Assembly (NCBI RefSeq): GCF_030503895.2
Contig: NZ_CP129970.2
Span: forward strand, 2,403,001-2,467,000
Reading direction: 5' to 3'
Length of the DNA: 64,000 nucleotides
DNA from: Marivirga arenosa
GTDB lineage: Bacteria > Bacteroidota > Bacteroidia > Cytophagales > Cyclobacteriaceae
Shown piece after piece: positions 1 through 64,000 of this stretch (position 1 is the stretch's first letter; each line of letters opens with the position of its first letter). A program made the translations under genes and the position numbers. The notes under the pieces are model-generated. The model saw nothing but the letters and a program-made list of their open reading frames with translations, ran no database searches and was not told the origin of the DNA.

Positions 1-107
1 TAAGTAACTTTTATCTAGTTACTAAATACAAGTTGCTATGAATAGGATTCTAATTAGGTATTGACATACTATAGAAAAATAAAGATCAGGCCATTTATTA
101 TTTATTA

Positions 108-179
108 AAGATTGGTTGTTAATGAACCATAAAAATAAAAAAAGCCCTAAATCGTAAGATTTAAGGCTTTTTGAGTTCA
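108..179. repeat. Copy 1 of the tRNA-terminator/att-flank repeat
   Basis: This stretch is nearly identical to 4858-4927 and clearly related to 32822-32896. It contains a hairpin (137-173, AAAAAGCC...GGCTTTTT) that matches the terminator downstream of the tRNA at 32912. Similarity stops at about 179, before the tRNA 3'-end core present in the other two copies. Right after it begins a 5'-truncated DUF5675 gene. I read it as the outer remnant of an older integration or deletion event at the tRNA site. The DNA at 1-107 holds no convincing gene. Confidence 0.75.
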
Positions 180-180
180 C

Positions 181-720
181 ATAAGTTGCGTACCTGAAGG
201 AAAGTATCTTATCGAAAAGAGGATTACCCATGAGCGAGGCTTTCATTTGATTTTGAGGGATGTTCCTGAGCGGAGCTGGATTTTAATCCATCCTGCGAAT
301 GATGCACTGAAGGAATTGCAGGGATGTATAGCCCCTGTGATGAAGCTTAGCGATATAGGTAAAGGTATTCATTCACAAAAAGCAATGGATAAACTTTTAG
401 AAGCCTTTGAGGAGGTTCAAAAAGAAAATGAATTGGTATATCTCACCATTAAAAAACAATCAAATATGAATATCATAAAACAAGCTCAGCAGCCAACTCC
501 AAAATTCTTTAAGAAGCTAAGAACTGCAGGACTGATATTGGCTGCCATCGGAGGTGCTATATTGAGTGCACCGATAAGTTTATCCGCTGGAGTGATTACA
601 GCTGCAGGTTACTTGACAGTGGGCGCTAGTGTGTTAAGTGCTGTAAGCCAGGTAGCGGTAGAGCAAGAAGAAAATCCTCCACAGGAGGAAATGAATCACA
701 ATTCTCATGCAAGTCCATGA
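181..720 (+). pseudogene. 5'-truncated DUF5675 gene with C-terminal membrane segments
   Basis: The frame is open from about 175 and reads SCVPEGKYLIEKRITHERGF onward, matching residues about 41-60 of the complete DUF5675 protein at 6337-6999. The first 40 codons are missing because the gene starts at the junction with the terminator repeat (stop codon at 172). A TTG at 247 could start a 157-aa product, but homology shows that this is internal. The DUF5675 motif around SWILIHPANDA is kept. The C-terminal part (PTPKFFKKLR, then two hydrophobic stretches) is intact and overlaps the next gene by 14 bases, as in the complete copy. DUF5675 function is unknown. This copy is probably non-functional, unless the C-terminal part is translated separately from the ATG at 466. 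Confidence 0.8.
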
Positions 721-895
721 TAAGGTAGGAGTAGCAGGAGGGACTTTGCTGACGGTGCTAGTGAATCTGCAGAGTTCAGATATTATTAAAACCTGTATAC
801 TAGCAGCAGTAGGAGCATTAGTCAGTTTTTGTGTGTCGCTAGCTATGAAGTGGGTAGATAAAAAACTAAATAAAAAAGGGAACTTTAAAAGTTAA
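707..895 (+). CDS. Small single-span membrane protein of the DUF5675 cassette
   Basis: A 62-aa protein with one hydrophobic segment (about residues 27-48, IKTCILAAVGALVSFCVSLA) followed by a strongly basic tail (KKLNKKGNFK). It is a close relative of the 61-aa protein at 6983-7168 and has the same 14-base overlap with the upstream DUF5675 gene, which suggests translational coupling. Size, single span and basic tail recall phage holins or small toxins, but that is only an analogy. A bidirectional terminator follows. Confidence 0.7.
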   Translation: MQVHDKVGVAGGTLLTVLVNLQSSDIIKTCILAAVGALVSFCVSLAMKWVDKKLNKKGNFKS

Positions 896-903
896 AGCAT
901 AAA

Positions 904-928
904 AAAGGCCATCAACAAGATGGCCTTT
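904..928. terminator. Bidirectional hairpin terminator
   Basis: A perfect 10-bp stem (AAAGGCCATC / GATGGCCTTT) with a 5-base loop. It is flanked by A-rich DNA on the left and TTTAAAA on the right. It separates the converging small membrane protein gene and the fasciclin gene. Confidence 0.85.
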
Positions 929-949
929 AAAATCATAGTTTGAAAATTA

Positions 950-2974
950 TTAGTTCCCTTCTATCTGAACTTTTACATCAAATGTAATTGTACCTGTACC
1001 AGTACCATCAGAATCAATTTCAATTACTTTTATTAAACCAACATATCCACCTCTATCAGCATCGAAGGTAAATGATATGACATTCCCAACTTGTAAATTT
1101 GTAGCAGATGTATTAGTGTTGCTTACTGAGTTTGCTGCAGATTCTAATTGGCTATTCAGTATTAAACTATTAAATTGTTCAGGACTAATATCAGTAACTC
1201 TAAACCGAGTTGAATTTCTAGTTCCAAATATCCCTTCAATAGGTAAACCATTTGCATCATAAACAGCATGTAAACTCTGATCATCTATTGAAGCTAAAGT
1301 TACTTCGTTAGTTGCGCCAAAGTAATATCCTAAATCTACAGTAGAGCCTGAAGTACCTGAGGCATCTCTTGCGTCAGCATAGGAATATCGTATATTGTTA
1401 AATGCGTCATAAAAATTGGGTTCTGGGTTTCCTTGGGCACCCAGTAAAACAGAACTGTAAGTTTCAATACTTGATACTATTCCTGCTACAGCATGTGTGA
1501 GGCCATTTGATGATTCAATATCTGCAGCTACCACTGGCGCACCACCAGCTGCAATGGTTGATTGATTTTGGTATTCTGTGGGAGTGATTTTTATTTTGGT
1601 TCCTGTAGCTGTTTGAAATGTATTTGTTCCCTGCGCTAAGGCGTCACCTAGGTCCTGTCCGGAATAATCTGCTATTAAAACATGAGTCGCTATAATTCCA
1701 TACCATTGTTCTCCCGTATATGTATCAGGAGTAATAGCAGCTTCTTCAAATACTTGATTAATTGGAGCAAAAACAGTGATTGGATCATCACCTGCTAAAA
1801 CAGAAGATAATAAAGTTAAACCTTCACCAGCGGCATACTCATCTGCTTTCGCAATAGCTGCTGCTAAAGTACTGAAGTCAGCACCCAACAATACAGTTTG
1901 AGATACTTTACCAATATTTGTCCCTATTGTGGCAAAAATACTTGGGGGAATTAAAATAGTTTCTACTACTTGAACTACTCCATTTGTTGCTAGGATTTCT
2001 TTTCCTATAAATTCAACATCCGTATCCGTCCCACCTGTTTCGATATTTCCATTTGCATTGAAAAATATGCTTTCACCTTGAACTGTTTCAAGTTCAGTAC
2101 TTTCATTAAAAGAGGCTCTTAGATTAACAGAATTGACAATATGGTAGCTTAAAACCGCTTGTAAAATATCAGGATTGATTTGATTTAAGTCCTCTATTCC
2201 AAGTGCTGTTCTTAATTTTTCAAAAGCATCATCATCAGGTGCGAATAAGGTTAAATCATTTCCTTCTAAAGCTGTGATTAATTCAGAATCAGCATTTATA
2301 AATTCCTCTAATTGGGTGTGGTCAGAACTTGAGCTAATGATTTGCAAAATACTTTCCGTAGGTTGCGGAACATCAATAACCACTTCTTTGCTTAAAGAAT
2401 TAACTGTTCCATCTGCATTTTCAGCTGATAAGGTGACTTGATAAGTACCCACAGCATCATAAATATGTATAGGGTTTTCTTCGGTAGATATCTCTGATCC
2501 ATCTCCGAAATCCCACTCATAAGCAACTGCATTTTGTGATGAGTTAGTAAATTCAATTGCATAAGGATCGTTTACATCAGGTGCAAAGGTAAAATCAACA
2601 ATTGCTTCAGGAGACACCATCTCGATTACGAATGCACCTTGAAAGACTTCGATGATATCTTCATTAGAAACGGCAACGTCAATGACATAACTAATACCGC
2701 TTTTAAGCGTATTTCCTGCCTCTATAGAAATAACTCCAGTAGATTCATCTATTGAAATACCTTGGAAATCACTTGCAGAAATATCTCCAAATGAAAAAGT
2801 AAAGCTGCCCTCACCATCCACTTCAGGCATATCACTGGTAAAACCTTCACCCACATTCAAGGTGACATTATTATTGGCATATGTTAAGGATCTTATCTCA
2901 AGTATCTCTTCCTCCTCAGTGCAAGAGAGACTCAAAAAAATCAAAGAAATTAGGTAGATAAGTTTTGTACGCAT
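950..2974 (-). CDS. PKD and fasciclin-domain lipoprotein
   Basis: A 674-aa secreted lipoprotein. The signal peptide ends in a lipobox with Cys18 (LSLSC), followed by acidic residues (TEEEE). Residues about 25-120 look like a beta-sandwich domain. Residues about 125-200 are a PKD domain (YEWDFGDGS, GTYQVTLSAEN). Two fasciclin/FAS1 domains follow at about 205-345 (LTLFAPDDDAFEKL) and 350-505 (ITVFAPINQVFEEA), and then a C-terminal domain of unknown type. FAS1 and PKD domains generally mediate surface adhesion. The gene lies between the small membrane protein and the 54-aa ORF, which are only 84 bp apart in the complete cassette at 7168-7252, so it appears to be an insertion into that cassette in element A. 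Confidence 0.88.
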   Translation of the reverse strand: MRTKLIYLISLIFLSLSCTEEEEILEIRSLTYANNNVTLNVGEGFTSDMPEVDGEGSFTFSFGDISASDFQGISIDESTGVISIEAGNTLKSGISYVIDVAVSNEDIIEVFQGAFVIEMVSPEAIVDFTFAPDVNDPYAIEFTNSSQNAVAYEWDFGDGSEISTEENPIHIYDAVGTYQVTLSAENADGTVNSLSKEVVIDVPQPTESILQIISSSSDHTQLEEFINADSELITALEGNDLTLFAPDDDAFEKLRTALGIEDLNQINPDILQAVLSYHIVNSVNLRASFNESTELETVQGESIFFNANGNIETGGTDTDVEFIGKEILATNGVVQVVETILIPPSIFATIGTNIGKVSQTVLLGADFSTLAAAIAKADEYAAGEGLTLLSSVLAGDDPITVFAPINQVFEEAAITPDTYTGEQWYGIIATHVLIADYSGQDLGDALAQGTNTFQTATGTKIKITPTEYQNQSTIAAGGAPVVAADIESSNGLTHAVAGIVSSIETYSSVLLGAQGNPEPNFYDAFNNIRYSYADARDASGTSGSTVDLGYYFGATNEVTLASIDDQSLHAVYDANGLPIEGIFGTRNSTRFRVTDISPEQFNSLILNSQLESAANSVSNTNTSATNLQVGNVISFTFDADRGGYVGLIKVIEIDSDGTGTGTITFDVKVQIEGN

Positions 2975-3136
2975 ATTTTTTAATTTTTCAACATTTAAGA
3001 TATATAAAATTAATTATTTTAAAGAATCTATTCAAGAAAGGTTGCTAATATATAGTGTACATTTCCCTTATTATTACATCTAACCTTTTAAATAATATCA
3101 ATTAAAACCCAGTAGGTAAACCCACCGGGCAATAAA

Positions 3137-3301
3137 CTAAAAAGGCAATTGCGAGAAATTGACTTCAAACCACAAAAACTGAGAGAAATAATAACTATCA
3201 GATTGAAAATATAAGCGAGTGAAGCGAAAAGCTGGACGCAGGCGAACGTACGCCACCAGCCACTTGCTGGCGATACGTGCTTTAAAAATTAATCTAAACA
3301 T
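3137..3301 (-). CDS. Conserved 54-aa small protein (copy 1)
   Basis: A 54-codon ORF starting MFRLIF and ending FSQLPF. It aligns end to end, without gaps, with the ORF at 7252-7416 (37 of 54 residues identical by my count). Many differences are synonymous third-position changes or conservative swaps, and the start and stop positions agree, which argues for a real protein. The core WLVAYVRLRPAF is invariant. It is rich in aromatic and basic residues with no clear signal or membrane segment. Function is unknown. Similarity to the second copy ends at the start codon, so its upstream region is not the native one. Confidence 0.55.
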   Translation of the reverse strand: MFRLIFKARIASKWLVAYVRLRPAFRFTRLYFQSDSYYFSQFLWFEVNFSQLPF

Positions 3302-4190
3302 TGACCATTCATTTGGAGGAGATGTTAATTATATGATAGTTTGGGAAAGACAATGGTGGGACATCCGAGACGGGAATTTAACGCAAGCATACTATAATGG
3401 ACCACAGATGAGTAGTCCTTGGAATCTAAATATCGGAGGGGGTAAGTCATTAAGATTCGCAACAATTCATAGGGCATGCCATCGTTACACGTTTGAAGAT
3501 GTAAATAACTTAAGCAGACCAATTTTGGGGAATGGAGGTAAAATAAAAATTAATTATAATGATGGAGAAGGCACTGGTGTAAACTGGGGACAAGAATGGC
3601 AAAATGTTGACTTCAGAACAGGATTGCTACCAAATATAAAGATTTGGGGTAAAAGTGAAAATACTGGTCAATATTTCATGACAAACCAATTGTATTCTAC
3701 TACAATTCATGAATTAGCTCATACCACACATATAAATACTATGAACTTTGGTCTTATTGGATATGGTCAAGTTAGTCCAATCTTGTATGAAAGCTGGGCT
3801 ACTGCTGTGGAATGGTATTTGACCAGAAAGGAGTACTTGGACAGGGGAGTTAATAATTATGATAGCCCTAATCTAATTGTTCCAGACGTGGGATTACAGG
3901 TAGATAACGAACAATGGTGGAGATTTAATGGCAGAGGAGAGACCAATGATATTTACACCCCTCTTTTTATTGATTTGATTGACAACTATAACCAAGCTGC
4001 TGAAAGAAATAGTAATAATATGCCTACAGATATTATTACTGGTTTCTCTGTGCGTAATATTGAAAGAAATGTAATACGAAATTCTTACGGTTTAACAAGC
4101 TTGAGAAATGAGCTGAAGAGGAATGAACCAAGTGGTATTACGGATGCTCAAATTGATAATTATATAGCATTTTACTTTAACAATTTGTAA
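3302..4190 (+). pseudogene. N-terminally truncated zinc metallopeptidase
   Basis: The frame encodes a zincin-like segment with TTIHELAHTTHI (HExxH plus a third His) around 3708-3743 and a downstream ESWATAVEW (about 3788-3815) that may supply the last ligand region. The open frame runs back to a GTG at 3219. However, the codons from 3219 to 3301 are the antisense of the 54-aa ORF repeated elsewhere, so they are not native. The real N-terminus and signal peptide, expected for such a Bacteroidota peptidase, are missing. The gene therefore looks beheaded by a rearrangement at about 3301. The next gene, a lipoprotein, follows after 2 bases, so the two were probably one operon. Expression as a chimera from 3219 cannot be excluded. 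Confidence 0.6.
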
Positions 4191-4192
4191 GA

Positions 4193-4633
4193 ATGAGAAA
4201 ATATTTTTTTCTACTATCAGTATGTTTTTTAAATGCATGCGGAACTGGTGAACCAATAAGTGGCGTAACTAAACATATTTTCCAGAATAAAACCAATTAT
4301 GAAGTTTTGGTGATAGGTTATAACGATGGTAGTGAAGCAGCCAGTTTCAATCTTCAATCTGAAGAAGAATACATTTGGGATATCCCTGCTAGAGATGGTG
4401 CAGATAATGGTCCTTTCAGCACGTCATTATTTAGACCTCATGACTCAGTATTAGTGTTTTATGCAGATACACTTGTAATTCATTTCGATATTGGAAGATT
4501 AGAAGGTAATCCAATGCGCATAGAAAACTACGATCTTGTAGAAGGCGAAAGAGAGCCTTTTATTTATGAATTCATTTTTGATGAAGAAGATTATAATCTT
4601 GCACTGGAAAGAGGTAGAATCATGAAGCCTTAA
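4193..4633 (+). CDS. Small lipoprotein of unknown function
   Basis: A 146-aa protein whose signal peptide ends in a lipobox with Cys16 (LNACGTGEP). The mature part is acidic, with beta-rich patterning (NYEVLVIGYNDG, SVLVFYADTLVIHFD). I do not recognise a family. It starts 2 bases after the truncated metallopeptidase, so it was probably co-transcribed with it. It may no longer have a promoter. Confidence 0.65.
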   Translation: MRKYFFLLSVCFLNACGTGEPISGVTKHIFQNKTNYEVLVIGYNDGSEAASFNLQSEEEYIWDIPARDGADNGPFSTSLFRPHDSVLVFYADTLVIHFDIGRLEGNPMRIENYDLVEGEREPFIYEFIFDEEDYNLALERGRIMKP

Positions 4634-4718
4634 AGTACAAGCCGTCCTGAAATTAGTTGAAGGTTTTTTAAGAGTAAAGTACTTAAAGAATGATTTTTTG
4701 AATTGCTCATGATACATA
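4634..4718. other. Intergenic stretch with no recognised feature
   Basis: No coding signal or clear hairpin is seen between the lipoprotein gene and the arm-type repeats. If element A once had an integrase beside its arm sites, it would have been near here, but no integrase remnant is recognisable. Confidence 0.4.
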
Positions 4719-4724
4719 CTGTTA

Positions 4725-4848
4725 AAATGGACACTACAGCATGAGCAGAAATGATTACAACAGACAGCAAATCGGCCTTTGTGTGCTTTAAAAGGCCAAG
4801 TGTCCAAAAATATATAATTTTAAAATGGACACCAAATGGACACTTTTT
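4725..4848. promoter_or_regulatory. Putative integrase arm-type sites of element A
   Basis: The motif TGGACAC occurs directly at about 4727, inverted (GTGTCCA) at about 4800, and as a tandem pair at about 4835-4843. The arrangement (direct, inverted, tandem pair, then the att repeat) mirrors the GGGCAC motifs at 32677-32812 beside the intact integrase. I infer arm-binding sites of a related integrase with a different specificity. Binding has not been shown. Confidence 0.5.
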
Positions 4849-4955
4849 ATTTGATATGAATTGGTTTTTAATGAACCATAAAAATAAAAAAGCCCTAAAT
4901 CGTAAGATTTAAGGCTTTTTGAGTTCAGATGAATTCTGAAAGTGGGCCCACCTGG
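4841..4955. repeat. attL of element B / attR remnant of element A
   Basis: About 115 bp matching 32811-32924. It includes the tRNA terminator hairpin (4884-4920) and a 24-bp perfect core (4932-4955) equal to 32901-32924, which covers the 3' end of the tRNA (acceptor and T-arm side). Right of 4955 the sequence departs from the tRNA. This is the expected structure for integration of a tyrosine-recombinase element into a tRNA 3' end. Confidence 0.85.
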
Positions 4956-5010
4956 ACCACACTAAAACCTTATTCAAAACTGATATTCAGTTACTTATGA
5001 TTTGTATGGT

Positions 5011-5036
5011 TTAAAAGGGCACGAATAGGGCACTAA
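5011..5036. promoter_or_regulatory. Putative arm-type sites at the left end of element B
   Basis: The sequence AAAAGGGCACGAATAGGGCA is nearly the same as AAAAGGGCACAAATAGGGCA at 32791-32810, next to the other end of the element. Tandem GGGCAC motifs with the same 11-base period at both ends suggest integrase or excisionase arm-binding sites. Confidence 0.5.
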
Positions 5037-5187
5037 AAATTTAATCGTTTTTATCGCCAAATATCGGCTCTTTTTGAAGCTAAAACTGCCAAAGAACTTT
5101 TCTTTGTTATACTAAATATACACAAAAAAGGGCAAATATTATGTATAAAAGGCGGGAAATTTCTGGATTAGAACCTGAAAAATTGGC

Positions 5188-5385
5188 TTAATCGGTGAGG
5201 TATTCCTGGACTGTTTCAGCATCTATTCCAGTGTAATCAGCGAACTCTGAAACGGTGATCATTTGGTGTTTTTCTTTTCCTCTTCTTTCCCTGATCTTCT
5301 CTAATAATCTTCTTCCTGTGCGTTCGCTTTTTCCTGTAATGCGCTGTATGTCCTTTGGATAGATAACGGTTCTTTTCAATATCAT
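5188..5385 (-). CDS. Small helix-turn-helix-like protein
   Basis: A 65-aa basic protein (MILKRTVIYPKDIQRITGKS...). The segment KDIQRITGKSERTGRRLLEK resembles a DNA-binding helix pair, and a second helical unit (VSEFADYTGIDAETVQEYL) also looks HTH-like. I recall similar small proteins in Bacteroidota, but no named family. It diverges from the DUF6266 gene and might regulate it or the element end, which is inference. Confidence 0.6.
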   Translation of the reverse strand: MILKRTVIYPKDIQRITGKSERTGRRLLEKIRERRGKEKHQMITVSEFADYTGIDAETVQEYLTD

Positions 5386-5566
5386 AAGCTTATACTTTAT
5401 CTATACTTTATCAATAAGGATGCTATACACTAATATAGCCAATTTCTTGAAAGCTATAACGACAATAATTACCAATTAAGACAACACGACCTTTAGCGGA
5501 AGTCAGTTTTTGACAAATGCACTTTAGGAGAATAGTTTGCCTGCTCATCAAATAAAATTTTTAAGT

Positions 5567-6328
5567 ATGGCAAGACAAAAAGGTATTATCAAACTGAAAG
5601 GCAAAATCGGAGATTTGTCTTTCTACAAAACGAAAGATGGCTACTTGGCTAGAGAAAAAGGAGGTATTGACAAAGAGCGTATGAAGAACGATCCCGCTTT
5701 CCAACGGACTCGAGAAAATAGTTCTGAGTTTGGAAGAGCCGGGAAAGCTGGTAGGCTTTTGAGAACTTCTGTTCGTCCATTGCTTTTGAAGGCTGCTGAT
5801 GGCCGAGTGGCCAGTCGAATGACGCGAGAAATGGTGAAGGTCGTGAAAAGTGATTCCGACAATGAAAGAGGCGAAAGAACGGCTGCTAACGGTGATATTG
5901 AATTGCTTAAGGGCTTTGAATTTAATCAAAGCGGAAAGCTTAATGCGACTATGTATGCGCCCTTTGTAGCCAATATCGACAGGGCAACGGGCGAAGCCAC
6001 GGTCAATATACCAGAATTTATTCCGCAGAATACTTTTGCAGCTCCTGCAGGCGCATCGCATATGCGTTTGGTGTCTGCTGCAAGCAAAGTGGATTTCTTA
6101 GAGGAAACATTCAGCTTGGGTACTAATGAAAGTAGCGAGATAGCGATTGGTCCACAGACCGAAACAGCTATCACCTTGACTGCAACTGTTCCGACAGCTG
6201 GTGATCAACCCATCTTTTTGCTTTTTGGAGTGGAATTCCTGCAGGAGGTGAATGGGACTATGTATCCGCTTAAGAATGGAGCCTTTAATGCATTGGCACT
6301 TGTTGAGATTGATAATAGTGCTAAATAG
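5567..6328 (+). CDS. DUF6266 family protein
   Basis: The N-terminus MARQKGIIKLKGKIGDLSFY and the segment FQRTRENSSEFGRAGKAGRL are the signature of DUF6266, a Bacteroidota family of unknown function. An in-frame TTG at 5537 would add ten residues, but the ATG at 5567 fits the family start. The protein has 253 aa, no signal peptide and no membrane span. The middle and C-terminal parts are beta-rich (ATVNIPEFIPQNTF; ETAITLTATVPTAGDQPIFL). The N-terminal Arg/Lys/Gly-rich region looks like a structural or nucleic-acid-contacting part. It is 8 bases upstream of DUF5675, so it is the first gene of the cassette. Structural phage-like or contractile-system roles have no direct support here. Confidence 0.85.
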   Translation: MARQKGIIKLKGKIGDLSFYKTKDGYLAREKGGIDKERMKNDPAFQRTRENSSEFGRAGKAGRLLRTSVRPLLLKAADGRVASRMTREMVKVVKSDSDNERGERTAANGDIELLKGFEFNQSGKLNATMYAPFVANIDRATGEATVNIPEFIPQNTFAAPAGASHMRLVSAASKVDFLEETFSLGTNESSEIAIGPQTETAITLTATVPTAGDQPIFLLFGVEFLQEVNGTMYPLKNGAFNALALVEIDNSAK

Positions 6329-6336
6329 ACTTCACA

Positions 6337-6999
6337 ATGGAGTTTCTATTAAAGCGAATATATCATCCTAGCGGAACTAATGGAGCTCTTTGGTATGATG
6401 GATCACTGATCTGCCATACCATTGAACTCCCCTGGAAGGAAAATCAGCCTTTTGTCAGTTGTATTCCTGAAGGGAGATACCTTTTGGAGAAAAGGATTAC
6501 TCATGAAAGGGGATTTCATCTGATATTGAAGAGCGTTCCGGGAAGGAGTTGGATTTTAATCCATCCTGCGAATGATGCCCGGACAGAATTGGAAGGCTGC
6601 ATTGCACCAGTATTGGAGTTGACAGGAATAGGAAAAGGAATCCGATCGTGTGAAGCCATGGACAGGCTTTTGGAAGTCTTTGAAGAGGCTCAAGAGAACC
6701 AGAATCATATTTACATCACTATCAAAGATAAATCAACTATGAATATTTTAGAACGAGTGAAAAAGCCCACCCCAAAGTTGTTTAGAAAGTTACGAACAGT
6801 CGGTTTGGTATTGGCTGCTGCAGGAGGTGCTATTTTAGGAGCGCCAATTGCACTGCCAGCTGGCTTGATTACGGTTGCAGGATATCTGACCGTTGGCGCC
6901 AGTGTCCTGACTGCAGTGAGTCAGGTGACGGTGGATGATGAGGTCAAAATACCTCCACTGCCTGAGGTAAAAAACAAGGGAGATGCAAGTCCACGGTAA
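6337..6999 (+). CDS. DUF5675 protein fused to a two-span membrane domain
   Basis: A 220-aa protein. Residues 1-130 are DUF5675 (LLKRIYHPSGTNGALWYDG, CHTIELPWKEN, SCIPEGRYLL, WILIHPANDA, GCIAPV), a family found in phage-like loci and of unknown activity. Residues about 137-205 begin at an internal Met (MNILERVKKPTPKLFRKLR) and contain two hydrophobic stretches (GLVLAAAGGAILGAP; LITVAGYLTVGASVL). In other Bacteroidota I recall this second part as a separate small protein, so this may be a fusion or have an internal start. The last 17 bases overlap the next small membrane protein. The set resembles an endolysin plus holins arrangement in layout only. Confidence 0.85.
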   Translation: MEFLLKRIYHPSGTNGALWYDGSLICHTIELPWKENQPFVSCIPEGRYLLEKRITHERGFHLILKSVPGRSWILIHPANDARTELEGCIAPVLELTGIGKGIRSCEAMDRLLEVFEEAQENQNHIYITIKDKSTMNILERVKKPTPKLFRKLRTVGLVLAAAGGAILGAPIALPAGLITVAGYLTVGASVLTAVSQVTVDDEVKIPPLPEVKNKGDASPR

Positions 7000-7168
7000 G
7001 GCGGGCACAGCTGGCGGAACACTGCTCACCGTGCTGGTCAATTTGCAAACAGCGGATATCGTCAAGACTTGCATTTTGGCAGCTGTGGGAGCATTAGTTA
7101 GTTTTTGTATGTCATTGGCCATGAAATGGGTGGTCAAGAAAATCAGGAAGAAAGACCGTAGTTCATAG
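6983..7168 (+). CDS. Small single-span membrane protein (copy 2)
   Basis: A 61-aa protein with a Gly/Thr-rich N-terminus, one membrane span (about residues 27-48, VKTCILAAVGALVSFCMSLA) and a basic tail (KWVVKKIRKKDR). It overlaps the DUF5675 gene by 17 bases and is homologous to 707-895. A terminator hairpin overlaps its stop codon, so it ends the cassette operon. Holin-like function is possible but unproven. Confidence 0.75.
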   Translation: MQVHGKAGTAGGTLLTVLVNLQTADIVKTCILAAVGALVSFCMSLAMKWVVKKIRKKDRSS

Positions 7169-7182
7169 CTACGGTTTTTTTT
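7155..7182 (+). terminator. Rho-independent terminator of the DUF6266-DUF5675 cassette
   Basis: A 7-bp stem (ACCGTAG / CTACGGT) with a 7-base loop that contains the stop codon of the small membrane protein gene, followed by a run of eight T. Confidence 0.85.
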
Positions 7183-7251
7183 ATGTCCAGTCCACAGAGA
7201 AATGATCAAAAAAATAAAAACCTGGCAGGCGAAACCCACCAGGCAATAAAA

Positions 7252-7416
7252 CTAAAACGGCAATGGCGAGAAATTAATCTCAAACCTCAAAAACCGAAGG
7301 AAATAATAACCTTCAGACTGAACACGAAACCGCGTTAAACTAAACGCTGGACGAAGACGAACGTACGCCACCAACCACCGGCTGTCGATGCGCACTCTAA
7401 AAATTAATTTAAACAT
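7252..7416 (-). CDS. Conserved 54-aa small protein (copy 2)
   Basis: An ORF starting MFKLIFRVRIDSRWLVAYVR and ending FSPLPF, equal in length to the ORF at 3137-3301, with conserved start and stop and many synonymous differences. The frame is open further upstream (to about 7650), and an ATG at 7425 would add three residues, but the homology begins at the 7416 start. It faces the cassette operon and ends 84 bp from it. No family name or function is known to me. Confidence 0.6.
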   Translation of the reverse strand: MFKLIFRVRIDSRWLVAYVRLRPAFSLTRFRVQSEGYYFLRFLRFEINFSPLPF

Positions 7417-7772
7417 AGTGCGCATCCACACAGGACCGGTGAGATAGATGCAAGAGCGGCACAACAAAAAATACGAGCATGAAGGGCTTGGAAGTCGAGA
7501 AGGATGCTGGAGATTTTTTTTGTAGCCGGCAACGCGAACTCTTGTCATCTTTCTCATCCGCATGCCTGTACCTTTCACTATGTTTGGATTGATTTTTTCA
7601 CTGTCCTTAAGCAGGAAAGCTAGCCTGTAGCCTTTTGGGAAAGTAAGCAATCTGGCAGAAAATCAGCTATGAAAATCCTCCTCTTCCTAACCTGAACCTC
7701 CACATATAATATTTTTAAAAGAGAAAAGAAAAAACGGAAAAAAAGAAAAGAGAAAGCCTTTTTTTCCGGGCT
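7417..7772. other. Non-coding stretch, purine-rich on the plus strand
   Basis: No convincing gene is seen. The long minus-strand frame here is simply an upstream extension of the 54-aa ORF, with low-complexity translation. From about 7715 to 7768 the plus strand is almost pure A/G (AAGAAAAAACGG, AAAAAAGAAAAGAG). It could hold the promoter of the 54-aa gene and of the downstream RNA-like region. Confidence 0.4.
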
Positions 7773-7837
7773 GACTCGCCTAGGGGGCAAGTCTTTTTTG
7801 AAAAATACTTCCGCTGGTGAGCGGAGGAGATTTTTTA
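7773..7837 (+). terminator. Two tandem terminator-like hairpins
   Basis: The first hairpin (7773-7793, GACT-C-GCC / GGC-A-AGTC) is followed by six T. The second (7808-7827, an 8-bp stem with a GGTG loop: CTTCCGCT / AGCGGAGG) is followed by AGATTTTTT. They are either tandem plus-strand terminators or the first structured elements of the adjoining RNA-like region. Confidence 0.5.
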
Positions 7838-7859
7838 AAAAACCCAACGGGCTTGGGCT

Positions 7860-9040
7860 TGCGGCCTAAAAGCGAAAGCAGACCGATATTGCTTTCCTCT
7901 TTTATTTATTTTTTACTGATTATGAAACCCCATAAAGTCTAGAAAGAACTTGTAAATCAAATTCCTGGGGCTAATTCCACGCGGCTATAGCCGCACCTTA
8001 AACGGGTGGTGGGGAATTTGGGAATGGATGTGGAATGCTGTCCTATAGTAATAGCACTACAGTTTGATCAAGGCACCCATGCGGGCAGAAGTGGGAAGGT
8101 GAACGCAGGAAGAGCGGTTGCAAATAATGGAGTTTACGGAATGGTTTGCAATCCGCTGTGTGTCGAGCCGTCTGCGAGTGCGACCCCGGGTGGTAGACCG
8201 AGAGTGACCGTAGGGAACGGGGGCTAGCCACGAGCGGAGAGTAACGGAGCGAACAAGGCTTGGCGTGGTTTTTTGTTGAGAAGGAAAAAGCAAGTTTAAT
8301 ACAGCCATTGAAGAAAGGGATGTGTAAAGCGTGGCTGAATTATACTTGCTGTGGGAGTGACAAAGCGCCTTTATTTGAAGGGGCTTTGGTCACGATGGGC
8401 TACAAAAACCATGACAAGCCGCAGCCCGGGGGTGCCCGCAGGCGAGCCTAACTTTGGCAACCGGGGGATGTTGCTTTTAACAGTAGCGTAGCGGAGGTTT
8501 AAAGGAACAGACCAGGTAGGTTGCCGTGATTCACTTGGGCTAAGCTGCGAGGGGCATGACAGCACTTGCCCCGAAGGGGTTGGCTTTTGGCTTTAAAGAC
8601 CTTATAAATCAACACTTATTTAAAGCCTGGAGCCAATGCTGGCGAGACCCTTTGCCGCAGCCCAAGGGCAGCACACCATAGTGCCTGGCAGTGCGGCTGG
8701 TATATTAAACAACAACTTTTTGGCTTGGGAGCCAAAAAGACCGCTGCCTTTTGCTTTTTATCTCTTTATCTGCTTAACAGAAAAAAAGCAAAAGCTATGA
8801 GGGAAGGTTTGTGCGGGTAAGTGCGGTTGGTTAGCCGAGGGCCTTTGATTTACCCTTTAGGGAAATTAAAGGCTTTCGGCTGTGGGAGCCATGGGCTTTG
8901 GCTAATTTTTTTGGATTGTGTAAGGGATGTAGGGAAATTAGGCAAGGCGCATGGTCTTTGCCTAATAATTCATTTAGAGAAAGCTTTAAATGGGAATAAG
9001 GAAAAACGAACGTATTATGTTTATTGATGCGTTCGTTTTT
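7860..9040 (+). ncRNA. Putative large structured non-coding RNA
   Basis: More than 1.1 kb that is more GC-rich than its neighbours, has no plausible protein and is crowded with stems. Examples are GCGGCTATAGCCGC at 7981-7994 inside 7974-7980/8030-8036; TGCAAA/TTTGCA plus AGCGG/CCGCT at 8113-8157; GTGAC-AAAGC / GCTTT-GTCAC at 8357-8393; GCCGCA/TGCGGC at 8654-8697; a perfect 10-bp stem at 8716-8739; a long hairpin at 8833-8881; and TTAGGCAA/TTGCCTAA at 8938-8965. It ends in a strong T-tailed hairpin at 9002-9040, so the plus strand is the likely transcript. Short ORFs inside have no start/codon logic. Exact ends are unknown. It does not match an RNA family I can name (not tmRNA, RNase P or rRNA). 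It could also be a structured origin or transfer region. Confidence 0.5.
9002..9040. terminator. Strong bidirectional terminator hairpin
   Basis: An 11-bp perfect stem (AAAAACGAACG / CGTTCGTTTTT) with a 17-base loop and T-runs on both strands. It lies between the plus-strand RNA-like region and the end of the minus-strand mercury operon, and can serve both. Confidence 0.8.
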
Positions 9041-9050
9041 TGGAGCTTTA

Positions 9051-9257
9051 CTAACAGCAGCTTTTGTTTTGTTGGATCGGTGGACATGCTACTGTTCCGT
9101 AACTACAATAGACACAGCAATCACCAGTTTGTGGTTTTAAAACTGTGTTACAATTTTCACACTCATAGAAGAATTGACAAGCATCTGTTGGCATTTCTTC
9201 TGTTTTTTCATGCCCACAGTTGGGGCATTTTATCGTTGATTCTAATACTACTTCCAT
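9051..9257 (-). CDS. GDCCVxC domain-containing small cysteine-rich protein
   Basis: A 68-aa protein with 11 cysteines: a CPNC pair at 11/14, C27, a CENC pair at 33/36, the GDCCVYC signature at 46-51, C58, and a terminal CC at 67/68. The GDCCVxC family is known from mercury/heavy-metal loci of Bacteroidota, with unknown biochemistry. It probably binds metal through its zinc-ribbon-like CxxC pairs. It is the last gene of the mercury operon, 28 bases after the reductase. The C-terminal NKSCC recalls the vicinal cysteine pair at the end of classical MerA, which the neighbouring reductase lacks. Confidence 0.85.
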   Translation of the reverse strand: MEVVLESTIKCPNCGHEKTEEMPTDACQFFYECENCNTVLKPQTGDCCVYCSYGTVACPPIQQNKSCC

Positions 9258-9285
9258 TTGAGTTCTATTTTTATGATTTTAAAAA

Positions 9286-10632
9286 TTAAACCATGTACAC
9301 TATATCCGAACTTGCTGAGGGATAGGTAAGGATCATGGTTTTTATGTCTTTTGAAGTCAGGCCTCCTTTAATTGCCATGGCAAAAAGATTAATAACTTCT
9401 TCTGCATGGGGTCCTGTAAGGTGTGCTCCCAAAATTTTACCACTATCTTTTTCGATGAGCGTTTTAAAAGCATAGGTCTTTTCATTGAGCCTTTTGGCTG
9501 TAAACCAATTAGGAATACTATTTTTTTTAACAATGAAATCCAATCCCATTTGGTTGACCTGCTCTTCAGATAGTCCTACTGATGCCATTGCTGGTGAGGT
9601 AAAGACCACAGTTGGTATAGCACTGTAATCAGGCTTTTTGCTATTTTCTTTTAGAATGTTGGATGCTACAATATGACCTTCCATCACGGCCACAGGAGTA
9701 AGAGGCTTGCCATCAGTAGCAGCTGCATCTCCGGCAACATATACATTTGGGTTTGATGTACTTTGCAGATATTCGTTTGCGACTATTCCTTTTTGAGTGA
9801 ACTTCACATTGCCTTTATCTAAATCAAGGTCAAAAATAGCAGGCAGCCTTCCTGCTGAATTAATTACCACTTCAGCTTCCCAGTTCTTTTCATTACCATC
9901 AGGATTTGCAGTGACTTTATATCCAGCTTCCGATTTTTCGATTTTGCTGACATCTGTGTTAAGTATTAACTCTATATCTAATTCTTCCGTGGCTTTAGTG
10001 ATTTGTTCCACAATAAAAGGATCAAAATTCTCTAGAGGTCTCTCTCCCCGGTGAATAATAGTCACTTTACTGCCATAGCGAGCAGCCATGTGGGCAAATT
10101 CAAAAGCTATATAGCCACCACCTATAAATATGAGAGATTTAGGAAGGTTTTCGAAGTTTAAAAAGTCGGTACTTGTGAGTGTTAAGTCTCCACCGGGAAA
10201 ATCAAGATGACGGGCTTTCGCTCCAGTGGCAATCACAATCTTAGCTGCTTCTATAATCTCATCTCCTACCTTCAGTTGATTTTCCTTTATGAAGCGGGCA
10301 GAAGAATGAAAGGTCTCCACCCCATTTTTCTCATAGCCTTTTTCTAATTTTGCAGGCATAATTTCCACAAATTCCTGTTTGCTTTTCATGGCAGCTTTCC
10401 ATGAAATTTCCGGAATATCAGAGATGTTTCTATCCTCCAAATTGGTTGCGAAATGCCTTAATTCCGTAGCTGCCAGCATAATTTTCTTCGGATCGCAACC
10501 GCGCAAAGCGCAAGTACCACCATAAGGTAATTCATCCGTTATGCCTACTTTCAATCCTTTAGAGGCACAGCGATTGGCGATATTCATCCCTGCCATGCCA
10601 GAGCCAATTACAAATAAATCGTATTTCTTCAT
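9286..10632 (-). CDS. FAD-dependent disulfide reductase, MerA-like
   Basis: A 448-aa member of the pyridine nucleotide-disulfide oxidoreductase class I family. An N-terminal FAD motif (FVIGSGMAGMNIAN) is followed by the redox pair C41/C46 in GGTCALRGCDPKK, an NAD(P) motif (FIGGGYIAFEFA, about residues 168-180), a second FAD motif (VYVAGDAAAT) and a dimerisation domain. Within a merTP operon it probably serves as mercuric reductase or a related thiol reductase. However, it lacks both the N-terminal HMA domain and the C-terminal vicinal cysteines of classical MerA (it ends SSDIVYMV), so the substrate is uncertain. It starts 2 bases after the MerTP stop codon. Confidence 0.85.
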   Translation of the reverse strand: MKKYDLFVIGSGMAGMNIANRCASKGLKVGITDELPYGGTCALRGCDPKKIMLAATELRHFATNLEDRNISDIPEISWKAAMKSKQEFVEIMPAKLEKGYEKNGVETFHSSARFIKENQLKVGDEIIEAAKIVIATGAKARHLDFPGGDLTLTSTDFLNFENLPKSLIFIGGGYIAFEFAHMAARYGSKVTIIHRGERPLENFDPFIVEQITKATEELDIELILNTDVSKIEKSEAGYKVTANPDGNEKNWEAEVVINSAGRLPAIFDLDLDKGNVKFTQKGIVANEYLQSTSNPNVYVAGDAAATDGKPLTPVAVMEGHIVASNILKENSKKPDYSAIPTVVFTSPAMASVGLSEEQVNQMGLDFIVKKNSIPNWFTAKRLNEKTYAFKTLIEKDSGKILGAHLTGPHAEEVINLFAMAIKGGLTSKDIKTMILTYPSASSDIVYMV

Positions 10633-10634
10633 AA

Positions 10635-11267
10635 TTATTTCTGACTGATTACTTTATAGCCTGTGCCGTTTATGGCTGCCTTAATTTCTTCACTAGTTAC
10701 TTTTGATTGATCATATTTTACCATAGCATCAGCATCTTCGTAACTCGCATCTACTTCCACTATACCGTTTAGTTTATTAACATCATTCTCTACATGCGAA
10801 GCACAGCCATTACAGGTCATCCCCTTGATTTCGAAAGTGGTAGTTTGCAGATTATCAGTTTCTACCACAATAGTCTGTTTTTGATCTTGTGAAGGATAAA
10901 ACATATCAGCATACAGAGGAAAAGCCATCATCACCACCGCAAAAACCGTTACAATTCCCAGAAACTTCTTGCTTTGCCAAAAATTGGGTTTTTCGTCCTC
11001 TTCACAAGCACAAGCTATTTCCTCTTCCGTTCTGGGTTTCAATTTTTGATACCAGGCAAAAGCTAAAACCAGTATGGTGACTCCTATAAGATATGGTCTC
11101 AAAGGATCTAACCACGAAAATGTGGAAGCAATCCCAGATGCACCTGAAACCAGGGCTAAAACCGGGGTGATACAGCATATTGATGCTGCAATTGCAGATA
11201 CTAATCCTGCCCCTAAAAGTTTTTTGTTATTATTGGATTCAATATTTGAGTTTTCCTGCGTAGTCAT
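10635..11267 (-). CDS. merTP: Mercuric transporter MerT-MerP fusion
   Basis: A 210-aa inner-membrane protein. Residues about 15-125 form a MerT-like membrane domain with the paired cysteines in the first span (ASICCITPVLAL) and another Cys pair in the loop (IACACEEDE). Residues about 143-208 form a MerP/HMA domain with the metal-binding motif MTCNGCA. MerP normally delivers Hg(II) to MerT, which imports it for reduction; here the two are fused, as is common in Bacteroidota. The start codon overlaps the end of the upstream regulator gene (ATGA-type overlap), so the genes are translationally coupled. Confidence 0.9.
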   Translation of the reverse strand: MTTQENSNIESNNNKKLLGAGLVSAIAASICCITPVLALVSGASGIASTFSWLDPLRPYLIGVTILVLAFAWYQKLKPRTEEEIACACEEDEKPNFWQSKKFLGIVTVFAVVMMAFPLYADMFYPSQDQKQTIVVETDNLQTTTFEIKGMTCNGCASHVENDVNKLNGIVEVDASYEDADAMVKYDQSKVTSEEIKAAINGTGYKVISQK

Positions 11268-11641
11268 ATCATTTCTTTTTTGTCACCAACTGTGATTTCC
11301 TGAAACAAGGGTTTTAGAAGCTCTAAATGTTCTTCATTAATTGCATAAAAAATGGTTTGACCGCTCCGTTTTCCTGTGATGATATTCCGGTCTTTCATTT
11401 TTCGGATGTGCTGAGATATTGCAGGAATACTCATTCCCAAAATATCGGAAAGATCACAGGGGCATAATTGGCCTTCTTGTTCTAAGAGGTAAAGTATTTT
11501 CAGTCTGACCTCATTACCGGCTAAATTCAGGATGCTACTCAGCTTACCGAATGATTCTTTGTTTTCTTCGAGATTTTCTTTGCATTGCTGAATTTGTACT
11601 TCATCAGCCAATACCCTTATACATGATTGATTTTTATCCAT
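11264..11641 (-). CDS. ArsR/SmtB-family metalloregulator
   Basis: A winged-helix repressor of 125 aa if started at the ATG at 11641; an ATG at 11671 would add ten residues. I prefer 11641 because a promoter-like TAACTTGC lies at 11672-11679. The helix-turn-helix segment is DLSDILGMSIPAISQHIRKM. CPCDL (an ELCxCDL-type motif of ArsR proteins) and further N-terminal cysteines are likely metal ligands. It heads the mercury operon and presumably senses Hg(II) in place of MerR. A near-perfect palindrome lies just upstream. Confidence 0.88.
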   Translation of the reverse strand: MDKNQSCIRVLADEVQIQQCKENLEENKESFGKLSSILNLAGNEVRLKILYLLEQEGQLCPCDLSDILGMSIPAISQHIRKMKDRNIITGKRSGQTIFYAINEEHLELLKPLFQEITVGDKKEMI

Positions 11642-11690
11642 GGTTACTTTATTTGTACTTCCATAACGCATGCAAGTTAATGAAGTTCAT

Positions 11691-11712
11691 TATTTAAGCA
11701 AATACTTAAATA
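11691..11712. promoter_or_regulatory. Operator palindrome of the mercury operon
   Basis: A perfect 8-bp inverted repeat, TATTTAAG / CTTAAATA, with a 6-base spacer, resembles ArsR/SmtB 12-2-12 operators. On the minus strand the centre contains TTTG, which lies 19 bases from TAACTTGC (11672-11679), similar to the Bacteroidota -33/-7 pair. Repressor binding would then cover the -33 element. Confidence 0.6.
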
Positions 11713-11853
11713 CAGTATTTTAATGTGAGGTATATTTTATTTGTTCAATATTATTGACCCAATTAAGGTAGTTTGGATACACGCGAAACTCGTGCCAGCA
11801 GGGAGCTTCTTCGTTTGTCTAGTCCTGATTTTACTTTACAGTTTTACATTTAA

Positions 11854-12615
11854 TTAAACAAATTTTGTTCTTAATAAATCAATTAATTTATTCATCTTAT
11901 CTTTATATTCTTCATCAGTCAATTCAATCATTCTCTTATTTTGATTATTAAATAATTCATCCAATTCATTCTGATTTTTTAAATTCCTTGGAAAGGTCCT
12001 AATTGTAATGCTTTTGAAATTATATATATCATCGATTGCATTCTGTAATTCATTGTCTATTACAAAGCAAGTTTGTATAAACCCTAAAGCTTCAAATACT
12101 TGCATTTGATACTCTGAAATATCTTTTATTAGGCCTAATGCTCTTTCATTTTGTTTTTTTGCCTCGTCCAAGTCTTCTTTGTTTTGAGAGAAAAGTAAAT
12201 ATCTAGTTTCATAAAATTCACATAATAATTTGGCTTCAATATTTGTTCGAATTGATTGAATCCAAGGATTTTTCAAAGCCATAATCTTTGAATATGAAAT
12301 ACGCTGATTATCAAAAATTTTTTGTTTTTGAAACAGACTATATGAATTTCTATAATTTAAATAATTACCAAGCAATATGCCTAAAATTGCAAATATTGCT
12401 GGAATTAGGGTTGGCCACATATAGCTTGATGCTTGGTCTTCTTTTATCAAATCCGCAGCTAAGGTGTCTAACGACTTATTTACGATTTCAATTTTGTCAG
12501 GTATGAAAATGGAATCTATTTGGTCTTTAGTTACTACTAATGATTTATTACTGTCCGTTTGAGAAAAGCTCAATGAGCATGAAAGTATAAATATCATTGT
12601 TAATTTACGTTTCAT
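11854..12615 (-). CDS. Membrane protein of unknown function
   Basis: A 253-aa protein with an N-terminal signal peptide (MKRKLTMIFILSCSLSFS), a periplasmic stretch, and a membrane span at about residues 66-86 (MWPTLIPAIFAILGILLGNY). Its C-terminal 160 residues are predicted helical and cytosolic, with many Lys, Glu and Asn. I recognise no family. The topology (one span, long helical tail) resembles membrane partners of defence genes, but only by layout. It is monocistronic, between the mercury operon and the nuclease gene. Confidence 0.6.
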   Translation of the reverse strand: MKRKLTMIFILSCSLSFSQTDSNKSLVVTKDQIDSIFIPDKIEIVNKSLDTLAADLIKEDQASSYMWPTLIPAIFAILGILLGNYLNYRNSYSLFQKQKIFDNQRISYSKIMALKNPWIQSIRTNIEAKLLCEFYETRYLLFSQNKEDLDEAKKQNERALGLIKDISEYQMQVFEALGFIQTCFVIDNELQNAIDDIYNFKSITIRTFPRNLKNQNELDELFNNQNKRMIELTDEEYKDKMNKLIDLLRTKFV

Positions 12616-12808
12616 ATTGTCTTACGGTGTCGTTTAAAATTATTGCCAATAAAATAATAAGTATACTTGGTAATATAAACTTAGTTAAAAAAAATATAAA
12701 TTAATGGTGATTGGTAAGGAATGTTGTTTCTAGGGGCATAAATAAGAACTTTTACTAATTAGCCTGTAAAGCATTAAGGTAGAACAGCAGTGAATTACAT
12801 TTGATTGA

Positions 12809-12831
12809 ACTTGGCGGAATTCCCGCCAAGT
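12809..12831. repeat. GC-rich inverted repeat
   Basis: A 9-bp perfect stem, ACTTGGCGG / CCGCCAAGT, with the loop AATTC. It lies between two minus-strand genes, downstream of the nuclease gene. There is no T-run on the minus-strand side, so it is a hairpin of uncertain role, possibly a processed 3' end or a terminator of the weaker kind. Confidence 0.55.
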
Positions 12832-12872
12832 ATTTCTAGTATCGAAAAAAGATTAGTTGCTAAAATTAAGTT

Positions 12873-14117
12873 TTATTTTGGTAAATGAAATAACTGAACT
12901 GCCAGCTTTATTTCACGGTTTTTATCACCATTGATATGAAATCGATAATTGAACCAATTTTCATCTGTTTTAGTAATGTAGCCTAAGTAATTATCATGGT
13001 CTTTTGTTGATGCTTCAACCTTTTGCAGAATGGTGGAAAAATCTATTTGCTTAACAAAAATAACCACGGATGCTTTAGTATCTCTCCACGTTAAATAATT
13101 TAATAATTGTGAAATCGTTTTCAAATAGCCTTTTTCACCTTTCCAGAACTTGCACTCAGCAATAAATATAACTGAACTATCAAATCTCAATTGGATATCA
13201 GTCTTACCAGATTTGTTGAATGTTTCTCCAGACGCACTTCCTAGCTCGAAATTAGGGTCTAAGGTCATTAAAATATGGTCTCTTAAATCTTCTTCATTTT
13301 TGTTTTCGTAGACACTTGGCATTCTTTCAAAATTTTTACCAACATCATTAATCAATTTGAGAATTTGAAAATAATTTTTATCGTCTAAAGCTGGTTCTGG
13401 TGTAAACCCTTTTTCAGTTATGGAAGGTTTAATTGATATCTTTTCTTTTAGTTTAGGTTGTGGAACTGAAAAAGTTTCTGAAATATTATTTTTCTTCTTG
13501 AGTGGGACACCTAATGAAGCCATTAAATTATTCTTGCTTAGTAGCTTTTGCTTTTTATTACTGACGAACGATTTTATTTTAGCATATAGAGAATTATTAA
13601 ATTCTAAAATATCCGTTCTAAGCGTTTCATAATTCCTTTTAACACCATTGACTTCTCTATCATAGTCCTGTTTTATTTTTATAGGGTCATTATGAAAATT
13701 TATAAATTCAGCTATTACGGTATTTCCCTTCACATGAAAATTGCCACCTCCACCTATTGAAAATGAGGATGCAGGGCATTTTAAGAGTAAATCAGCATTG
13801 CCTTCGACTGGAATTATAAACTGAATGACTTCTTTTTTATATTTTTCTCCTGGACGAACATGGAAAGACATATGAAAATATTCTGCAGGGATATCATCTT
13901 CATACATATCAGCGTAAACATCATCAAATAAAATTGTAGGGACATCCAATGCATATTCATCTTTTATATGGTTAATATATTCGATTTCGTTAGCATTTAG
14001 GATATAATCTTCAGGTTCACTTTCCACAGTTTTATTTATACTTTCAATAGTAGATAAAAACTTATCTGAAATACGACCTGAGCTAAATATTTTTGAATGA
14101 CTATTAAAACTGTACAT
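12873..14117 (-). CDS. PD-(D/E)XK nuclease-like protein
   Basis: A 414-aa soluble protein. The C-terminal domain (about residues 285-400) has a restriction-endonuclease-like core: GKTDIQLRFDSSVIFIAECKFW gives the D...ExK catalytic pattern, followed by a helix with SQLLNYLTWRD. The N-terminal 240 residues are unlike anything I can name and may provide target recognition. Such stand-alone nucleases are common in defence islands. It lies in the defence-like block of element B. There is no methyltransferase beside it, so it is probably not a classical restriction-modification pair. Confidence 0.65.
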   Translation of the reverse strand: MYSFNSHSKIFSSGRISDKFLSTIESINKTVESEPEDYILNANEIEYINHIKDEYALDVPTILFDDVYADMYEDDIPAEYFHMSFHVRPGEKYKKEVIQFIIPVEGNADLLLKCPASSFSIGGGGNFHVKGNTVIAEFINFHNDPIKIKQDYDREVNGVKRNYETLRTDILEFNNSLYAKIKSFVSNKKQKLLSKNNLMASLGVPLKKKNNISETFSVPQPKLKEKISIKPSITEKGFTPEPALDDKNYFQILKLINDVGKNFERMPSVYENKNEEDLRDHILMTLDPNFELGSASGETFNKSGKTDIQLRFDSSVIFIAECKFWKGEKGYLKTISQLLNYLTWRDTKASVVIFVKQIDFSTILQKVEASTKDHDNYLGYITKTDENWFNYRFHINGDKNREIKLAVQLFHLPK

Positions 14118-14581
14118 GCGAATTTTTGATATGCTAATTCTAAACTTAGTTGAATAAACTTAATAAAATTTAATATAATTTAAGGGTATAAATTAAGAAT
14201 TGTTCGTGTTGGTAAAAAAAAGAATAATTTGGCTTCAGTCACATCCTGTAACATTGTTAAGTTATTGGAAATTAGTATTTTAAGGGCTTAGTTTGTGAGT
14301 TTAGTCACATCCTAGGCACAAGTCCCCAGCCAAAGGCTGGCAAGCTATTCTTAGTCCTTCCCCAAAAGGTAAGGAGATTGAAAGGCTGGTGCGTTTGATT
14401 TAATTTTTTACCACCCTGGGTAATTTACAGGTTTTTGAAATGATGGGCACAAGCGGACAAGGTTGCCTTCTTGACTAAACTGTGCTTAGCGGTAAACGTG
14501 GAATTTAGATTATACTATTTTGAATAGGTAACCGGTACTAGTTGGGAGCTTCAGTTTGTTTTTTACTTTGAACTTGATAAA
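14118..14581. other. Intergenic region with hairpins and a short direct repeat
   Basis: 464 bases without a gene. AGTCACATCCT occurs twice (about 14238 and 14303). A hairpin CCAGCC-AAA-GGCTGG lies at 14326-14340, followed by CCTTCCCC/GGTAAGG pairing at about 14357-14375. The composition is more GC-rich than the neighbouring coding DNA. It could be a remnant of an older insertion or a small RNA; nothing decisive is seen. Confidence 0.4.
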
Positions 14582-15505
14582 TCATAAGTTCTCACTGCCT
14601 TTTGATAATAAGTATTTAAAATCTTCATTTGGTAAGATTTTAGATACTATGAAAGTAGCTGTTTCCTTATTTATTATTTTTGATAGGGTTAAATCAAATA
14701 TTTTGCCTTTCACCAATTGCTTCCAGTTTTTCTTATTTAAAGTTGTACTTAGTTTTTTTAGTTCTTCAAGCTCATTGAATAATATTTCTTGACCATGACC
14801 TAGGATTCGAAGTTCTTTCATTACCTCATCAATGGAATTTTTACTTTGCTTAACTGTTTTTCTTTTTCTGGACCGTTGCCATTTGCCTAGTTGCAATTCT
14901 CCCTTAACGGTAATTTGATATGATTTATAATCGCTTTTTATGAAATAAGATTTTAAAAGCTCTTGAATAATTTCTTTTAATTCATGATCACCTCTTGGGA
15001 GAGCAATTCCATTTCCTGCTAAAATCCATTCGATAGAATAGTAATTATCATCTTTTAATTTACTTAGTTTAAAAAGGATGAGATAGAGAATATCTTCAAT
15101 ATTTTGGTTTTCAATGTCAATTAAAGGCTCTATTTTAAGAATTACATCTAAGTGAGGAAGCATTGATGAGAATTGATCTAAAAATTCTATCCTGTTATTT
15201 AAGGTTCTATTGATGTTATTACATTTATCTTGAAAAGTATCTTCTTTGCCTATATAGTGCCACCCTATAAATTTGTCAATGCCATATGATTCATAATTAT
15301 TCCATAGCCAACTATCCGGATCAGAAAATGATTTGGTAAAAATAGTCTTCAATTGTTCATCAAAAGAATCTCTTTTCTCAATAGCATTTTTCAAATCATG
15401 CTCACTTCTAATTTCCTTTTTGTATAACTCCTTTAAATGGTCAATCACAGGTGCTATTGATTCATTGAAATCTTGAAGGGATGATTTGATTCGAATATTT
15501 TGCAT
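14582..15505 (-). CDS. Hypothetical protein beside RhuM
   Basis: A 307-aa soluble, largely helical protein (for example DHLKELYKKEIRSEHDLKNA). A central segment (ILAGNGIALPRGDHELKEII...YQITVKGELQLGK) may be a winged-helix-like unit. The C-terminal part is basic (QRSRKRKTVKQSK). I recognise no family. It starts 20 bases after the RhuM gene, so it is co-transcribed with it and may work with it. Confidence 0.6.
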   Translation of the reverse strand: MQNIRIKSSLQDFNESIAPVIDHLKELYKKEIRSEHDLKNAIEKRDSFDEQLKTIFTKSFSDPDSWLWNNYESYGIDKFIGWHYIGKEDTFQDKCNNINRTLNNRIEFLDQFSSMLPHLDVILKIEPLIDIENQNIEDILYLILFKLSKLKDDNYYSIEWILAGNGIALPRGDHELKEIIQELLKSYFIKSDYKSYQITVKGELQLGKWQRSRKRKTVKQSKNSIDEVMKELRILGHGQEILFNELEELKKLSTTLNKKNWKQLVKGKIFDLTLSKIINKETATFIVSKILPNEDFKYLLSKGSENL

Positions 15506-15525
15506 TTCCTCAGGTGTTTTACATG

Positions 15526-16563
15526 CTATTTATTCCGTTTTTTGGTGATGCGTTTTACCTCTTTATCGAAGTCAGATTCGAAATTTTTATCTTGGTCTAC
15601 TCTGAATTTCTGGTATTCTTTTTCTGCTAGTTGTTTGGCTATCTGTGCTGAGATTTTACCGGCATCCTTTAAAACTTTGTAATCATTAAATTGTAAAAAG
15701 CCATCCAGTTTGCTTATCCAATCGCTCATTTTCATAGGGTTTTGTCTTTCTGCCTGAAGCTCAGCAAAATCTAAATACATGGTGACGATACGGTTGAGGT
15801 CTTTGAGTTCTTTTTCTTCTAAGTAATTCTTGGCTACTACTATATCGGTTTTAAGTACTTTTCCTTTTGGTGCGCTTTTCCAGGTGGTTAAGCCCATATG
15901 CGGTTTTTTAGCATCCGCTCTTTCTTTAATAATTTCAGCTGCGGTATGACCCGTAATAGCCCAATGGAGTTTGTTTTGCACTGTTTTGAAGAATGTCTGC
16001 GAGATTTCTGCTTTAGGATCGTAATCAATGCTACATTGAGCATAGATATCGGTGATTTTTTGGTAGAATCTTCTTTCACTTGCTCGAATCTCCCGAATCC
16101 GTTCTAGCAGCTCATCGAAGTAATCTTTACCAAATTGGGCAGAACCTTGTTTTAAACGTTCGTCATCCATAGCAAAGCCTTTGATAATGAATTCACGTAA
16201 AACTTTGGTTGCCCAAATACGGAATTGTGTACCACGCTGTGACTTTACTCGGTAACCCACAGAAATGATGACATCCAAGTTATAATACCTTACGGTGTTT
16301 TCTTGTGTTTTCCCTTTGATAGCGCCATGCGGACTGGTAGTTCGGAAATCCCGAACAACCACTTTCTCATCCAGTTCACCTTCTTCAAATACATTACTAA
16401 TATGCTCCGATATCGTGGATTTGGCTTTTTCGAAAAGCTCTTGCATACCTTTTTGGGTAAGCCAAACAGTTTCATCTTGTAATAGGACATCTACCTTTAC
16501 TTCCCCCGCCTGGGAAACGTAGAGCAGGAATTCGCTTTGGTTGGGGTTAAGGTTGTTGCTCAT
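15526..16563 (-). CDS. RhuM family protein
   Basis: A 345-aa protein with the RhuM signature: EVKVDVLLQDETVWLTQKGM near the N-terminus, the block DVIISVGYRVKSQRGTQFR, and IWATKVLREFIIKGFAMDDE. RhuM proteins were named from a Salmonella pathogenicity island and are frequent passengers of type I restriction loci; their biochemical role is unknown. Here the start codon lies 3 bases after the stop codon of an hsdS remnant, which agrees with that context. The C-terminal third (QAERQNPMKMSDWISKLDGF) is typical of the family. Confidence 0.88.
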   Translation of the reverse strand: MSNNLNPNQSEFLLYVSQAGEVKVDVLLQDETVWLTQKGMQELFEKAKSTISEHISNVFEEGELDEKVVVRDFRTTSPHGAIKGKTQENTVRYYNLDVIISVGYRVKSQRGTQFRIWATKVLREFIIKGFAMDDERLKQGSAQFGKDYFDELLERIREIRASERRFYQKITDIYAQCSIDYDPKAEISQTFFKTVQNKLHWAITGHTAAEIIKERADAKKPHMGLTTWKSAPKGKVLKTDIVVAKNYLEEKELKDLNRIVTMYLDFAELQAERQNPMKMSDWISKLDGFLQFNDYKVLKDAGKISAQIAKQLAEKEYQKFRVDQDKNFESDFDKEVKRITKKRNK

Positions 16564-16565
16564 TT

Positions 16566-16760
16566 TTAATTTAATTCAAGGTCTTTAGTTTGTTCGTTAA
16601 TCCAAGCTAAGGCAGCATTTTCATCTTGTTCTATTGCCATTTCCACTGCTTTTTTTGCTACTTCTAAAAGGTGTTCGGATTGCTTTTTGAGTTTGAAGCT
16701 TTCATTGATTTCATCTTTTATATTCAATTGAATATTGGCATTTAAAATTAATTGATATGA
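16566..16760 (-). pseudogene. 3' remnant of a type I restriction specificity gene (hsdS)
   Basis: Minus-strand codons read NIQLNIKDEINESFKLKKQS, then EHLLEVAKKAVEMAIEQDEN and a stop at 16566. This is the usual C-terminal helix of type I specificity subunits. Only about 64 codons remain, with a stop codon upstream in frame, and no hsdM or hsdR is found in the window. It is directly upstream of the RhuM gene, matching the known operon order, so it marks a deleted type I restriction locus. Confidence 0.65.
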
Positions 16761-16898
16761 CTAAATCCTGAAATTACTGATTTCAAATATATGAATTTTA
16801 TATGAAGGCTAAACCTTTAGGTTTAGTCTTAATGTTGATAATTGTATAAGTTTGTATAATTCAATAAAGTATTAAAACTAACTCGATTCATTTTCGAA

Positions 16899-17669
16899 AA
16901 TCATGAGAGCAAATCAGCACAATATGACTTTGGTTCAGCACTGAATGATAAACTCTATGAGAATTTAAAGAGTGGGCCTGGCTTTATTGAAAGGATAAAA
17001 TCTTTGATTGCCCAAGGCGCTGATATTAATGCTCCGAATTTGAGTAAGGAAACTATTTTTCAGGCTACATCGGACTGTTATCCCAAAATGGATTATGATG
17101 TGGTGCGCTATTTGGTCAATGAAGCGGGAGCAGATATTAATGCTCATGATGATGAGTATGTTACTAGTTTGTATTCCTTGGCTTTGAATGAAGATTCTGA
17201 GCGTTTGAAATTATTCCTTGAGTTGGGCGCCAATCCTAATACCATAACACCAGACACTTTCTAGACTGTTTTAGATGATATTGAATCACTTCATTACTCC
17301 GCCTATGAAGTATTTGAGAATAAGGAAGAATCTTTACTGGAGGCAATTGAAATCTTAAAATCTTATGGAGCAAAAAGCGCTCATGAATTATTTACCACTG
17401 AGCCAAAGGAGTATCTCGCTGTGAATATGTTTTATCCTACTTTTTTGATTTCTAAATATGGGCAAATTAAAGTGGAGGATTTGACTAATGATTCTGATAT
17501 CTTAAAAGCTTTTCAGGAATTAGAAAGTCTTAAACAGCAGCATGAAAATATTAGTGATGAAAAGGAGCGACTGTCCTTTTATAAGGAGGACTGTAGGGAT
17601 CATATTGAGAAAATTAATGGTTTATTGGAGGGACTGGATGTTTTAGAGGGGGTGGAGGTTGTAAAATGA
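16899..17669 (+). pseudogene. Ankyrin-repeat protein gene with an in-frame stop
   Basis: One reading frame carries ankyrin-like units (LIAQGADINAPN; YLVNEAGADINAHDDEY; LFLELGANPNT; ILKSYGAKSA) and then a coiled tail (ELESLKQQHENISDEKERLS). It is interrupted by a TAG at 17262-17264 with continued homologous coding after it, in the same frame. No in-frame ATG is seen at the 5' side (the frame is open back to 16860), so the start is also lost or unusual. The two halves, if translated, would be 86 and 82 aa. It most likely is a decayed gene. Confidence 0.7.
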
Positions 17670-17731
17670 GGGATTATGAATTTGATTTAGGTACTTAAAT
17701 ATCCTATTAAAGCAAATCAAATGGAGGCTGC

Positions 17732-18199
17732 TTAATCATTATTTTTACTCAGTTGGTCAATATATTTCAAAATCATTTTTACTTGCTTTTCTTCTGATTT
17801 CAATGAAATTATTTTACCGATAATTTGATTTCTCTCTTCTTCTGCCAATTTTTTAAATGCTGTCAATACGCCTGAATCTTTGAAAGTTTCTAAAACTTCC
17901 TTTTCTGTAATTTGCTCATTGGAAGTTTGTAAATAGAGAGTTACTGTTACCGTGTCGCCACCGCTTTTATTGATTGCTTTTCTAATGGTGCTATTTATAG
18001 AAATGAGTTTATCCTGATCTCCTATTTTTGCTAAGTTATGACTCTCTATTTTATAGTCGTCAATTGTCCCTGAAACCTTCATAGAGCCCCACTTCCCCAC
18101 TATGTGTTTTGTGTTTGGAATTCGAATATGGTAAGTCCAAGCGCCTTTTCCTGGTTGATATTTTAATTCAAGTTTTTCGTCTTTAACTAATTGCTCCAT
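17732..18199 (-). CDS. DUF1905 / YdeI-like protein
   Basis: A 155-aa protein. Residues about 15-100 fit DUF1905 (GAWTYHIRIPN, KWGSMKVSGTIDDYKI, INSTIRKAINKSGGDTVTVTLYL). Residues about 105-150 resemble the YdeI/OmpD-associated C-terminal helices (FKKLAEEERNQIIGKIISLKSEE). The two domains often occur together. The family has no firm biochemical role. It is a single gene between the ankyrin pseudogene and the metal-efflux cluster. Confidence 0.8.
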   Translation of the reverse strand: MEQLVKDEKLELKYQPGKGAWTYHIRIPNTKHIVGKWGSMKVSGTIDDYKIESHNLAKIGDQDKLISINSTIRKAINKSGGDTVTVTLYLQTSNEQITEKEVLETFKDSGVLTAFKKLAEEERNQIIGKIISLKSEEKQVKMILKYIDQLSKNND

Positions 18200-18674
18200 T
18201 TTCTCGCGATTTGTTTTTTAGCCTACAAGGAATAGCTAGCTGATGCTCTGGATGATTTAATGTGTTATCAGAAAATTACAGGCTATCAACATTAAATCAA
18301 ACATCATTGTTTTTGCACGCCATTTATTCGTTAGAATTGAAGAATGTTCAAGTTAATGGTACCGATTGAGATGGATTTCGGCTATTGGACTAGCTCGCAT
18401 CTAATGGCTGGAAATCTATACTTAATCTTTCTCCCGAGGAGGAGACTGAGTAAGGGGTGTGAGTTTATCTCCCACTTTAAGGGATATTTTGAGAATTGAT
18501 TATATAGAAGTTAGAGAGCTTGTTCCAGAGGAGATTAAAAGTTCAGTTTAAAATTTACCAAGGCGTTTTGTTTCGGAGGAAGCTCGATTAGGAGAAGTTA
18601 AATTTTTAATATGTTAAGAGTGATTTATCAAAAACGGCTTTGATTTCGGTTTACAAGTATTTTTGATTTGCCTA
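18200..18674. other. Intergenic region, no gene seen
   Basis: 475 bases without a credible ORF. A small hairpin (TCTCC-CGAGGA-GGAGA, about 18430-18446) and generally mixed composition are present. It separates defence-like cargo from the metal-efflux cargo and may be a junction between acquired blocks. Confidence 0.4.
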
Positions 18675-18720
18675 GTTGCATAAATGCAATAGCCTTGCAT
18701 GGATTTAATTCCTACCTTTG
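18675..18720 (+). promoter_or_regulatory. Promoter and palindromic operator of the metal-efflux cluster
   Basis: TTGCATAAATGCAA at 18675-18688 is a perfect palindrome (6-bp arms, 2-base spacer); TTGCAT recurs at 18692. A Bacteroidota-type -7 box TACCTTTG lies at 18713-18720, about 18 bases after the TTG at 18692-18694. The palindrome overlaps or abuts the -33 region, fitting repression by a metalloregulator; the Fur-family gene at the end of the cluster is a candidate. Confidence 0.5.
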
Positions 18721-18725
18721 CTTTC

Positions 18726-19046
18726 GTGAAAGTTTTATGCTACATATTGAGTTTTTATTTGATTGCGCTTTGCGGGATACCCTGCTCTGATGCTAAATCA
18801 ATAAATAATGATCAAGAAATCACTTCTTATCGTGATTTAGTAAATGAAAATCAAAGCCATGAGCATAATCAGGAAGAAGATGCTTGTTCACCGCTCTGTG
18901 TATGTCATTGCTGCCATCTCCATTTCTTTCCTATAACAGAAATTCCATTTTCACATCCTGATCTATTATCAGGTTCTTATTCTCTCTATTATCAGGATTT
19001 CAGAACTATTGAAATCTTCGACTTCCTAAAACCTCCTCGTCTATAA
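18726..19046 (+). CDS. DUF6660 family small secreted protein
   Basis: A 106-aa protein started at GTG 18726 (MKVLCYILSFYLIALCGIPC). An ATG at 18699 is rejected because the -7 box lies inside that extension. It has a signal peptide, a His/Glu-rich middle (ENQSHEHNQEEDA) and a Cys/His cluster (CSPLCVCHCCHLHF), which are likely metal ligands. DUF6660 genes typically precede Bacteroidota CusA/CzcA efflux operons, and here it is the first gene of such a cluster. It is probably a periplasmic metal-binding accessory. Confidence 0.8.
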   Translation: MKVLCYILSFYLIALCGIPCSDAKSINNDQEITSYRDLVNENQSHEHNQEEDACSPLCVCHCCHLHFFPITEIPFSHPDLLSGSYSLYYQDFRTIEIFDFLKPPRL

Positions 19047-19357
19047 AGCTTTATTCAACAGGACAGGTGCGCCCTTTTGATAATGATTGGCATTTAGAAA
19101 TTGCTAAGGAGTACCACTATACTGATTGAATGAGCAATTCCAAGAAGACTTAACAGCTGGAAGATTCTTTTATTCTTTCAGCTTGGGGATAGTCTAAATG
19201 ATTCATTAAAATTTGAAGGAAATAAACACCTCATCAAGCTTTAAATAGGTATTGGTGATGTCTATTGAGTTGGTCTCTAAGATGACCATTCAAATTAGAT
19301 TGTGTCCATATAGATTGTGTCCATTTTCCTCTTTTTAAATAACTAATTAAAAGTCTT
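19047..19357. other. Leader region before the efflux pump gene
   Basis: 311 bases without a gene. A hairpin AGCTGGAAGA / TCTTTCAGCT lies at about 19157-19186. AGATTGTGTCCAT occurs twice in tandem at 19297-19309 and 19312-19324, 34 bases before the pump start codon. The role of either is unknown; the hairpin could attenuate and the tandem repeat could be a binding site. Confidence 0.4.
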
Positions 19358-22300
19358 ATGATTAATAAAATCATTTCTTTTTCTATAAAGAATAAATTTA
19401 TTGTGGGTCTGCTCACTATGGCACTCATAGGAGTTGGAACATACTCCATGTACACGGTCAATTTGGGTTCTGTACCCGATATTACCAATAATCAGGTGCA
19501 AGTGATGACCGTTTCGCCTAATCTAGCCACGGAGGATATAGAACAGTTTGTGACTTACCCTGTGGAATTGGCTATGGGTAACTTGCCGGGAGTCAATGAA
19601 ATTAGGTCAGTTTCACGGTTTGGCCTCTCGGTTGTAACCATCGTATTTGAGGATGATATGGGTACTTATTTGCCGAGGCAATTAGTACAAGAAAAGCTTA
19701 ACGACTTACAGGAAACCATCCCTGATAAATTTGGAAGCCCAAGTATGGGGCCGATAACAACAGGCTTGGGTCAAATTTACGAATATACTATTCAGCCTGA
19801 GGAGGGCTATGACTCGGTATATTCCCCAATGGAGCTTCGAAGTATACAAGATTGGATCGTAAAACGGCAATTGACCTTACTGAAGGGAGTAGTTGATATT
19901 AACTCTTTTGGTGGGTATATCAAGCAATATGAAGTAGCCATTAATCCTGAAAAGCTTAAAGCCATGAACGTAAGTATTTCTCAAGTTTATGAGGCACTGG
20001 CTAGAAATAATGTTAATACGGGAGGCGCCTACATAGAGAAAAACCACATGTCTAACTTCATACGAGGGGAAGGTTTAATTAGATCATTAGATGATATCCG
20101 TAAGATATCGGTGAAGACAGAAAACGGTATTCCTATCACTATTGCGGATATAGCAGAAAAAGTGCATTTCGGAAATCAAGTGCGCTATGGAGCTTTTACC
20201 CAGGATGGAAAAGAAGCAGTTGGTGGCATTATCATGATGCTCAAAGGAGCTAACCCAAATAAGGTCATACAGGATGTGAAAGACCGTATGGCAGAAGTGG
20301 AAAAATCGCTTCCTGAAGGTTTAAGCATCAATACGATTATCGACAGAAGTGATTTGATTTCAAGAACCACTGATACGGTTAAAACCAATTTGATTGAGGG
20401 AGCTTTAATTGTGATTTTTGCCTTGGTATTGCTTTTAGGTAGTTTACGAGGTGGTATTATCACCGCTACTACTATTCCGCTTTCGCTTCTATTTGCTTTT
20501 ATACTAATGAAGCAATTTGGTGTTTGGGCTAATCTTATGAGTTTAGGAGCTATTGATTTTGGGATTATCATTGATGGAGCTGTCATCATTATTGAAGGAA
20601 CTGTTTATGAAGTACAAAAGCGGATTAGGTCTGGTAAAGTAAAATTTAATCAGGGCGTGATGGATGATTTGGCTTATGATGCAGGTAGCACTATGATGGG
20701 TTCCGCATTTTTTGGTCAAATCATTATATTGATTGTTTTTGCTCCTATTTTATTTCTCACAGGAGTAGAAGGTAAAATGTTTCAGCCCATGGCTTACACC
20801 TTTGGCTTCGCCATGATAGGGGCTATTCTACTATGCTTGACTTATGTTCCGATGATGTCGGCCTTACTGATGAAGCCCATACAAAACAAGAAGAATTGGT
20901 TTGGTCGATTTGAACGAGCTTTAGAGCGAGTAAGTGATAAGATCATAAGCGCCATTCATAATGCCTACCTACCGCTACTGAAAGGGGCTTTACGTTTCAA
21001 AATGCTGGTTATCATCTTTGCCATTGCTTTACTGGGGGTGGCAGGGTATACATTTTCCAAAATGGGAGGTGAATTTGTGCCACAGTTAGACGAGGGAGAT
21101 ATTGCCATGCAGGCATTGGTAAGGCCAGGCAGCTCACTTAGCGAATCGAAAAAGGTTTCGATTAAAATAGAGCAACTATTGCTCGAAAATTTCCCTGAGA
21201 TTAAAACTGTTACTGCTCGCATTGGTGTGGCAGATATACCAACAGACCCCATGCCAATGGACATAGCCGATATGTATTTAATATTGGAAAAAGATAAAGA
21301 TCAATGGGTTTCCGCTAAGACAAAAAATGAATTGATAGCGAAAATCAAGGAAAAGCTCGAAACGCATCTTACGGGTGTGAATTTTGTTTTTACACAGCCG
21401 GTAGAGCTGCGATTCAACGAATTACTAGAGGGGGTACGGGAAGATATTGCCGTTAAATTATATGGTGATGATTTAGATATTCTTGCTAAGAAGGTACAGG
21501 AAATGGCTGAAATTATTGAGACTGTGCCGGGTGCTGGAGATGTTAATCCTGAACGGACATCAGGCTTACCTCAAATGACAGTGCGCTATAATCGCGATAA
21601 GATTGCGCAATATGGATTGGACATTCAAAAGCTGAATGAATATGTAAGCTCAGCCTTTGCTGGAGGAGTAGCGGGGGTGATTTTTGAAGGAGAAAAGCGT
21701 TTCGATTTAGTCATTCGATTTGATGAAGCCTACAGGCAAAGTATAGAGGATTTACAGACCCTGTATATAGATTTGCCAGACGGTACGCAAGTACCCATTA
21801 AAGAGGTAGCAGACATTAGTTATGTGCCAGGACCCATGCAGATTTCACGCGATGACACTTATAGGAGAACTTATGTGGGCGTCAATACAAGAGGCAGAGA
21901 TGTTGAATCTGTAGTGAAAGACATTCAAGCTAAGCTGGATGCCGAGCTTGACTTACCTCCCGGGTATTATATAAGCTATGGCGGTGAATTTGAAAATCTG
22001 GAGCGGGCAAAAAGTCGTTTGATGATTGTTGTACCCATAGCACTCTTCTTAATATTTGTACTGTTATACTTTGCCTTAAAATCCTTCTCGCAATCCATTA
22101 TGATTTATATCGCTATTCCACTAGCTGCAATTGGGGGTGTTTTTGCTCTTTGGCTGCGAGATATGCCCTTCAGTATTTCAGCAGGGGTAGGCTTTATCGT
22201 ACTATTTGGGGTAGCCGTTTTGAATGGGTTGGTATTAATCAATCGGTTCAATTCATTGAAAGAAGAAGGTGTTACAAGTATTAGAGAACGAATTTTAACA

Positions 22301-23764
22301 GGAACCAAAGAACGAATCAGACCAATTATGCTTACTGCAACAACCGATATTTTTGGATTTTTACCGATGGCATTTTCTGCCTCCGCAGGAGCTGAAGTAC
22401 AGCGGCCTTTGGCCACAGTAGTTATTGGAGGGATGCTTACTGCCACGATGCTTACGCTGGTAGTATTGCCAGTGCTTTACACTTTTGTTGAAGGAAGAAT
22501 TGACAGGAGAAAAGGACTAAGATCACCAAGTGTCAATGTTATTATTATACTGATCATTTGTGGAGGATTATTTGGTTTGTCAAGCTCAGGCCATGCACAA
22601 GGTGTTCAGCAAGATTCGTTTAATGAAATCACTTTAGATGAGGCTAAGAAAAAGGCGGTCGAGAATTATCCTAAAATCAAATCGGCAAAACTGGAAATTG
22701 AAAAGCAACTAGTACTAAAGAAAACAGCTTGGGATTTGGGGAATACTCAGATTTTCACAGGAAGAGAAGAAGCGGGCAATGGTTCTAATGGAGTGTACAC
22801 AAGCATTGGCTTTCAACAGCAAAATATTGATGTTTTTGGTGTCGCCTCTAAGCGAAACCTTCAAAAGGAACAGGTGGTATTAGCAGAAAAAGCACTTGGG
22901 CTATCCATTATTGAGCTGGAGCGCGAAGTAAGTACTGCCTGGGGAATGCTTTATGTAGCAAAAAATAAGTTTGAAGTTTACGATAAACTTGATTCTGTTT
23001 TTAGGGATATAGAGAGAGCAGCTAAAATCAGATTGGAAACAGAAGCTACTTCTAAGTTAGAATTTTTAGCAACAGCCAATCAAGCCAACAAAGTACATAT
23101 TGAAAGAGAGCAAGCCTACAGAGACTACCTAAGTGCCCTGCAACGACTGAATCTGTGGTTTGCTAATGATAGCTTATTCACCGTAGCAGATATTCCATCA
23201 GAACAATTAGATGATCCGCTAAATTTTGTGGCAGATTCTCTAAGAAGTCATCCATTATTGGATATTTCGGCACAAGAAGTTGAAGTGGCAGATGCCATCA
23301 TAAGGGAGAGGCGGTCACAGTTTCTGCCGAAGTTGCAAGGGCAATATGGCAGACAGGAAATTGCAGGCCAGTCTGGGTTTTATACCTATCAGATCGGTAT
23401 AAAAATTCCTTTATTTTTTGCACCTGAACTAGGTAGGTCGCAGTCTGCTAAAATTCAAAAGGATATTGCCAAGCAAAATTATAAAGAGACTCAATTGAAA
23501 TTGAACAATGAATACAATCGTGTTAGAGCGCAGTATCTGAAATGGTACGATTCCTGGAAATATTACCGTGAAGAGGCCTTGCCACTTGCTACCGAACAGC
23601 GGAAAGGTGCTATTGCAGCCTACAGAGAAGGAGCTATCAACTATGTTTCTTTTCTACAAAATATAAAAGACGCAATAAGTATAGAAGTGGATTCATGGAA
23701 TGCTTTCGGTAAATACCTGGAGAGTCGCTATCAATTAGAATATTATTTAAAAACATCAAAATAA
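19358..23764 (+). CDS. CzcA-type RND efflux pump fused to a TolC-like outer membrane protein
   Basis: A 1468-aa protein. Residues 1 to about 1045 are a heavy-metal efflux RND pump with 12 spans. The fourth-span motif DFGIIIDGAVIIIEG (about residues 397-412) carries the Asp/Asp/Glu set of CzcA-like pumps for divalent cations, and differs from the Cu/Ag pump CusA. After about residue 1060 a hydrophobic segment (VNVIIILIICGGLFGLSSSG) acts like a signal peptide, followed by a TolC/OMF domain of about 380 aa (LDEAKKKAVENYPKIKSAKL; EREVSTAWGMLYVAKNKFEVY). Such fusions are known in Bacteroidota; how one chain spans both membranes, or whether it is processed, is unclear. It is followed after 35 bases by the adaptor gene. 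Confidence 0.92.
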   Translation: MINKIISFSIKNKFIVGLLTMALIGVGTYSMYTVNLGSVPDITNNQVQVMTVSPNLATEDIEQFVTYPVELAMGNLPGVNEIRSVSRFGLSVVTIVFEDDMGTYLPRQLVQEKLNDLQETIPDKFGSPSMGPITTGLGQIYEYTIQPEEGYDSVYSPMELRSIQDWIVKRQLTLLKGVVDINSFGGYIKQYEVAINPEKLKAMNVSISQVYEALARNNVNTGGAYIEKNHMSNFIRGEGLIRSLDDIRKISVKTENGIPITIADIAEKVHFGNQVRYGAFTQDGKEAVGGIIMMLKGANPNKVIQDVKDRMAEVEKSLPEGLSINTIIDRSDLISRTTDTVKTNLIEGALIVIFALVLLLGSLRGGIITATTIPLSLLFAFILMKQFGVWANLMSLGAIDFGIIIDGAVIIIEGTVYEVQKRIRSGKVKFNQGVMDDLAYDAGSTMMGSAFFGQIIILIVFAPILFLTGVEGKMFQPMAYTFGFAMIGAILLCLTYVPMMSALLMKPIQNKKNWFGRFERALERVSDKIISAIHNAYLPLLKGALRFKMLVIIFAIALLGVAGYTFSKMGGEFVPQLDEGDIAMQALVRPGSSLSESKKVSIKIEQLLLENFPEIKTVTARIGVADIPTDPMPMDIADMYLILEKDKDQWVSAKTKNELIAKIKEKLETHLTGVNFVFTQPVELRFNELLEGVREDIAVKLYGDDLDILAKKVQEMAEIIETVPGAGDVNPERTSGLPQMTVRYNRDKIAQYGLDIQKLNEYVSSAFAGGVAGVIFEGEKRFDLVIRFDEAYRQSIEDLQTLYIDLPDGTQVPIKEVADISYVPGPMQISRDDTYRRTYVGVNTRGRDVESVVKDIQAKLDAELDLPPGYYISYGGEFENLERAKSRLMIVVPIALFLIFVLLYFALKSFSQSIMIYIAIPLAAIGGVFALWLRDMPFSISAGVGFIVLFGVAVLNGLVLINRFNSLKEEGVTSIRERILTGTKERIRPIMLTATTDIFGFLPMAFSASAGAEVQRPLATVVIGGMLTATMLTLVVLPVLYTFVEGRIDRRKGLRSPSVNVIIILIICGGLFGLSSSGHAQGVQQDSFNEITLDEAKKKAVENYPKIKSAKLEIEKQLVLKKTAWDLGNTQIFTGREEAGNGSNGVYTSIGFQQQNIDVFGVASKRNLQKEQVVLAEKALGLSIIELEREVSTAWGMLYVAKNKFEVYDKLDSVFRDIERAAKIRLETEATSKLEFLATANQANKVHIEREQAYRDYLSALQRLNLWFANDSLFTVADIPSEQLDDPLNFVADSLRSHPLLDISAQEVEVADAIIRERRSQFLPKLQGQYGRQEIAGQSGFYTYQIGIKIPLFFAPELGRSQSAKIQKDIAKQNYKETQLKLNNEYNRVRAQYLKWYDSWKYYREEALPLATEQRKGAIAAYREGAINYVSFLQNIKDAISIEVDSWNAFGKYLESRYQLEYYLKTSK

Positions 23765-23799
23765 GTCATAAAATCATCAGATTTATAAAACATAAAGCA

Positions 23800-25008
23800 A
23801 TGAAAAATCAAATTATATATATTCTGGTATTCTTCTTTTTCGGAACAGCAATTACAGCTTGTGGCAGTAAATCAACTGGAATAGAAAATAAAACAAAGGA
23901 TAAATCAGCAGAAGAGGCTGGACAAAAAGAAGCGGGAATGTCTGTTTTACATCTTTCCAATCTTAAGTTTGAAAGCCTAGGGATAAAGGTGGATTCCCTG
24001 CCTAGCCGCAACCTATCTGGAATTGTAGAGGCAAATGGACATTTAGAAGTTCCTCCACAGCATGAAGCTACCGTTACTGGCATATTAGGAGCCAATGTAA
24101 CAAGTATAAAAGTGATTGAAGGAGATAAGGTTAAAAAAGGTGAAGTATTGGCTTTCTTGTCACACCCTAATCTCAGCAATCTTCAAAGTAACTATATACA
24201 AGCTTATAGTCAATTCCAGTATCTTGAGAAAGAGATGCAAAGACAAAAGCGCCTTTATGAGGAGGAAGTAGGCTCAGGAAAGGATTACCAGGAGACCTTA
24301 GCAAATTACCAAGCAAAACAAGGAGAAATGAAGGGTTATGAAGCTCAATTGAAACAATTAAGTTTAAACATAAGAAGAATTCAGGCTGGTGAAATTTATC
24401 AGTATGTACCTGTTGTCAGTCCTATAAATGGGTACATAGAAAAAGTCAAAGTTCAGATCGGCCAATATGTTGAGCCTCAAACTGAAATGTTCATGATTGT
24501 GAATACAGAACATGTTCATGCGGATTTGATGGTGTTTGAAAAGGATGTTCATAAAGTGGAGGTAGGCCAACAAATGAAATTCTCGGTTGCTTCAGTGCCA
24601 GGTGCAAATTTGACTGCTAAAATTTATTCTGTGGGTAAGAAATTTGAGCAGAACCCAAAAGCGGTACATGTTCATGCAGAAATTGAGCAGAAGGAAAATT
24701 TTTTAATCCCCGGTATGTATATTAATGCTAGAATTGAAACTAGTAATAAGCAAGCCATAGCATTACCAGAGGAAGCCATTATTGAAGAAGATGGAAAGCC
24801 TTATATTTTCCTTGCAGAAGAGCTTCAAAAAGACGGTGAAACAGAATGGGCTTTTCAAGCTGTGGAAATACGAACTGGGTTGAAGGCATATGGATGGGTT
24901 GAGATAAAACTTCTGGAGCCACTTCCAGCAGGGGAGCTAGTCGCATGGAGTGATGCTTACTATTTGATTTCAGAGATGAATAAAAGTAAGGCCTCTCATG
25001 GACATTAG
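23800..25008 (+). CDS. RND efflux periplasmic adaptor lipoprotein (CzcB-like)
   Basis: A 402-aa membrane-fusion protein with lipobox Cys21 (GTAITACGSK). Residues about 80-115 are the first barrel-sandwich half (VTGILGANVTSIKVIEGDKV), about 120-190 the coiled-coil hairpin (YIQAYSQFQYLEKEMQRQKR), and about 200-225 the second half (VVSPINGYIEKVKVQIGQYV). Beta-barrel and membrane-proximal domains follow. A C-terminal KASHGH may bind metal. It links the CzcA and TolC parts of the upstream fusion in the periplasm. Confidence 0.92.
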   Translation: MKNQIIYILVFFFFGTAITACGSKSTGIENKTKDKSAEEAGQKEAGMSVLHLSNLKFESLGIKVDSLPSRNLSGIVEANGHLEVPPQHEATVTGILGANVTSIKVIEGDKVKKGEVLAFLSHPNLSNLQSNYIQAYSQFQYLEKEMQRQKRLYEEEVGSGKDYQETLANYQAKQGEMKGYEAQLKQLSLNIRRIQAGEIYQYVPVVSPINGYIEKVKVQIGQYVEPQTEMFMIVNTEHVHADLMVFEKDVHKVEVGQQMKFSVASVPGANLTAKIYSVGKKFEQNPKAVHVHAEIEQKENFLIPGMYINARIETSNKQAIALPEEAIIEEDGKPYIFLAEELQKDGETEWAFQAVEIRTGLKAYGWVEIKLLEPLPAGELVAWSDAYYLISEMNKSKASHGH

Positions 25009-25066
25009 ATTGAATTTCAAAATTTTCAGAACATGCGGTTTTGTATCAGTTAATATTTAACAAAAT

Positions 25067-25858
25067 ATGAATAAGAGCACTTTTAAAATACATAAAATGG
25101 ATTGCGCCTCTGAGGAACAGATGATTCGAATGAAACTAGAAAGTTTAGAAGAGGTTAAGCAGCTTGAATTTGATATTCCCCATCGACAATTGCAGGTATA
25201 TCATAGTGCTGAAATTGATGGCATTCAAAACGCCCTAGCCGAACTTCAACTGAATGAAAAATTAGTAAACACCCAAGAAGCAGACTTGCCAGGAATTGTT
25301 GATCATCGGCAGCAGAGAAAAGTACTTTGGTGGGTGTTAGGAATAAATTTAGTCTTTTTTGTAATTGAGATGACTACAGGCTGGATTTCAAGCTCTATGG
25401 GCTTAGTTGCTGATTCCTTGGACATGCTAGCAGACTCTATTGTTTATGGGCTTAGTTTATTGGCAGTTGGTGCTGCTGTTGCTAGGAAAAAGAAAGTGGC
25501 AAAAATAAGTGGCTATTTTCAAATGGGCTTGGCTCTTTTAGGTTTTTTGGAGGTATTGAGAAGATTTTTTACTGAAAGTGGAACACCTTTGTTTCACTGG
25601 ATGATTATAATTTCAATCCTAGCCCTAGCAGGAAATTTAGTGACACTCTGGCTAATCAATAAAGCAAAAAGTAATGAGGCTCACATGCAAGCGAGTAGCA
25701 TTTTCACCTCTAATGATATAATTGTGAATGGCGGTGTGATTTTGGCGGGTGTACTGGTGTATTTATTAGAGAGTAAATGGCCAGATTTAGTAATTGGTGG
25801 AATAGTTTTCGCCTTTGTGATTCGAGGCGCAATAAGAATCTTAAATCTTTCAAAATAA
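25067..25858 (+). CDS. CDF-like cation transporter with an HMA-like N-terminus
   Basis: A 263-aa protein. Residues 1-75 look like a heavy-metal-associated fold, but the metal loop reads MDCASEE, so the second cysteine of MxCxxC is missing. Residues about 85-263 are a cation diffusion facilitator-type membrane domain (SSMGLVADSLDMLADSIVYG in span 2). The second-span DxxxD is present, while the fifth-span site reads FTSND, with the first ligand lacking. It may be a variant transporter or a partner of the next CDF protein, which follows after 2 bases. It lacks the usual C-terminal cytosolic domain. Confidence 0.8.
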   Translation: MNKSTFKIHKMDCASEEQMIRMKLESLEEVKQLEFDIPHRQLQVYHSAEIDGIQNALAELQLNEKLVNTQEADLPGIVDHRQQRKVLWWVLGINLVFFVIEMTTGWISSSMGLVADSLDMLADSIVYGLSLLAVGAAVARKKKVAKISGYFQMGLALLGFLEVLRRFFTESGTPLFHWMIIISILALAGNLVTLWLINKAKSNEAHMQASSIFTSNDIIVNGGVILAGVLVYLLESKWPDLVIGGIVFAFVIRGAIRILNLSK

Positions 25859-25860
25859 TT

Positions 25861-26748
25861 ATGGGAAATAATCACGAACATTCACACGATCATTCTGAAG
25901 GCAATGTAAAAGTAGCCTTCTTTCTCAACCTTGCATTTACGATAATTGAAATTATTGGTGGGCTATACACCAATAGTTTGGCTATTTTATCTGATGCTTT
26001 ACATGATTTGGGAGATAGCCTGAGCTTGGGCCTATCCTGGTATTTTCAAAAATTGTCCAAAAAAGGCAGAACAAAGACCTTTTCGTTTGGATATAAACGA
26101 TTTTCCCTATTAGGTGCTATAATAAATTCCATAGTATTAGTGGCAGGCTCTATATTTATCTTAACTAAGGCAATTCCCGGTCTTTTCAATCCTGAAGAAA
26201 CCAATGTAGAAGGAATGCTGTACCTTTCTATACTGGGCATTATCGTAAATGGAGCAGCTGTCTTTAAACTGAGAAAGGGTGAATCCCTGAATGAAAAAGT
26301 AGTCTCATTGCACCTACTGGAGGATGTATTAGGATGGGTTGCTGTGTTTATAGGTAGTATTATCATGATGTATTTTGATGCTCCATTTATTGACCCATTA
26401 CTTTCTGTATTAATATCCTTATTCGTGCTATACAATGTCTATAAGAATCTAAAAAAGAGTTTGCTCGTTGTAATGCAAGGAATTCCTTCTGATGTATCAA
26501 TTGATAAAATACGGAAGAAATTGGAAGTGATTGATGAGATTAAAGATGTGCACGATTGCCATGTGTGGTCTTTGGACGGAAATTATCATATTATGAGTAT
26601 TCAAATAAGATTGAAAGAAGATTTTAGATTATCGGAGCTTTCAGAGATCAAGAAAAAAGCTCGTAATGAATTAAAGGATGAATCTGTTAATCATATTACG
26701 ATTGAAACTGAAAGCATGGAGGAAAATTGTGAGTTAGATGATTGTTAA
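25861..26748 (+). CDS. Cation diffusion facilitator (CzcD/ZitB-like)
   Basis: A 295-aa Zn/Cd/Co-proton antiporter of the inner membrane, started at ATG 25861 (MGNNHEHSHDHSEG); the frame is open further upstream, but that part overlaps the previous gene. A His-rich N-terminus and six spans are followed by a C-terminal cytosolic domain (VHDCHVWSLDGNYHIMSIQI). The zinc site is complete: HDLGD in span 2 and HLLED in span 5. It moves cytosolic zinc to the periplasm, from which the CzcA system can export it. Confidence 0.92.
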   Translation: MGNNHEHSHDHSEGNVKVAFFLNLAFTIIEIIGGLYTNSLAILSDALHDLGDSLSLGLSWYFQKLSKKGRTKTFSFGYKRFSLLGAIINSIVLVAGSIFILTKAIPGLFNPEETNVEGMLYLSILGIIVNGAAVFKLRKGESLNEKVVSLHLLEDVLGWVAVFIGSIIMMYFDAPFIDPLLSVLISLFVLYNVYKNLKKSLLVVMQGIPSDVSIDKIRKKLEVIDEIKDVHDCHVWSLDGNYHIMSIQIRLKEDFRLSELSEIKKKARNELKDESVNHITIETESMEENCELDDC

Positions 26749-27178
26749 AGATCAAGAAATGAAAATAAGGGAACTGGAAAAGAATTTACAGGAAAAGAAT
26801 ATTAGACCAACGGCTATGCGTCTGTTGGTCTTAGAAGCCTTGCTAGATCAAGAAATTGCCATTAGTTTGACTGATTTGGAAAAGGAGGTGGAAAAATCTG
26901 ATAGAGTGACCTTATTTCGCACGCTTAAAACATTTCAGGAAAATGGGCTAGTCCATAGCATTGATGACGGTACAGGTGCACCCAAATATGCATTATGTGA
27001 AGATGGTTGCAAATGTGAATTAGAGCGAGACTTGCATGTCCATTTTCATTGCAAGGAATGTAATGAGACCATTTGCCTACCTAAATATAAAATCCCAGAG
27101 ATTAGTTTACCACAAAAATTCATATCAGAAGAGGCGAATTTGGTAGTAAAGGGTATTTGCGGGAAATGCGCTAGTTGA
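26738..27178 (+). CDS. Fur-family metalloregulator (Zur-like)
   Basis: A 146-aa protein with the Fur fold: an N-terminal winged helix (NIRPTAMRLLVLEALLDQEI; SDRVTLFRTLKTFQENGLVH) and a C-terminal dimer domain with HVHFHCKECNETICL, plus the CxxC pairs for structural zinc (C..C at the end, GICGKCAS). Its start overlaps the CDF gene by 11 bases, so it is in the efflux operon. It probably senses divalent metal and controls this cluster, perhaps through TTGCAT palindromes at 18675. Metal specificity is not deducible. Confidence 0.88.
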   Translation: MIVKDQEMKIRELEKNLQEKNIRPTAMRLLVLEALLDQEIAISLTDLEKEVEKSDRVTLFRTLKTFQENGLVHSIDDGTGAPKYALCEDGCKCELERDLHVHFHCKECNETICLPKYKIPEISLPQKFISEEANLVVKGICGKCAS

Positions 27179-27211
27179 GTTGTAAATGGATTGTTAATAG
27201 TGGGTAAGCTT

Positions 27212-27241
27212 GAAAAATTTCAAACTTTAATTATACTTTTG
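27212..27241 (+). promoter_or_regulatory. Possible promoter of the DUF3703 gene
   Basis: A -7 type box TACTTTTG at 27234-27241 is preceded by TTG about 21 bases upstream. The spacing is slightly longer than usual, so this is tentative. Confidence 0.3.
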
Positions 27242-27365
27242 GCCGTATGCCTAGACTTGTTCATAGAGCAATTTGAAGAAATAATATAAAGCATTTTTAC
27301 TTTCTAATAATTGCAATTCTACTGCATTGAATTATCCTGTATTTTCGTTCAAAAAATATTTTGAT

Positions 27366-27749
27366 ATGAATTTCAATACATTAATGCCTGAAAGACTCAA
27401 AATTTATTACTGCAAAGAATTGGAATTATATAGGGAATACTTAAATAAAAAAGAATTGCCAAAAGCCTGGCAACAGTTAGAACGGGCTCATGTCTTAGGC
27501 CAGCCCTATCCTTTTCAACATTCCGAAGTTCATTGGTTGATGTTAAAATTTGGCATAAGAATAAAAAGCACTAAAGAAATTATTGGGCAGATACCTAGAT
27601 TACTTGTAGGGGGTGTGAAATCTTTTGTGGGAAGGATTCCTGTGGGGAATACGGGTGGTGCAAATGTGCCGCCATTGAAATCAATGCCAATCGAAAAAGA
27701 GCTTCTTGATATTATTGAAAAATCAAAAATAGAAAGTAAGGCTTCTTAA
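27366..27749 (+). CDS. DUF3703 family protein
   Basis: A protein of 127 aa from ATG 27366 (other in-frame starts at 27327 and 27384). It has the DUF3703 pattern: LYREYLNKKELPKAWQQLER, then AHVLGQPYPFQHSEVHWLML, then GQIPRLLVGGVKSFVGRIPV and GNTGGANVPPLKSMPI. The family is common next to heavy-metal efflux genes and has no known activity. The C-terminal IPRLLVGGVK segment may be membrane-associated. It closes the efflux cluster. Confidence 0.85.
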   Translation: MNFNTLMPERLKIYYCKELELYREYLNKKELPKAWQQLERAHVLGQPYPFQHSEVHWLMLKFGIRIKSTKEIIGQIPRLLVGGVKSFVGRIPVGNTGGANVPPLKSMPIEKELLDIIEKSKIESKAS

Positions 27750-27808
27750 TAATGTCATTGGATTAAATTGATGCTTTAAGGGAGTAGAGATATGTATATT
27801 GTGCAATG

Positions 27809-28459
27809 CTACATTCTTTTGTCTTTTGAATTAAACGAGATGAGATTAAACATTTCTCTCATTCGTGACCTTACTCTGTTTCCATAGAGATTCTCCAATT
27901 CATCAGGATTTAAGTTGGTTGTGGCATGTGTAATCATTCCTCTGGTGGTGAAAAGGCTGTAGCGGTTGAGCAGGATTTCGGCTATTGTGTTGGTTTCATT
28001 TCCAAAATGTTTGATGGTGGATTCTAGGCCTAGATCATCAAGACAAAGGGTGCGAGGCACCATTTGGTCTTGGTAGCGTTGGAAGTGGGCTTTTGAGTAT
28101 TTGTTGATGATGGAAAAGCCATGGTCGAGAAATTCGTAAGAAATTTCTCTGGTTGATTTAACTGGATATTTGTGGACTGTGTGGAGGAAGTGGCGGAAGA
28201 GCATCATGAGTGTTGTTTTTCCACAGCCAACGGGACCAGTTAAAAGAAGTCCTTTTCTTTGGGAAAGCTTGTATTGCCCACAGAGCTTTTCGTCTTCGAA
28301 AAAGTAAGCAAGTATTTTGAAGATGATTTCATAGTCTGCTGGGTGGACTTTGAAATGATTTCCGAATTCTGACTGTCCTGCTTTATGCAGGAAGTCGATG
28401 CATTTTTCGAATTGGAATTTTTTGGAGGAGTAGTTTTTAGGTTGTTTAATATCATTCAT
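27809..28459 (-). CDS. AAA ATPase, DnaC/IstB-like
   Basis: A 216-aa P-loop protein with Walker A GPVGCGKTT at about residues 75-83, Walker B LCLDDLG at about 136-142, a sensor-like HATTN and a C-terminal arginine-rich segment (NRVRSRMREMFN) that can carry the arginine finger. It resembles helicase loaders of the DnaC/IstB group. As the first of a set with the replication-like gene upstream, it probably serves replication of the excised element. Confidence 0.82.
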   Translation of the reverse strand: MNDIKQPKNYSSKKFQFEKCIDFLHKAGQSEFGNHFKVHPADYEIIFKILAYFFEDEKLCGQYKLSQRKGLLLTGPVGCGKTTLMMLFRHFLHTVHKYPVKSTREISYEFLDHGFSIINKYSKAHFQRYQDQMVPRTLCLDDLGLESTIKHFGNETNTIAEILLNRYSLFTTRGMITHATTNLNPDELENLYGNRVRSRMREMFNLISFNSKDKRM

Positions 28460-28539
28460 TGCAATTAACTTCTGGATTTGCTATTAGTTGAATTCCGTTG
28501 CTTCATACTTTTTCTAGTCAAAAAGTAAGCAAAAGACAT

Positions 28540-28605
28540 GTTAAAATGATGCTACTACCCGCAAGGCCAACTCTGGCCCGCCATTTTAACAGTCCTGCGC
28601 GCAGG
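28540..28605. repeat. Nested palindromes between the replication-module genes
   Basis: GTTAAAATG / CATTTTAAC arms (28540-28548 and 28582-28590) enclose GGCC-N6-GGCC (28565-28578). They are followed by the perfect 12-bp palindrome CCTGCGCGCAGG (28594-28605). The block is locally GC-rich in AT-rich surroundings and lies in a 234-base gap of the replication module. A replication origin, single-strand origin or protein-binding site is possible. Confidence 0.5.
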
Positions 28606-28693
28606 TGGCATTGCATTCCATAGTTGACTATTTAGCTGACTTCTGTTTTTGAATATCTGAAGGCTCTGACCTCCTTCGCTGAAGCTTCGGAGG

Positions 28694-29578
28694 TCAAAGA
28701 GGAACATCATAGCTTTTGTCTTCATTATTGTGGAGTTTTCCAGCTGCGTTTTTTTCTTCCTGGATGTTGTTGAATTTCTTAAAATTCAAGAGCCAGTTTC
28801 GGACTGCTGCTTTCCAATCTTTCATGGGTGATTTTGAGCCTACTTTCCAGCCTTTGGCAGAATAGTAATTGAAAAATTTTTCAGCCTCCACAGGAGCGAA
28901 GCGAACCGGAATAGAATATTCTTCGGCTTGCTGTTCAAAGAAAGTTTTTAATTCTTCTTTTGATGGTGGTGTGTAACGCGAACCTTTTGGTGATGCGTTT
29001 TCGCCAGTATCCGAGACTGGAGCTGAAGCTCTTGAATTTGTGCTGCTTTTAGTTTTTCCTTTTTTTTCCTTTTCTGAATTTTTATTTTTTTCATATATAT
29101 ATTGTTTATTGTTTATATAGTTTGTATTGTTTAATGAAGGGTGCACTACTTGCCCACTACTAGGCTCAGTACTAGGCCTACTACTTGACCCAATACTAGG
29201 CTCACTTTTGCACCTCTTATTTTGGGTAAGTGGTGCAGTACTAGGATCACTACTTGTCCCTAAATTGCACATGTTAACCAAGCTACCTCGCACCGGATTT
29301 TTCGATGGTTTGTACTCAATAAATCCCATCTTTTCCAGATCTCTTATGCACTTTAAATAGGTGCGTTTCGAGCCTATTTTTGACACTTCCATTACTTGAT
29401 TTCTGTTGATTGAAATGGGATTATTGAAGTGATTCAAATTCCACATTGTGAAAAGTCCAAAATACAGGCTTACATGAGTAGGATTTATGTCATCTGTCTC
29501 CTGAATTTTGTCGATTGCTAGGAGGAACTGGTGAATGAAATTCACCGGTTCCTTTACTGAGTTTTCTTGAGTATTCAT
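28694..29578 (-). CDS. Replication-initiator-like helix-turn-helix protein
   Basis: A 294-aa protein. Residues about 15-110 look like a winged-helix domain (SLYFGLFTMWNLNHF; ISINRNQVMEVSKIGSKRTY; KCIRDLEKMGFIEYKPSKNP). Residues about 115-200 are a low-complexity Ser/Pro/Lys linker, and about 210-270 a DnaD-like or primosomal C-terminal motif (FFNYYSAKGWKVGSK; DWKAAVRNWLLNFKKF). This architecture matches replication or transcription factors of Bacteroidota mobile elements. The stop and start codons of neighbouring genes touch (29578), so it is in one operon with the helix-turn-helix gene. Confidence 0.72.
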   Translation of the reverse strand: MNTQENSVKEPVNFIHQFLLAIDKIQETDDINPTHVSLYFGLFTMWNLNHFNNPISINRNQVMEVSKIGSKRTYLKCIRDLEKMGFIEYKPSKNPVRGSLVNMCNLGTSSDPSTAPLTQNKRCKSEPSIGSSSRPSTEPSSGQVVHPSLNNTNYINNKQYIYEKNKNSEKEKKGKTKSSTNSRASAPVSDTGENASPKGSRYTPPSKEELKTFFEQQAEEYSIPVRFAPVEAEKFFNYYSAKGWKVGSKSPMKDWKAAVRNWLLNFKKFNNIQEEKNAAGKLHNNEDKSYDVPL

Positions 29579-29847
29579 CAGCTTATTTTGTTTTGTTCCA
29601 AAATGCTGTGAATGTCCTGAGAATCGTAGTATAAAACCCCGCCCATTTTAGTGAAAGGCAAAGTGCCGTTTACCCTGAGATTTTGAAGTGTTCCTGGACT
29701 AATGCCCAGGAGTTTTCTAACCTCATCTGATTTCAGCCATTTTTTGGTTGAAACTCCTTTTTGCTCCGAAAGGAGCTTTTTGAATTCGTCCACGAGTTCG
29801 AGTTTGAATTCGCGTAAGTCGTCTGTTGTGATAACTTCTGCTGCCAT
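29578..29847 (-). CDS. Excisionase-like helix-turn-helix protein
   Basis: An 89-aa protein with an HTH_17/MerR-type DNA-binding domain: KKWLKSDEVRKLLGISPGTL, then QNLRVNGTLPFTKMGGVLYY. An N-terminal helical stretch (about residues 1-32) may dimerise. Such proteins act as excisionases or regulators in Bacteroidota integrative elements. It shares one base with the next gene. Iteron-like repeats lie about 70 bases upstream. Confidence 0.82.
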   Translation of the reverse strand: MAAEVITTDDLREFKLELVDEFKKLLSEQKGVSTKKWLKSDEVRKLLGISPGTLQNLRVNGTLPFTKMGGVLYYDSQDIHSILEQNKIS

Positions 29848-29913
29848 AAATTTTAGTTGTTTTTGTTGTCATGGCAAAGCTGCAAAAAGGAGGAATGCGA
29901 AAACAGTTGCAAA

Positions 29914-29940
29914 GGGGTTGTGCAACCCCCTGCAACCCCC
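29914..29940. promoter_or_regulatory. Palindrome and iteron-like repeats upstream of the helix-turn-helix gene
   Basis: GGGGTTG-TG-CAACCCC (29914-29929) is a perfect inverted repeat; TGCAACCCCC occurs twice in tandem (29921-29930, 29931-29940), and GTTGCAAAGGGG precedes it. It is likely a binding site for the element's own regulator or replication protein. Confidence 0.5.
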
Positions 29941-29984
29941 TTCAATTTGCTTGAAATAGCGATTTTGGTCGAAAAAAATTTAAA

Positions 29985-31196
29985 TTAATTTAAAGATTTA
30001 TCTTTTTCGGCTTTTTCTACCAGGGTTTCCATTATTTCCTGAACATTTTCAATGGTGGTATTTTCAGGAGAATAGATTTTGTTTCTTAAGCTTTTGAGTG
30101 AGATATCTTTTTGACTACTAGTAGAGAAATTATTAGAAATGAACTCTACTAACTTCGAGGTATTTTCAGGAGCAATAATGTTTGAGTTTGCTAATAATTT
30201 CATTAAATAAGCTAATTGACCTACGGATAATTTGCTATAAATCTTGGTGTTTGATACTGGCCTGTTGATCAATGTGTGGTGATGGTTAAATTTAATTGCC
30301 AATTGCTTCCTTTCTTTGAAAAAGAATATCTCTTCATTGACCCAATTTATTAGGCTTGCTTTTAGACTTTCTACACCCTGGTTGAATTCGAAATCAGGTT
30401 TCACTTGTGATTGATTGATGAGCTTTTTGAACAGCTGCAGAAGCAATAATTGCTCTCTATAAGTAGATTTAGATTGATAGTTTTTCTTTATCCTGAGGCT
30501 GATATAGTTGTAAATTGCAAATACATTAAAATTCAAGTAGAGTAAGTTTGAAATAAATTGCTTCTCAAGCCGAATGCCTTTTAAATCTCTTGAAAGAATC
30601 GTTTCAATTTCCTCGAGGAAGGTTTTGCAATAAATGAGTTTTCTGTAGGAAGCATTTTTTGGATTGTCAATAAATGTATTGATATGATGATTGATAATCT
30701 TAAGGAGCGAGGAATCAATTTTCTTTAGCTTACCTAATTCTTTAACTCTTACTAGTTGATTCCTCAATTGATTCTGCGAATTGATAAAATAGGATGTGGG
30801 AATTTGACTATCCTGGCTAAAGTATTTGGTAAAGTGTTTTTCAATGAAAGTCAATAATGCTGTGATACAATCAATAAGTATTAAACCCAGTTGAGAAAGG
30901 TAATCTCCATCTTTTAACTGAAGCTCATATTCGATCGATAGGTAACCGACTTGCTGTGAGATATGATTGGAAATTAGGATTAGCTTTTGTTGATAAAGCT
31001 GTATTTGACGCTCGATGATCTTATCTTCAATTTCACTGAAGGCTAACATCATAAAGGATTGTTTAATCCTCTCTTCTTCTCTCTCAAGGTCTTCGGCCCA
31101 TATTCTAAATTCTTCTTCTTTTAGAGGCGGTCTATTGTTTTTTGAATTAAAATATTCATTTACGATATAGTCAAATAACTGTAATTCATACTTCAC
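29985..31196 (-). CDS. Hypothetical protein of the integration module
   Basis: A 403-aa, highly helical, Lys/Glu/Leu-rich protein without membrane spans or a signal peptide (EDLEREEERIKQSFMMLAFS; QQKLILISNHISQQVGYLSI). The C-terminal part (SVGQLAYLMKLLANSNIIAP, then ISLKSLRNKIYSPENTT) resembles a segment often seen in Bacteroidota element-encoded proteins near integrases, but I cannot name a family. It lies between the integrase and the helix-turn-helix gene on the same strand. Confidence 0.6.
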   Translation of the reverse strand: MKYELQLFDYIVNEYFNSKNNRPPLKEEEFRIWAEDLEREEERIKQSFMMLAFSEIEDKIIERQIQLYQQKLILISNHISQQVGYLSIEYELQLKDGDYLSQLGLILIDCITALLTFIEKHFTKYFSQDSQIPTSYFINSQNQLRNQLVRVKELGKLKKIDSSLLKIINHHINTFIDNPKNASYRKLIYCKTFLEEIETILSRDLKGIRLEKQFISNLLYLNFNVFAIYNYISLRIKKNYQSKSTYREQLLLLQLFKKLINQSQVKPDFEFNQGVESLKASLINWVNEEIFFFKERKQLAIKFNHHHTLINRPVSNTKIYSKLSVGQLAYLMKLLANSNIIAPENTSKLVEFISNNFSTSSQKDISLKSLRNKIYSPENTTIENVQEIMETLVEKAEKDKSLN

Positions 31197-31382
31197 TTTT
31201 CACTAAGGTTTGAGTTTGTAATAATTTTGGTTCAAAAGTGGGGAGCATTGGTTCTATTTTGACTGAAATATTGGTTCGTTTATAATTGTTTATTACTATA
31301 TCAATATTCATAAATATACTACAGTAGTTAAACAACAATAAAACAAACTAATTAATATTATATTTATTGTTCCTTCAAATCA

Positions 31383-31412
31383 AAAAAAAAGGCAGATTAA
31401 TCTGCCTTTTTT
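31383..31412 (-). terminator. Terminator overlapping the integrase 3' end
   Basis: The 16-bp palindrome GGCAGATTAATCTGCC (31391-31406) is flanked by A-runs on the left and TTTTTT on the right. The integrase stop codon (31397) lies inside the stem. It can terminate on both strands. Confidence 0.8.
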
Positions 31413-32638
31413 ACTAATTCGTTGGTGCTAAGCCTTTTCTTAAGTGCTGCCATATCAGTACCAATTTTATTCTCTACTACTTTGGCATAAATCTGAGTGG
31501 TGGCCAGTTTTGTATGTCCAAGCATCTTGCTGACGGTTTCAATAGGAACGCCATTGGTTAGTGTAACAGTTGTAGCGAAAGTATGACGCGCTATATGGAA
31601 TGTTAGCTTTTTCTTGATTTCGCAGATGTCGGCAATTTCCTTTAAGTAAGCATTTGTTTTTTGGTTGGAGAACACTGGTAAAAGTTGATTATCAAACACT
31701 CTTGGGTGATTCTTATATTTCTCGATTATCTGTTCTGCTTTTGGCAATAGCATTACTGAAAATGAAGTATTCGTTTTGATACGCTTTAAATGAATCCATT
31801 TTTCGCCATCCATACCCACTGTAATATCATCTGCAGACAGGTGGTACAAATCGACATAAGACAAGCCAGTGTAGCAACTGAAAATGAAAATATCCCTTAC
31901 CATGTCTAATCGGTTTAGCGAAAATTCTTTTTCTTCTATGGCCGTCAATTCATTAGCATCCAGAAAATCTCTTTCAACTTTGTCAAAGTGAGTTTGGTAA
32001 CTGGTGAATGGATTCTTTTCAATCCAATCTAGCCGTTGAGCCAGTTTCAATAATTTACGAAACCTAATCATATGCTTCATTACACCATTATTATTCATTG
32101 GCTTTTGATGGTCTTTTGGCTCCCAATTGCGTAGAAAATCTTCAAAATCGATTATGAATTTGTAATCTATCTTTTTTAATGGGATATCTGAAAGCTTGAA
32201 TTTTGCTTTTAGGAAGCGTTCAAAATATCTTTCTGTTACCTGATAATGCTTTAGTGTGCCCCATTTCAATCTGTTGTTAGAGCTTTCAAAATGATATTTT
32301 GATAAGTAAAGGAGAGTTATTTGGTTCTCTTGCTCATTAATATTGAATACTGCATTCCTGATTATTTCCGCTGAAATGGATTCATCTTCAACGACTAATT
32401 GCTCAAATATTTGAAAGGCTTTATTGTAAATTTTATCTAGGTAGCGGTTAAGTTTTGTTACTTCCTGAGAAGTTCCGGAAACTCTTTGTCGCTTATTCCA
32501 CTTTTCAATCAGAACTTTTCTTTTTAAAGAGGTGTCACAATTTTTTCCATTTTGAGAAATACGCATATAAATTGGTGCTTCACCATTTTTTGCTTTGTAC
32601 TTCTTGAGTATAAATTTTACTGAAAATGAGTTGCTCAT
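31397..32638 (-). CDS. Tyrosine recombinase / integrase
   Basis: A 413-aa site-specific integrase. It has an N-terminal arm-binding domain (about residues 1-100), a SAM-like core-binding domain (about 105-215, HYQVTERYFERFLKAKFKLS) and a catalytic domain with HIARHTFAT (HxxR, about 348), LGHTK (about 373) and the nucleophile Tyr in TTQIYAKV (about 384). The position of the first catalytic Arg reads CYTGLSYVDL, with Ser instead; this exchange is known from the Bacteroides CTnDOT integrase family. It is oriented towards the element interior next to the tRNA attachment site and presumably catalyses integration at the 24-bp core. Confidence 0.93.
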   Translation of the reverse strand: MSNSFSVKFILKKYKAKNGEAPIYMRISQNGKNCDTSLKRKVLIEKWNKRQRVSGTSQEVTKLNRYLDKIYNKAFQIFEQLVVEDESISAEIIRNAVFNINEQENQITLLYLSKYHFESSNNRLKWGTLKHYQVTERYFERFLKAKFKLSDIPLKKIDYKFIIDFEDFLRNWEPKDHQKPMNNNGVMKHMIRFRKLLKLAQRLDWIEKNPFTSYQTHFDKVERDFLDANELTAIEEKEFSLNRLDMVRDIFIFSCYTGLSYVDLYHLSADDITVGMDGEKWIHLKRIKTNTSFSVMLLPKAEQIIEKYKNHPRVFDNQLLPVFSNQKTNAYLKEIADICEIKKKLTFHIARHTFATTVTLTNGVPIETVSKMLGHTKLATTQIYAKVVENKIGTDMAALKKRLSTNELVKKAD

Positions 32639-32675
32639 AATACTTAATAGTTGAATTAAACATTACAGTTTTGAG

Positions 32676-32813
32676 CAACAAAAGGGGCACAACAGATGAC
32701 GACAACAACACAAATTAGAGTAGTAAAAATGCTATAAAAGTGCCTTTAAACCACTTATAACTAATTTGTGCCCCAATTTAGTAATTTTTTAAAAGGGCAC
32801 AAATAGGGCACAT
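32676..32813. promoter_or_regulatory. Putative integrase arm-type sites at the right end of element B
   Basis: GGGGCACAA at about 32677, its inverse TTGTGCCCC at about 32766, and AAAAGGGCACAAATAGGGCA at 32791-32810. The tandem pair is repeated near the left end (5011-5036). Architecture matches the TGGACAC set of element A. Confidence 0.5.
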
Positions 32814-32924
32814 TTTATTTGATATGAATTGGTTTTATCTGAATGAAATAAAACAAAAAAGCCCTAAATCATAAGATTTAAGGCTTTTTGTGTTCAGATA
32901 AATTCTGAAAGTGGGCCCACCTGG
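32811..32924. repeat. attR of element B
   Basis: The right copy of the att repeat; the 24-bp core (32901-32924) equals 4932-4955. Similarity continues leftwards through the terminator to about 32811. It lies in the 3' part of the intact tRNA gene, so the insertion regenerated the tRNA. Confidence 0.85.
32854..32889 (-). terminator. Terminator of the tRNA gene
   Basis: Hairpin AAAAAGCC-C-TAAATC / GATTTA-A-GGCTTTTT with an ATAA loop, just downstream of the tRNA on the minus strand. It is duplicated at 137-173 and 4884-4920. Confidence 0.75.
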
Positions 32925-32985
32925 GCTCGAACCAGGGACCCCTTGATTATGAGTCAAGTGCTCTAACCAGCTGAGCTATAGGCCC
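32912..32985 (-). tRNA. tRNA with CAT anticodon (elongator Met or Ile2)
   Basis: A 74-nt cloverleaf: acceptor GGGCCTA/TGGGCCC with discriminator A, D-arm AGCTCAGCTGGTTAGAGC-like, anticodon stem CTTGA/TCAAG with loop CTCATAA, and T-arm CCTGG-TTCGAGC-CCAGG. CCA is not encoded. G1-C72 pairing excludes the initiator type (which has a 1-72 mismatch). Whether it is elongator Met or the lysidine-modified Ile2 cannot be told from the anticodon alone. It is the insertion target of element B. Confidence 0.93.
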
Positions 32986-33078
32986 TAAAAACTAGAGTTT
33001 TGAAACTCTCTGTTTTTCGGATTGCAATGTTACGGAATTGCAGGTAATTGCGCAATAGATATCGAAGGAATTAATCAA

Positions 33079-33957
33079 TTATTTTGAATTTTCTTTATGA
33101 GGTTTAAGCCCATAGATTAATTGATCTTTTAAATTTTCAGGAAATTTATCCATACCATCAAAACCTAATGGCTCATCTCTTCCTTCTTTTGGTATGTAAT
33201 GAGTTCCAAAAATATAATCCCATATACTTAATGAAATCCCGAAATTCACTCCAGTTTTTGATGGTATATGCTTAGCATGATGCCATATATGCATTTGCGG
33301 ATTATTGAATATATACTTTAAAGGACCTAATGGAACTTTTATGTTTGAATGATTAAAGTGTCCGATTGCCAATGCAAATAAATGAACCAATAGAAATTCT
33401 TGTATTCCGAAACCAATCATGGCTAGTGGAATATATTCAATGGTTCTATACACTATAGTTTCCATCCAATGGAACCTTAAATGAGCTGCAAATCCCATTT
33501 GTTCAACCGAATGATGGACCTTGTGGAATTCCCATAATGCAGGCACAGCATGCAGTAATCTATGCACGTTCCAATGAATAAAATCTCGAACTAAAAATAA
33601 GGTAAGTAATTGAGCCCATACTGGCCAGGTATTGATTTCAATGGCTACCAAATTTTCGATTCCAAACAAAGCTAAGAAATCATTAAATAACTCAACGAAT
33701 ACATTTGAAACTGCATAATATCCCACTAAAGAGAATAGAAAAAAGTTGAAGAACATATAAAAAGCATCCAACCAGAAGTCTTTTCTAATTTTAGGTTGGT
33801 TTTTCCTCCAAGGCATGATTAATTCTAATGCATAGAAGAATAGCGATATTCCGATCAGCCAGTATAAATAATTACCCCAATGTGGATTAATTACTTCATT
33901 TCCAACATATCTCGCGTAGTCTTTAAATGAAGTGATGAAGATATCAATGTATTCCAT
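33079..33957 (-). CDS. Sterol desaturase / fatty acid hydroxylase family protein
   Basis: A 292-aa integral membrane protein, started at ATG 33957 (MEYIDIFITSFKDY); an upstream in-frame TTG is less likely. It has about four to five spans and the His clusters of the di-iron hydroxylase superfamily: HWNVHRLLH, HKVHH and HIWHHAKH. The substrate is unknown; in Bacteroidota such proteins may hydroxylate lipids or carotenoids. It is the first chromosomal gene beyond the tRNA. Confidence 0.88.
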   Translation of the reverse strand: MEYIDIFITSFKDYARYVGNEVINPHWGNYLYWLIGISLFFYALELIMPWRKNQPKIRKDFWLDAFYMFFNFFLFSLVGYYAVSNVFVELFNDFLALFGIENLVAIEINTWPVWAQLLTLFLVRDFIHWNVHRLLHAVPALWEFHKVHHSVEQMGFAAHLRFHWMETIVYRTIEYIPLAMIGFGIQEFLLVHLFALAIGHFNHSNIKVPLGPLKYIFNNPQMHIWHHAKHIPSKTGVNFGISLSIWDYIFGTHYIPKEGRDEPLGFDGMDKFPENLKDQLIYGLKPHKENSK

Positions 33958-34043
33958 TATATAAATTTTCAAACTATAACGAATATAGAAATAAAGCAGT
34001 TCGATTAAATGTAACCAAAGTTACATATAACTTTTTAACTCAA

Positions 34044-34068
34044 TAAAAAAGCCTCCATTTGGAGGCTT
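34044..34068 (-). terminator. Terminator of the carboxylase gene
   Basis: Stem AAGCCTCCA / TGGAGGCTT with a TT loop, followed on the minus strand by a T-run, directly after the acyl-CoA carboxylase stop codon. Confidence 0.8.
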
Positions 34069-34071
34069 AAA

Positions 34072-35661
34072 TTATAATGGAATATTTCCGTGTTTCTTTT
34101 TAGGCAGTGTATCTACTTTGTTTTCCAACATTGAGAAAGCTTTGATTAGTTTCTTTCTTGTGTCAGATGGTAATATCACCTCATCCACATAACCTCTGTG
34201 TGCTGCTCTGTAAGGATTAGCAAACTTTTCGGTATATTCTTGTACTTTTTCATCTAATTTAGCTTCAGGATCATCTGCTGCTGCAATTTCTTTTCTGAAA
34301 ATGATTTCTGATGCACCTTTAGCACCCATTACGGCAATTTCAGCAGTTGGCCATGCGTAATTCATATCCGCACCTATATGCTTAGAATTCATTACATCAT
34401 AGGCGCCACCATACGCTTTACGCGTAATAACGGTTACTCTTGGAACAGTAGCTTCACTGAAAGCATATAGCAGTTTTGCACCATTCGAAATAATTCCATT
34501 CCATTCTTGATCTGTTCCTGGTAAGAAACCTGGTACATCTTCAAATACTAATAAAGGAATGTTAAAGCTGTCACAGAAACGAACGAATCGGGCAGCTTTT
34601 TTACTAGCATCATTATCCAATACTCCAGCTAGTGATGCAGGTTGATTTCCAACTATACCAATGCTTCTTCCTGCTAAGTGAGCAAAACCAACTACTATAT
34701 TCTCAGCATAGTTTTTATGAACTTCAAAGAAACTATTTTCATCTACAGTTTCTTCAATCACTTCCCTCATATCATAAGGCTGATTAGGATTGTCAGGAAC
34801 TATCTCATTTAATCCTTTTCTTGTTTCATCCTCTTTTAATTCATAAGGAACCGAAGGAACAGGATCTTCACAATTCTGAGGAACATAGCTCAATAATGTT
34901 TTAATATTATTGATGCATTCTAATTCATTAGCACAAGAGAAATGTGTTACACCGCTCTCAGTACTATGCGTACTTGCCCCACCAAGCTCTTCTGAAGTTA
35001 CGTTTTCCTGAGTTACTGTCTTTACAACATTTGGCCCAGTCACAAACATATAACTTGTATTTTCAACCATCATAATGAAATCTGTCATGGCAGGAGAGTA
35101 TACCGCTCCACCAGCGCATGGCCCCATTATAGCTGATATTTGTGGTACAACCCCAGATGCTCTAACGTTTCTGTAAAAGATATCAGCATACCCCCCTAAA
35201 GAAACGACCCCTTCTTGGATTCTAGCTCCACCAGAATCATTCAAGCCAATTACTGGAGCCCCATTTTTCATAGCCATCTCCATGATTTTCACTATTTTTT
35301 CTGCATGGGTTTCAGATAGTGAGCCACCAAATACAGTAAAATCTTGGCTGAATACATAGGTTAATCTACCATTTACAGTTCCATAGCCTGTTACTACACC
35401 ATCACCTGGATAATGTTGTTTATCCAATCCAAAGTCTTTGCAACGATGCATCACGAACTTGCCAATTTCCTCAAAAGAACCTTCATCCATTAAAAGATCA
35501 ATTCTTTCTCTGGCCGTAAGTTTGCCTTTTTTATGTTGAGCTTCTATTCGATCTTCACCACCACCTTTTAGTGCAGCAGCATTTTTTTCTTTTAATAGCT
35601 CGTTTTTTTCCTTATTGGTAGGTTTAGTATAAACAGCTTTTTGTATGTCGTTTTTTGCCAT
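34072..35661 (-). CDS. Acyl-CoA carboxylase beta subunit (propionyl/methylmalonyl type)
   Basis: A 529-aa carboxyltransferase. The N-terminal half contains [37 protein letters not shown] and [13 protein letters not shown]. The C-terminal half has [19 protein letters not shown], the acyl-CoA site, and [18 protein letters not shown]. It transfers carboxyl from biotin to propionyl- or acetyl-CoA and normally works with a biotin carboxylase/BCCP subunit, not seen adjacent here. The substrate cannot be fixed from sequence reading alone. Confidence 0.93.
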
Positions 35662-35746
35662 AGTATGATCAACTTATATTCCTTCAAAGATAGAATGTGT
35701 TGAACGAAAAACGAATTTTTTAGCCTCAAACTATGAATATTAAGCA

Positions 35747-35777
35747 TAAAAAAAGGCTATCTGTTTGGATAGCCTTT
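35747..35777 (-). terminator. Terminator of the OmpA/PD40 gene
   Basis: Stem AAAGGCTATC / GATAGCCTTT with a 6-base loop and T-run on the minus strand, 20 bases after the stop codon. Confidence 0.8.
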
Positions 35778-35796
35778 GAACTTTTGATTCAATTAA

Positions 35797-38109
35797 TTAC
35801 CTGTCAACATTATTAAGATCAATTATTTGAACTTCTACACGTCTGTTTTCAGCTGGATTTTTAGTGTCTGATTTAGTAGAGCCGTATCCTTTTGCAATAA
35901 TTCTTCTCCTAACAACTCCTTTGTAGTTGAAGAAATTTACTACTTCAATAGCTCTTTTATTCGATAATTTCCTATTTAATTCGGGGTCTCCTTCAGCTGA
36001 AGCATATCCTGAAATTTGAATCCCCAGCGCATCATGCTTCTGTAATTGCTCATAAATCTCTTGTAATTGAGAATTGTATTTATCTGCAAACTTTGCTTCC
36101 CCTACATCAAAATAGATTTTGTAAACAGGCTCAAGTAAAGATTTGTCGTATGTGATTTCAGCTTTCTGTGCTTTTTCCTTCTTTTGTTGCTCAGCTTCTT
36201 CCGTTACATACATTGTCGGCAGAGAGTAAATAGTCTCACCTTCAACCACTCTACTTTTTAAGGTAGTAGTATCACTTTCATCATAATAATAGGTTCTACT
36301 AGCGATTTCCATTTCATCTTCATTCGCGCTGAAATCAACATCCTCAATTGGATTTACTGAGTACATTAAATCCATCATATAATTAAAAGCTGCAGTATCT
36401 TCAGCGGCAATTATCGCATCCATCATATCGTAAACATCCAAACTATCACTTTGTACTAACATAGCCTCATTTGCCTGTCTAGGAGAGTACGTCCCTTCTT
36501 GCTTGGTATCGTAAAATGCATTGTTAACTGAAACTTCTTGTCCTACCACTACATCAAACTGCTTTATAAGCTTTAGATTAATTTTCTGATAAAGCTCATA
36601 GAAATAAGTCTGGTTAGGTACATTGATGTTTAATGTGTAAGGAAGATAACCTTCTGATTCAATTATCAAGTCATAATTTTTACCTGGGGGTAATATGATT
36701 AGATAATTACCTGTATTAGGATCTGGATCGTACACATAATCTACTTTAGTATTATTTTCATTATCAATTAGTTTGATTTTAGTAGGAACGGGTTGTTCAT
36801 CCTCACCTGCAGTAATTTTACCTTTTAGCATGGTAAGAGGGATATTGGCATATTTTTCAGGCATATCAAAAATGTAGATGTCCTGTCCTCCATAGCCACC
36901 CTGTCTATCAGATGAGAAATATCCTTTACTTCCATCTGCTGATAAGGTAAAGTAATTATCATTTAACGGAGTGTTAATTGGATATCCCATATTTTGGGGT
37001 GAAGTCCATTTTCCACCCACAAGGTTAGTTCTAAAAATATCTCTTCCTCCCATGGAATTTATACCATTAGAAGTGTAATACAAAGTCTTCATATCAGGGT
37101 GAATGAAAGGAGCATCTTCGTCATATTTACTGTTCACTTCTGCACCTAAGTTTTTTACATTTCCCCATTTTCCGTTTCCTAAGCTTTCAGCTACCCAAAT
37201 ATCCATTCCACCATAACCACCTGGCCTGTTACTCGCAAAATAGATTTTCTTTCCATCAGGTGTGATTGAACCAGTACTTTCTAAATCACGAGAATTTAAT
37301 CCTTCAATAGCTGATGGCTGACTCCATCCATCAGCTTCTTTTCTCATGATATAAAGGTTTCCAGTGTTTCCTGATCCAATAAAAACTAGCATTTGTTGGC
37401 CATCAGGTGAGATACCAGCAGTACCCACGTTTTCGTCAGTTCTGATGTCAATTTTTTGAGGCTCACCCCAGTCGCCTGAGCTTTTGTAAGTGATATATAC
37501 ATCTTCAGATGATCTTCCAGTTCTTTGGTTGGGTCTTAATGAGGTGAATGCCATTACCGACTGATCTGCAGAAACCACTGGATTATATTCAGTGAATTCT
37601 GAGTTGATAGGAGGAGCCATTCTTTGAATATTAATATCTTTTTTCTGGCTTAATAATCGTTTAGCATTTTCAACTTTCGCGATCTCTAACTCTACATCCG
37701 CTCTTTCTTTTCTTTGGGAATCACTTAAGCTATTTAAATATTGGTTGTAATATTTAGTCGCTTTTTCCAATTCCAAAGATTTATGGAATGCTTGTCCCAT
37801 ATAGTAGTAAGCATCTTGGGGTAGATCAGAAAAGCTGCCTTGCATTTCCAATTTTGAAAAAATAGGTGCAGCTTTTAATTGGTCGGTTGCATTTGGCATC
37901 ATTAAATATGATACTCCTAACATATAATTAACATAGGGCTCGTTTGCACCTAGTTCTACGGCTTCAGCTAATGATTTAACTGTTCCTTCGTAATTCTTTA
38001 TTTTAAAAAGATTTTCACCCCTATAGATTAAGCCATCTATTTTATCCTGTTGAGCAAAAACCATAGTAGAGATGCTTAAACAGAATAATACAATAAGTGA
38101 TTTTTTCAT
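35797..38109 (-). CDS. OmpA-family protein with TPR and PD40 repeats
   Basis: A 770-aa outer-membrane-associated protein. The signal peptide ends in VFAQQ. TPR-like helices follow at about residues 25-150 (YEGTVKSLAEAVELGANEPY), then WD40/PD40 propeller blades at about 165-400 (TPDGKKIYFASNRPGGYGGM; SADGSKGYFSSDRQGGYGGQ), a carboxypeptidase-regulatory-like domain at about 420-500, and a C-terminal OmpA peptidoglycan-binding domain at about 655-765 (ISGYASAEGDPELNRKLSNK). This architecture resembles PorE of the type IX secretion system and the OmpA partners of PorP/SprF genes, and a PorP/SprF gene lies just upstream. Confidence 0.88.
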   Translation of the reverse strand: MKKSLIVLFCLSISTMVFAQQDKIDGLIYRGENLFKIKNYEGTVKSLAEAVELGANEPYVNYMLGVSYLMMPNATDQLKAAPIFSKLEMQGSFSDLPQDAYYYMGQAFHKSLELEKATKYYNQYLNSLSDSQRKERADVELEIAKVENAKRLLSQKKDINIQRMAPPINSEFTEYNPVVSADQSVMAFTSLRPNQRTGRSSEDVYITYKSSGDWGEPQKIDIRTDENVGTAGISPDGQQMLVFIGSGNTGNLYIMRKEADGWSQPSAIEGLNSRDLESTGSITPDGKKIYFASNRPGGYGGMDIWVAESLGNGKWGNVKNLGAEVNSKYDEDAPFIHPDMKTLYYTSNGINSMGGRDIFRTNLVGGKWTSPQNMGYPINTPLNDNYFTLSADGSKGYFSSDRQGGYGGQDIYIFDMPEKYANIPLTMLKGKITAGEDEQPVPTKIKLIDNENNTKVDYVYDPDPNTGNYLIILPPGKNYDLIIESEGYLPYTLNINVPNQTYFYELYQKINLKLIKQFDVVVGQEVSVNNAFYDTKQEGTYSPRQANEAMLVQSDSLDVYDMMDAIIAAEDTAAFNYMMDLMYSVNPIEDVDFSANEDEMEIASRTYYYDESDTTTLKSRVVEGETIYSLPTMYVTEEAEQQKKEKAQKAEITYDKSLLEPVYKIYFDVGEAKFADKYNSQLQEIYEQLQKHDALGIQISGYASAEGDPELNRKLSNKRAIEVVNFFNYKGVVRRRIIAKGYGSTKSDTKNPAENRRVEVQIIDLNNVDR

Positions 38110-38271
38110 AATAATTTGCTTTTAATTAATTATAAGCTTGTTGATAGCTTTAATAACACTACAAAATAATATTATATTTCGTCAATTTGTTTAAGAAATA
38201 TAATCATTTAAAGCGGTATTAGTACTCTTATGGCATAAAGATAATTTTTTTCTTTAAAAATATAACAATCT

Positions 38272-39516
38272 TTATTTGAGCTTATCGATAGCTTTTAGCC
38301 TTTCTAAGAGCGGGGGATGTGAGTAATGAAAGAATACATACAACTTATGTGGTTTTAAATTGCTCAAACTGTCCACAGAGAGCTTTTTAAGAGCATTTTG
38401 CAAAGCATTACCATTGTAAGTAATGGTCGCAAATTCATCAGCTTGATATTCATGTTTTCGACTAATAAAGTTTGAAAACAATGATAAAATCAAGCTAATA
38501 GGTGTATATATAATTCCAAATGCAATAAAATTAACAGGGAAGCTTAGCTGAGCCGCACCCAGTGCTTTACTCAATTCAGGGTTGAATATCATAAATGACA
38601 TGATAAATAGCATAGCACCGGTTTGAAGAATACCACTGAACAGGCCTGAAATTGTATGTTTCTTTTTGTAGTGACCTACTTCATGAGCTAAAATGGCAAC
38701 TAACTCCTCTTCGGTATTCTTTTCTAATAAAGTGTCAAAGAGTACAATTTTCTTCCTTTTACCAAAACCTGAGAAAAAGGCATTAGCTTTTGCGGATCTT
38801 TTAGAGCCATCCATTACATAAATATTTTGAATAGGGAATTCTACAGATTTACCATATGACATTATCTTCTCGCGTAAACTTCCATCTTCTAAAGGCACTA
38901 ACTTATTGAAAAGAGGCAATATCCAGCTAGTGTAAAAAAAATTAGCACCAATCATAAATATTGCTATCACAATCCAAAAAATCCACCAAAAAGATTGGCC
39001 TATCCAGGTAATCAGAAATACTAAAATAGACAATAGGATTCCTCCAATTATTGCTGTTAAAACGTATGATTTGATTTTATCCTTCCAAAATATGGTGGAT
39101 GTCATTTTATTAAAACCAAATCTTTCCTCAATCTTAAATGTAGAATACCATTGCCAAGGAATATTCCATATATCGTTTACAATAAAAATAATTCCGAAGA
39201 AGCCTAATGTTTGGGTGATAACAGAATTAAAATGAACTCTTACGTAAGTATCTAATTCTCCAAATAGACCAAACAGTAATACAATCAGCATGATTACCAA
39301 ACTAGATAATCCGCTCCACAAACCGAATTTAGTGTTTACTCTTTGGTATTTAACTGCTTCTGAATATTTCTCTTGATTGAAAAAACCTTGTAAATCCTCT
39401 GGTAGTTTTGAATTAGCTCTTTTGAAGTTTAGTAAGTCTACTAAAGTATTAAGTGCATAGTCAATAACTACCACCATTAAAATGATCGCAAAAAATTGAT
39501 CTGAAGTTAAAATCAT
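38272..39516 (-). CDS. M48 family (Ste24-like) metallopeptidase
   Basis: A 414-aa polytopic membrane protease. It has the zinc motif LAHEVGHYKKKHT (HExxH) at about residues 276-280 and a downstream Glu in EYQADEFA as the third ligand. Six to seven spans precede and follow, as in CAAX prenyl protease 1/Ste24. Bacterial members handle membrane-protein quality control. It lies 8 bases after the PorP/SprF gene stop on the same strand, but a functional link is not implied. Confidence 0.92.
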   Translation of the reverse strand: MILTSDQFFAIILMVVVIDYALNTLVDLLNFKRANSKLPEDLQGFFNQEKYSEAVKYQRVNTKFGLWSGLSSLVIMLIVLLFGLFGELDTYVRVHFNSVITQTLGFFGIIFIVNDIWNIPWQWYSTFKIEERFGFNKMTSTIFWKDKIKSYVLTAIIGGILLSILVFLITWIGQSFWWIFWIVIAIFMIGANFFYTSWILPLFNKLVPLEDGSLREKIMSYGKSVEFPIQNIYVMDGSKRSAKANAFFSGFGKRKKIVLFDTLLEKNTEEELVAILAHEVGHYKKKHTISGLFSGILQTGAMLFIMSFMIFNPELSKALGAAQLSFPVNFIAFGIIYTPISLILSLFSNFISRKHEYQADEFATITYNGNALQNALKKLSVDSLSNLKPHKLYVFFHYSHPPLLERLKAIDKLK

Positions 39517-39524
39517 AAATTATT

Positions 39525-40568
39525 TTAAAATTTAGGGCACGGAATCACAAGTTTGTCGGCAGGTGGTCTGCGTGGATCCCTTAATGATAGTACATAAGAT
39601 ATTGAAATCTCATGGGCTCCGCCACTTCTGATTCCCAAGTCTGATAGAGTGTAATCAAAGCTGTAACCCACTGCAAGTTTTTGGTAAGAATATCCTACTA
39701 AAAGGACTAAAGATTCCGAAGAAGAGAATCCGTTTGGAGTATTGAAAGGAATACCTCTATACCAAAGTCCTACCACCATAGGTTCTAATGTACTGTAAAG
39801 ACCTAAATCAGCTTGCTGAAAACCTCCTTGCATTTTATATTGAGCAGTGGGCGTTATACTTCTTTCATCTCCATTTCTACTAAAACCTTTTCGGTAACCT
39901 GTGTTGATAGGTATTTTGTACCCAGCATGGAATGAATGTTTCATCGGAAGTATACTTTCTTCACCTAAAATAGATTGATTAGGCTGATTTAGATGAAAAA
40001 CCGAGTATCCGAACCAGAAATTGTCAGAATATAGTACACCTCCGAATGATAGATCGAGAAAGGTTTTACTTTGACCTGTTGCAACTTCCCCAGTTGGGTT
40101 TTGAAAACTTTGAGTTTCAGGATCCCATTGATCGCCAAATGTAAGTTCAGCAAAATTTAAATTTCTATTGTATACACCAATTTGAGCACCAGGCCTAAAA
40201 GTTAATTTTTCTGATAATCTTAATTGATAGGCATATTGAGCACCAACGGAGGTTGATCTTAAACCCACCAATCCTTCTTCATCTCTAGTCACAATTAAAC
40301 CTACACCACTTTTTAATCTATCAAAATAATGATCGAAATAGGCTGAATAGGTTACAAAGTTTGCATTAATACTTGGCCACTGATTTCTGTAATTGATACC
40401 AGCACGACTCATTTGAGTATTTCCTGCAAAAGCAGGATTTAAATATAAGGGTGCCGCATAAAATTGTGAAAATTGCGGATCTTGGGCCTTTGCAATTTCT
40501 GGCCTTAGAAAAAAGGCAGCCAAGATGATTGAAATCAGTAAACTATTTCTTATAAAACTCTCTAGCAC
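39525..40568 (-). CDS. Type IX secretion system membrane protein PorP/SprF family
   Basis: A 347-aa outer-membrane beta-barrel. The signal peptide ends in AKAQ, followed by the family hallmark DPQFSQFYAAPLYLNPAFAG. Repeating amphipathic strands follow (GVGLIVTRDEEGLVGLRSTS; VGYSYQKLAVGYSFDYTLSD), and it ends in the typical SYVLSLRDPRR-like region. The start is a GTG. Members assist export or anchoring of type B CTD proteins. The divergently transcribed neighbour at 40820 is exactly such a protein, which suggests a dedicated pair. Confidence 0.9.
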   Translation of the reverse strand: MLESFIRNSLLISIILAAFFLRPEIAKAQDPQFSQFYAAPLYLNPAFAGNTQMSRAGINYRNQWPSINANFVTYSAYFDHYFDRLKSGVGLIVTRDEEGLVGLRSTSVGAQYAYQLRLSEKLTFRPGAQIGVYNRNLNFAELTFGDQWDPETQSFQNPTGEVATGQSKTFLDLSFGGVLYSDNFWFGYSVFHLNQPNQSILGEESILPMKHSFHAGYKIPINTGYRKGFSRNGDERSITPTAQYKMQGGFQQADLGLYSTLEPMVVGLWYRGIPFNTPNGFSSSESLVLLVGYSYQKLAVGYSFDYTLSDLGIRSGGAHEISISYVLSLRDPRRPPADKLVIPCPKF

Positions 40569-40819
40569 AACACAAATTTAAAATTCAAAAATCATCGAAA
40601 TATATAAAATAAGTCAGAAAAGGGGACGCACCTAATTAAAAAAAATATAAAAATTACTTAAAAAACTGAAAATGATTAAATTGTTCACTTCTTTATCTAT
40701 TATTTTATAAATTTCGACTTGGTACATTTAACGTCTGTAAATCGAAAAACATATTTTAAAATAAAGAAAATTTATTTCGATTGTTTTTCGTTAGTAATCA
40801 GTTGACAATTCCCGAATAT

Positions 40820-43800
40820 ATGAATAATAAAATACTTAAATCTATTTTTCTTGTCTTTTTACTTAGTGTAAAAGTAGCTTTGGCTCAAAATTTCTCAGAA
40901 ACATTCTGGTATTTTGGCGATAATAATAATGCTGTAAGATTTGATAGAAATAATGCCCGTCAATCTTTTTTAATTGATGATCAAGCTACTCCTTTCGGGA
41001 ATTCTGGAGCGGCTGTTGCAACCAATGCGATTGATGGTCAATTATTATTCTACACAGATGGAGATTTAATTTACGGGAAAGATCATAATGCTATACCGGG
41101 TGGGACAGCAATAGGTGGGGATAATACTTTGCGTCATCCAGTGGCGATTTCTCCATCACCAAATGCTAATAGCGACATATATTATGTGTACATTATTAAT
41201 GATGTAGGAGAATTACAATACCTTAGCGTAGACATGTCTTTAGGTACTTATGGTGAAGTTACTGCTTCAGCTCAAGGAACAGGTTTCGCTAATCTGAGCG
41301 ACTTTATCAATTCTTATAAATTTGGAGATAATTATTTCCTCATCTTTCAGTCTGGTAACAGTTTAGAACTAGCACAGGTTCAAGCAGATGGGACATTAGC
41401 TTCTGTTGCAAGTCATAACTTCTCCATTAGTTTTAGCTTAAATGGATTATCCTTTCGACCCAATTCTGGTACTAATCCACAATTAGCACTTTCCTCTGAT
41501 AACGTAAGTGGAACTCCAAAAAATATTGTATTACTAGATTTAGACCTTTCGGATCCTTTAAATCCTTTATTTCAAAATGAAAATTCATTAACTAATACTG
41601 GGGCAGTAAATCAAACTATTTCAGATGTTGAATGGTCAATAGGGGGAACAAACTTATATTATGCTAGAAATAATTCTAGTGGGCAAGCCAGCTTGATTCA
41701 AGTGAATTTAGATAGTGCATCTTCAGAAAATGTATTAAATAGATCTGTAGCTACCGTTAATTCCATACAGAACGGCCCTGATGGAAATATGTATTTCCTT
41801 TACAATAATGGAGCAGAGAGTTATTTAAGTAGAATATTAAGAGCAGATTCAATTCCTGATTCTTTGAGAATTGAATGGGATTTGTTTAGTGTAACATCTT
41901 ATGGACAAGCTAATAGTTTTCCAAATATAGCACCTCCTGCAATAGTGGATGGTGCCGTAAGTTTTGACTGGTATACTTCCCAGTTAAACACGAGTATATG
42001 TCAAAATAACCCCGTTTCCTTTTTTGCTGATTATGGAGATTTTGATGATGTAACTTCTTTAAACTGGGATTTTGGAAATGGACAATCATCCAATGCAATA
42101 AGCCCTAATGTGATTTTTGATCAGCCGGGTAATTATAATGTTACCTTAACGGTAAATGTAGGAGGAAATATTTTTATTGATTCTTCTCAAGTAACAGTAG
42201 AACAGTTTAACTCTCAAGTTCAGCTCCAGGATACTACTGTTTGTGAATTACCTCTTGAAAATTATGGACCAACATTGTCAGATGGTTCTCAACCCGATAA
42301 TGTCGTTTGGATCAATGCTGACACAACTAAGTTTACCGATAATGGTGATGGAACGGCTACTTTCGATTCTTCTGGAGTTTATACCGCAGCCGTTACTGTT
42401 GGAAACTGCACCGTTACAGCTAGCTTTACCTTGACTTTATTTGAAGAGCAAAAGCAGGTTGCTAATTTTTGGTATTTTGGGGAAGGTGCAGGAATAGATT
42501 TTAGTGGCGATGGGGGACCAGTTGCTGTTACTGACGGAAATATTCAAGCAGAGGAAGGGTGTACAACCGTTTCTGATGATAATGGTGATTTATTATTCTA
42601 TACCAATGGGGAGACTATTTGGGACTCTCAACACAATGTGATGGCGAATGGAACCGATCTGGGTGGAGATCCCGCTGCTTCACAGGGAGTGGTTGCAGTA
42701 ACGCATGGTTCTGATCCTTCATTATATTATTTATTCTTGAATGAAGATGCAAGTACTGGTAGTAACATCTTCTCCTATGCTTTAATAGATATGAAACTTA
42801 ATAATGGATTAGGAGATGTTGTATTGAAAGGGAGAAAAATCTATAGTAGGAGTACTGAAAAAGTGGCTGCTCAAGGGGTTCAAAATACGAACGTGTTAAC
42901 TCATGAGCTTGGAAGTAATAGCTTCAGATATTACCCAGTTAATGATCAAGGAATAAATGCAGCTGAATTTATATCCGAAGGAAGCAACTATTTTTCGAAT
43001 TCTTCAGCAAACGGATATTTAAAGTACGCAGCTGGTGGAGATAAAATTGCACAAGCCTACAATTCTGGTGGTGCTTTTATAGATTACATCAGGCGCGATA
43101 GTGTGAATGGATGGGAAGAAGCTTTGATTGATGTTAATTTTGGTGGAACAGTTTATGGAATTGAATTTTCTCCTAGCAGTAACTTATTGTATGCAACTAT
43201 TAATGATGGAGCTAATTCAATGTTATTGCAAATTCCGGTAGATGATGATTATTCAATTGATGATATTCAAAATCCAGATAGTGTGACAGTTGCTGACTTA
43301 GGATTTGAAGCAGGAGCATTGCAAACTGGACCAAATGGCCAAATATACATAGCAGCCAATAATAGTCCTGATGTTTATACAATTGGAGCCCCAGACCAAC
43401 GATATGATCCAGCTGATGGAGCTAATCTGGCATCAAGTTTACAGCCATTTAATTTAGCGGGTAGAACAAGTAGATTAGGCTTGCCTAATTTTGTTCAGAA
43501 TTTATCCACCCCAAGTCAAGAACCTTCGATAGCAGTGATAGCTTCATGTACATCAGATCAAATTATTTTGCAAGGAAATGGAACTACTAATTTTGACCAA
43601 TTTAATTGGACTATTACACCGATTGGAAGTACAAATAGTGTCTATACATCGAATAGCCAGAATGATACTTTAGATATCCAATTAGATCCAGGACAATATG
43701 AAGCTTCATTAAGAATTACCAATGAATGTGGATATGATAATCTTCTAGTCGAAAATTTTGAATTATATCCAAGCCCTGATGTTAGTAATGTTTCCAATAC

Positions 43801-45970
43801 TAGAACTTTCTGCGGTACTACTTTAACACTAGGAGATGATATAGTAGATGAACCAGGACATACTTACGTGTGGAATACTGGAGATACTACTCAAACAATT
43901 GATGTAACTGAAACAGGAAATTATTCTGTTACGATTACTTCTGTAAATGGCTGTATCTCAACAGCTGATATATTTGTAGGTCCGCCATATGAAGTAGACC
44001 TCGGAGGTGATCGAATAGTTTGTCAAGATGCAAGTTTAAGATTAAATGCGGGTGGAAGCGCATCAACTTACAGATGGTTTGTTGATGATGTGCAACAAAC
44101 AGCTAGCGGACAGAATTTTGATGTTAACACCTCTACTCCAGGTACTTTTATGATTAGGGTAGAAATTCCAGACCCAATTGATCCTAATTGTTTTGCTTCC
44201 GATGAAATTGAAGTGATTGTAAACGAAAATCCTATAATTACGATTGACAATACAGCTGAACCTTCATGTGGAGTTAATGACGGTTCAATTTCAATATCTC
44301 TGAGTGGAGGCTCTGGAGATTATACAATCAACTGGAATGGACCAACTACTGTTAATGCCGGAACAACAAATGCTACAGCACTTGGGGCGGGCAGTTACAA
44401 TGTGACAGTTATAGATAACCTTACTAATTGTAGTACCACTGAAACTGTGAGTTTAAGTAATGCTACATTTACTGCATCGGCTGTACAAATTGCCTCATCT
44501 TGTGATCCTAATTTACAGGAAGTTGAAATTACATTAAATGCGAGTGGCGATATTTTGAGGCCCGCATTTCAATGGGAAATATTAGATCAAACAAGATCTA
44601 TTATTGCAAGTAGTGTTACGAATGATTCAATATTTATAGTAGATAGTTTAAATGAAGGATCGTACAGTATTGAGGTAACTGATGCCAATGGATGTTTGGC
44701 AAGTTCGTCATTTACCTTAAATCCAGCCCAGCAAATAAATTTAAATCCTGATGATAATGTATTTGGTTGTGGTTCAAATTATGATTTGCTATCATATCTT
44801 CAAGGACTTGCTTCCCATACAAATGATATTGTCTATTCAGTAACTCCAAATATTGATTTATCCAGTGCTACAGCGGGTATTTATTCAATTATTGCAACCG
44901 ACACTACTGGAGTTCTATGTGCTGATACTGCAACTATTAATTTACAAATAAGTCCTCAAGCAAATATTTTAGATATAGAAAATACAATAAATTGTAGTGG
45001 AGGTAGAGACCTAACTGTAATTTTAGATGGTCAAGATCCGAATAACTTCACCTTTAATTGGAGTAATGGGGCTCAAGGACAGAGTATTACAGTAAATCAA
45101 GCTGGAACTTATACGGTTACTGTTGCACCTAATGGGAATATTTCTTGTGCTGCACAATCATCAGTTGATGTAGCTGAAAATTTTGAGCCATTAAATGCAA
45201 GTCTTGAAACACAAGTGAATTGTGAAGATGGAACGATTATAGCAACTGCTATTGCAAGCGGAGCAAGTGGAAATTACAATGTAGTTTTAACAAATTCAGA
45301 TGGCACACAAATCCCTACTATTGATAACTCTCAAGCTGCATTAGAATGGGAGATTATTGAAACAGATACTTATACCTTAACTGTTTCAGATACAGGGCCA
45401 GGTGGTTGTGATCCAATTATCATTACCAGAGATTTAACGGTTCAAGAGATATTCCAACCTCAAATTGAAGAAACTTATTATATCTGTTCTACGGGTATTG
45501 AATCTGTAAGATCAGTGGTTTTAGATCCAGGTTCATTCGGAAGTTATACTTGGACTCTTCCAAATGGAAATACTTCTACGAACAGGACAGTAATAGCTAA
45601 TGAGCCAGGTGAATATAGAGCAGTTCTTACTGCTGCTGGTTGTGAATATAATATCTCAACCACAGTTTTAGAAGATTGCCAACCACAAGTTTTTGCGCCA
45701 ACTGCGATTCGTCCTGGTAGTTCAATTGCAGAAAATAGAATCTTCAAGGTTTTTGCAAATGATTACGTAGGGGATTTCCAAATCATCATTTTTAATAGAT
45801 GGGGAACCATTGTATTTCAATCGAATGATAAGGGGTTCGAATGGGATGCTACTGACTTGAATGGTGTACAAGTTCCACAAGGCTTATATGCTTATGTGAT
45901 CAATTACAAAGGAACGGAAGAAAATAGTAGAACTTACGAGCAAAGAGGTGGGGTAAATGTAGTCAGATAG
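40820..45970 (+). CDS. Large T9SS type B secreted protein with PKD domain
   Basis: A protein of 1716 aa, started at ATG 40820 to give a signal peptide ending ALAQ (an earlier in-frame ATG-like start is unlikely). Two homologous modules occur: near the N-terminus (ETFWYFGDNNNAVRFDRN ... LLFYTDGDLIYGKDHN) and at about residues 560-920 (ANFWYFGEGAGIDFSGDG ... LLFYTNGETIWDSQHNVM). A PKD domain lies between them (LNWDFGNGQSSNAIS). Ig-like repeats follow at about 950-1600. The C-terminal about 85 residues (FAPTAIRPGSSIAENRIFKV; IIIFNRWGTIVFQSND; GLYAYVINYKG) are the gliding-associated type B sorting domain. It is probably a surface adhesin exported by T9SS. Confidence 0.92.
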   Translation: MNNKILKSIFLVFLLSVKVALAQNFSETFWYFGDNNNAVRFDRNNARQSFLIDDQATPFGNSGAAVATNAIDGQLLFYTDGDLIYGKDHNAIPGGTAIGGDNTLRHPVAISPSPNANSDIYYVYIINDVGELQYLSVDMSLGTYGEVTASAQGTGFANLSDFINSYKFGDNYFLIFQSGNSLELAQVQADGTLASVASHNFSISFSLNGLSFRPNSGTNPQLALSSDNVSGTPKNIVLLDLDLSDPLNPLFQNENSLTNTGAVNQTISDVEWSIGGTNLYYARNNSSGQASLIQVNLDSASSENVLNRSVATVNSIQNGPDGNMYFLYNNGAESYLSRILRADSIPDSLRIEWDLFSVTSYGQANSFPNIAPPAIVDGAVSFDWYTSQLNTSICQNNPVSFFADYGDFDDVTSLNWDFGNGQSSNAISPNVIFDQPGNYNVTLTVNVGGNIFIDSSQVTVEQFNSQVQLQDTTVCELPLENYGPTLSDGSQPDNVVWINADTTKFTDNGDGTATFDSSGVYTAAVTVGNCTVTASFTLTLFEEQKQVANFWYFGEGAGIDFSGDGGPVAVTDGNIQAEEGCTTVSDDNGDLLFYTNGETIWDSQHNVMANGTDLGGDPAASQGVVAVTHGSDPSLYYLFLNEDASTGSNIFSYALIDMKLNNGLGDVVLKGRKIYSRSTEKVAAQGVQNTNVLTHELGSNSFRYYPVNDQGINAAEFISEGSNYFSNSSANGYLKYAAGGDKIAQAYNSGGAFIDYIRRDSVNGWEEALIDVNFGGTVYGIEFSPSSNLLYATINDGANSMLLQIPVDDDYSIDDIQNPDSVTVADLGFEAGALQTGPNGQIYIAANNSPDVYTIGAPDQRYDPADGANLASSLQPFNLAGRTSRLGLPNFVQNLSTPSQEPSIAVIASCTSDQIILQGNGTTNFDQFNWTITPIGSTNSVYTSNSQNDTLDIQLDPGQYEASLRITNECGYDNLLVENFELYPSPDVSNVSNTRTFCGTTLTLGDDIVDEPGHTYVWNTGDTTQTIDVTETGNYSVTITSVNGCISTADIFVGPPYEVDLGGDRIVCQDASLRLNAGGSASTYRWFVDDVQQTASGQNFDVNTSTPGTFMIRVEIPDPIDPNCFASDEIEVIVNENPIITIDNTAEPSCGVNDGSISISLSGGSGDYTINWNGPTTVNAGTTNATALGAGSYNVTVIDNLTNCSTTETVSLSNATFTASAVQIASSCDPNLQEVEITLNASGDILRPAFQWEILDQTRSIIASSVTNDSIFIVDSLNEGSYSIEVTDANGCLASSSFTLNPAQQINLNPDDNVFGCGSNYDLLSYLQGLASHTNDIVYSVTPNIDLSSATAGIYSIIATDTTGVLCADTATINLQISPQANILDIENTINCSGGRDLTVILDGQDPNNFTFNWSNGAQGQSITVNQAGTYTVTVAPNGNISCAAQSSVDVAENFEPLNASLETQVNCEDGTIIATAIASGASGNYNVVLTNSDGTQIPTIDNSQAALEWEIIETDTYTLTVSDTGPGGCDPIIITRDLTVQEIFQPQIEETYYICSTGIESVRSVVLDPGSFGSYTWTLPNGNTSTNRTVIANEPGEYRAVLTAAGCEYNISTTVLEDCQPQVFAPTAIRPGSSIAENRIFKVFANDYVGDFQIIIFNRWGTIVFQSNDKGFEWDATDLNGVQVPQGLYAYVINYKGTEENSRTYEQRGGVNVVR

Positions 45971-45987
45971 TAAACTGACTATATTTA

Positions 45988-46410
45988 CTATTTTATTTTT
46001 TCTAGGAATGATTCAGGCATATTGGCAATTTTTCTTTGTTCATAGTCAAAGAATATTATCCCTGTTTTTCCTACAGCAGCTACTTTTCCGTCTTCTTTCA
46101 AAAACCTATAAACAAAATCACATCCATATTTATTGATGTCTTTTACCCCAACTTCAATTGAAATTTCTTCATGGGCAAAAATCTCTGCTTTGTAAGTTAT
46201 GGCAGCATCACTTTGAATATTTCCTAAGCCATCAAAATCTAATTCACTTTTATAACCTAATGATTTGAAAAACTGAACTCTTGCATCATGCATGAAGGCA
46301 AATATTCTATCATTACCAACATGACCACCATAGTTTAAATCGGTTATTCGGGTAGTGATTTTGGCGGTGAATAAATACTTATCAGGTTCTTCAATCTTGA
46401 TTCTGCTCAT
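45988..46410 (-). CDS. Acyl-CoA thioesterase (hotdog fold)
   Basis: A 140-aa 4HBT-type protein. The active-site region reads ITDLNYGGHVGNDRIFAFMHDARVQFF, with the Asp/Gly-His pattern, followed by the strand AITYKAEIFAHEEISIEVGV. It hydrolyses acyl-CoA thioesters; the physiological substrate is unknown. It overlaps the next upstream gene by 20 bases. Confidence 0.85.
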   Translation of the reverse strand: MSRIKIEEPDKYLFTAKITTRITDLNYGGHVGNDRIFAFMHDARVQFFKSLGYKSELDFDGLGNIQSDAAITYKAEIFAHEEISIEVGVKDINKYGCDFVYRFLKEDGKVAAVGKTGIIFFDYEQRKIANMPESFLEKIK

Positions 46411-49171
46411 TTTCTTTTTTCTGTTGATTTTTTCTCATTTGAGAAATTAAACTTTTACTTCTTGCGGAATTCCAGATTACTAAGATTTTTGAAATACCTC
46501 GCTCTATTGGAGAAATCGATACCGCAAGAATTACATTAATGATAAAGGTATAAACCGGTGAATCATCAACGTATCCTTCCAAATTGTTTTCAAGAATCGT
46601 TGCTATGAATTCAAGAAATAAAATTAAAGTTAAAAATGTAAAGGTTTTAGTTAAAAATGAACTTTGATTAGTTGTATTTAATTTAATAGAGATAAATATT
46701 AGAATACTGAAGAAAGCAATTTCTAGTAGATAAAACCACCAGGTTTGCCAGTATGGAGGTGTGACTTTAAAATCTAAACTGAAATTATTGATTTCATTAC
46801 TAAGAATGGTTCTTGCTTTAATTTGTAGTTTATAATTCCCGGTAGGGATGTAAGGGAAATCTATTTCCTTGTTTTTAGACCATCCCGACCATTCATCCAT
46901 AAGGCCCTTTACATAATATTGATATTCAATATCATCTGTAAATAAATATTCAGGAGTACTGAGTAGAACCTGTAGGTTATTTTCATTATGTTTTAACTTT
47001 ATCTTGTCAAGATCCTCTATCCATTTATTTTCAATTTTAATTCCATCTATAAAACTTTTAGGTGTAGTGTAATTTTGTAGTGGAGTTGAAAGCCATTCAA
47101 TAATTCTGTTATTAGAAATAAAGAATATTTTCTCATCATTAATGAAATTTATATTTTTTATAGAAGGTAAAATTCTGAACCATTTTCGGGCCTGTTCTTG
47201 AATGTTTTTATTTAAAACTGTCCATTGGTTGTCAGATGAAATAATCCACATATTTTCTTTCTGATCTTTTAAGAAATATTTTAAAGGATTCTCAAATGTT
47301 GAGTCTATCTTTAGTTTAAATGATTTTAAATTCAAGTCAAGAATAGCATCTGACCTTAATAATTTAATTTGTTGACCTGAATTAAACACTGCTAATTCCT
47401 CTGAAAAATTGTTGCTAATTTCAATCTTCTTTTTTGATGTTATGTCATTTTCGACTATATCAAATATTTCAATCTGATTACTACCAACAGCAATTAGTTG
47501 ATTTCTAATAATTAGCATATCATTAAAAATGTGGTCGCTATGTTTTATGACTTTATAATTATCATCTTTTATTGATAAGCTGAAAAGTCCCTGATCGTTT
47601 GCTATCCATAATCTGTTCTTATTTACTTCGAAATAAAGCTTATTAATCATCTTTAAAGAGGATATTTTATTAGCCTTAAAATCCTTTATCAAATAAATTC
47701 CAGTATTGCTTTTAGCAATTAAACTGTTTTTAAATGGAATTAATGTTTCAATATGGTCATCAATTTCTGATATTTTCTCATATTCGTAATCAATGGATTT
47801 AAGCTTACTTATGTTGGTGGTTTTAATAACGGTTTTATACTCAGGATTAGCTTTAGGTTTACCCTTATTCGCTTTTCTTATAGAATCTCGTAATTGTTCT
47901 TCCTTCTCATTTAGTTTTCTTCTTAAGGCTAAAAATCGAATTCCTTTTTCTTTGTATATTTCTTTAAATTTGTTGAGTTCTTTCTCTATATATATCTCGA
48001 CTTCAGCATTATTATTTTCAACACTGAATAGTTCTTCAAAGAAGTTTTCGTCTCCTTCATCTTCTGGTTTTTGATCAGACGATATCTTTACTTTTTCAAT
48101 ATATTTTTTTGTTAAGGTCTCATAATCCTTCACCTCTTTTAAGTAAAATAATCCTCTTGTTGTACCCACCCATAATTTTCCATTATGTAAGATGCTGGTT
48201 TCGGGTAAGCCCTCAAGCCCAGGGTAATATTGGAAGTCCGATAATGGTATATTAAGAGATGCACGGGATAGTCCAAAAGGATGGGCCAACCACAAACCAT
48301 TTTGCAGGTCCATGGTTACAGCGCTTACTTCATTAGTAGGTAAACCATTATATTTTTGAATAGTGGAAGAGATATTTTTTGAATTCTCATCGATTAAGAG
48401 TACGCCACCGCTTAAAGTCGAGATGATTAGTTTATCTTCATAGAATTTACCCGATATTGCAAAATTGTCACTAAGATATTGGTTAATTTCTTCGGAAAAG
48501 GTTTCAAATTTTTTTCCGTTAAATGAATAAAATTCTCCATTATCATAAGCAAAGTATAATATATCATTGCCTTTAATAGAAAAGAGGAAGTCCGTATTTT
48601 CTGGTGCATATAAGTTTAAGTCAACCCAGGTACCCTCAACATTTTCGAGTAAATAGTTATCTTCAAAAGCAAATAGTTTATCATCAAATGTAAATATGTC
48701 TTTATAACCCAAATTCGAACGGAAAACATCGACTTTATTGAATTCCTCATCATAAACAATGATTTCTTCATCAATCAATAAATAGAATTTGTTTTGATGA
48801 TATACTAAGTCAGTAAAAGAAGAATTTATTGATAATGATACTTTTTTGTGCAAAGTATTTTGATGAAATGCATCTTCTTTAAAAGTATAAATTCCATCTT
48901 TTGCAATTAAAAATGGTGTTTCATTTATATCTAAAAATTTTAACGGACTGCTATTGATTTCAATTTTAAGCCATGAATTACCATCATATTGTAGTAATCC
49001 CTTATCATAAGCAAGTATTAAACGACCTTGATTATCAATTTTTAGATCATTGAATTTTAAATCTTGAGACGGAATAGGGATCTCATAATGCGTTAAGGGC
49101 AAATCCCCATTTTGTGCTAAAAGTGCTTGAATATTGAAGATTAAAAAGATAAGGAGATACTTTAGTTTCAT
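46391..49171 (-). CDS. Two-component-type sensor propeller protein with Y_Y_Y domain and no kinase
   Basis: A 926-aa membrane protein, started at ATG 49171 (MKLKYLLIFLIFNIQALLAQ signal peptide). Periplasmic Reg_prop-type propeller blades span about residues 40-710 (NDLKIDNQGRLILAYDKGLL), with a Lys/Glu-rich insertion near 365-460. A Y_Y_Y domain follows (YQYYVKGLMDEWSGWSKNKE ... FPYIPTGNYKLQIKA), and then three to four membrane spans from about residue 800. Typical hybrid sensors continue into a kinase, but here only a short basic tail (ISQMRKNQQKKENEQNQD) follows. Its output route is unclear. Confidence 0.82.
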   Translation of the reverse strand: MKLKYLLIFLIFNIQALLAQNGDLPLTHYEIPIPSQDLKFNDLKIDNQGRLILAYDKGLLQYDGNSWLKIEINSSPLKFLDINETPFLIAKDGIYTFKEDAFHQNTLHKKVSLSINSSFTDLVYHQNKFYLLIDEEIIVYDEEFNKVDVFRSNLGYKDIFTFDDKLFAFEDNYLLENVEGTWVDLNLYAPENTDFLFSIKGNDILYFAYDNGEFYSFNGKKFETFSEEINQYLSDNFAISGKFYEDKLIISTLSGGVLLIDENSKNISSTIQKYNGLPTNEVSAVTMDLQNGLWLAHPFGLSRASLNIPLSDFQYYPGLEGLPETSILHNGKLWVGTTRGLFYLKEVKDYETLTKKYIEKVKISSDQKPEDEGDENFFEELFSVENNNAEVEIYIEKELNKFKEIYKEKGIRFLALRRKLNEKEEQLRDSIRKANKGKPKANPEYKTVIKTTNISKLKSIDYEYEKISEIDDHIETLIPFKNSLIAKSNTGIYLIKDFKANKISSLKMINKLYFEVNKNRLWIANDQGLFSLSIKDDNYKVIKHSDHIFNDMLIIRNQLIAVGSNQIEIFDIVENDITSKKKIEISNNFSEELAVFNSGQQIKLLRSDAILDLNLKSFKLKIDSTFENPLKYFLKDQKENMWIISSDNQWTVLNKNIQEQARKWFRILPSIKNINFINDEKIFFISNNRIIEWLSTPLQNYTTPKSFIDGIKIENKWIEDLDKIKLKHNENNLQVLLSTPEYLFTDDIEYQYYVKGLMDEWSGWSKNKEIDFPYIPTGNYKLQIKARTILSNEINNFSLDFKVTPPYWQTWWFYLLEIAFFSILIFISIKLNTTNQSSFLTKTFTFLTLILFLEFIATILENNLEGYVDDSPVYTFIINVILAVSISPIERGISKILVIWNSARSKSLISQMRKNQQKKENEQNQD

Positions 49172-49441
49172 CTCATGTTTTGGATAAATACAATTTGTAA
49201 ATATATTGAAATAATTCAATTTTAAATATTCCTTTACCTTATAATCCCTTCAATTTTATAACTGATTTTAATACTCTTTTACAATTTTTGACAGAATATT
49301 TCTATTCATTTTTTTAAGTAAATGTCAAAAAGTCTTGAAATGTTTAAATTTTAACTATGAATAAGTCATAAAGGCAGAGCTTCAGTATTGGTAAAAGAAT
49401 TGCATAGAATAAGAAAAAAACTGTAATCAAATCTTACAAAA

Positions 49442-52066
49442 ATGAACTTAAATGAATATACCATAAAATCGCAAGAGGCCATTCAAAAAGCGGCAGAGAT
49501 TGCTATGGCTAATGGTCAGCAAGCCATAGAAACCGGGCATCTGTTGAAAGCTATTCAGCAAACAGATGAGAATGTATTGTCTTTTGTAAATAAGAAATTA
49601 AATATAAATAAAACCTTAATTGATAATAAGTTAAAAGAGTTAGTGAACAGCTATCCAAAAGTTAGTGGTTCTCAACCTTATTTGTCAAATGATGCACATA
49701 AAGCAATGACAGAGGCAAAGAAATTCTTAAAAGATTTTAAGGATGATTACGTTGCAATTGAGCATTTATTATTAGGCTTATTGAAAGCGGGCGATAAAAC
49801 TTCTGCATTATTAAAGGATGCTGGCTATGCTGAAAAAGATCTTATAAAAGCCATTAAGGAATTAAGAGGTGGTGATTCTGTAAAGGATCAAAATGCAGAG
49901 TCTAAGTATCGATCATTGGAAAGATATTCCATTAACTTAAATAATCAGGCTAAAGCGGGTAAGATTGATCCAGTAATTGGTAGAGATGAAGAAATTAGAA
50001 GAGTGCTTCAGATTCTCTCAAGAAGGACCAAAAACAATCCTATTCTATTAGGTGAGCCGGGTGTTGGTAAAACTGCCATTGTGGAAGGAATGGCACAAAG
50101 AATTGTTGACGGTGATGTACCTGAAAATCTTAAAGATAAGATTTTGATCTCATTAGACATGGGATTATTAGTAGCCGGAGCCAAATATAAAGGTGAATTT
50201 GAAGAAAGATTGAAATCTGTTATTAAAGAGGTAACTGATTCTGATGGACAGATTATCTTATTTATAGATGAGATTCACACGCTAATAGGAGCTGGAGGAG
50301 GAGAAGGCGCTATGGATGCCGCAAACCTACTAAAACCAGCATTGGCTAGAGGAGAGTTACATGCAATAGGTGCTACAACTTTAAAGGAATACCAAAAGTA
50401 TGTTGAAAAGGATAAAGCTTTAGAAAGAAGATTTCAGGCTGTAAATGTTGATGAACCTTCTCAAGAAGATGCTATTTCAATTTTAAGAGGTATTAAAGAT
50501 AAGTATGAAGTTCACCATGGGGTTCGCATTAAAGATGATGCGGTAATCGCAGCAGTAGAACTTTCAAGTAGATATATTTCAGATCGATTCTTGCCTGATA
50601 AAGCCATTGATTTAATGGATGAGGCGGCATCAAAAATGAGAATTGAAATTGATTCATTGCCTGAAGAATTGGATGAGTTGAATAGGAAAATCATGCAGTT
50701 AGAAATTGAGCGTGAGGCAATGAGGAGAGAAAAAAATAGGGATAAAGAAGTAACGGTAAATAAAGAACTAGCAGACCTTGAAGAGAAGCGGAAAGACTTA
50801 AAAGCGAAGTGGGAGGGTGAAAAAGAAGTAATTCAAGGCATCCAAAAGCAGAAAGAACATATCGATAAGCTTAAGGTAGAAGCAGAGCAGGCTGAAAGAT
50901 CAGGTGATTTTGGAAAAGTAGCGGAAATTCGATACGGTAAACTTTCTGAAGCAGAAGCAAAGCTTAATGAGTATCAAGCTAGAATGAAAGAAATGCAAAG
51001 CTCTAGCCATACCCTTTTAAAAGAGGAAGTGGGTTCTGAAGAAATTGCTGAAGTAGTGGCTAGGTGGACAGGTATTCCTGTTACAAAAATGCTGCAAAGC
51101 GACAGAGAGAAATTATTACATCTTGAAGAAGAACTTGGAAAAAGAGTAGCAGGTCAGAAGGAAGCAATTGCAGCTTTGTCAGATGCCGTAAGAAGAAGTA
51201 GAGCAGGACTACAAGACCCTAGAAAGCCAATTGGTTCATTCATTTTTATGGGTACAACCGGTGTTGGTAAAACAGAGTTAGCAAAGGCTTTAGCTGAATA
51301 TCTCTTTAATGATGATAATGCGATGATCAGAATTGATATGTCGGAATATCAGGAAAGGCATTCTGTCAGCAGATTAGTGGGAGCGCCTCCAGGTTATGTC
51401 GGTTATGATGAAGGTGGTCAACTTACCGAAGCGGTAAGAAGAAAACCATATTCTGTAATTCTTCTAGATGAGATTGAAAAAGCACATCCAGATACTTTTA
51501 ATATATTGTTACAGGTTTTGGATGATGGTCGATTAACCGATAATAAAGGCCGCTTGGCTAATTTTAAAAATACAATCATCATCATGACTACCAATATTGG
51601 TTCAAGCTTAATTCAAGAAAGATTAAGCCCAGAAAATTATAATGGCGATGAGATGCAGAAAGAACAAATTCTATCAGATACTAAAAATGAGGTTTTTGAA
51701 TTATTGAAGAAGTCAGTTAAACCAGAATTCTTGAATAGAATTGACGAAACCATTATGTTTGAACCGTTGAATGAAGAAATTTTGAGAAAAATTGTAAACA
51801 TCCAATGGAAAGATGTTCAAAGAAGATTGAAAGAAAACGGAATCCAGATAGATGCTACACAGGATGTATTAGATTATCTAGGTGAGATAGGATACGATCC
51901 ACAATTTGGAGCAAGACCATTGAAAAGAGTAATGCAAAAAACTATCCTAAACGAGCTCTCTAAGCAAATTTTAAGTGGAGAGATATCTAATGATAGTACA
52001 GTATTGGTTGAAATGGAAAATGGAGAAATTGCCTTCAAAAATGTTGAAGATGTAGAAATAGAGTAA
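49442..52066 (+). CDS. clpB: ATP-dependent disaggregase ClpB
   Basis: An 874-aa Hsp100 protein. It has a Clp-N repeat (residues 1-150), AAA1 with Walker A GEPGVGKT and [10 protein letters not shown], the middle coiled-coil (about 400-540, [20 protein letters not shown]), AAA2 with [14 protein letters not shown] and [14 protein letters not shown], and the C-terminal domain ([20 protein letters not shown]). The length is typical. With DnaK it rescues aggregated proteins. It is monocistronic with its own terminator. Confidence 0.97.
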
Positions 52067-52087
52067 TAGTTTAAATTAATATAGTCC

Positions 52088-52123
52088 AAAACCGCAGTGA
52101 ACTAAAAGTCATTGCGGTTTTTT
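52088..52123 (+). terminator. Terminator of clpB
   Basis: Stem AAACCGCAGTGA / TCATTGCGGTTT with an 8-base loop and a T-run, 22 bases after the clpB stop codon. Confidence 0.85.
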
Positions 52124-52242
52124 TATTTTGGTTAAGATTGTAATTTTTATTAACTAACAAATTAATATATAGAAATTATTAAAATAGATAAAGCAGATTA
52201 TTTTTTTATTATATCTATTTGTTCTTTTGTGAAAACCTCAGT

Positions 52243-54600
52243 ATGAAGAGATTATACTCCTTAACTATATTTTTGTTCTTTACCATTACCTATTCTTTTG
52301 CCTATCAGGCATCACAACTTAGAGTCTTCGGGAAGATTACCGACAAGAATACTAAAGAAGCCATTGTTGGTGCATCTATTTCATGGAATAAGGGTAGAGA
52401 GGGAGTTGTTGCAGATGTGAATGGAGAATTTTCCTTTTCAATTGAAAAAGGCTCATATGAATTAATAATTTCAGCAGTTGGTAAAAAAACTATCAAGAAA
52501 AAAGTTAAAATTGATCAAAGTCTGGTTTTAAATTTTCAAATGAAAGATGATGTTCAACAGTTGTCAGAGGTAACTGTAAGATCATCTGGAGATGTTTCTA
52601 GCCTAAAATCAGCTTCAATGGGAATTGAAAGATTATCCATTAAATCGATCAAACAAATCCCACCTATGATGGGAGAAGTAGATGTTATCAAAAGTATTAT
52701 TACACTACCCGGCATAAGTTCAGTAGGAGAGGGATCAGGAGGTATAAATGTACGAGGAGGTTCTGTAGGCCAAAATTTAGTTTTATTAGATGGAGCACCT
52801 ATATTTTTTACATCTCACCTTTTTGGGTTCTTTTCAGTATTTAATCAAGATGTGATTGACAATGTTACACTATATAAAGCAAGTGTTCCTGCACAATACG
52901 GAGGTAGAATTTCGTCTGTTTTGTCTGTTGAAACTCAAAACCCAATAAAAGATTCACTGACAGTTAGTGGAGGTGTTGGTCTTATTTCTAGTAGATTAAC
53001 GCTGCAAAGTCCGATTGTAAAAGATAAGTTGGGATTATTGATATCTGCTAGATCTACTTATTCTGATTGGTTGTTAAAAGTTGCAAATAATGCTCAATTA
53101 AATAATAGCAGTGCATCATTTTATGATTTGAATTCAAAAATTACTTGGCGTATGGGAGATAAGAGTAAGCTAAGCTTATCGGCTTATCAAGGAGCAGATG
53201 AGTTTGCATTTTCATCGGATACAACCTATAGATATGGAAACCTTTCTTCTACTTTAAGTTATCAATACGAATTCAATAATGTTTTTAATATCTCTAGCTT
53301 GATATCTTATTCAAACAATTTTTCTAATGTATATGGAAACTACAGTAATCAAGATTTTTTACTAGAAATTGGGAGTGAAAATATGGCTGGAAAACTTGTG
53401 GTAGGAGTAGATTTAGATAAGCAATATTTTGAGTTAGGATTAGAATTTAATAAATACCAATTAAATCCTGGGGATTTAAGGCCTACTAATAATGAGTCAA
53501 TTATAAGTAATGTCAATTTACAGACGGATAATGGTCAGGAATGGGGGTTTTTTATAGAGGATAATTTTGAATTTAATAAGCTTAAATTTATTGCAGGACT
53601 TAGGTATAGTTTATTTCAGAAAACTGGACCATTTACATCATTTATATTTGAGGAAGGGAATACTAGGTCTATAAATACTATACTTCGAGAGGATCTCTAT
53701 AAAGATGGAGAAATAGTCATTTCTTACGGAGGATTCGAACCAAGATTTTCAATGAATTATGAAATTGATAATGTTCAATCATTAAAGCTTGGTTATCAAA
53801 GAACAAGACAGTATATGCATTTAATTGCAAATAATGCAGCTATTGTTCCAACTGATGTATATAGGTTAAGTAATTCCAATATAAAACCTCAGATCGGAGA
53901 TCAAATTTCTTTAGGCTATTTCAGGAATTTTAATGATAAATTATTTCAAAGTTCTTTTGAAGTATATTACAAGACAGTACAAAATTCTATTGATTATAAA
54001 GATGGCGCTAATCTGCTTCTTAATAATTACATTGAAACGGAATTAATTAACGGATTAGGCAATTCCTATGGGGCCGAAGTTTCAATAAGTAAATCTTCTG
54101 GTGATTTATCAGGTAGATTAAGTTATACTTATTCTAGATCTTTTTTTCAATCAAAAGGGATTTACGAAAATGAAATTATTAATAATGGTGAAGCATATCC
54201 AACTTATTTCGATAAACCACACGATCTCACATCGATTCTTACTTATGTATTAAGTGATAAATGGAGTCTGAGTGCAAATTTCACTTATAGTACTGGTCGT
54301 CCAGTGAGTATCCCTATTAGTAGATATGAAGTGGGAGAAATTGCTATTGCTGAATTTTCTGAAAGGAATCAGTACCGAATTCCAGACTATCATCGACTAG
54401 ATTTATCCTTAAATTTTGATTCACCTAACAATAATAAAAAAATACAAAGTAGTTGGACCATTGGATTGTATAACGTTTATGGTAGGAAAAATCCATTTTC
54501 AGTATTTTTTAGAGACCAAAATGGAGCACCTCCACAAGCTTATCGTTTAGCCATTTTGGGGATCCCCTTTCCATCTGTAACCTATAATTTTAAATTTTAA
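52243..54600 (+). CDS. TonB-dependent receptor with carboxypeptidase-like domain
   Basis: A 785-aa outer-membrane receptor, started at ATG 52243 (MKRLYSLTIFLFF) with a signal peptide. Residues about 25-105 are a carboxypeptidase-regulatory-like beta-sandwich (RVFGKITDKNTKEAIVGASI). The plug domain follows at about 130-230 (GGINVRGGSVGQNLVLLDGA), then a 22-strand-type barrel ending in an aromatic residue (PSVTYNFKF). The substrate is unknown. The next gene begins at the base after its stop codon, so the two form an operon. Confidence 0.92.
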   Translation: MKRLYSLTIFLFFTITYSFAYQASQLRVFGKITDKNTKEAIVGASISWNKGREGVVADVNGEFSFSIEKGSYELIISAVGKKTIKKKVKIDQSLVLNFQMKDDVQQLSEVTVRSSGDVSSLKSASMGIERLSIKSIKQIPPMMGEVDVIKSIITLPGISSVGEGSGGINVRGGSVGQNLVLLDGAPIFFTSHLFGFFSVFNQDVIDNVTLYKASVPAQYGGRISSVLSVETQNPIKDSLTVSGGVGLISSRLTLQSPIVKDKLGLLISARSTYSDWLLKVANNAQLNNSSASFYDLNSKITWRMGDKSKLSLSAYQGADEFAFSSDTTYRYGNLSSTLSYQYEFNNVFNISSLISYSNNFSNVYGNYSNQDFLLEIGSENMAGKLVVGVDLDKQYFELGLEFNKYQLNPGDLRPTNNESIISNVNLQTDNGQEWGFFIEDNFEFNKLKFIAGLRYSLFQKTGPFTSFIFEEGNTRSINTILREDLYKDGEIVISYGGFEPRFSMNYEIDNVQSLKLGYQRTRQYMHLIANNAAIVPTDVYRLSNSNIKPQIGDQISLGYFRNFNDKLFQSSFEVYYKTVQNSIDYKDGANLLLNNYIETELINGLGNSYGAEVSISKSSGDLSGRLSYTYSRSFFQSKGIYENEIINNGEAYPTYFDKPHDLTSILTYVLSDKWSLSANFTYSTGRPVSIPISRYEVGEIAIAEFSERNQYRIPDYHRLDLSLNFDSPNNNKKIQSSWTIGLYNVYGRKNPFSVFFRDQNGAPPQAYRLAILGIPFPSVTYNFKF

Positions 54601-55632
54601 ATGAAAATTTCCCATCTTTTCTTAAGTGTATTAATTTTTTTGGTTGGATGTATTGATCCGCTAGATGTTGAGGTGGATGTGGAATCCCCACGTTTGGTGG
54701 TAATTGCAGAAATTTCAGATTTAGAAGAGCCTTACAAGGTAGTTTTACAACGAACAGCTGATTATAAAACTTTGGTAAATGATAGAGTGACTGGAGCTAC
54801 AGTAAGTGTAGTCTCAAGTCAAGGTGATGAATATTTCTTTGAAGAACAAAGAGCAGGTCAATATTTTTCTTGTCCTGCAGAATTTGTTGGAGAAGTTGGA
54901 GAGCAATATCAATTAAGAATTAGAACCACTCAAGATAAACTGTATGAATCCTCAATCGAAACCCTTTTACCTAGTGGTGAAATTGATTCTGCATATTACC
55001 AAAAAGCAGAAAGACTGGTAACTTCTAACACCCATGAATATAATGAGAAGGGGATCAAAGTTTTTTGCAACTTTAAGGATAATTCCGCAAAAGAGTATTT
55101 TATGATTGATTGGCAAGGGACGTATAAATTCCAACCTTCAATGTTAGATACTAAAAATAGGTATTGCTGGAATACAGAGGCTTCTGAATTGGAAATTAAC
55201 CTACATGATGACCAATTTTCAAATAATAGTTTAGTAAAAGATTATGAGATCACTTACCTCCCTGATGGATTGAGGTTTACGGAAGCTTATAGCTTTCAAG
55301 TCCGTCTAAAGTCATTAACGACAGGGGCTTATGAATTTTGGTCTCTAATAAAGCAGCAATATGAAAATGATGGTTCAATATTTAGTGCATTACCTGCTCA
55401 AATAAGTAGTAATATTGTATCCTTAAATAATGTAGAAGAGAAAGTGCTAGGTTATTTTACGGTCTCTTCAGTTGCAACCTACCGTATTAAAATTCCTCAC
55501 TATGCTCTTACAGGTATAAATGAGGCTCAACTTCCATGTAAAAGGTTTAGCCCTTCTGACCCTGTGCCAGAATATTGTTTTGATTGTACTAAATTTGAAA
55601 ATAGCGTAGGGGAGGAGCCTCCCTTTTGGTAA
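54601..55632 (+). CDS. DUF4249 family lipoprotein
   Basis: A 343-aa lipoprotein with lipobox Cys17 (LIFLVGCIDP). The DUF4249 pattern is seen in SPRLVVIAEISDLEEPYKVV and in LQRTADY...VTGATVSVVSSQGDEYFF, with C-terminal cysteines (CKRF, CFDCTKFE). The family is nearly always next to a TonB-dependent receptor of this type, as here, and probably forms the surface partner of that receptor. Confidence 0.9.
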   Translation: MKISHLFLSVLIFLVGCIDPLDVEVDVESPRLVVIAEISDLEEPYKVVLQRTADYKTLVNDRVTGATVSVVSSQGDEYFFEEQRAGQYFSCPAEFVGEVGEQYQLRIRTTQDKLYESSIETLLPSGEIDSAYYQKAERLVTSNTHEYNEKGIKVFCNFKDNSAKEYFMIDWQGTYKFQPSMLDTKNRYCWNTEASELEINLHDDQFSNNSLVKDYEITYLPDGLRFTEAYSFQVRLKSLTTGAYEFWSLIKQQYENDGSIFSALPAQISSNIVSLNNVEEKVLGYFTVSSVATYRIKIPHYALTGINEAQLPCKRFSPSDPVPEYCFDCTKFENSVGEEPPFW

Positions 55633-55646
55633 TCTAAAAAGAATTT

Positions 55647-56042
55647 TTATTGTAGATTATTTTTAATCTCACTTGTTACTTTTTCTAATTCTTCTTGAGA
55701 AGGATTTAATTTTTCTTTGCTGAAATTAATGTCATTCATGGAATTAAGAGGAACTAAATGCACGTGAACATGAGGTACTTCTAAACCAATAACAGCTACC
55801 CCAATTCGAATACATTTTACAGATTTCTCAATGGCTTTAGCTACCTTCTTTGAGAAAACATGGAGACCTGCTAATACATCATCATCCAAATCAAATATAT
55901 AGTCCGTTTCCTGTTTTGGTACAACTAAAACATGCCCCATTACGAGCGGATTAATATCAAGAAAAGCAATATAGTTGTCATCTTCAGCAACAATATGTCC
56001 TGGAATTTCTCTGTTAATGATTTTAGTGAATATAGTAGCCAT
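55647..56042 (-). CDS. HIT family nucleotide-binding hydrolase
   Basis: A 131-aa protein with the histidine triad HVHVHLVPL at about residues 93-101 and the N-terminal KIINREIPGHIVAEDDNYIA. HIT proteins hydrolyse dinucleotide or nucleoside phosphoramidate substrates. It is downstream of greA on the same strand. Confidence 0.92.
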   Translation of the reverse strand: MATIFTKIINREIPGHIVAEDDNYIAFLDINPLVMGHVLVVPKQETDYIFDLDDDVLAGLHVFSKKVAKAIEKSVKCIRIGVAVIGLEVPHVHVHLVPLNSMNDINFSKEKLNPSQEELEKVTSEIKNNLQ

Positions 56043-56091
56043 AATTATAATGTTAATAAAAAAGCCGAATCTTATGACTCGGCTAAATAAT

Positions 56092-56565
56092 TTACAAACT
56101 GATTTCTAAAACTTCAAATTCCATTTTTCCGGCCGGTGCATCTACTTCAGCAACTTCACCAACTTTTTTCCCCATTAGCCCTTTCCCTATAGGCGATTTA
56201 ATTGAAATTTTACCTTCCTTGAGGTTGGCCTCCTCTTCTGAAACCATAGTGTAGGTTACTTCCATGCCATTTTTCTTGTTTTTAATTTTAGCTTTGGTTA
56301 GTAATCCTACTTTAGAAGTATCAACGTCTGATTCTTTAATAACTCTTGCATTCGCAATTACGGTTTCAAGTTTATTGATTTTCATTTCAAGTAAACCTTG
56401 AGCTTCTTTAGCTGCATCATATTCTGCATTTTCGCTTAAGTCTCCTTTGTCTCTGGCCTCTGCAATATCAGCTGAAGCTTTTGGCCTTTCCACGGTTTTT
56501 AAATGATGAAGTTCATCCTTCATTTTTTTCAAACCTTCTTCTGTGTAGTATGATACTTTACTCAT
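56092..56565 (-). CDS. greA: Transcription elongation factor GreA
   Basis: A 157-aa protein from ATG 56565 (MSKVSYYTEEGLKKMKDELH), which fits GreA length; the frame is open further upstream, but without homology. The N-terminal coiled coil carries acidic tip residues (DKGDLSENAEYDAAKE), and the C-terminal FKBP-like domain has ISIKSPIGKGLMGKKVGEVA. It rescues backtracked RNA polymerase by stimulating transcript cleavage. Confidence 0.96.
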   Translation of the reverse strand: MSKVSYYTEEGLKKMKDELHHLKTVERPKASADIAEARDKGDLSENAEYDAAKEAQGLLEMKINKLETVIANARVIKESDVDTSKVGLLTKAKIKNKKNGMEVTYTMVSEEEANLKEGKISIKSPIGKGLMGKKVGEVAEVDAPAGKMEFEVLEISL

Positions 56566-56700
56566 TGTTTTAAAAAAAATTGAAATTTCTATAAAATAAA
56601 AAACGGCACAATTTTGCATGAGCCGTCTTTTTTGTTTTCTGAATATTTGATACAAATATAAATGAATTAAATCTTGAAAACAAGACGATGCATTAACGTT

Positions 56701-57543
56701 CTACTTACCTAAAAGTTCTGGATAATGTTCTTGAATTTCTTTCTTGATGTCTTCATCAAGTTCAGCTAAGTATAGAGTTTTTACTTTTTTAAGCTGGTCT
56801 AAAGTTAATCCTTCAGCACCTTTCAAATTTGCTTTATACAAACTGGCTTCGTCAAATACAGCTCCTGTTAAATGGCAGTTGCTTAAGTCAGATTCCATTA
56901 GATAAGCATTTGTAAAATCTGATTTTATTAAAAACGCGTTTTTGAAATTAGCTTTAATCAAAAATGCATCCTTAAAATTAGCCCCACTTGCAAAAGCACC
57001 CTCGAAGTTAGCTTGATTCATTTTAGCATTTTCGAAATTTGTTTGATTCGCCCTAGTGCCAGTAAAATTACATTCTATTGCATTAGCATGACTGAAATTT
57101 GAGGAATTTAAGTTTGAGCCTGTTAAATCAACATGACTCATATTGGTTTTGGTTAAATGGCAGTTTACTAGATTTATTTCTGTAATGTTGTGTCGGTTAA
57201 GTCTTTTGATGTTACCAACCGTTCTAAAAGCAGCTTCTTCTGATTCCCATTGCCTAAAGTCATCAATTTCATCTTTATACATTCTTATTCTCAGCTGTTT
57301 TTCACCGTTAGCATTTAGCCAGTAAATTAGAATACCGATGATCGCGATATCGAAAATCATACCGTGGGCTTCAGCCATTACTTCTTTGAAAAAGTCGCGG
57401 AAGTTATCAAAATAATATGGAGCACTTAATCCTAGAACTACTATGGTAAGAATAATAAGAACAATAAAAGAAGTCATAATTGGCTTCTCAATTATCTCTT
57501 TTATCTTTTCCTCTGCCTTATTTCTGTATTCTTTAATGTCCAT
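56701..57543 (-). CDS. Membrane-anchored pentapeptide-repeat protein
   Basis: A 280-aa protein. Two spans occur near residues 24-45 (SFIVLIILTIVVLGLSAPYY) and 63-80 (IFDIAIIGILIYWL). A run of pentapeptide repeats spans about 120-250 (for example NLNSSNFSHANAIECNFTGT; FKNAFLIKSDFTNAYLMESD), forming a right-handed beta-helix, with a short helical C-terminus. The role is unknown. Confidence 0.85.
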   Translation of the reverse strand: MDIKEYRNKAEEKIKEIIEKPIMTSFIVLIILTIVVLGLSAPYYFDNFRDFFKEVMAEAHGMIFDIAIIGILIYWLNANGEKQLRIRMYKDEIDDFRQWESEEAAFRTVGNIKRLNRHNITEINLVNCHLTKTNMSHVDLTGSNLNSSNFSHANAIECNFTGTRANQTNFENAKMNQANFEGAFASGANFKDAFLIKANFKNAFLIKSDFTNAYLMESDLSNCHLTGAVFDEASLYKANLKGAEGLTLDQLKKVKTLYLAELDEDIKKEIQEHYPELLGK

Positions 57544-57603
57544 AGACTTTTAATAGCTCAGTATCTCACTTTTGTAGATTTTTTGTAAGAAAGTTATTTA
57601 AAA

Positions 57604-58548
57604 CTATACAAAATCTTCTTCTTTAACCAATGATTTGATTTTTTGATACAAAACTTCACTGATTTTTTTATAAGATTCAAATGACCATCCTGCAATATGT
57701 GGGGTTAATAATACTTGATTGAATTTACTAAGTTCTTGAAAAACAGATAATTCATCACCTTTTAATTTTTTAATTTTCTCGTTTTCAAGAACATCTAAGG
57801 CTGCGCCTTTTATTTTCTTTTCTTTCAATAATTTTACTAAGTCTTTTAAAACTAAAACTTCTCCCCTTGCTGTATTAAGAATATAATCGAGTTTTTTGAA
57901 TTGATCTAGAAATTCATAATTAACAATTCCTTTATTATGCTTATTCATAGGAATATGTATGCTTAGTATTTGAGATTCTGCTTTAAATTCTTCTAAACTT
58001 ACCTCTTCAACATAATCATTTCCAAAACCAGATTTTTGATCATCAAATGCAAGAATTCTACATCCAAAACTACTTAAACGTTTAGCAAAGGCTTCTCCCA
58101 TATAGCCAAACCCCATTAAGCCTACAGTTTTTCCCATTAATTCAATCCCTCTATTGCCCTCTCTATCCCAAATTCCTTTTCTAACTTCAAGATCTGCCTT
58201 ATTAATATTATTAAATAAATTTAAAATCATTCCAATAGCATGTTCTGCTAAGGCATCTCTATTTCCTTCAGGCGCATTTAATAAATGGATTTTCCGATTG
58301 TTTAATTCTTCTTCATCCAAATTATCTACTCCTGCTCCAGCACGAGCAATAAATTTTAAATCTTTTGAATGACCGAGCAATTCTATATCAATAGGGGTTT
58401 TACTTCTTACAATCATACCCTGGTAGCCATGGATTGATGAAATTATTTCATCTCTTGTAATATTGGGCTTATAATCTACTTCAATATTGATTGAATTTAA
58501 TGAAGTGATTATGCTTTCATGCATATCATCAATAATGAGAACTTTCAT
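57604..58548 (-). CDS. D-2-hydroxyacid dehydrogenase
   Basis: A 314-aa NAD-dependent enzyme of the D-isomer 2-hydroxyacid dehydrogenase family. The NAD motif is GLMGFGYMGEAFAKRL (about residue 143). Catalytic residues are Arg in NTARGEVL, Glu in LDVLENEKI and His in LTPHIAGWS. It resembles phosphoglycerate dehydrogenase (SerA) but lacks the ACT domain. The substrate is not fixed. It follows mgtE after 5 bases. Confidence 0.9.
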   Translation of the reverse strand: MKVLIIDDMHESIITSLNSINIEVDYKPNITRDEIISSIHGYQGMIVRSKTPIDIELLGHSKDLKFIARAGAGVDNLDEEELNNRKIHLLNAPEGNRDALAEHAIGMILNLFNNINKADLEVRKGIWDREGNRGIELMGKTVGLMGFGYMGEAFAKRLSSFGCRILAFDDQKSGFGNDYVEEVSLEEFKAESQILSIHIPMNKHNKGIVNYEFLDQFKKLDYILNTARGEVLVLKDLVKLLKEKKIKGAALDVLENEKIKKLKGDELSVFQELSKFNQVLLTPHIAGWSFESYKKISEVLYQKIKSLVKEEDFV

Positions 58549-58553
58549 AAAAC

Positions 58554-59930
58554 TTAATATAAAAAGTGGGCTACTGAGAAATAAACCAATAATCCTAATA
58601 AATCATTAGTGGTGGTAATAAATGGACCTGCAGCTAGGGCGGGATTTATGCCAAATTTATCGAGCACAATTGGGGTAACAGTACCCATAAAAGAGGCTAA
58701 CAGAACTACAGCAAATAATGCAGTTGACACCACAATGGCTAATTTTACTTCTTGGCCTAAAATTAAATTCATTCCCATTACTATTCCGGCAATAACTAAT
58801 CCATTTAATATAGCAATAACTAAAACTTTTGTGATTCTTTTAAGGAAGGAATCATCAAAAACTGACTTGCTAGCCAAACTTTGTAAAACTATAGAAGAGG
58901 ACTGAATTCCAACATTTCCACCGGTTGCTGTAATCAATGGAATAAAGAAAGCCATTGCGGGAACCAACAAAATATCCTCTTCAAACACACCAATAAACTG
59001 AGCGCCTAATAATCCCCCAAACATACCTATGATTAGCCAAGGCAATCGAGCGCGTGTGAGCATCCAGATGCTATCATCTTCCTCTACATCTTCAGAAATA
59101 CCGGCCATCATTTGTCTTTCTTCCTCCGCCAATTCTGTAATAACATCTACGATATCATCAATCGTAATGCGGCCCATCAATTTTCCCTGCACATTTACTA
59201 CCGGCACGGCATCTAAATCGTATTTACGCATTACTTCAGCTACATCTACCTCGTCCATATAGGTTTCTACTGAAATCACATCATCATCATACAGATCCTT
59301 TACTTTCAAATGATCATCGGCTAGTATAATTTTTTTCAAAGAAACTCTACCTAATAATATGTTTTGATCATCTACTACATAAACAGAATAAATTTTTTCA
59401 ACATTTTCTGCTTGTCTTCTGATTTCATCTATACACTGATTAATTGACCAATTCACGTTGGCTTTAATCAATTCTTTAGCCATCAAACCACCCGCTACAT
59501 CTTCTTCGTAGCGAAGTAAGTCCAGAATGTTTTTTGCTTTTTCTTTATTATCAAGGGAAGCAATTACTTCTTCTCGATCTTTAAGCGGTAGTTCATTAAT
59601 AATATCCACCGCATCATCAGAATCGAGTTCATTAAGCATGGCTGCGATTTCAACCGACTCAAACTCCTTCAGATATTTAGAACGGACATCTTCATCTAAA
59701 TCATTAATGACTTCAGCACTGACTTCGTTCTCCAATACATCCAAAACATATCTTGATTCTTCAGTATTAAATTCAAGCAGGATAGTTGAAATATCTGCAG
59801 GATTAGTCCCTTCTAGTGTATTTTTTATGAAATTTTCATCCTTTCCATTTATGGCAAGTTGTAATTTCTCAAAATACTCTTTCGATAGTTCAAACTGATC
59901 AATATGTTCTTGTTGTTCAAGATTCTCCAT
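58554..59930 (-). CDS. mgtE: Magnesium transporter MgtE
   Basis: A 458-aa protein. It has an MgtE N-domain (about residues 35-135), two CBS domains (about 140-265, LMAKELIKANVNWS; VISVETYMDEVDVAEVMRKY), and a five-span membrane domain from about 290 with PLITATGGNVGIQSSS and NDLLGLLVYF. It is a Mg2+-gated channel of the inner membrane. It overlaps the rsmA 3' end by 14 bases. Confidence 0.95.
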   Translation of the reverse strand: MENLEQQEHIDQFELSKEYFEKLQLAINGKDENFIKNTLEGTNPADISTILLEFNTEESRYVLDVLENEVSAEVINDLDEDVRSKYLKEFESVEIAAMLNELDSDDAVDIINELPLKDREEVIASLDNKEKAKNILDLLRYEEDVAGGLMAKELIKANVNWSINQCIDEIRRQAENVEKIYSVYVVDDQNILLGRVSLKKIILADDHLKVKDLYDDDVISVETYMDEVDVAEVMRKYDLDAVPVVNVQGKLMGRITIDDIVDVITELAEEERQMMAGISEDVEEDDSIWMLTRARLPWLIIGMFGGLLGAQFIGVFEEDILLVPAMAFFIPLITATGGNVGIQSSSIVLQSLASKSVFDDSFLKRITKVLVIAILNGLVIAGIVMGMNLILGQEVKLAIVVSTALFAVVLLASFMGTVTPIVLDKFGINPALAAGPFITTTNDLLGLLVYFSVAHFLY

Positions 59931-60699
59931 CTGCTAGCAGATTAGTTAATTCTACAAAATCGTTAACGGTGAGTTGTTCGGCTCTTTTATCAAGTAAATC
60001 TAGTGACTTTTGTTCAGTTGTTAAATCAAAACTTTTTAATGCATTGCGTAATGTTTTCCTACGATTATTAAAACCTTGCTTTACAACCCTGAAAAACAAC
60101 TTTTCATCACAATCTAAAGTTTCAGTTTCATTTCTTTTTAATCTTAATACTGCTGAAGTTACCTTCGGAGGCGGATTAAATACATTAGGAGGTACTGAAA
60201 ATAAATATTCAACATCATAAAAAGCTTGAATTAATACGCTTAATATGCCATAAGTTTTATTCCCCTCTTTTGAAGCTATCCTTTCTCCCACTTCTTTTTG
60301 AATCATTCCTACCACTTCAGGAATTTGATTTCTATACTCTAAAACTTTAAAGAAAATTTGTGATGAAATATTATATGGAAAGTTGCCAATTATTCCGAAT
60401 GGCTCATTAAAGTATTTTGATACATCCATTCTTAAAAAATCTTCCAAAATGAATTGATCGGAATAATCAGGATGTTGATCTTTTAGATAATCAATGGATT
60501 CCTGATCAACATCCATAAATAATAAATCATAAATATTTTGTTGAATTAAAATATCACTCAAAACACCCGTGCCAGGACCAATCTCTAATAATTTATTATA
60601 GGATTGATGACCGCTTAAACTTTCCACAATTTTGTTGGCAATATTTTGGTCTTTTAAGAAATGTTGACCTAGATGTTTTTTCGCTCGAACTCCCTTCAT
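59917..60699 (-). CDS. rsmA: 16S rRNA dimethyladenosine transferase RsmA (KsgA)
   Basis: A 260-aa protein. The family start is VRAKKHLGQHFLKDQNIA, the SAM motif is LEIGPGTGVLSDIL, and the catalytic motif IV is GNFPYNISSQIFFKVL. Later signatures are NPPPKVTSAVLRLKR and FRVVKQGFNNRRKTLRNAL. It dimethylates two adenines near the 3' end of 16S rRNA. Confidence 0.97.
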   Translation of the reverse strand: MKGVRAKKHLGQHFLKDQNIANKIVESLSGHQSYNKLLEIGPGTGVLSDILIQQNIYDLLFMDVDQESIDYLKDQHPDYSDQFILEDFLRMDVSKYFNEPFGIIGNFPYNISSQIFFKVLEYRNQIPEVVGMIQKEVGERIASKEGNKTYGILSVLIQAFYDVEYLFSVPPNVFNPPPKVTSAVLRLKRNETETLDCDEKLFFRVVKQGFNNRRKTLRNALKSFDLTTEQKSLDLLDKRAEQLTVNDFVELTNLLADGES

Positions 60700-60785
60700 T
60701 TTTCAAAGCAGATAAAAAAAAACTAAATTGCACAGAATTTAATCATAATTATTTCAAAATTCAGCTTCAAGTTCTGATTTAAGAT

Positions 60786-61796
60786 ATGGAAGAAAATAAT
60801 AAACCAACAATTGCTATTACTATTGGAGATGTAAATAGTATTGCTCCTGAAGTGATCATTAAAGCTTTAGAAGACAATAGAATTTTGAAATTGATGACTC
60901 CAGTGGTGTATGGTTCAGGTAAAATATTGTCCTATTATAGAAAAGCTCTAAACATTCGTGATTTCAATTATTTTCAATTAAAAAAATTGGAAGAACTAAA
61001 TGACAAGAAATTGAATGTTCTCAATTTATGGGAAGAAACTGTGAATATCACCATGGGGCAATCTACTGAGGAAGCAGGTAAATATGCTTTTATCAGCATA
61101 GAAAAAGCTGTTGATGATGCTCTTGCAGGAAATGTTGATGCTATTGTTACGGCTCCAATCAATAAAAATAATATTCAGTCCGATAATTTTAATTTTGCGG
61201 GACATACAGAGTATTTAGCGCAGAAATCTGAAGTTAAAGACAGTTTAATGTTATTAGTAGATGGTGATTTGAGAGTAGGGGTGGTAACTGGGCATATTCC
61301 TATTCAAGATGTAGCAAATAAGGTTACAGCAGAAAAAATTGACAGTAAATTAGATGTTTTAGAAAAATCTTTAAAGCAGGATTTCGGAATCAAAAAACCT
61401 AAAATAGCAGTATTAGGCTTAAATCCACATGCGGGCGATGGTGGAGTTATCGGAAATGAGGAAGAAGACTTTATCAAACCATTAATTGAAAAGAGGAAAG
61501 AAAAAGGGAAATTAGTTTTTGGTCCTTTTCCAGCTGATGGCTTTTTTGGAAATCAACAGTATAAAAACTTTGATGCTGTATTAGCTATGTATCATGATCA
61601 AGGATTGATTCCTTTTAAAACATTAGCCTTTTCAAATGGAGTTAATTATACTGCTGGTTTACCTTTTGTACGTACTTCACCAGACCATGGAACAGCTTAT
61701 GACTTAACAGGAAAAGGTCAGGCGGATGAAACTTCTATGCGACAAGCCTTGTTCTTGGCATCCGATATCATAAAGAATAGAAAAGAATATTCTTAA
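60786..61796 (+). CDS. pdxA: 4-hydroxythreonine-4-phosphate dehydrogenase PdxA
   Basis: A 336-aa enzyme of the deoxyxylulose-dependent vitamin B6 pathway. Recognised motifs are ITIGDVNSIAPEVIIKAL, TAPINKNNIQ, GHTEYLAQKS (substrate/metal His), NPHAGDGGVIGNEE, MYHDQGLIPFK and RTSPDHGTAYDLTGKG. Upstream regulation is not evident. It is divergent from rsmA. Confidence 0.96.
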   Translation: MEENNKPTIAITIGDVNSIAPEVIIKALEDNRILKLMTPVVYGSGKILSYYRKALNIRDFNYFQLKKLEELNDKKLNVLNLWEETVNITMGQSTEEAGKYAFISIEKAVDDALAGNVDAIVTAPINKNNIQSDNFNFAGHTEYLAQKSEVKDSLMLLVDGDLRVGVVTGHIPIQDVANKVTAEKIDSKLDVLEKSLKQDFGIKKPKIAVLGLNPHAGDGGVIGNEEEDFIKPLIEKRKEKGKLVFGPFPADGFFGNQQYKNFDAVLAMYHDQGLIPFKTLAFSNGVNYTAGLPFVRTSPDHGTAYDLTGKGQADETSMRQALFLASDIIKNRKEYS

Positions 61797-61852
61797 AGCT
61801 ATTTAGTAATATCAAATAATCTTTTTATCTTTGCGCTCTTAATTCAGGTGGG

Positions 61853-62392
61853 ATGGAAAAGTTGAAAGAATTCGACATTCAAGTATATAAGCTTGGAAAC
61901 AAGCTGCATGAATATAAGTTTTCTGCTGATAAAGACTTTTTCAGCAAGTTTGAAGGGGATTTGATTGATAGTGGAGAAGTAAAAATTGATCTCTTATTGG
62001 ATAAAAGAGATAATTTAATGGAGCTCTCTTTCGATTTTTCAGGATATCTTGATCTTGTGAGCGATAGAAGTTTAGAAGAATTTGAATACCCGATAGATAT
62101 CAGCAAAAAGTTGCTGTATAAATATGGAGAAGAGGAAAAAGAGTTAGAAGAGGATGTAATGGTAATTACAAAAAACACACAAGTGATTAATGTAGGCCAT
62201 TTCATTTATGAAACTATTGCTTTGCAAATTCCATTAAAAAAGCTTCACCCCGATGAGTTAGGAGAAGATGAAGAGCATAATGAATATGTTTACATAGATA
62301 ATGCTGATGATAATCCGAGTGAGGAGGAAAAAAGTGAAGAAGAAATTGACCCGCGATGGGCAGCATTAAAAGATTTGAAAAAAAAGAAATAA
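61853..62392 (+). CDS. DUF177 (YceD) family protein
   Basis: A 179-aa acidic protein in the conserved position directly before rpmF. The core is GEVKIDLLLDKRDNLMELSF, DFSGYLDLVSDRSLEEFEYP, with a C-terminal PRWAALKDLKKKK ending typical of the family. The usual CxxC pair is absent. YceD is linked to 23S rRNA/ribosome assembly in other bacteria. A -7-like TATCTTTG lies at 61826-61833. Confidence 0.85.
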   Translation: MEKLKEFDIQVYKLGNKLHEYKFSADKDFFSKFEGDLIDSGEVKIDLLLDKRDNLMELSFDFSGYLDLVSDRSLEEFEYPIDISKKLLYKYGEEEKELEEDVMVITKNTQVINVGHFIYETIALQIPLKKLHPDELGEDEEHNEYVYIDNADDNPSEEEKSEEEIDPRWAALKDLKKKK

Positions 62393-62412
62393 GAATTAAA
62401 AATTAGAATAAA

Positions 62413-62604
62413 ATGGCGCATCCTAAGAGAAAAATATCTAGAACCAGAAGAGATAAAAGAAGGACTCATAAAAAAGGAACGGCAAAATTATTGGCGATTT
62501 GTCCTACTACAGGCGAGGCGCATTTGCCACACAGAGCTTTCTGGCACGAAGGTAAACTTTACTACAAAGGTAATGTAGTAATGGAAAAAGAAGTATTGGC
62601 TTAA
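62413..62604 (+). CDS. rpmF: Ribosomal protein L32
   Basis: A 63-aa basic protein: [20 protein letters not shown], then [14 protein letters not shown]. Length and motifs fit bL32; only one cysteine is present (the zinc-free type). It is 20 bases after the DUF177 gene, so they are co-transcribed, and a terminator follows. Confidence 0.97.
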
Positions 62605-62624
62605 TTATAGTCAAGATGAAATAT

Positions 62625-62654
62625 AAAGCTTTGCTTTCAAGCAAAGCTTTTTTT
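62625..62654 (+). terminator. Terminator after rpmF
   Basis: Perfect 12-bp stem AAAGCTTTGCTT / AAGCAAAGCTTT with a 2-base loop and T-run. It isolates rpmF from fabH. Confidence 0.88.
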
Positions 62655-62740
62655 ATTGGCAATACTTTTTTGAATAGTTGAGTTTTATAATTCTTAGAGG
62701 TTAAAATTTGATTATTCTTACCTGTTTCTGGTATCATTGA

Positions 62741-62770
62741 TTGTTGACCTATTCATTTCTCCTAAATTTG
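62741..62770 (+). promoter_or_regulatory. Promoter of fabH
   Basis: TTG at 62741-62743, a 19-base spacer and TAAATTTG at 62763-62770 match the Bacteroidota sigma-ABfr pattern (TTTG-N19-TAnnTTTG). It lies 65 bases before the start codon. Confidence 0.55.
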
Positions 62771-62834
62771 TCGGGCTTCAATTCAATATTATATATATTA
62801 GCAATTCAATAGCCAAAGAAACTACAATCAACAA

Positions 62835-63833
62835 ATGACTAAAATAACTGCAGCTATTACCGGAGTTCATGGATGGGTTCCTGACTATGTGTTGACTAAC
62901 AAAGAGTTAGAGACTATGGTCGAAACTAATGATGAGTGGATTACTTCCCGTACTGGCATTAAAGAAAGAAGAATTCTTAAAGGTGAAAACCAAGGTACTT
63001 CAGTAATTGGTACTGAGGCTGTTAAAGGTTTATTGGAAAAAACAGGTACAAAAGCTGAGGATATTGACTTATTGATTTGTGCTACTACTACTCCAGATAT
63101 GCTTTTCCCTGCTACTGCAAATATTATTAGCAACAATGTAGGCGCAGTTAATGCCTTCAGCTATGATATACAAGCAGCTTGCTCAGGCTTTTTGTTTGCT
63201 TTAGCTACAGGATCTCAATTTATCGAAACAGGTAAGTATAAAAAGGTGATAGTCGTGGGTGCTGATAAAATGTCTTCCATTATTGATTATGAAGATAGAC
63301 AGACTTGTATCATTTTTGGTGATGGTGGCGGAGCAATTTTATTAGAGCCTAATGAAGAAGGTTTTGGGATAAAAGACTCAATACTTCATTCAGATGGTTC
63401 TGGAGAACAGTTCTTACACATGAAAGCAGGAGGGAGCAGGAAACCTGCGTCTGCTGAGACCTTAGCGGCTAAAGAACATTATGTATATCAAGAAGGGAGT
63501 CAAGTATTTAAATTTGCTGTAACGAATATGGCAGAAGTTGCTGCTGAAATTATGGCTAAAAATGAATTGACTTCAGAAGATGTAGCTTGGTTAGTTCCTC
63601 ATCAAGCTAACAAAAGAATTATAGATGCTACTGCTAACCGAATGGGGGTCAATTCTGACAAAGTGATGCTCAATATTCATAAATTTGGTAATACAACCAG
63701 TGGTACTATTCCTTTATGTTTATGGGAATATGAAAAACAAATGAAAAAAGGGGATAATATTATCCTTGCGGCATTTGGCGGAGGATTTACATGGGGCTCC
63801 GTTTATATAAAATGGGCTTACGATTCAAATTAA
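62835..63833 (+). CDS. fabH: Beta-ketoacyl-ACP synthase III (FabH)
   Basis: A 332-aa thiolase-fold enzyme that condenses acetyl-CoA with malonyl-ACP to start fatty acid synthesis. Key segments are [17 protein letters not shown], the catalytic Cys in [13 protein letters not shown] (about residue 114), His in [10 protein letters not shown] and Asn in [11 protein letters not shown]. The upstream plsX gene usual in many bacteria is absent here. Confidence 0.96.
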
Positions 63834-63860
63834 TATCATTAAATTTAATTTTATTTTAAA

Positions 63861-64000
63861 ATGGCAGATACTTCAGATTTCAAAAATGGTCTTTGCATTG
63901 AATATAATAACGACTTATTTACAATAGTAGAATTTCAACACGTAAAGCCAGGAAAAGGGCCTGCTTTTGTTCGTACTAAATTAAAAAGTCTTACAACTGG
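63861..64000 (+). CDS. efp: Elongation factor P, 5' part (cut by the window end)
   Basis: The frame starts [20 protein letters not shown] and continues [20 protein letters not shown], the EF-P KOW-like N-terminal domain with the PGKG(P/K) tip loop. About 46 residues are visible. It follows fabH after 27 bases, a common order in Bacteroidota. EF-P relieves ribosome stalling at polyproline. Confidence 0.95.

What the first reader, a model, noticed from the sequence alone, without database searches (positions are those of the whole stretch)
7773..9040. Hairpin-dense region of about 1.2 kb in an integrative element: candidate large structured RNA
The region is more GC-rich than its surroundings, has no plausible protein, and contains at least eight strong stems (listed in the feature), ending in a T-tailed hairpin at 9002-9040. 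Large ornate RNAs such as GOLLD, ROOL and OLE are known from mobile elements and phages, but this sequence matches none that I recognise. It lies beside an uncharacterised DUF6266/DUF5675 cassette. The stems are seen in the sequence; that they form an RNA is inference.
Basis: partly seen in the sequence, partly recalled or inferred. Interest (0 to 1): 0.8.

Follow-up and report, generated by a model that had tools for sequence, protein, structure and literature searches.

The report
Folded single-strand promoter of mobile DNA
A hairpin-packed stretch of mobile DNA in a marine bacterium begins with a fold that probably lets genes be read while the DNA is still single-stranded, followed by about a kilobase of other conserved folded sequence whose job is unknown.

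Summary
The hairpin-dense, protein-free block is real, but the conserved unit is 7708-8955; the T-tailed hairpin at 9002-9040 lies outside it. It is multicopy in Marivirga, has relatives across Bacteroidota, shows strong compensatory pairing and matches no Rfam family.

The 5' domain (7734-7914) resembles an Frpo-type single-stranded-DNA promoter more than an RNA. In relatives the 3' arm carries Bacteroidota promoter boxes (exact TAnnTTTG in 51 of 84 sites; 1063 of 16800 random windows). In ICE relatives a covarying stem spans the promoter. Outside Marivirga, 67 of 69 near left-hand genes start beside the hairpin and point away; the stretch lacks a box for them (1 of 72). They include ssb, ardA, pcfK and radC. 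Relaxase genes lie on the predicted side in 13 of 14 cases.

Against: the window copy has a mismatched -7 box and no adjacent leftward gene; only 5 of 10 further hairpins obey the gene rule; no relaxase in this genome. The right-hand kilobase folds on the + strand and may be RNA or single-stranded DNA. Transcription was not testable.

The parts
5188..5385 (-). 65-aa HTH-like protein, left end of the repeated module
   Evidence: Conserved in 12 of the loci (cluster C4); only weak HTH matches in Pfam
5537..6328 (+).
   Evidence: No Pfam family at E 0.1 and none at 0.01 for its relative in L048; conserved in the loci
6337..6999 (+). DUF5675 protein
   Evidence: PF18925, E 1e-27
6983..7168 (+). 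61-aa holin-like protein
   Evidence: phrog_443 holin, weak, E 0.006
7213..7600 (+). Domain A: second hairpin domain related to domain B (ends approximate)
   Evidence: Similar DNA in other copies; model R2 finds the counterpart in L041, L042, L044, L045, L046, L054 and L055, but neither R1 nor R2 finds it in the window at E 0.1
7734..7914 (+). Domain B: candidate single-stranded promoter hairpin (ends by eye)
   Evidence: R1 7745-7911, E 2.1e-23 (the window is in R1's alignment); R2, built without any Marivirga sequence, 7781-7868, E 2.5e-10
7805..7830 (+). Conserved internal loop ATAC / GGAGAT closing the apical stem
   Evidence: Sequence; columns 66-70 and 138-146 of A3
7859..7861 (+). TTG at the -33 position, 23 bases before the -7 box
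   Evidence: Sequence
7885..7892 (+). -7-like box GATATTGC, one mismatch to TAnnTTGY; 10 of the 13 Marivirga copies that reach this point match TAnnTTGY
7915..8955 (+). Right-hand structured region, function unknown
8257..8420 (+). Stem 8257-8273/8404-8420 enclosing a part that is replaced by a shorter, different hairpin in 9 of 14 aligned copies
9002..9040 (.). T-tailed hairpin in the flank, not part of the unit

Best explanation
The region is a block of sequence that works as a folded single + strand of a mobile element. Its first domain (7734-7914) belongs to a family of hairpins spread through Bacteroidota mobile DNA that act like the Frpo promoters of plasmid F. When the + strand is single-stranded, for example just after entering a cell, its two arms pair into a double-stranded promoter: TTG and the TAnnTTTG or TAnnTTGY box lie on the 3' arm and the start site is at the base. 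RNA polymerase then uses the strand 5' of the hairpin as template and reads leftward into minus-strand genes, which in conjugative relatives include early-protection genes (ssb, ardA, pcfK, radC). In the window copy the gene slot directly to the left is empty, so this copy may be idle or may act on the distant 65-aa HTH gene. 7915-8955 is a further conserved folded + strand of unknown role. Shown: conservation, pairing, strand, boxes in relatives, neighbours. Inferred: that the folding molecule is DNA, that polymerase uses it, and when.
For: Covariation: 142 doubly changed cells against 35.8 in shuffles, 0 of 500, and 75 against 27.7 in ICE types. Exact TAnnTTTG in 51 of 84 sites, 41 of them with TTG 17-25 bases upstream; random windows 1063 of 16800; boxes match the flavobacterial sigma-A consensus (PMC9723704). 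In ICE types helix 1 spans the promoter with 5 doubly changed pairs and the -7 box itself is paired, so a transcript begun there cannot be the folding molecule. 67 of 69 near left genes on the minus strand; minus-strand box in 1 of 72 (background 1124 of 7200) and plus-strand box in 49 of 72. Left neighbours SSB, ArdA, PcfK, RadC, DUF932, DUF6943. Relaxase on the predicted side in 13 of 14. GNA triloops in 58 of 75, a DNA mini-hairpin motif (PMC4686876). R2, built without Marivirga, finds the window domain.
Against: Window -7 box has a mismatch and its triloop is AAC; no leftward gene within 600 bases in 8 of 12 Marivirga sites, the others being 3 minus and 1 plus. 4 of the 51 exact boxes are Marivirga matches about 23 bases past the domain's box, leaving 47 of 72 outside Marivirga. 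The outer stem P1 is absent from the A3 consensus, so its covariation is shown only for ICE types. In Marivirga alone domain B shows no strand preference in energy (-92.5 against -91.8) and 10 doubly changed pairs against a shuffle mean of 7.9. 5 of 10 newly examined hairpins have a plus-strand left gene. Relaxase misses: G323:C25; and in G055 the nearest relaxase, 50 kb off, is on the other side. No relaxase in the window's genome. oriT not mapped; no expression data.
Confidence: 0.55

Rival explanations
1. 7734-8955 (or 7213-8955) is a large structured non-coding RNA, transcribed rightward from a promoter further upstream; the TAnnTTTG match is an RNA motif or a coincidence.
For: Covarying stems on the + strand, G-U far above A-C (421:55 and 401:11), wholesale swap of a peripheral hairpin, non-coding, no second promoter box in the right part, + strand folds better than - in the right part.
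Against: Box, spacing, neighbour orientation and relaxase polarity would be coincidences; GNA triloops are not an RNA hallmark (recalled); no terminator found as part of the conserved unit.
Confidence: 0.27
2. The fold acts as single-stranded DNA but for starting the complementary strand or for transfer (single-strand origin or oriT), not for expressing genes.
For: Strand-specific fold; the title of the Frpo paper names primer synthesis too (reference seen); the right-hand region has no gene and no conserved promoter box.
Against: Left genes oriented from the hairpin in 67 of 69; relaxase 14-34 kb away where present.
Confidence: 0.12
3. The hairpins are recombination or cruciform sites in double-stranded DNA, which would explain the multicopy array and changing cargo.
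For: Multicopy with variable cargo slots; integrase-like genes near several hairpins.
Against: G-U against A-C asymmetry means that one strand folds; no shared crossover point found (ends read).
Confidence: 0.06

Closest known systems
Frpo / ssi single-stranded promoters (plasmids F, ColIb-P9)
   Same: A folded single strand rebuilds promoter boxes; ssb and ardA are among the genes served (PMC9849209 and PMC11541004, passages)
   Different: Other phylum and other promoter consensus (TAnnTTTG); found in integrated elements; activity not shown; sequence not compared with known Frpo
Large ornate RNAs GOLLD, ROOL, OLE
   Same: Long, non-coding, many stems, mobile-element context (context of those RNAs recalled)
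   Different: No Rfam match; RNA not shown here. PMC12286853 seen only in a search listing
Single-strand origins of rolling-circle plasmids
   Same: Folded single strand used by RNA polymerase (recalled)
   Different: Recalled only; not compared

Membership tests
Frpo-type single-stranded promoter | Single strand folds into a long hairpin | tested here: met
   Covariation and DNA-parameter folds
Frpo-type single-stranded promoter | Fold rebuilds the host's promoter boxes in the right order on the 3' arm | tested here: met
   Met for the family; the window copy has one mismatch in the -7 box
Frpo-type single-stranded promoter | Served genes lie on the hairpin's 5' side, on the opposite strand | tested here: inconclusive
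   67 of 69 but 5 of 10 in a later set; not met in the window copy
Frpo-type single-stranded promoter | In the leading region next to oriT, on the transferred strand | tested here: inconclusive
   Relaxase polarity fits 13 of 14; oriT not mapped; no relaxase in the window's genome
Frpo-type single-stranded promoter | Sequence similarity to known Frpo/ssi | not tested
   No known Frpo sequence was fetched or compared
Frpo-type single-stranded promoter | Transcription from single-stranded template | not testable with these tools
   Needs an experiment
Rfam families, among them GOLLD, ROOL, OLE | Covariance-model match at gathering score | tested here: not met
   No match over the unit or the homologous domains
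Large structured ncRNA in general | Conserved covarying structure, non-coding | tested here: met
Large structured ncRNA in general | Made as RNA | not testable with these tools
   No expression data here
Integron attC site | R and L core boxes, IntI-type integrase | not tested
   Considered only because of the hairpins

The most novel reading that the evidence does not exclude
A two-way promoter: as single-stranded DNA the arms pair and the promoter reads left into early-protection genes; once the strand is double the same boxes read right and make a structured RNA of about 1 kb from 7915-8955. One sequence would be both an entry switch and the promoter of a giant RNA, in several families of a phylum.
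Probability: 0.22. Interest if true: 0.9.

Novelty: new variant of a known kind. Interest (0 to 1): 0.74.

Why it matters
Single-stranded promoters are described for proteobacterial plasmids. My searches of the held open-access library (main-text finds of 'Bacteroid' in PMC11541004 and PMC12826799, 0 each) showed none for Bacteroidota; most subscription papers are not held. If right, it suggests how integrative elements of Bacteroidota protect themselves on entry, gives search models (R1, R2) for leading regions and for new anti-defence candidates such as DUF6943, and leaves a kilobase of conserved folded sequence to explain.

Tried and rejected
Protein-coding origin: rejected. The long minus-strand ORFs over the region in L048-L050 (cluster C19) were judged spurious antisense frames by eye. 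Known RNA family: none. Phage origin: no match of 7700-9045 in the phage records; no confirmed relative of the 263-aa protein in viral contigs among 156 pattern matches. A promoter array in the right-hand region: no second TAnnTTTG column in more than 1 of 18 Flavobacterium sequences; TAnnTTGY at 8517 is in 13 of 14 Marivirga copies, but I saw no TTG at proper distance by eye. PADLOC on three cargo proteins: no match. Group II intron and IS110 bridge RNA were thought of and set aside without a test (an IS110-like gene, named by recall, lies beside L002).

Limits of the counts. The 84 sites are non-redundant by core sequence only, come partly from loci found through the 263-aa protein, and many are Flavobacterium, so they are not independent. 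101 sites were listed; 10 R1 hits without an anchor and 7 duplicates were dropped. L198's anchor was misplaced by the script (seen), which hides one exact box. 4 of the 51 exact boxes are Marivirga matches past the domain's own box. R1 and R2 genome searches scored at most six candidates per genome. The 35-kb limit for relaxases was set after seeing the list; the second hairpin of G443:C19 was not counted again. Of 21 R1 hairpins in the 12 genomes, nine had no relaxase on their contig; of the R2-only ones, G323:C27 (two), G439:C101, G099 and G353 had none near. The figure 23 of 26 in my notes was a reading by eye and is not used. My confidence was set at 0.55 in this check because the outer-stem covariation holds only for ICE types and four boxes were misplaced.

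Full report
Setting. The window is G000:C1:2403001-2467000 of a 3.94-Mb single-contig genome. The genus is Marivirga, inferred from matching named records.

Observation. Composition, stems and fold scores bear out a structured block, although 7900-8100 and 8300-8400 are not unusual by single-sequence energy. A second copy lies in the same genome at 84% identity. Of 98 related genomes 18 gave some match, with several copies each in G003-G006; some of the 18 are short matches, several in A-rich sequence. One copy is on plasmid NZ_CP129969. Paralogues share about 7708-8955; similarity runs on beyond 8955 only in L035, L038 and L039. Inside the stem 8257-8273/8404-8420, 9 of 14 aligned copies carry a different, shorter hairpin.

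Wider family. The neighbouring 263-aa protein as bait gave 80 loci (the best 80 of 497) from named Bacteroidota genomes. Many carry the same 5' domain downstream. An alignment of 29 (A3) gave 34 consensus pairs, 24 with a change on both sides. 96.4% of cells are paired; 142 cells are doubly changed against 35.8 in shuffles (0 of 500), and slid controls gave 11 to 43. The outer stem P1, which I read by eye, is not in this consensus. Model R1 matched 29 of 395 sampled Bacteroidota genomes.

An unexpected context. Of 41 R1 hits in fetched regions, 14 had a protein of the module upstream on the same strand. Many others lay in other mobile DNA, some between an integrase-like gene and genes for SSB, DUF932 and (recalled) PRTRC proteins. 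Pfam names for left neighbours: ArdA, PcfK, RadC, SSB, DUF932, DUF6943 and a true DUF6266. A separate alignment of 13 hairpins of this kind (A5) has 75 doubly changed cells against 27.7 (0 of 500), though for pairs (19 against 14.7, 3 of 500) and pair types (46 against 39.3, 9 of 500) the excess is smaller. Model R2 made from it matched 23 of 395 genomes, two of them (G099, G353) not found by R1. It finds the window domain at 7781-7868, E 2.5e-10, although no Marivirga sequence went into it.

Promoter in the fold. In Flavobacterium psychrophilum the sigma-A -7 box is TAnnTTTG and one variant is TAnnTTGY (PMC9723704, passages). In 84 non-redundant sites an exact TAnnTTTG lies 25-115 bases after the loop in 51 (29 more within one mismatch, 4 none), against 1063 of 16800 random windows; 41 of the 51 have TTG 17-25 bases upstream, most often 21. 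Four of the 51 are Marivirga matches about 23 bases beyond the domain's box, leaving 47 of 72 outside Marivirga. In 18 Flavobacterium right-hand regions the box is at the domain-B position in 15 and at no other column in more than one. In Marivirga the position holds TAnnTTGY in 10 of the 13 copies that reach it; the window has GATATTGC. DNA-parameter folds put TTG in a stem and the -7 box near the base, unpaired or partly paired in several Flavobacterium sequences and mostly paired in ICE types. In ICE types helix 1 joins sequence upstream of TTG to sequence downstream of the -7 box, with 5 of 12 pairs doubly changed; helix 2, which pairs the box itself, hardly varies. A transcript starting at this promoter lacks the upstream arm, so the folding molecule is single-stranded DNA or an RNA begun elsewhere.

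Direction. If the + strand folds, the template leaves the hairpin on its 5' side and the RNA reads left. Outside the Marivirga paralogues, 69 of 72 sites have an ORF of at least 110 aa within 600 bases to the left, and 67 of the 69 are on the minus strand; right-hand neighbours within 1500 bases are 47 minus, 18 plus. The left stretch lacks a box for those genes: minus-strand TAnnTTTG in 1 of 72, against 1124 of 7200 background windows, while the right side has the plus-strand box in 49 of 72. Against this, of 10 newly examined hairpins only 5 follow the rule; L203, L204, L205 (two) and one of L202 have a plus-strand gene on the left.

Relaxase. Leading-region order predicts the relaxase gene on the left, pointing left. 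I had worked this out before but had not written it in the notebook. 13 of 14 hairpins with a PF03432 gene on the same contig within 35 kb agree; G323:C25 does not. In G055 the nearest one, 50 kb off, is on the other side.

DNA or RNA. After the main stem a mini-hairpin has triloop GAA (30), GTA (13), GGA (8) or GCA (7) in 58 of 75 called cases; the other 17 include AAA (8) and AAC (3). GNA loops on G-C stems make extraordinarily stable DNA mini-hairpins (PMC4686876, passages). The window has AAC there, and GCGAAAGC at 7872-7879.

Right-hand region. In 15 Flavobacterium sequences RNAalifold gives 275 pairs, 97 doubly changed (mean of 100 shuffles 44, maximum 54), G-U 421 against A-C 55, plus-strand energy -411.6 against -345.1. 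In 13 Marivirga copies there are 309 pairs, 11 doubly changed (mean 4.1, maximum 8), G-U 401 against A-C 11, -547.8 against -474.7. Domain B in Marivirga alone is weaker: 10 doubly changed pairs against 7.9 (maximum 11), 37 cells against 15.4 (maximum 22), and no strand preference (-92.5 against -91.8) (all). The right-hand region folds on the + strand; whether as RNA or DNA, and to what end, is not known.

What remains doubtful. The window copy has no near leftward gene. Of 17 genomes searched that carry module-type or related hairpins, 4 have a PF03432 relaxase, and the window's genome has none, so the source of single strands there is unknown. In some Marivirga copies the slot between domains A and B holds a minus-strand gene (L039, L041, L042, L044), in L036 a plus-strand one.

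Literature. Frpo folds to rebuild -10 and -35 boxes and drives leading genes, ssb among them (PMC9849209 and PMC11541004, passages). 'DUF6266' occurs in no held paper. I found no description of such promoters in Bacteroidota in the searches named above.

Noticed in passing
window 12873-14117 and 15526-16563: Two candidate defence proteins of PADLOC: PDC-S54 (E 7.9e-143) and PDC-S05 (E 5.1e-156).
   Followed up: no
window 3100-4633: A partial copy of domain A (3100-3301, 80%) overlaps the start of an ORF with a HELAH motif (3219-4190), followed by a small lipoprotein-like gene (4193-4633); it looks like a toxin-immunity cassette (inference).
   Followed up: partly
window 247-895: A second, truncated DUF5675 gene (E 2.7e-10) and holin-like gene: remnant of another module copy.
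   Followed up: no
L202:13910-13986: Flavo-1 RNA (RF01705) lies about 190 bases upstream of a domain-B-type hairpin.
   Followed up: no
L167, L202, L205: Two domain-B-type hairpins 1-7 kb apart on one strand in the same element, reminiscent of the two Frpo copies of plasmid F (PMC9849209).
   Followed up: partly
L101:9708-10163 and relatives: DUF6943 is the usual leftward gene beside the hairpin in Flavobacterium-type loci; a candidate early-protection protein (inference).
   Followed up: partly
L048:7144-7761: In Marivirga aurantiaca a 205-aa minus-strand gene separates domain B from the right-hand region, suggesting that these are two units.
   Followed up: no
L165, L182, L191, L197: A protein cluster whose L165 member is a true Pfam DUF6266 lies on the minus strand near the hairpin; the window's 263-aa protein does not match that family.
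   Followed up: no
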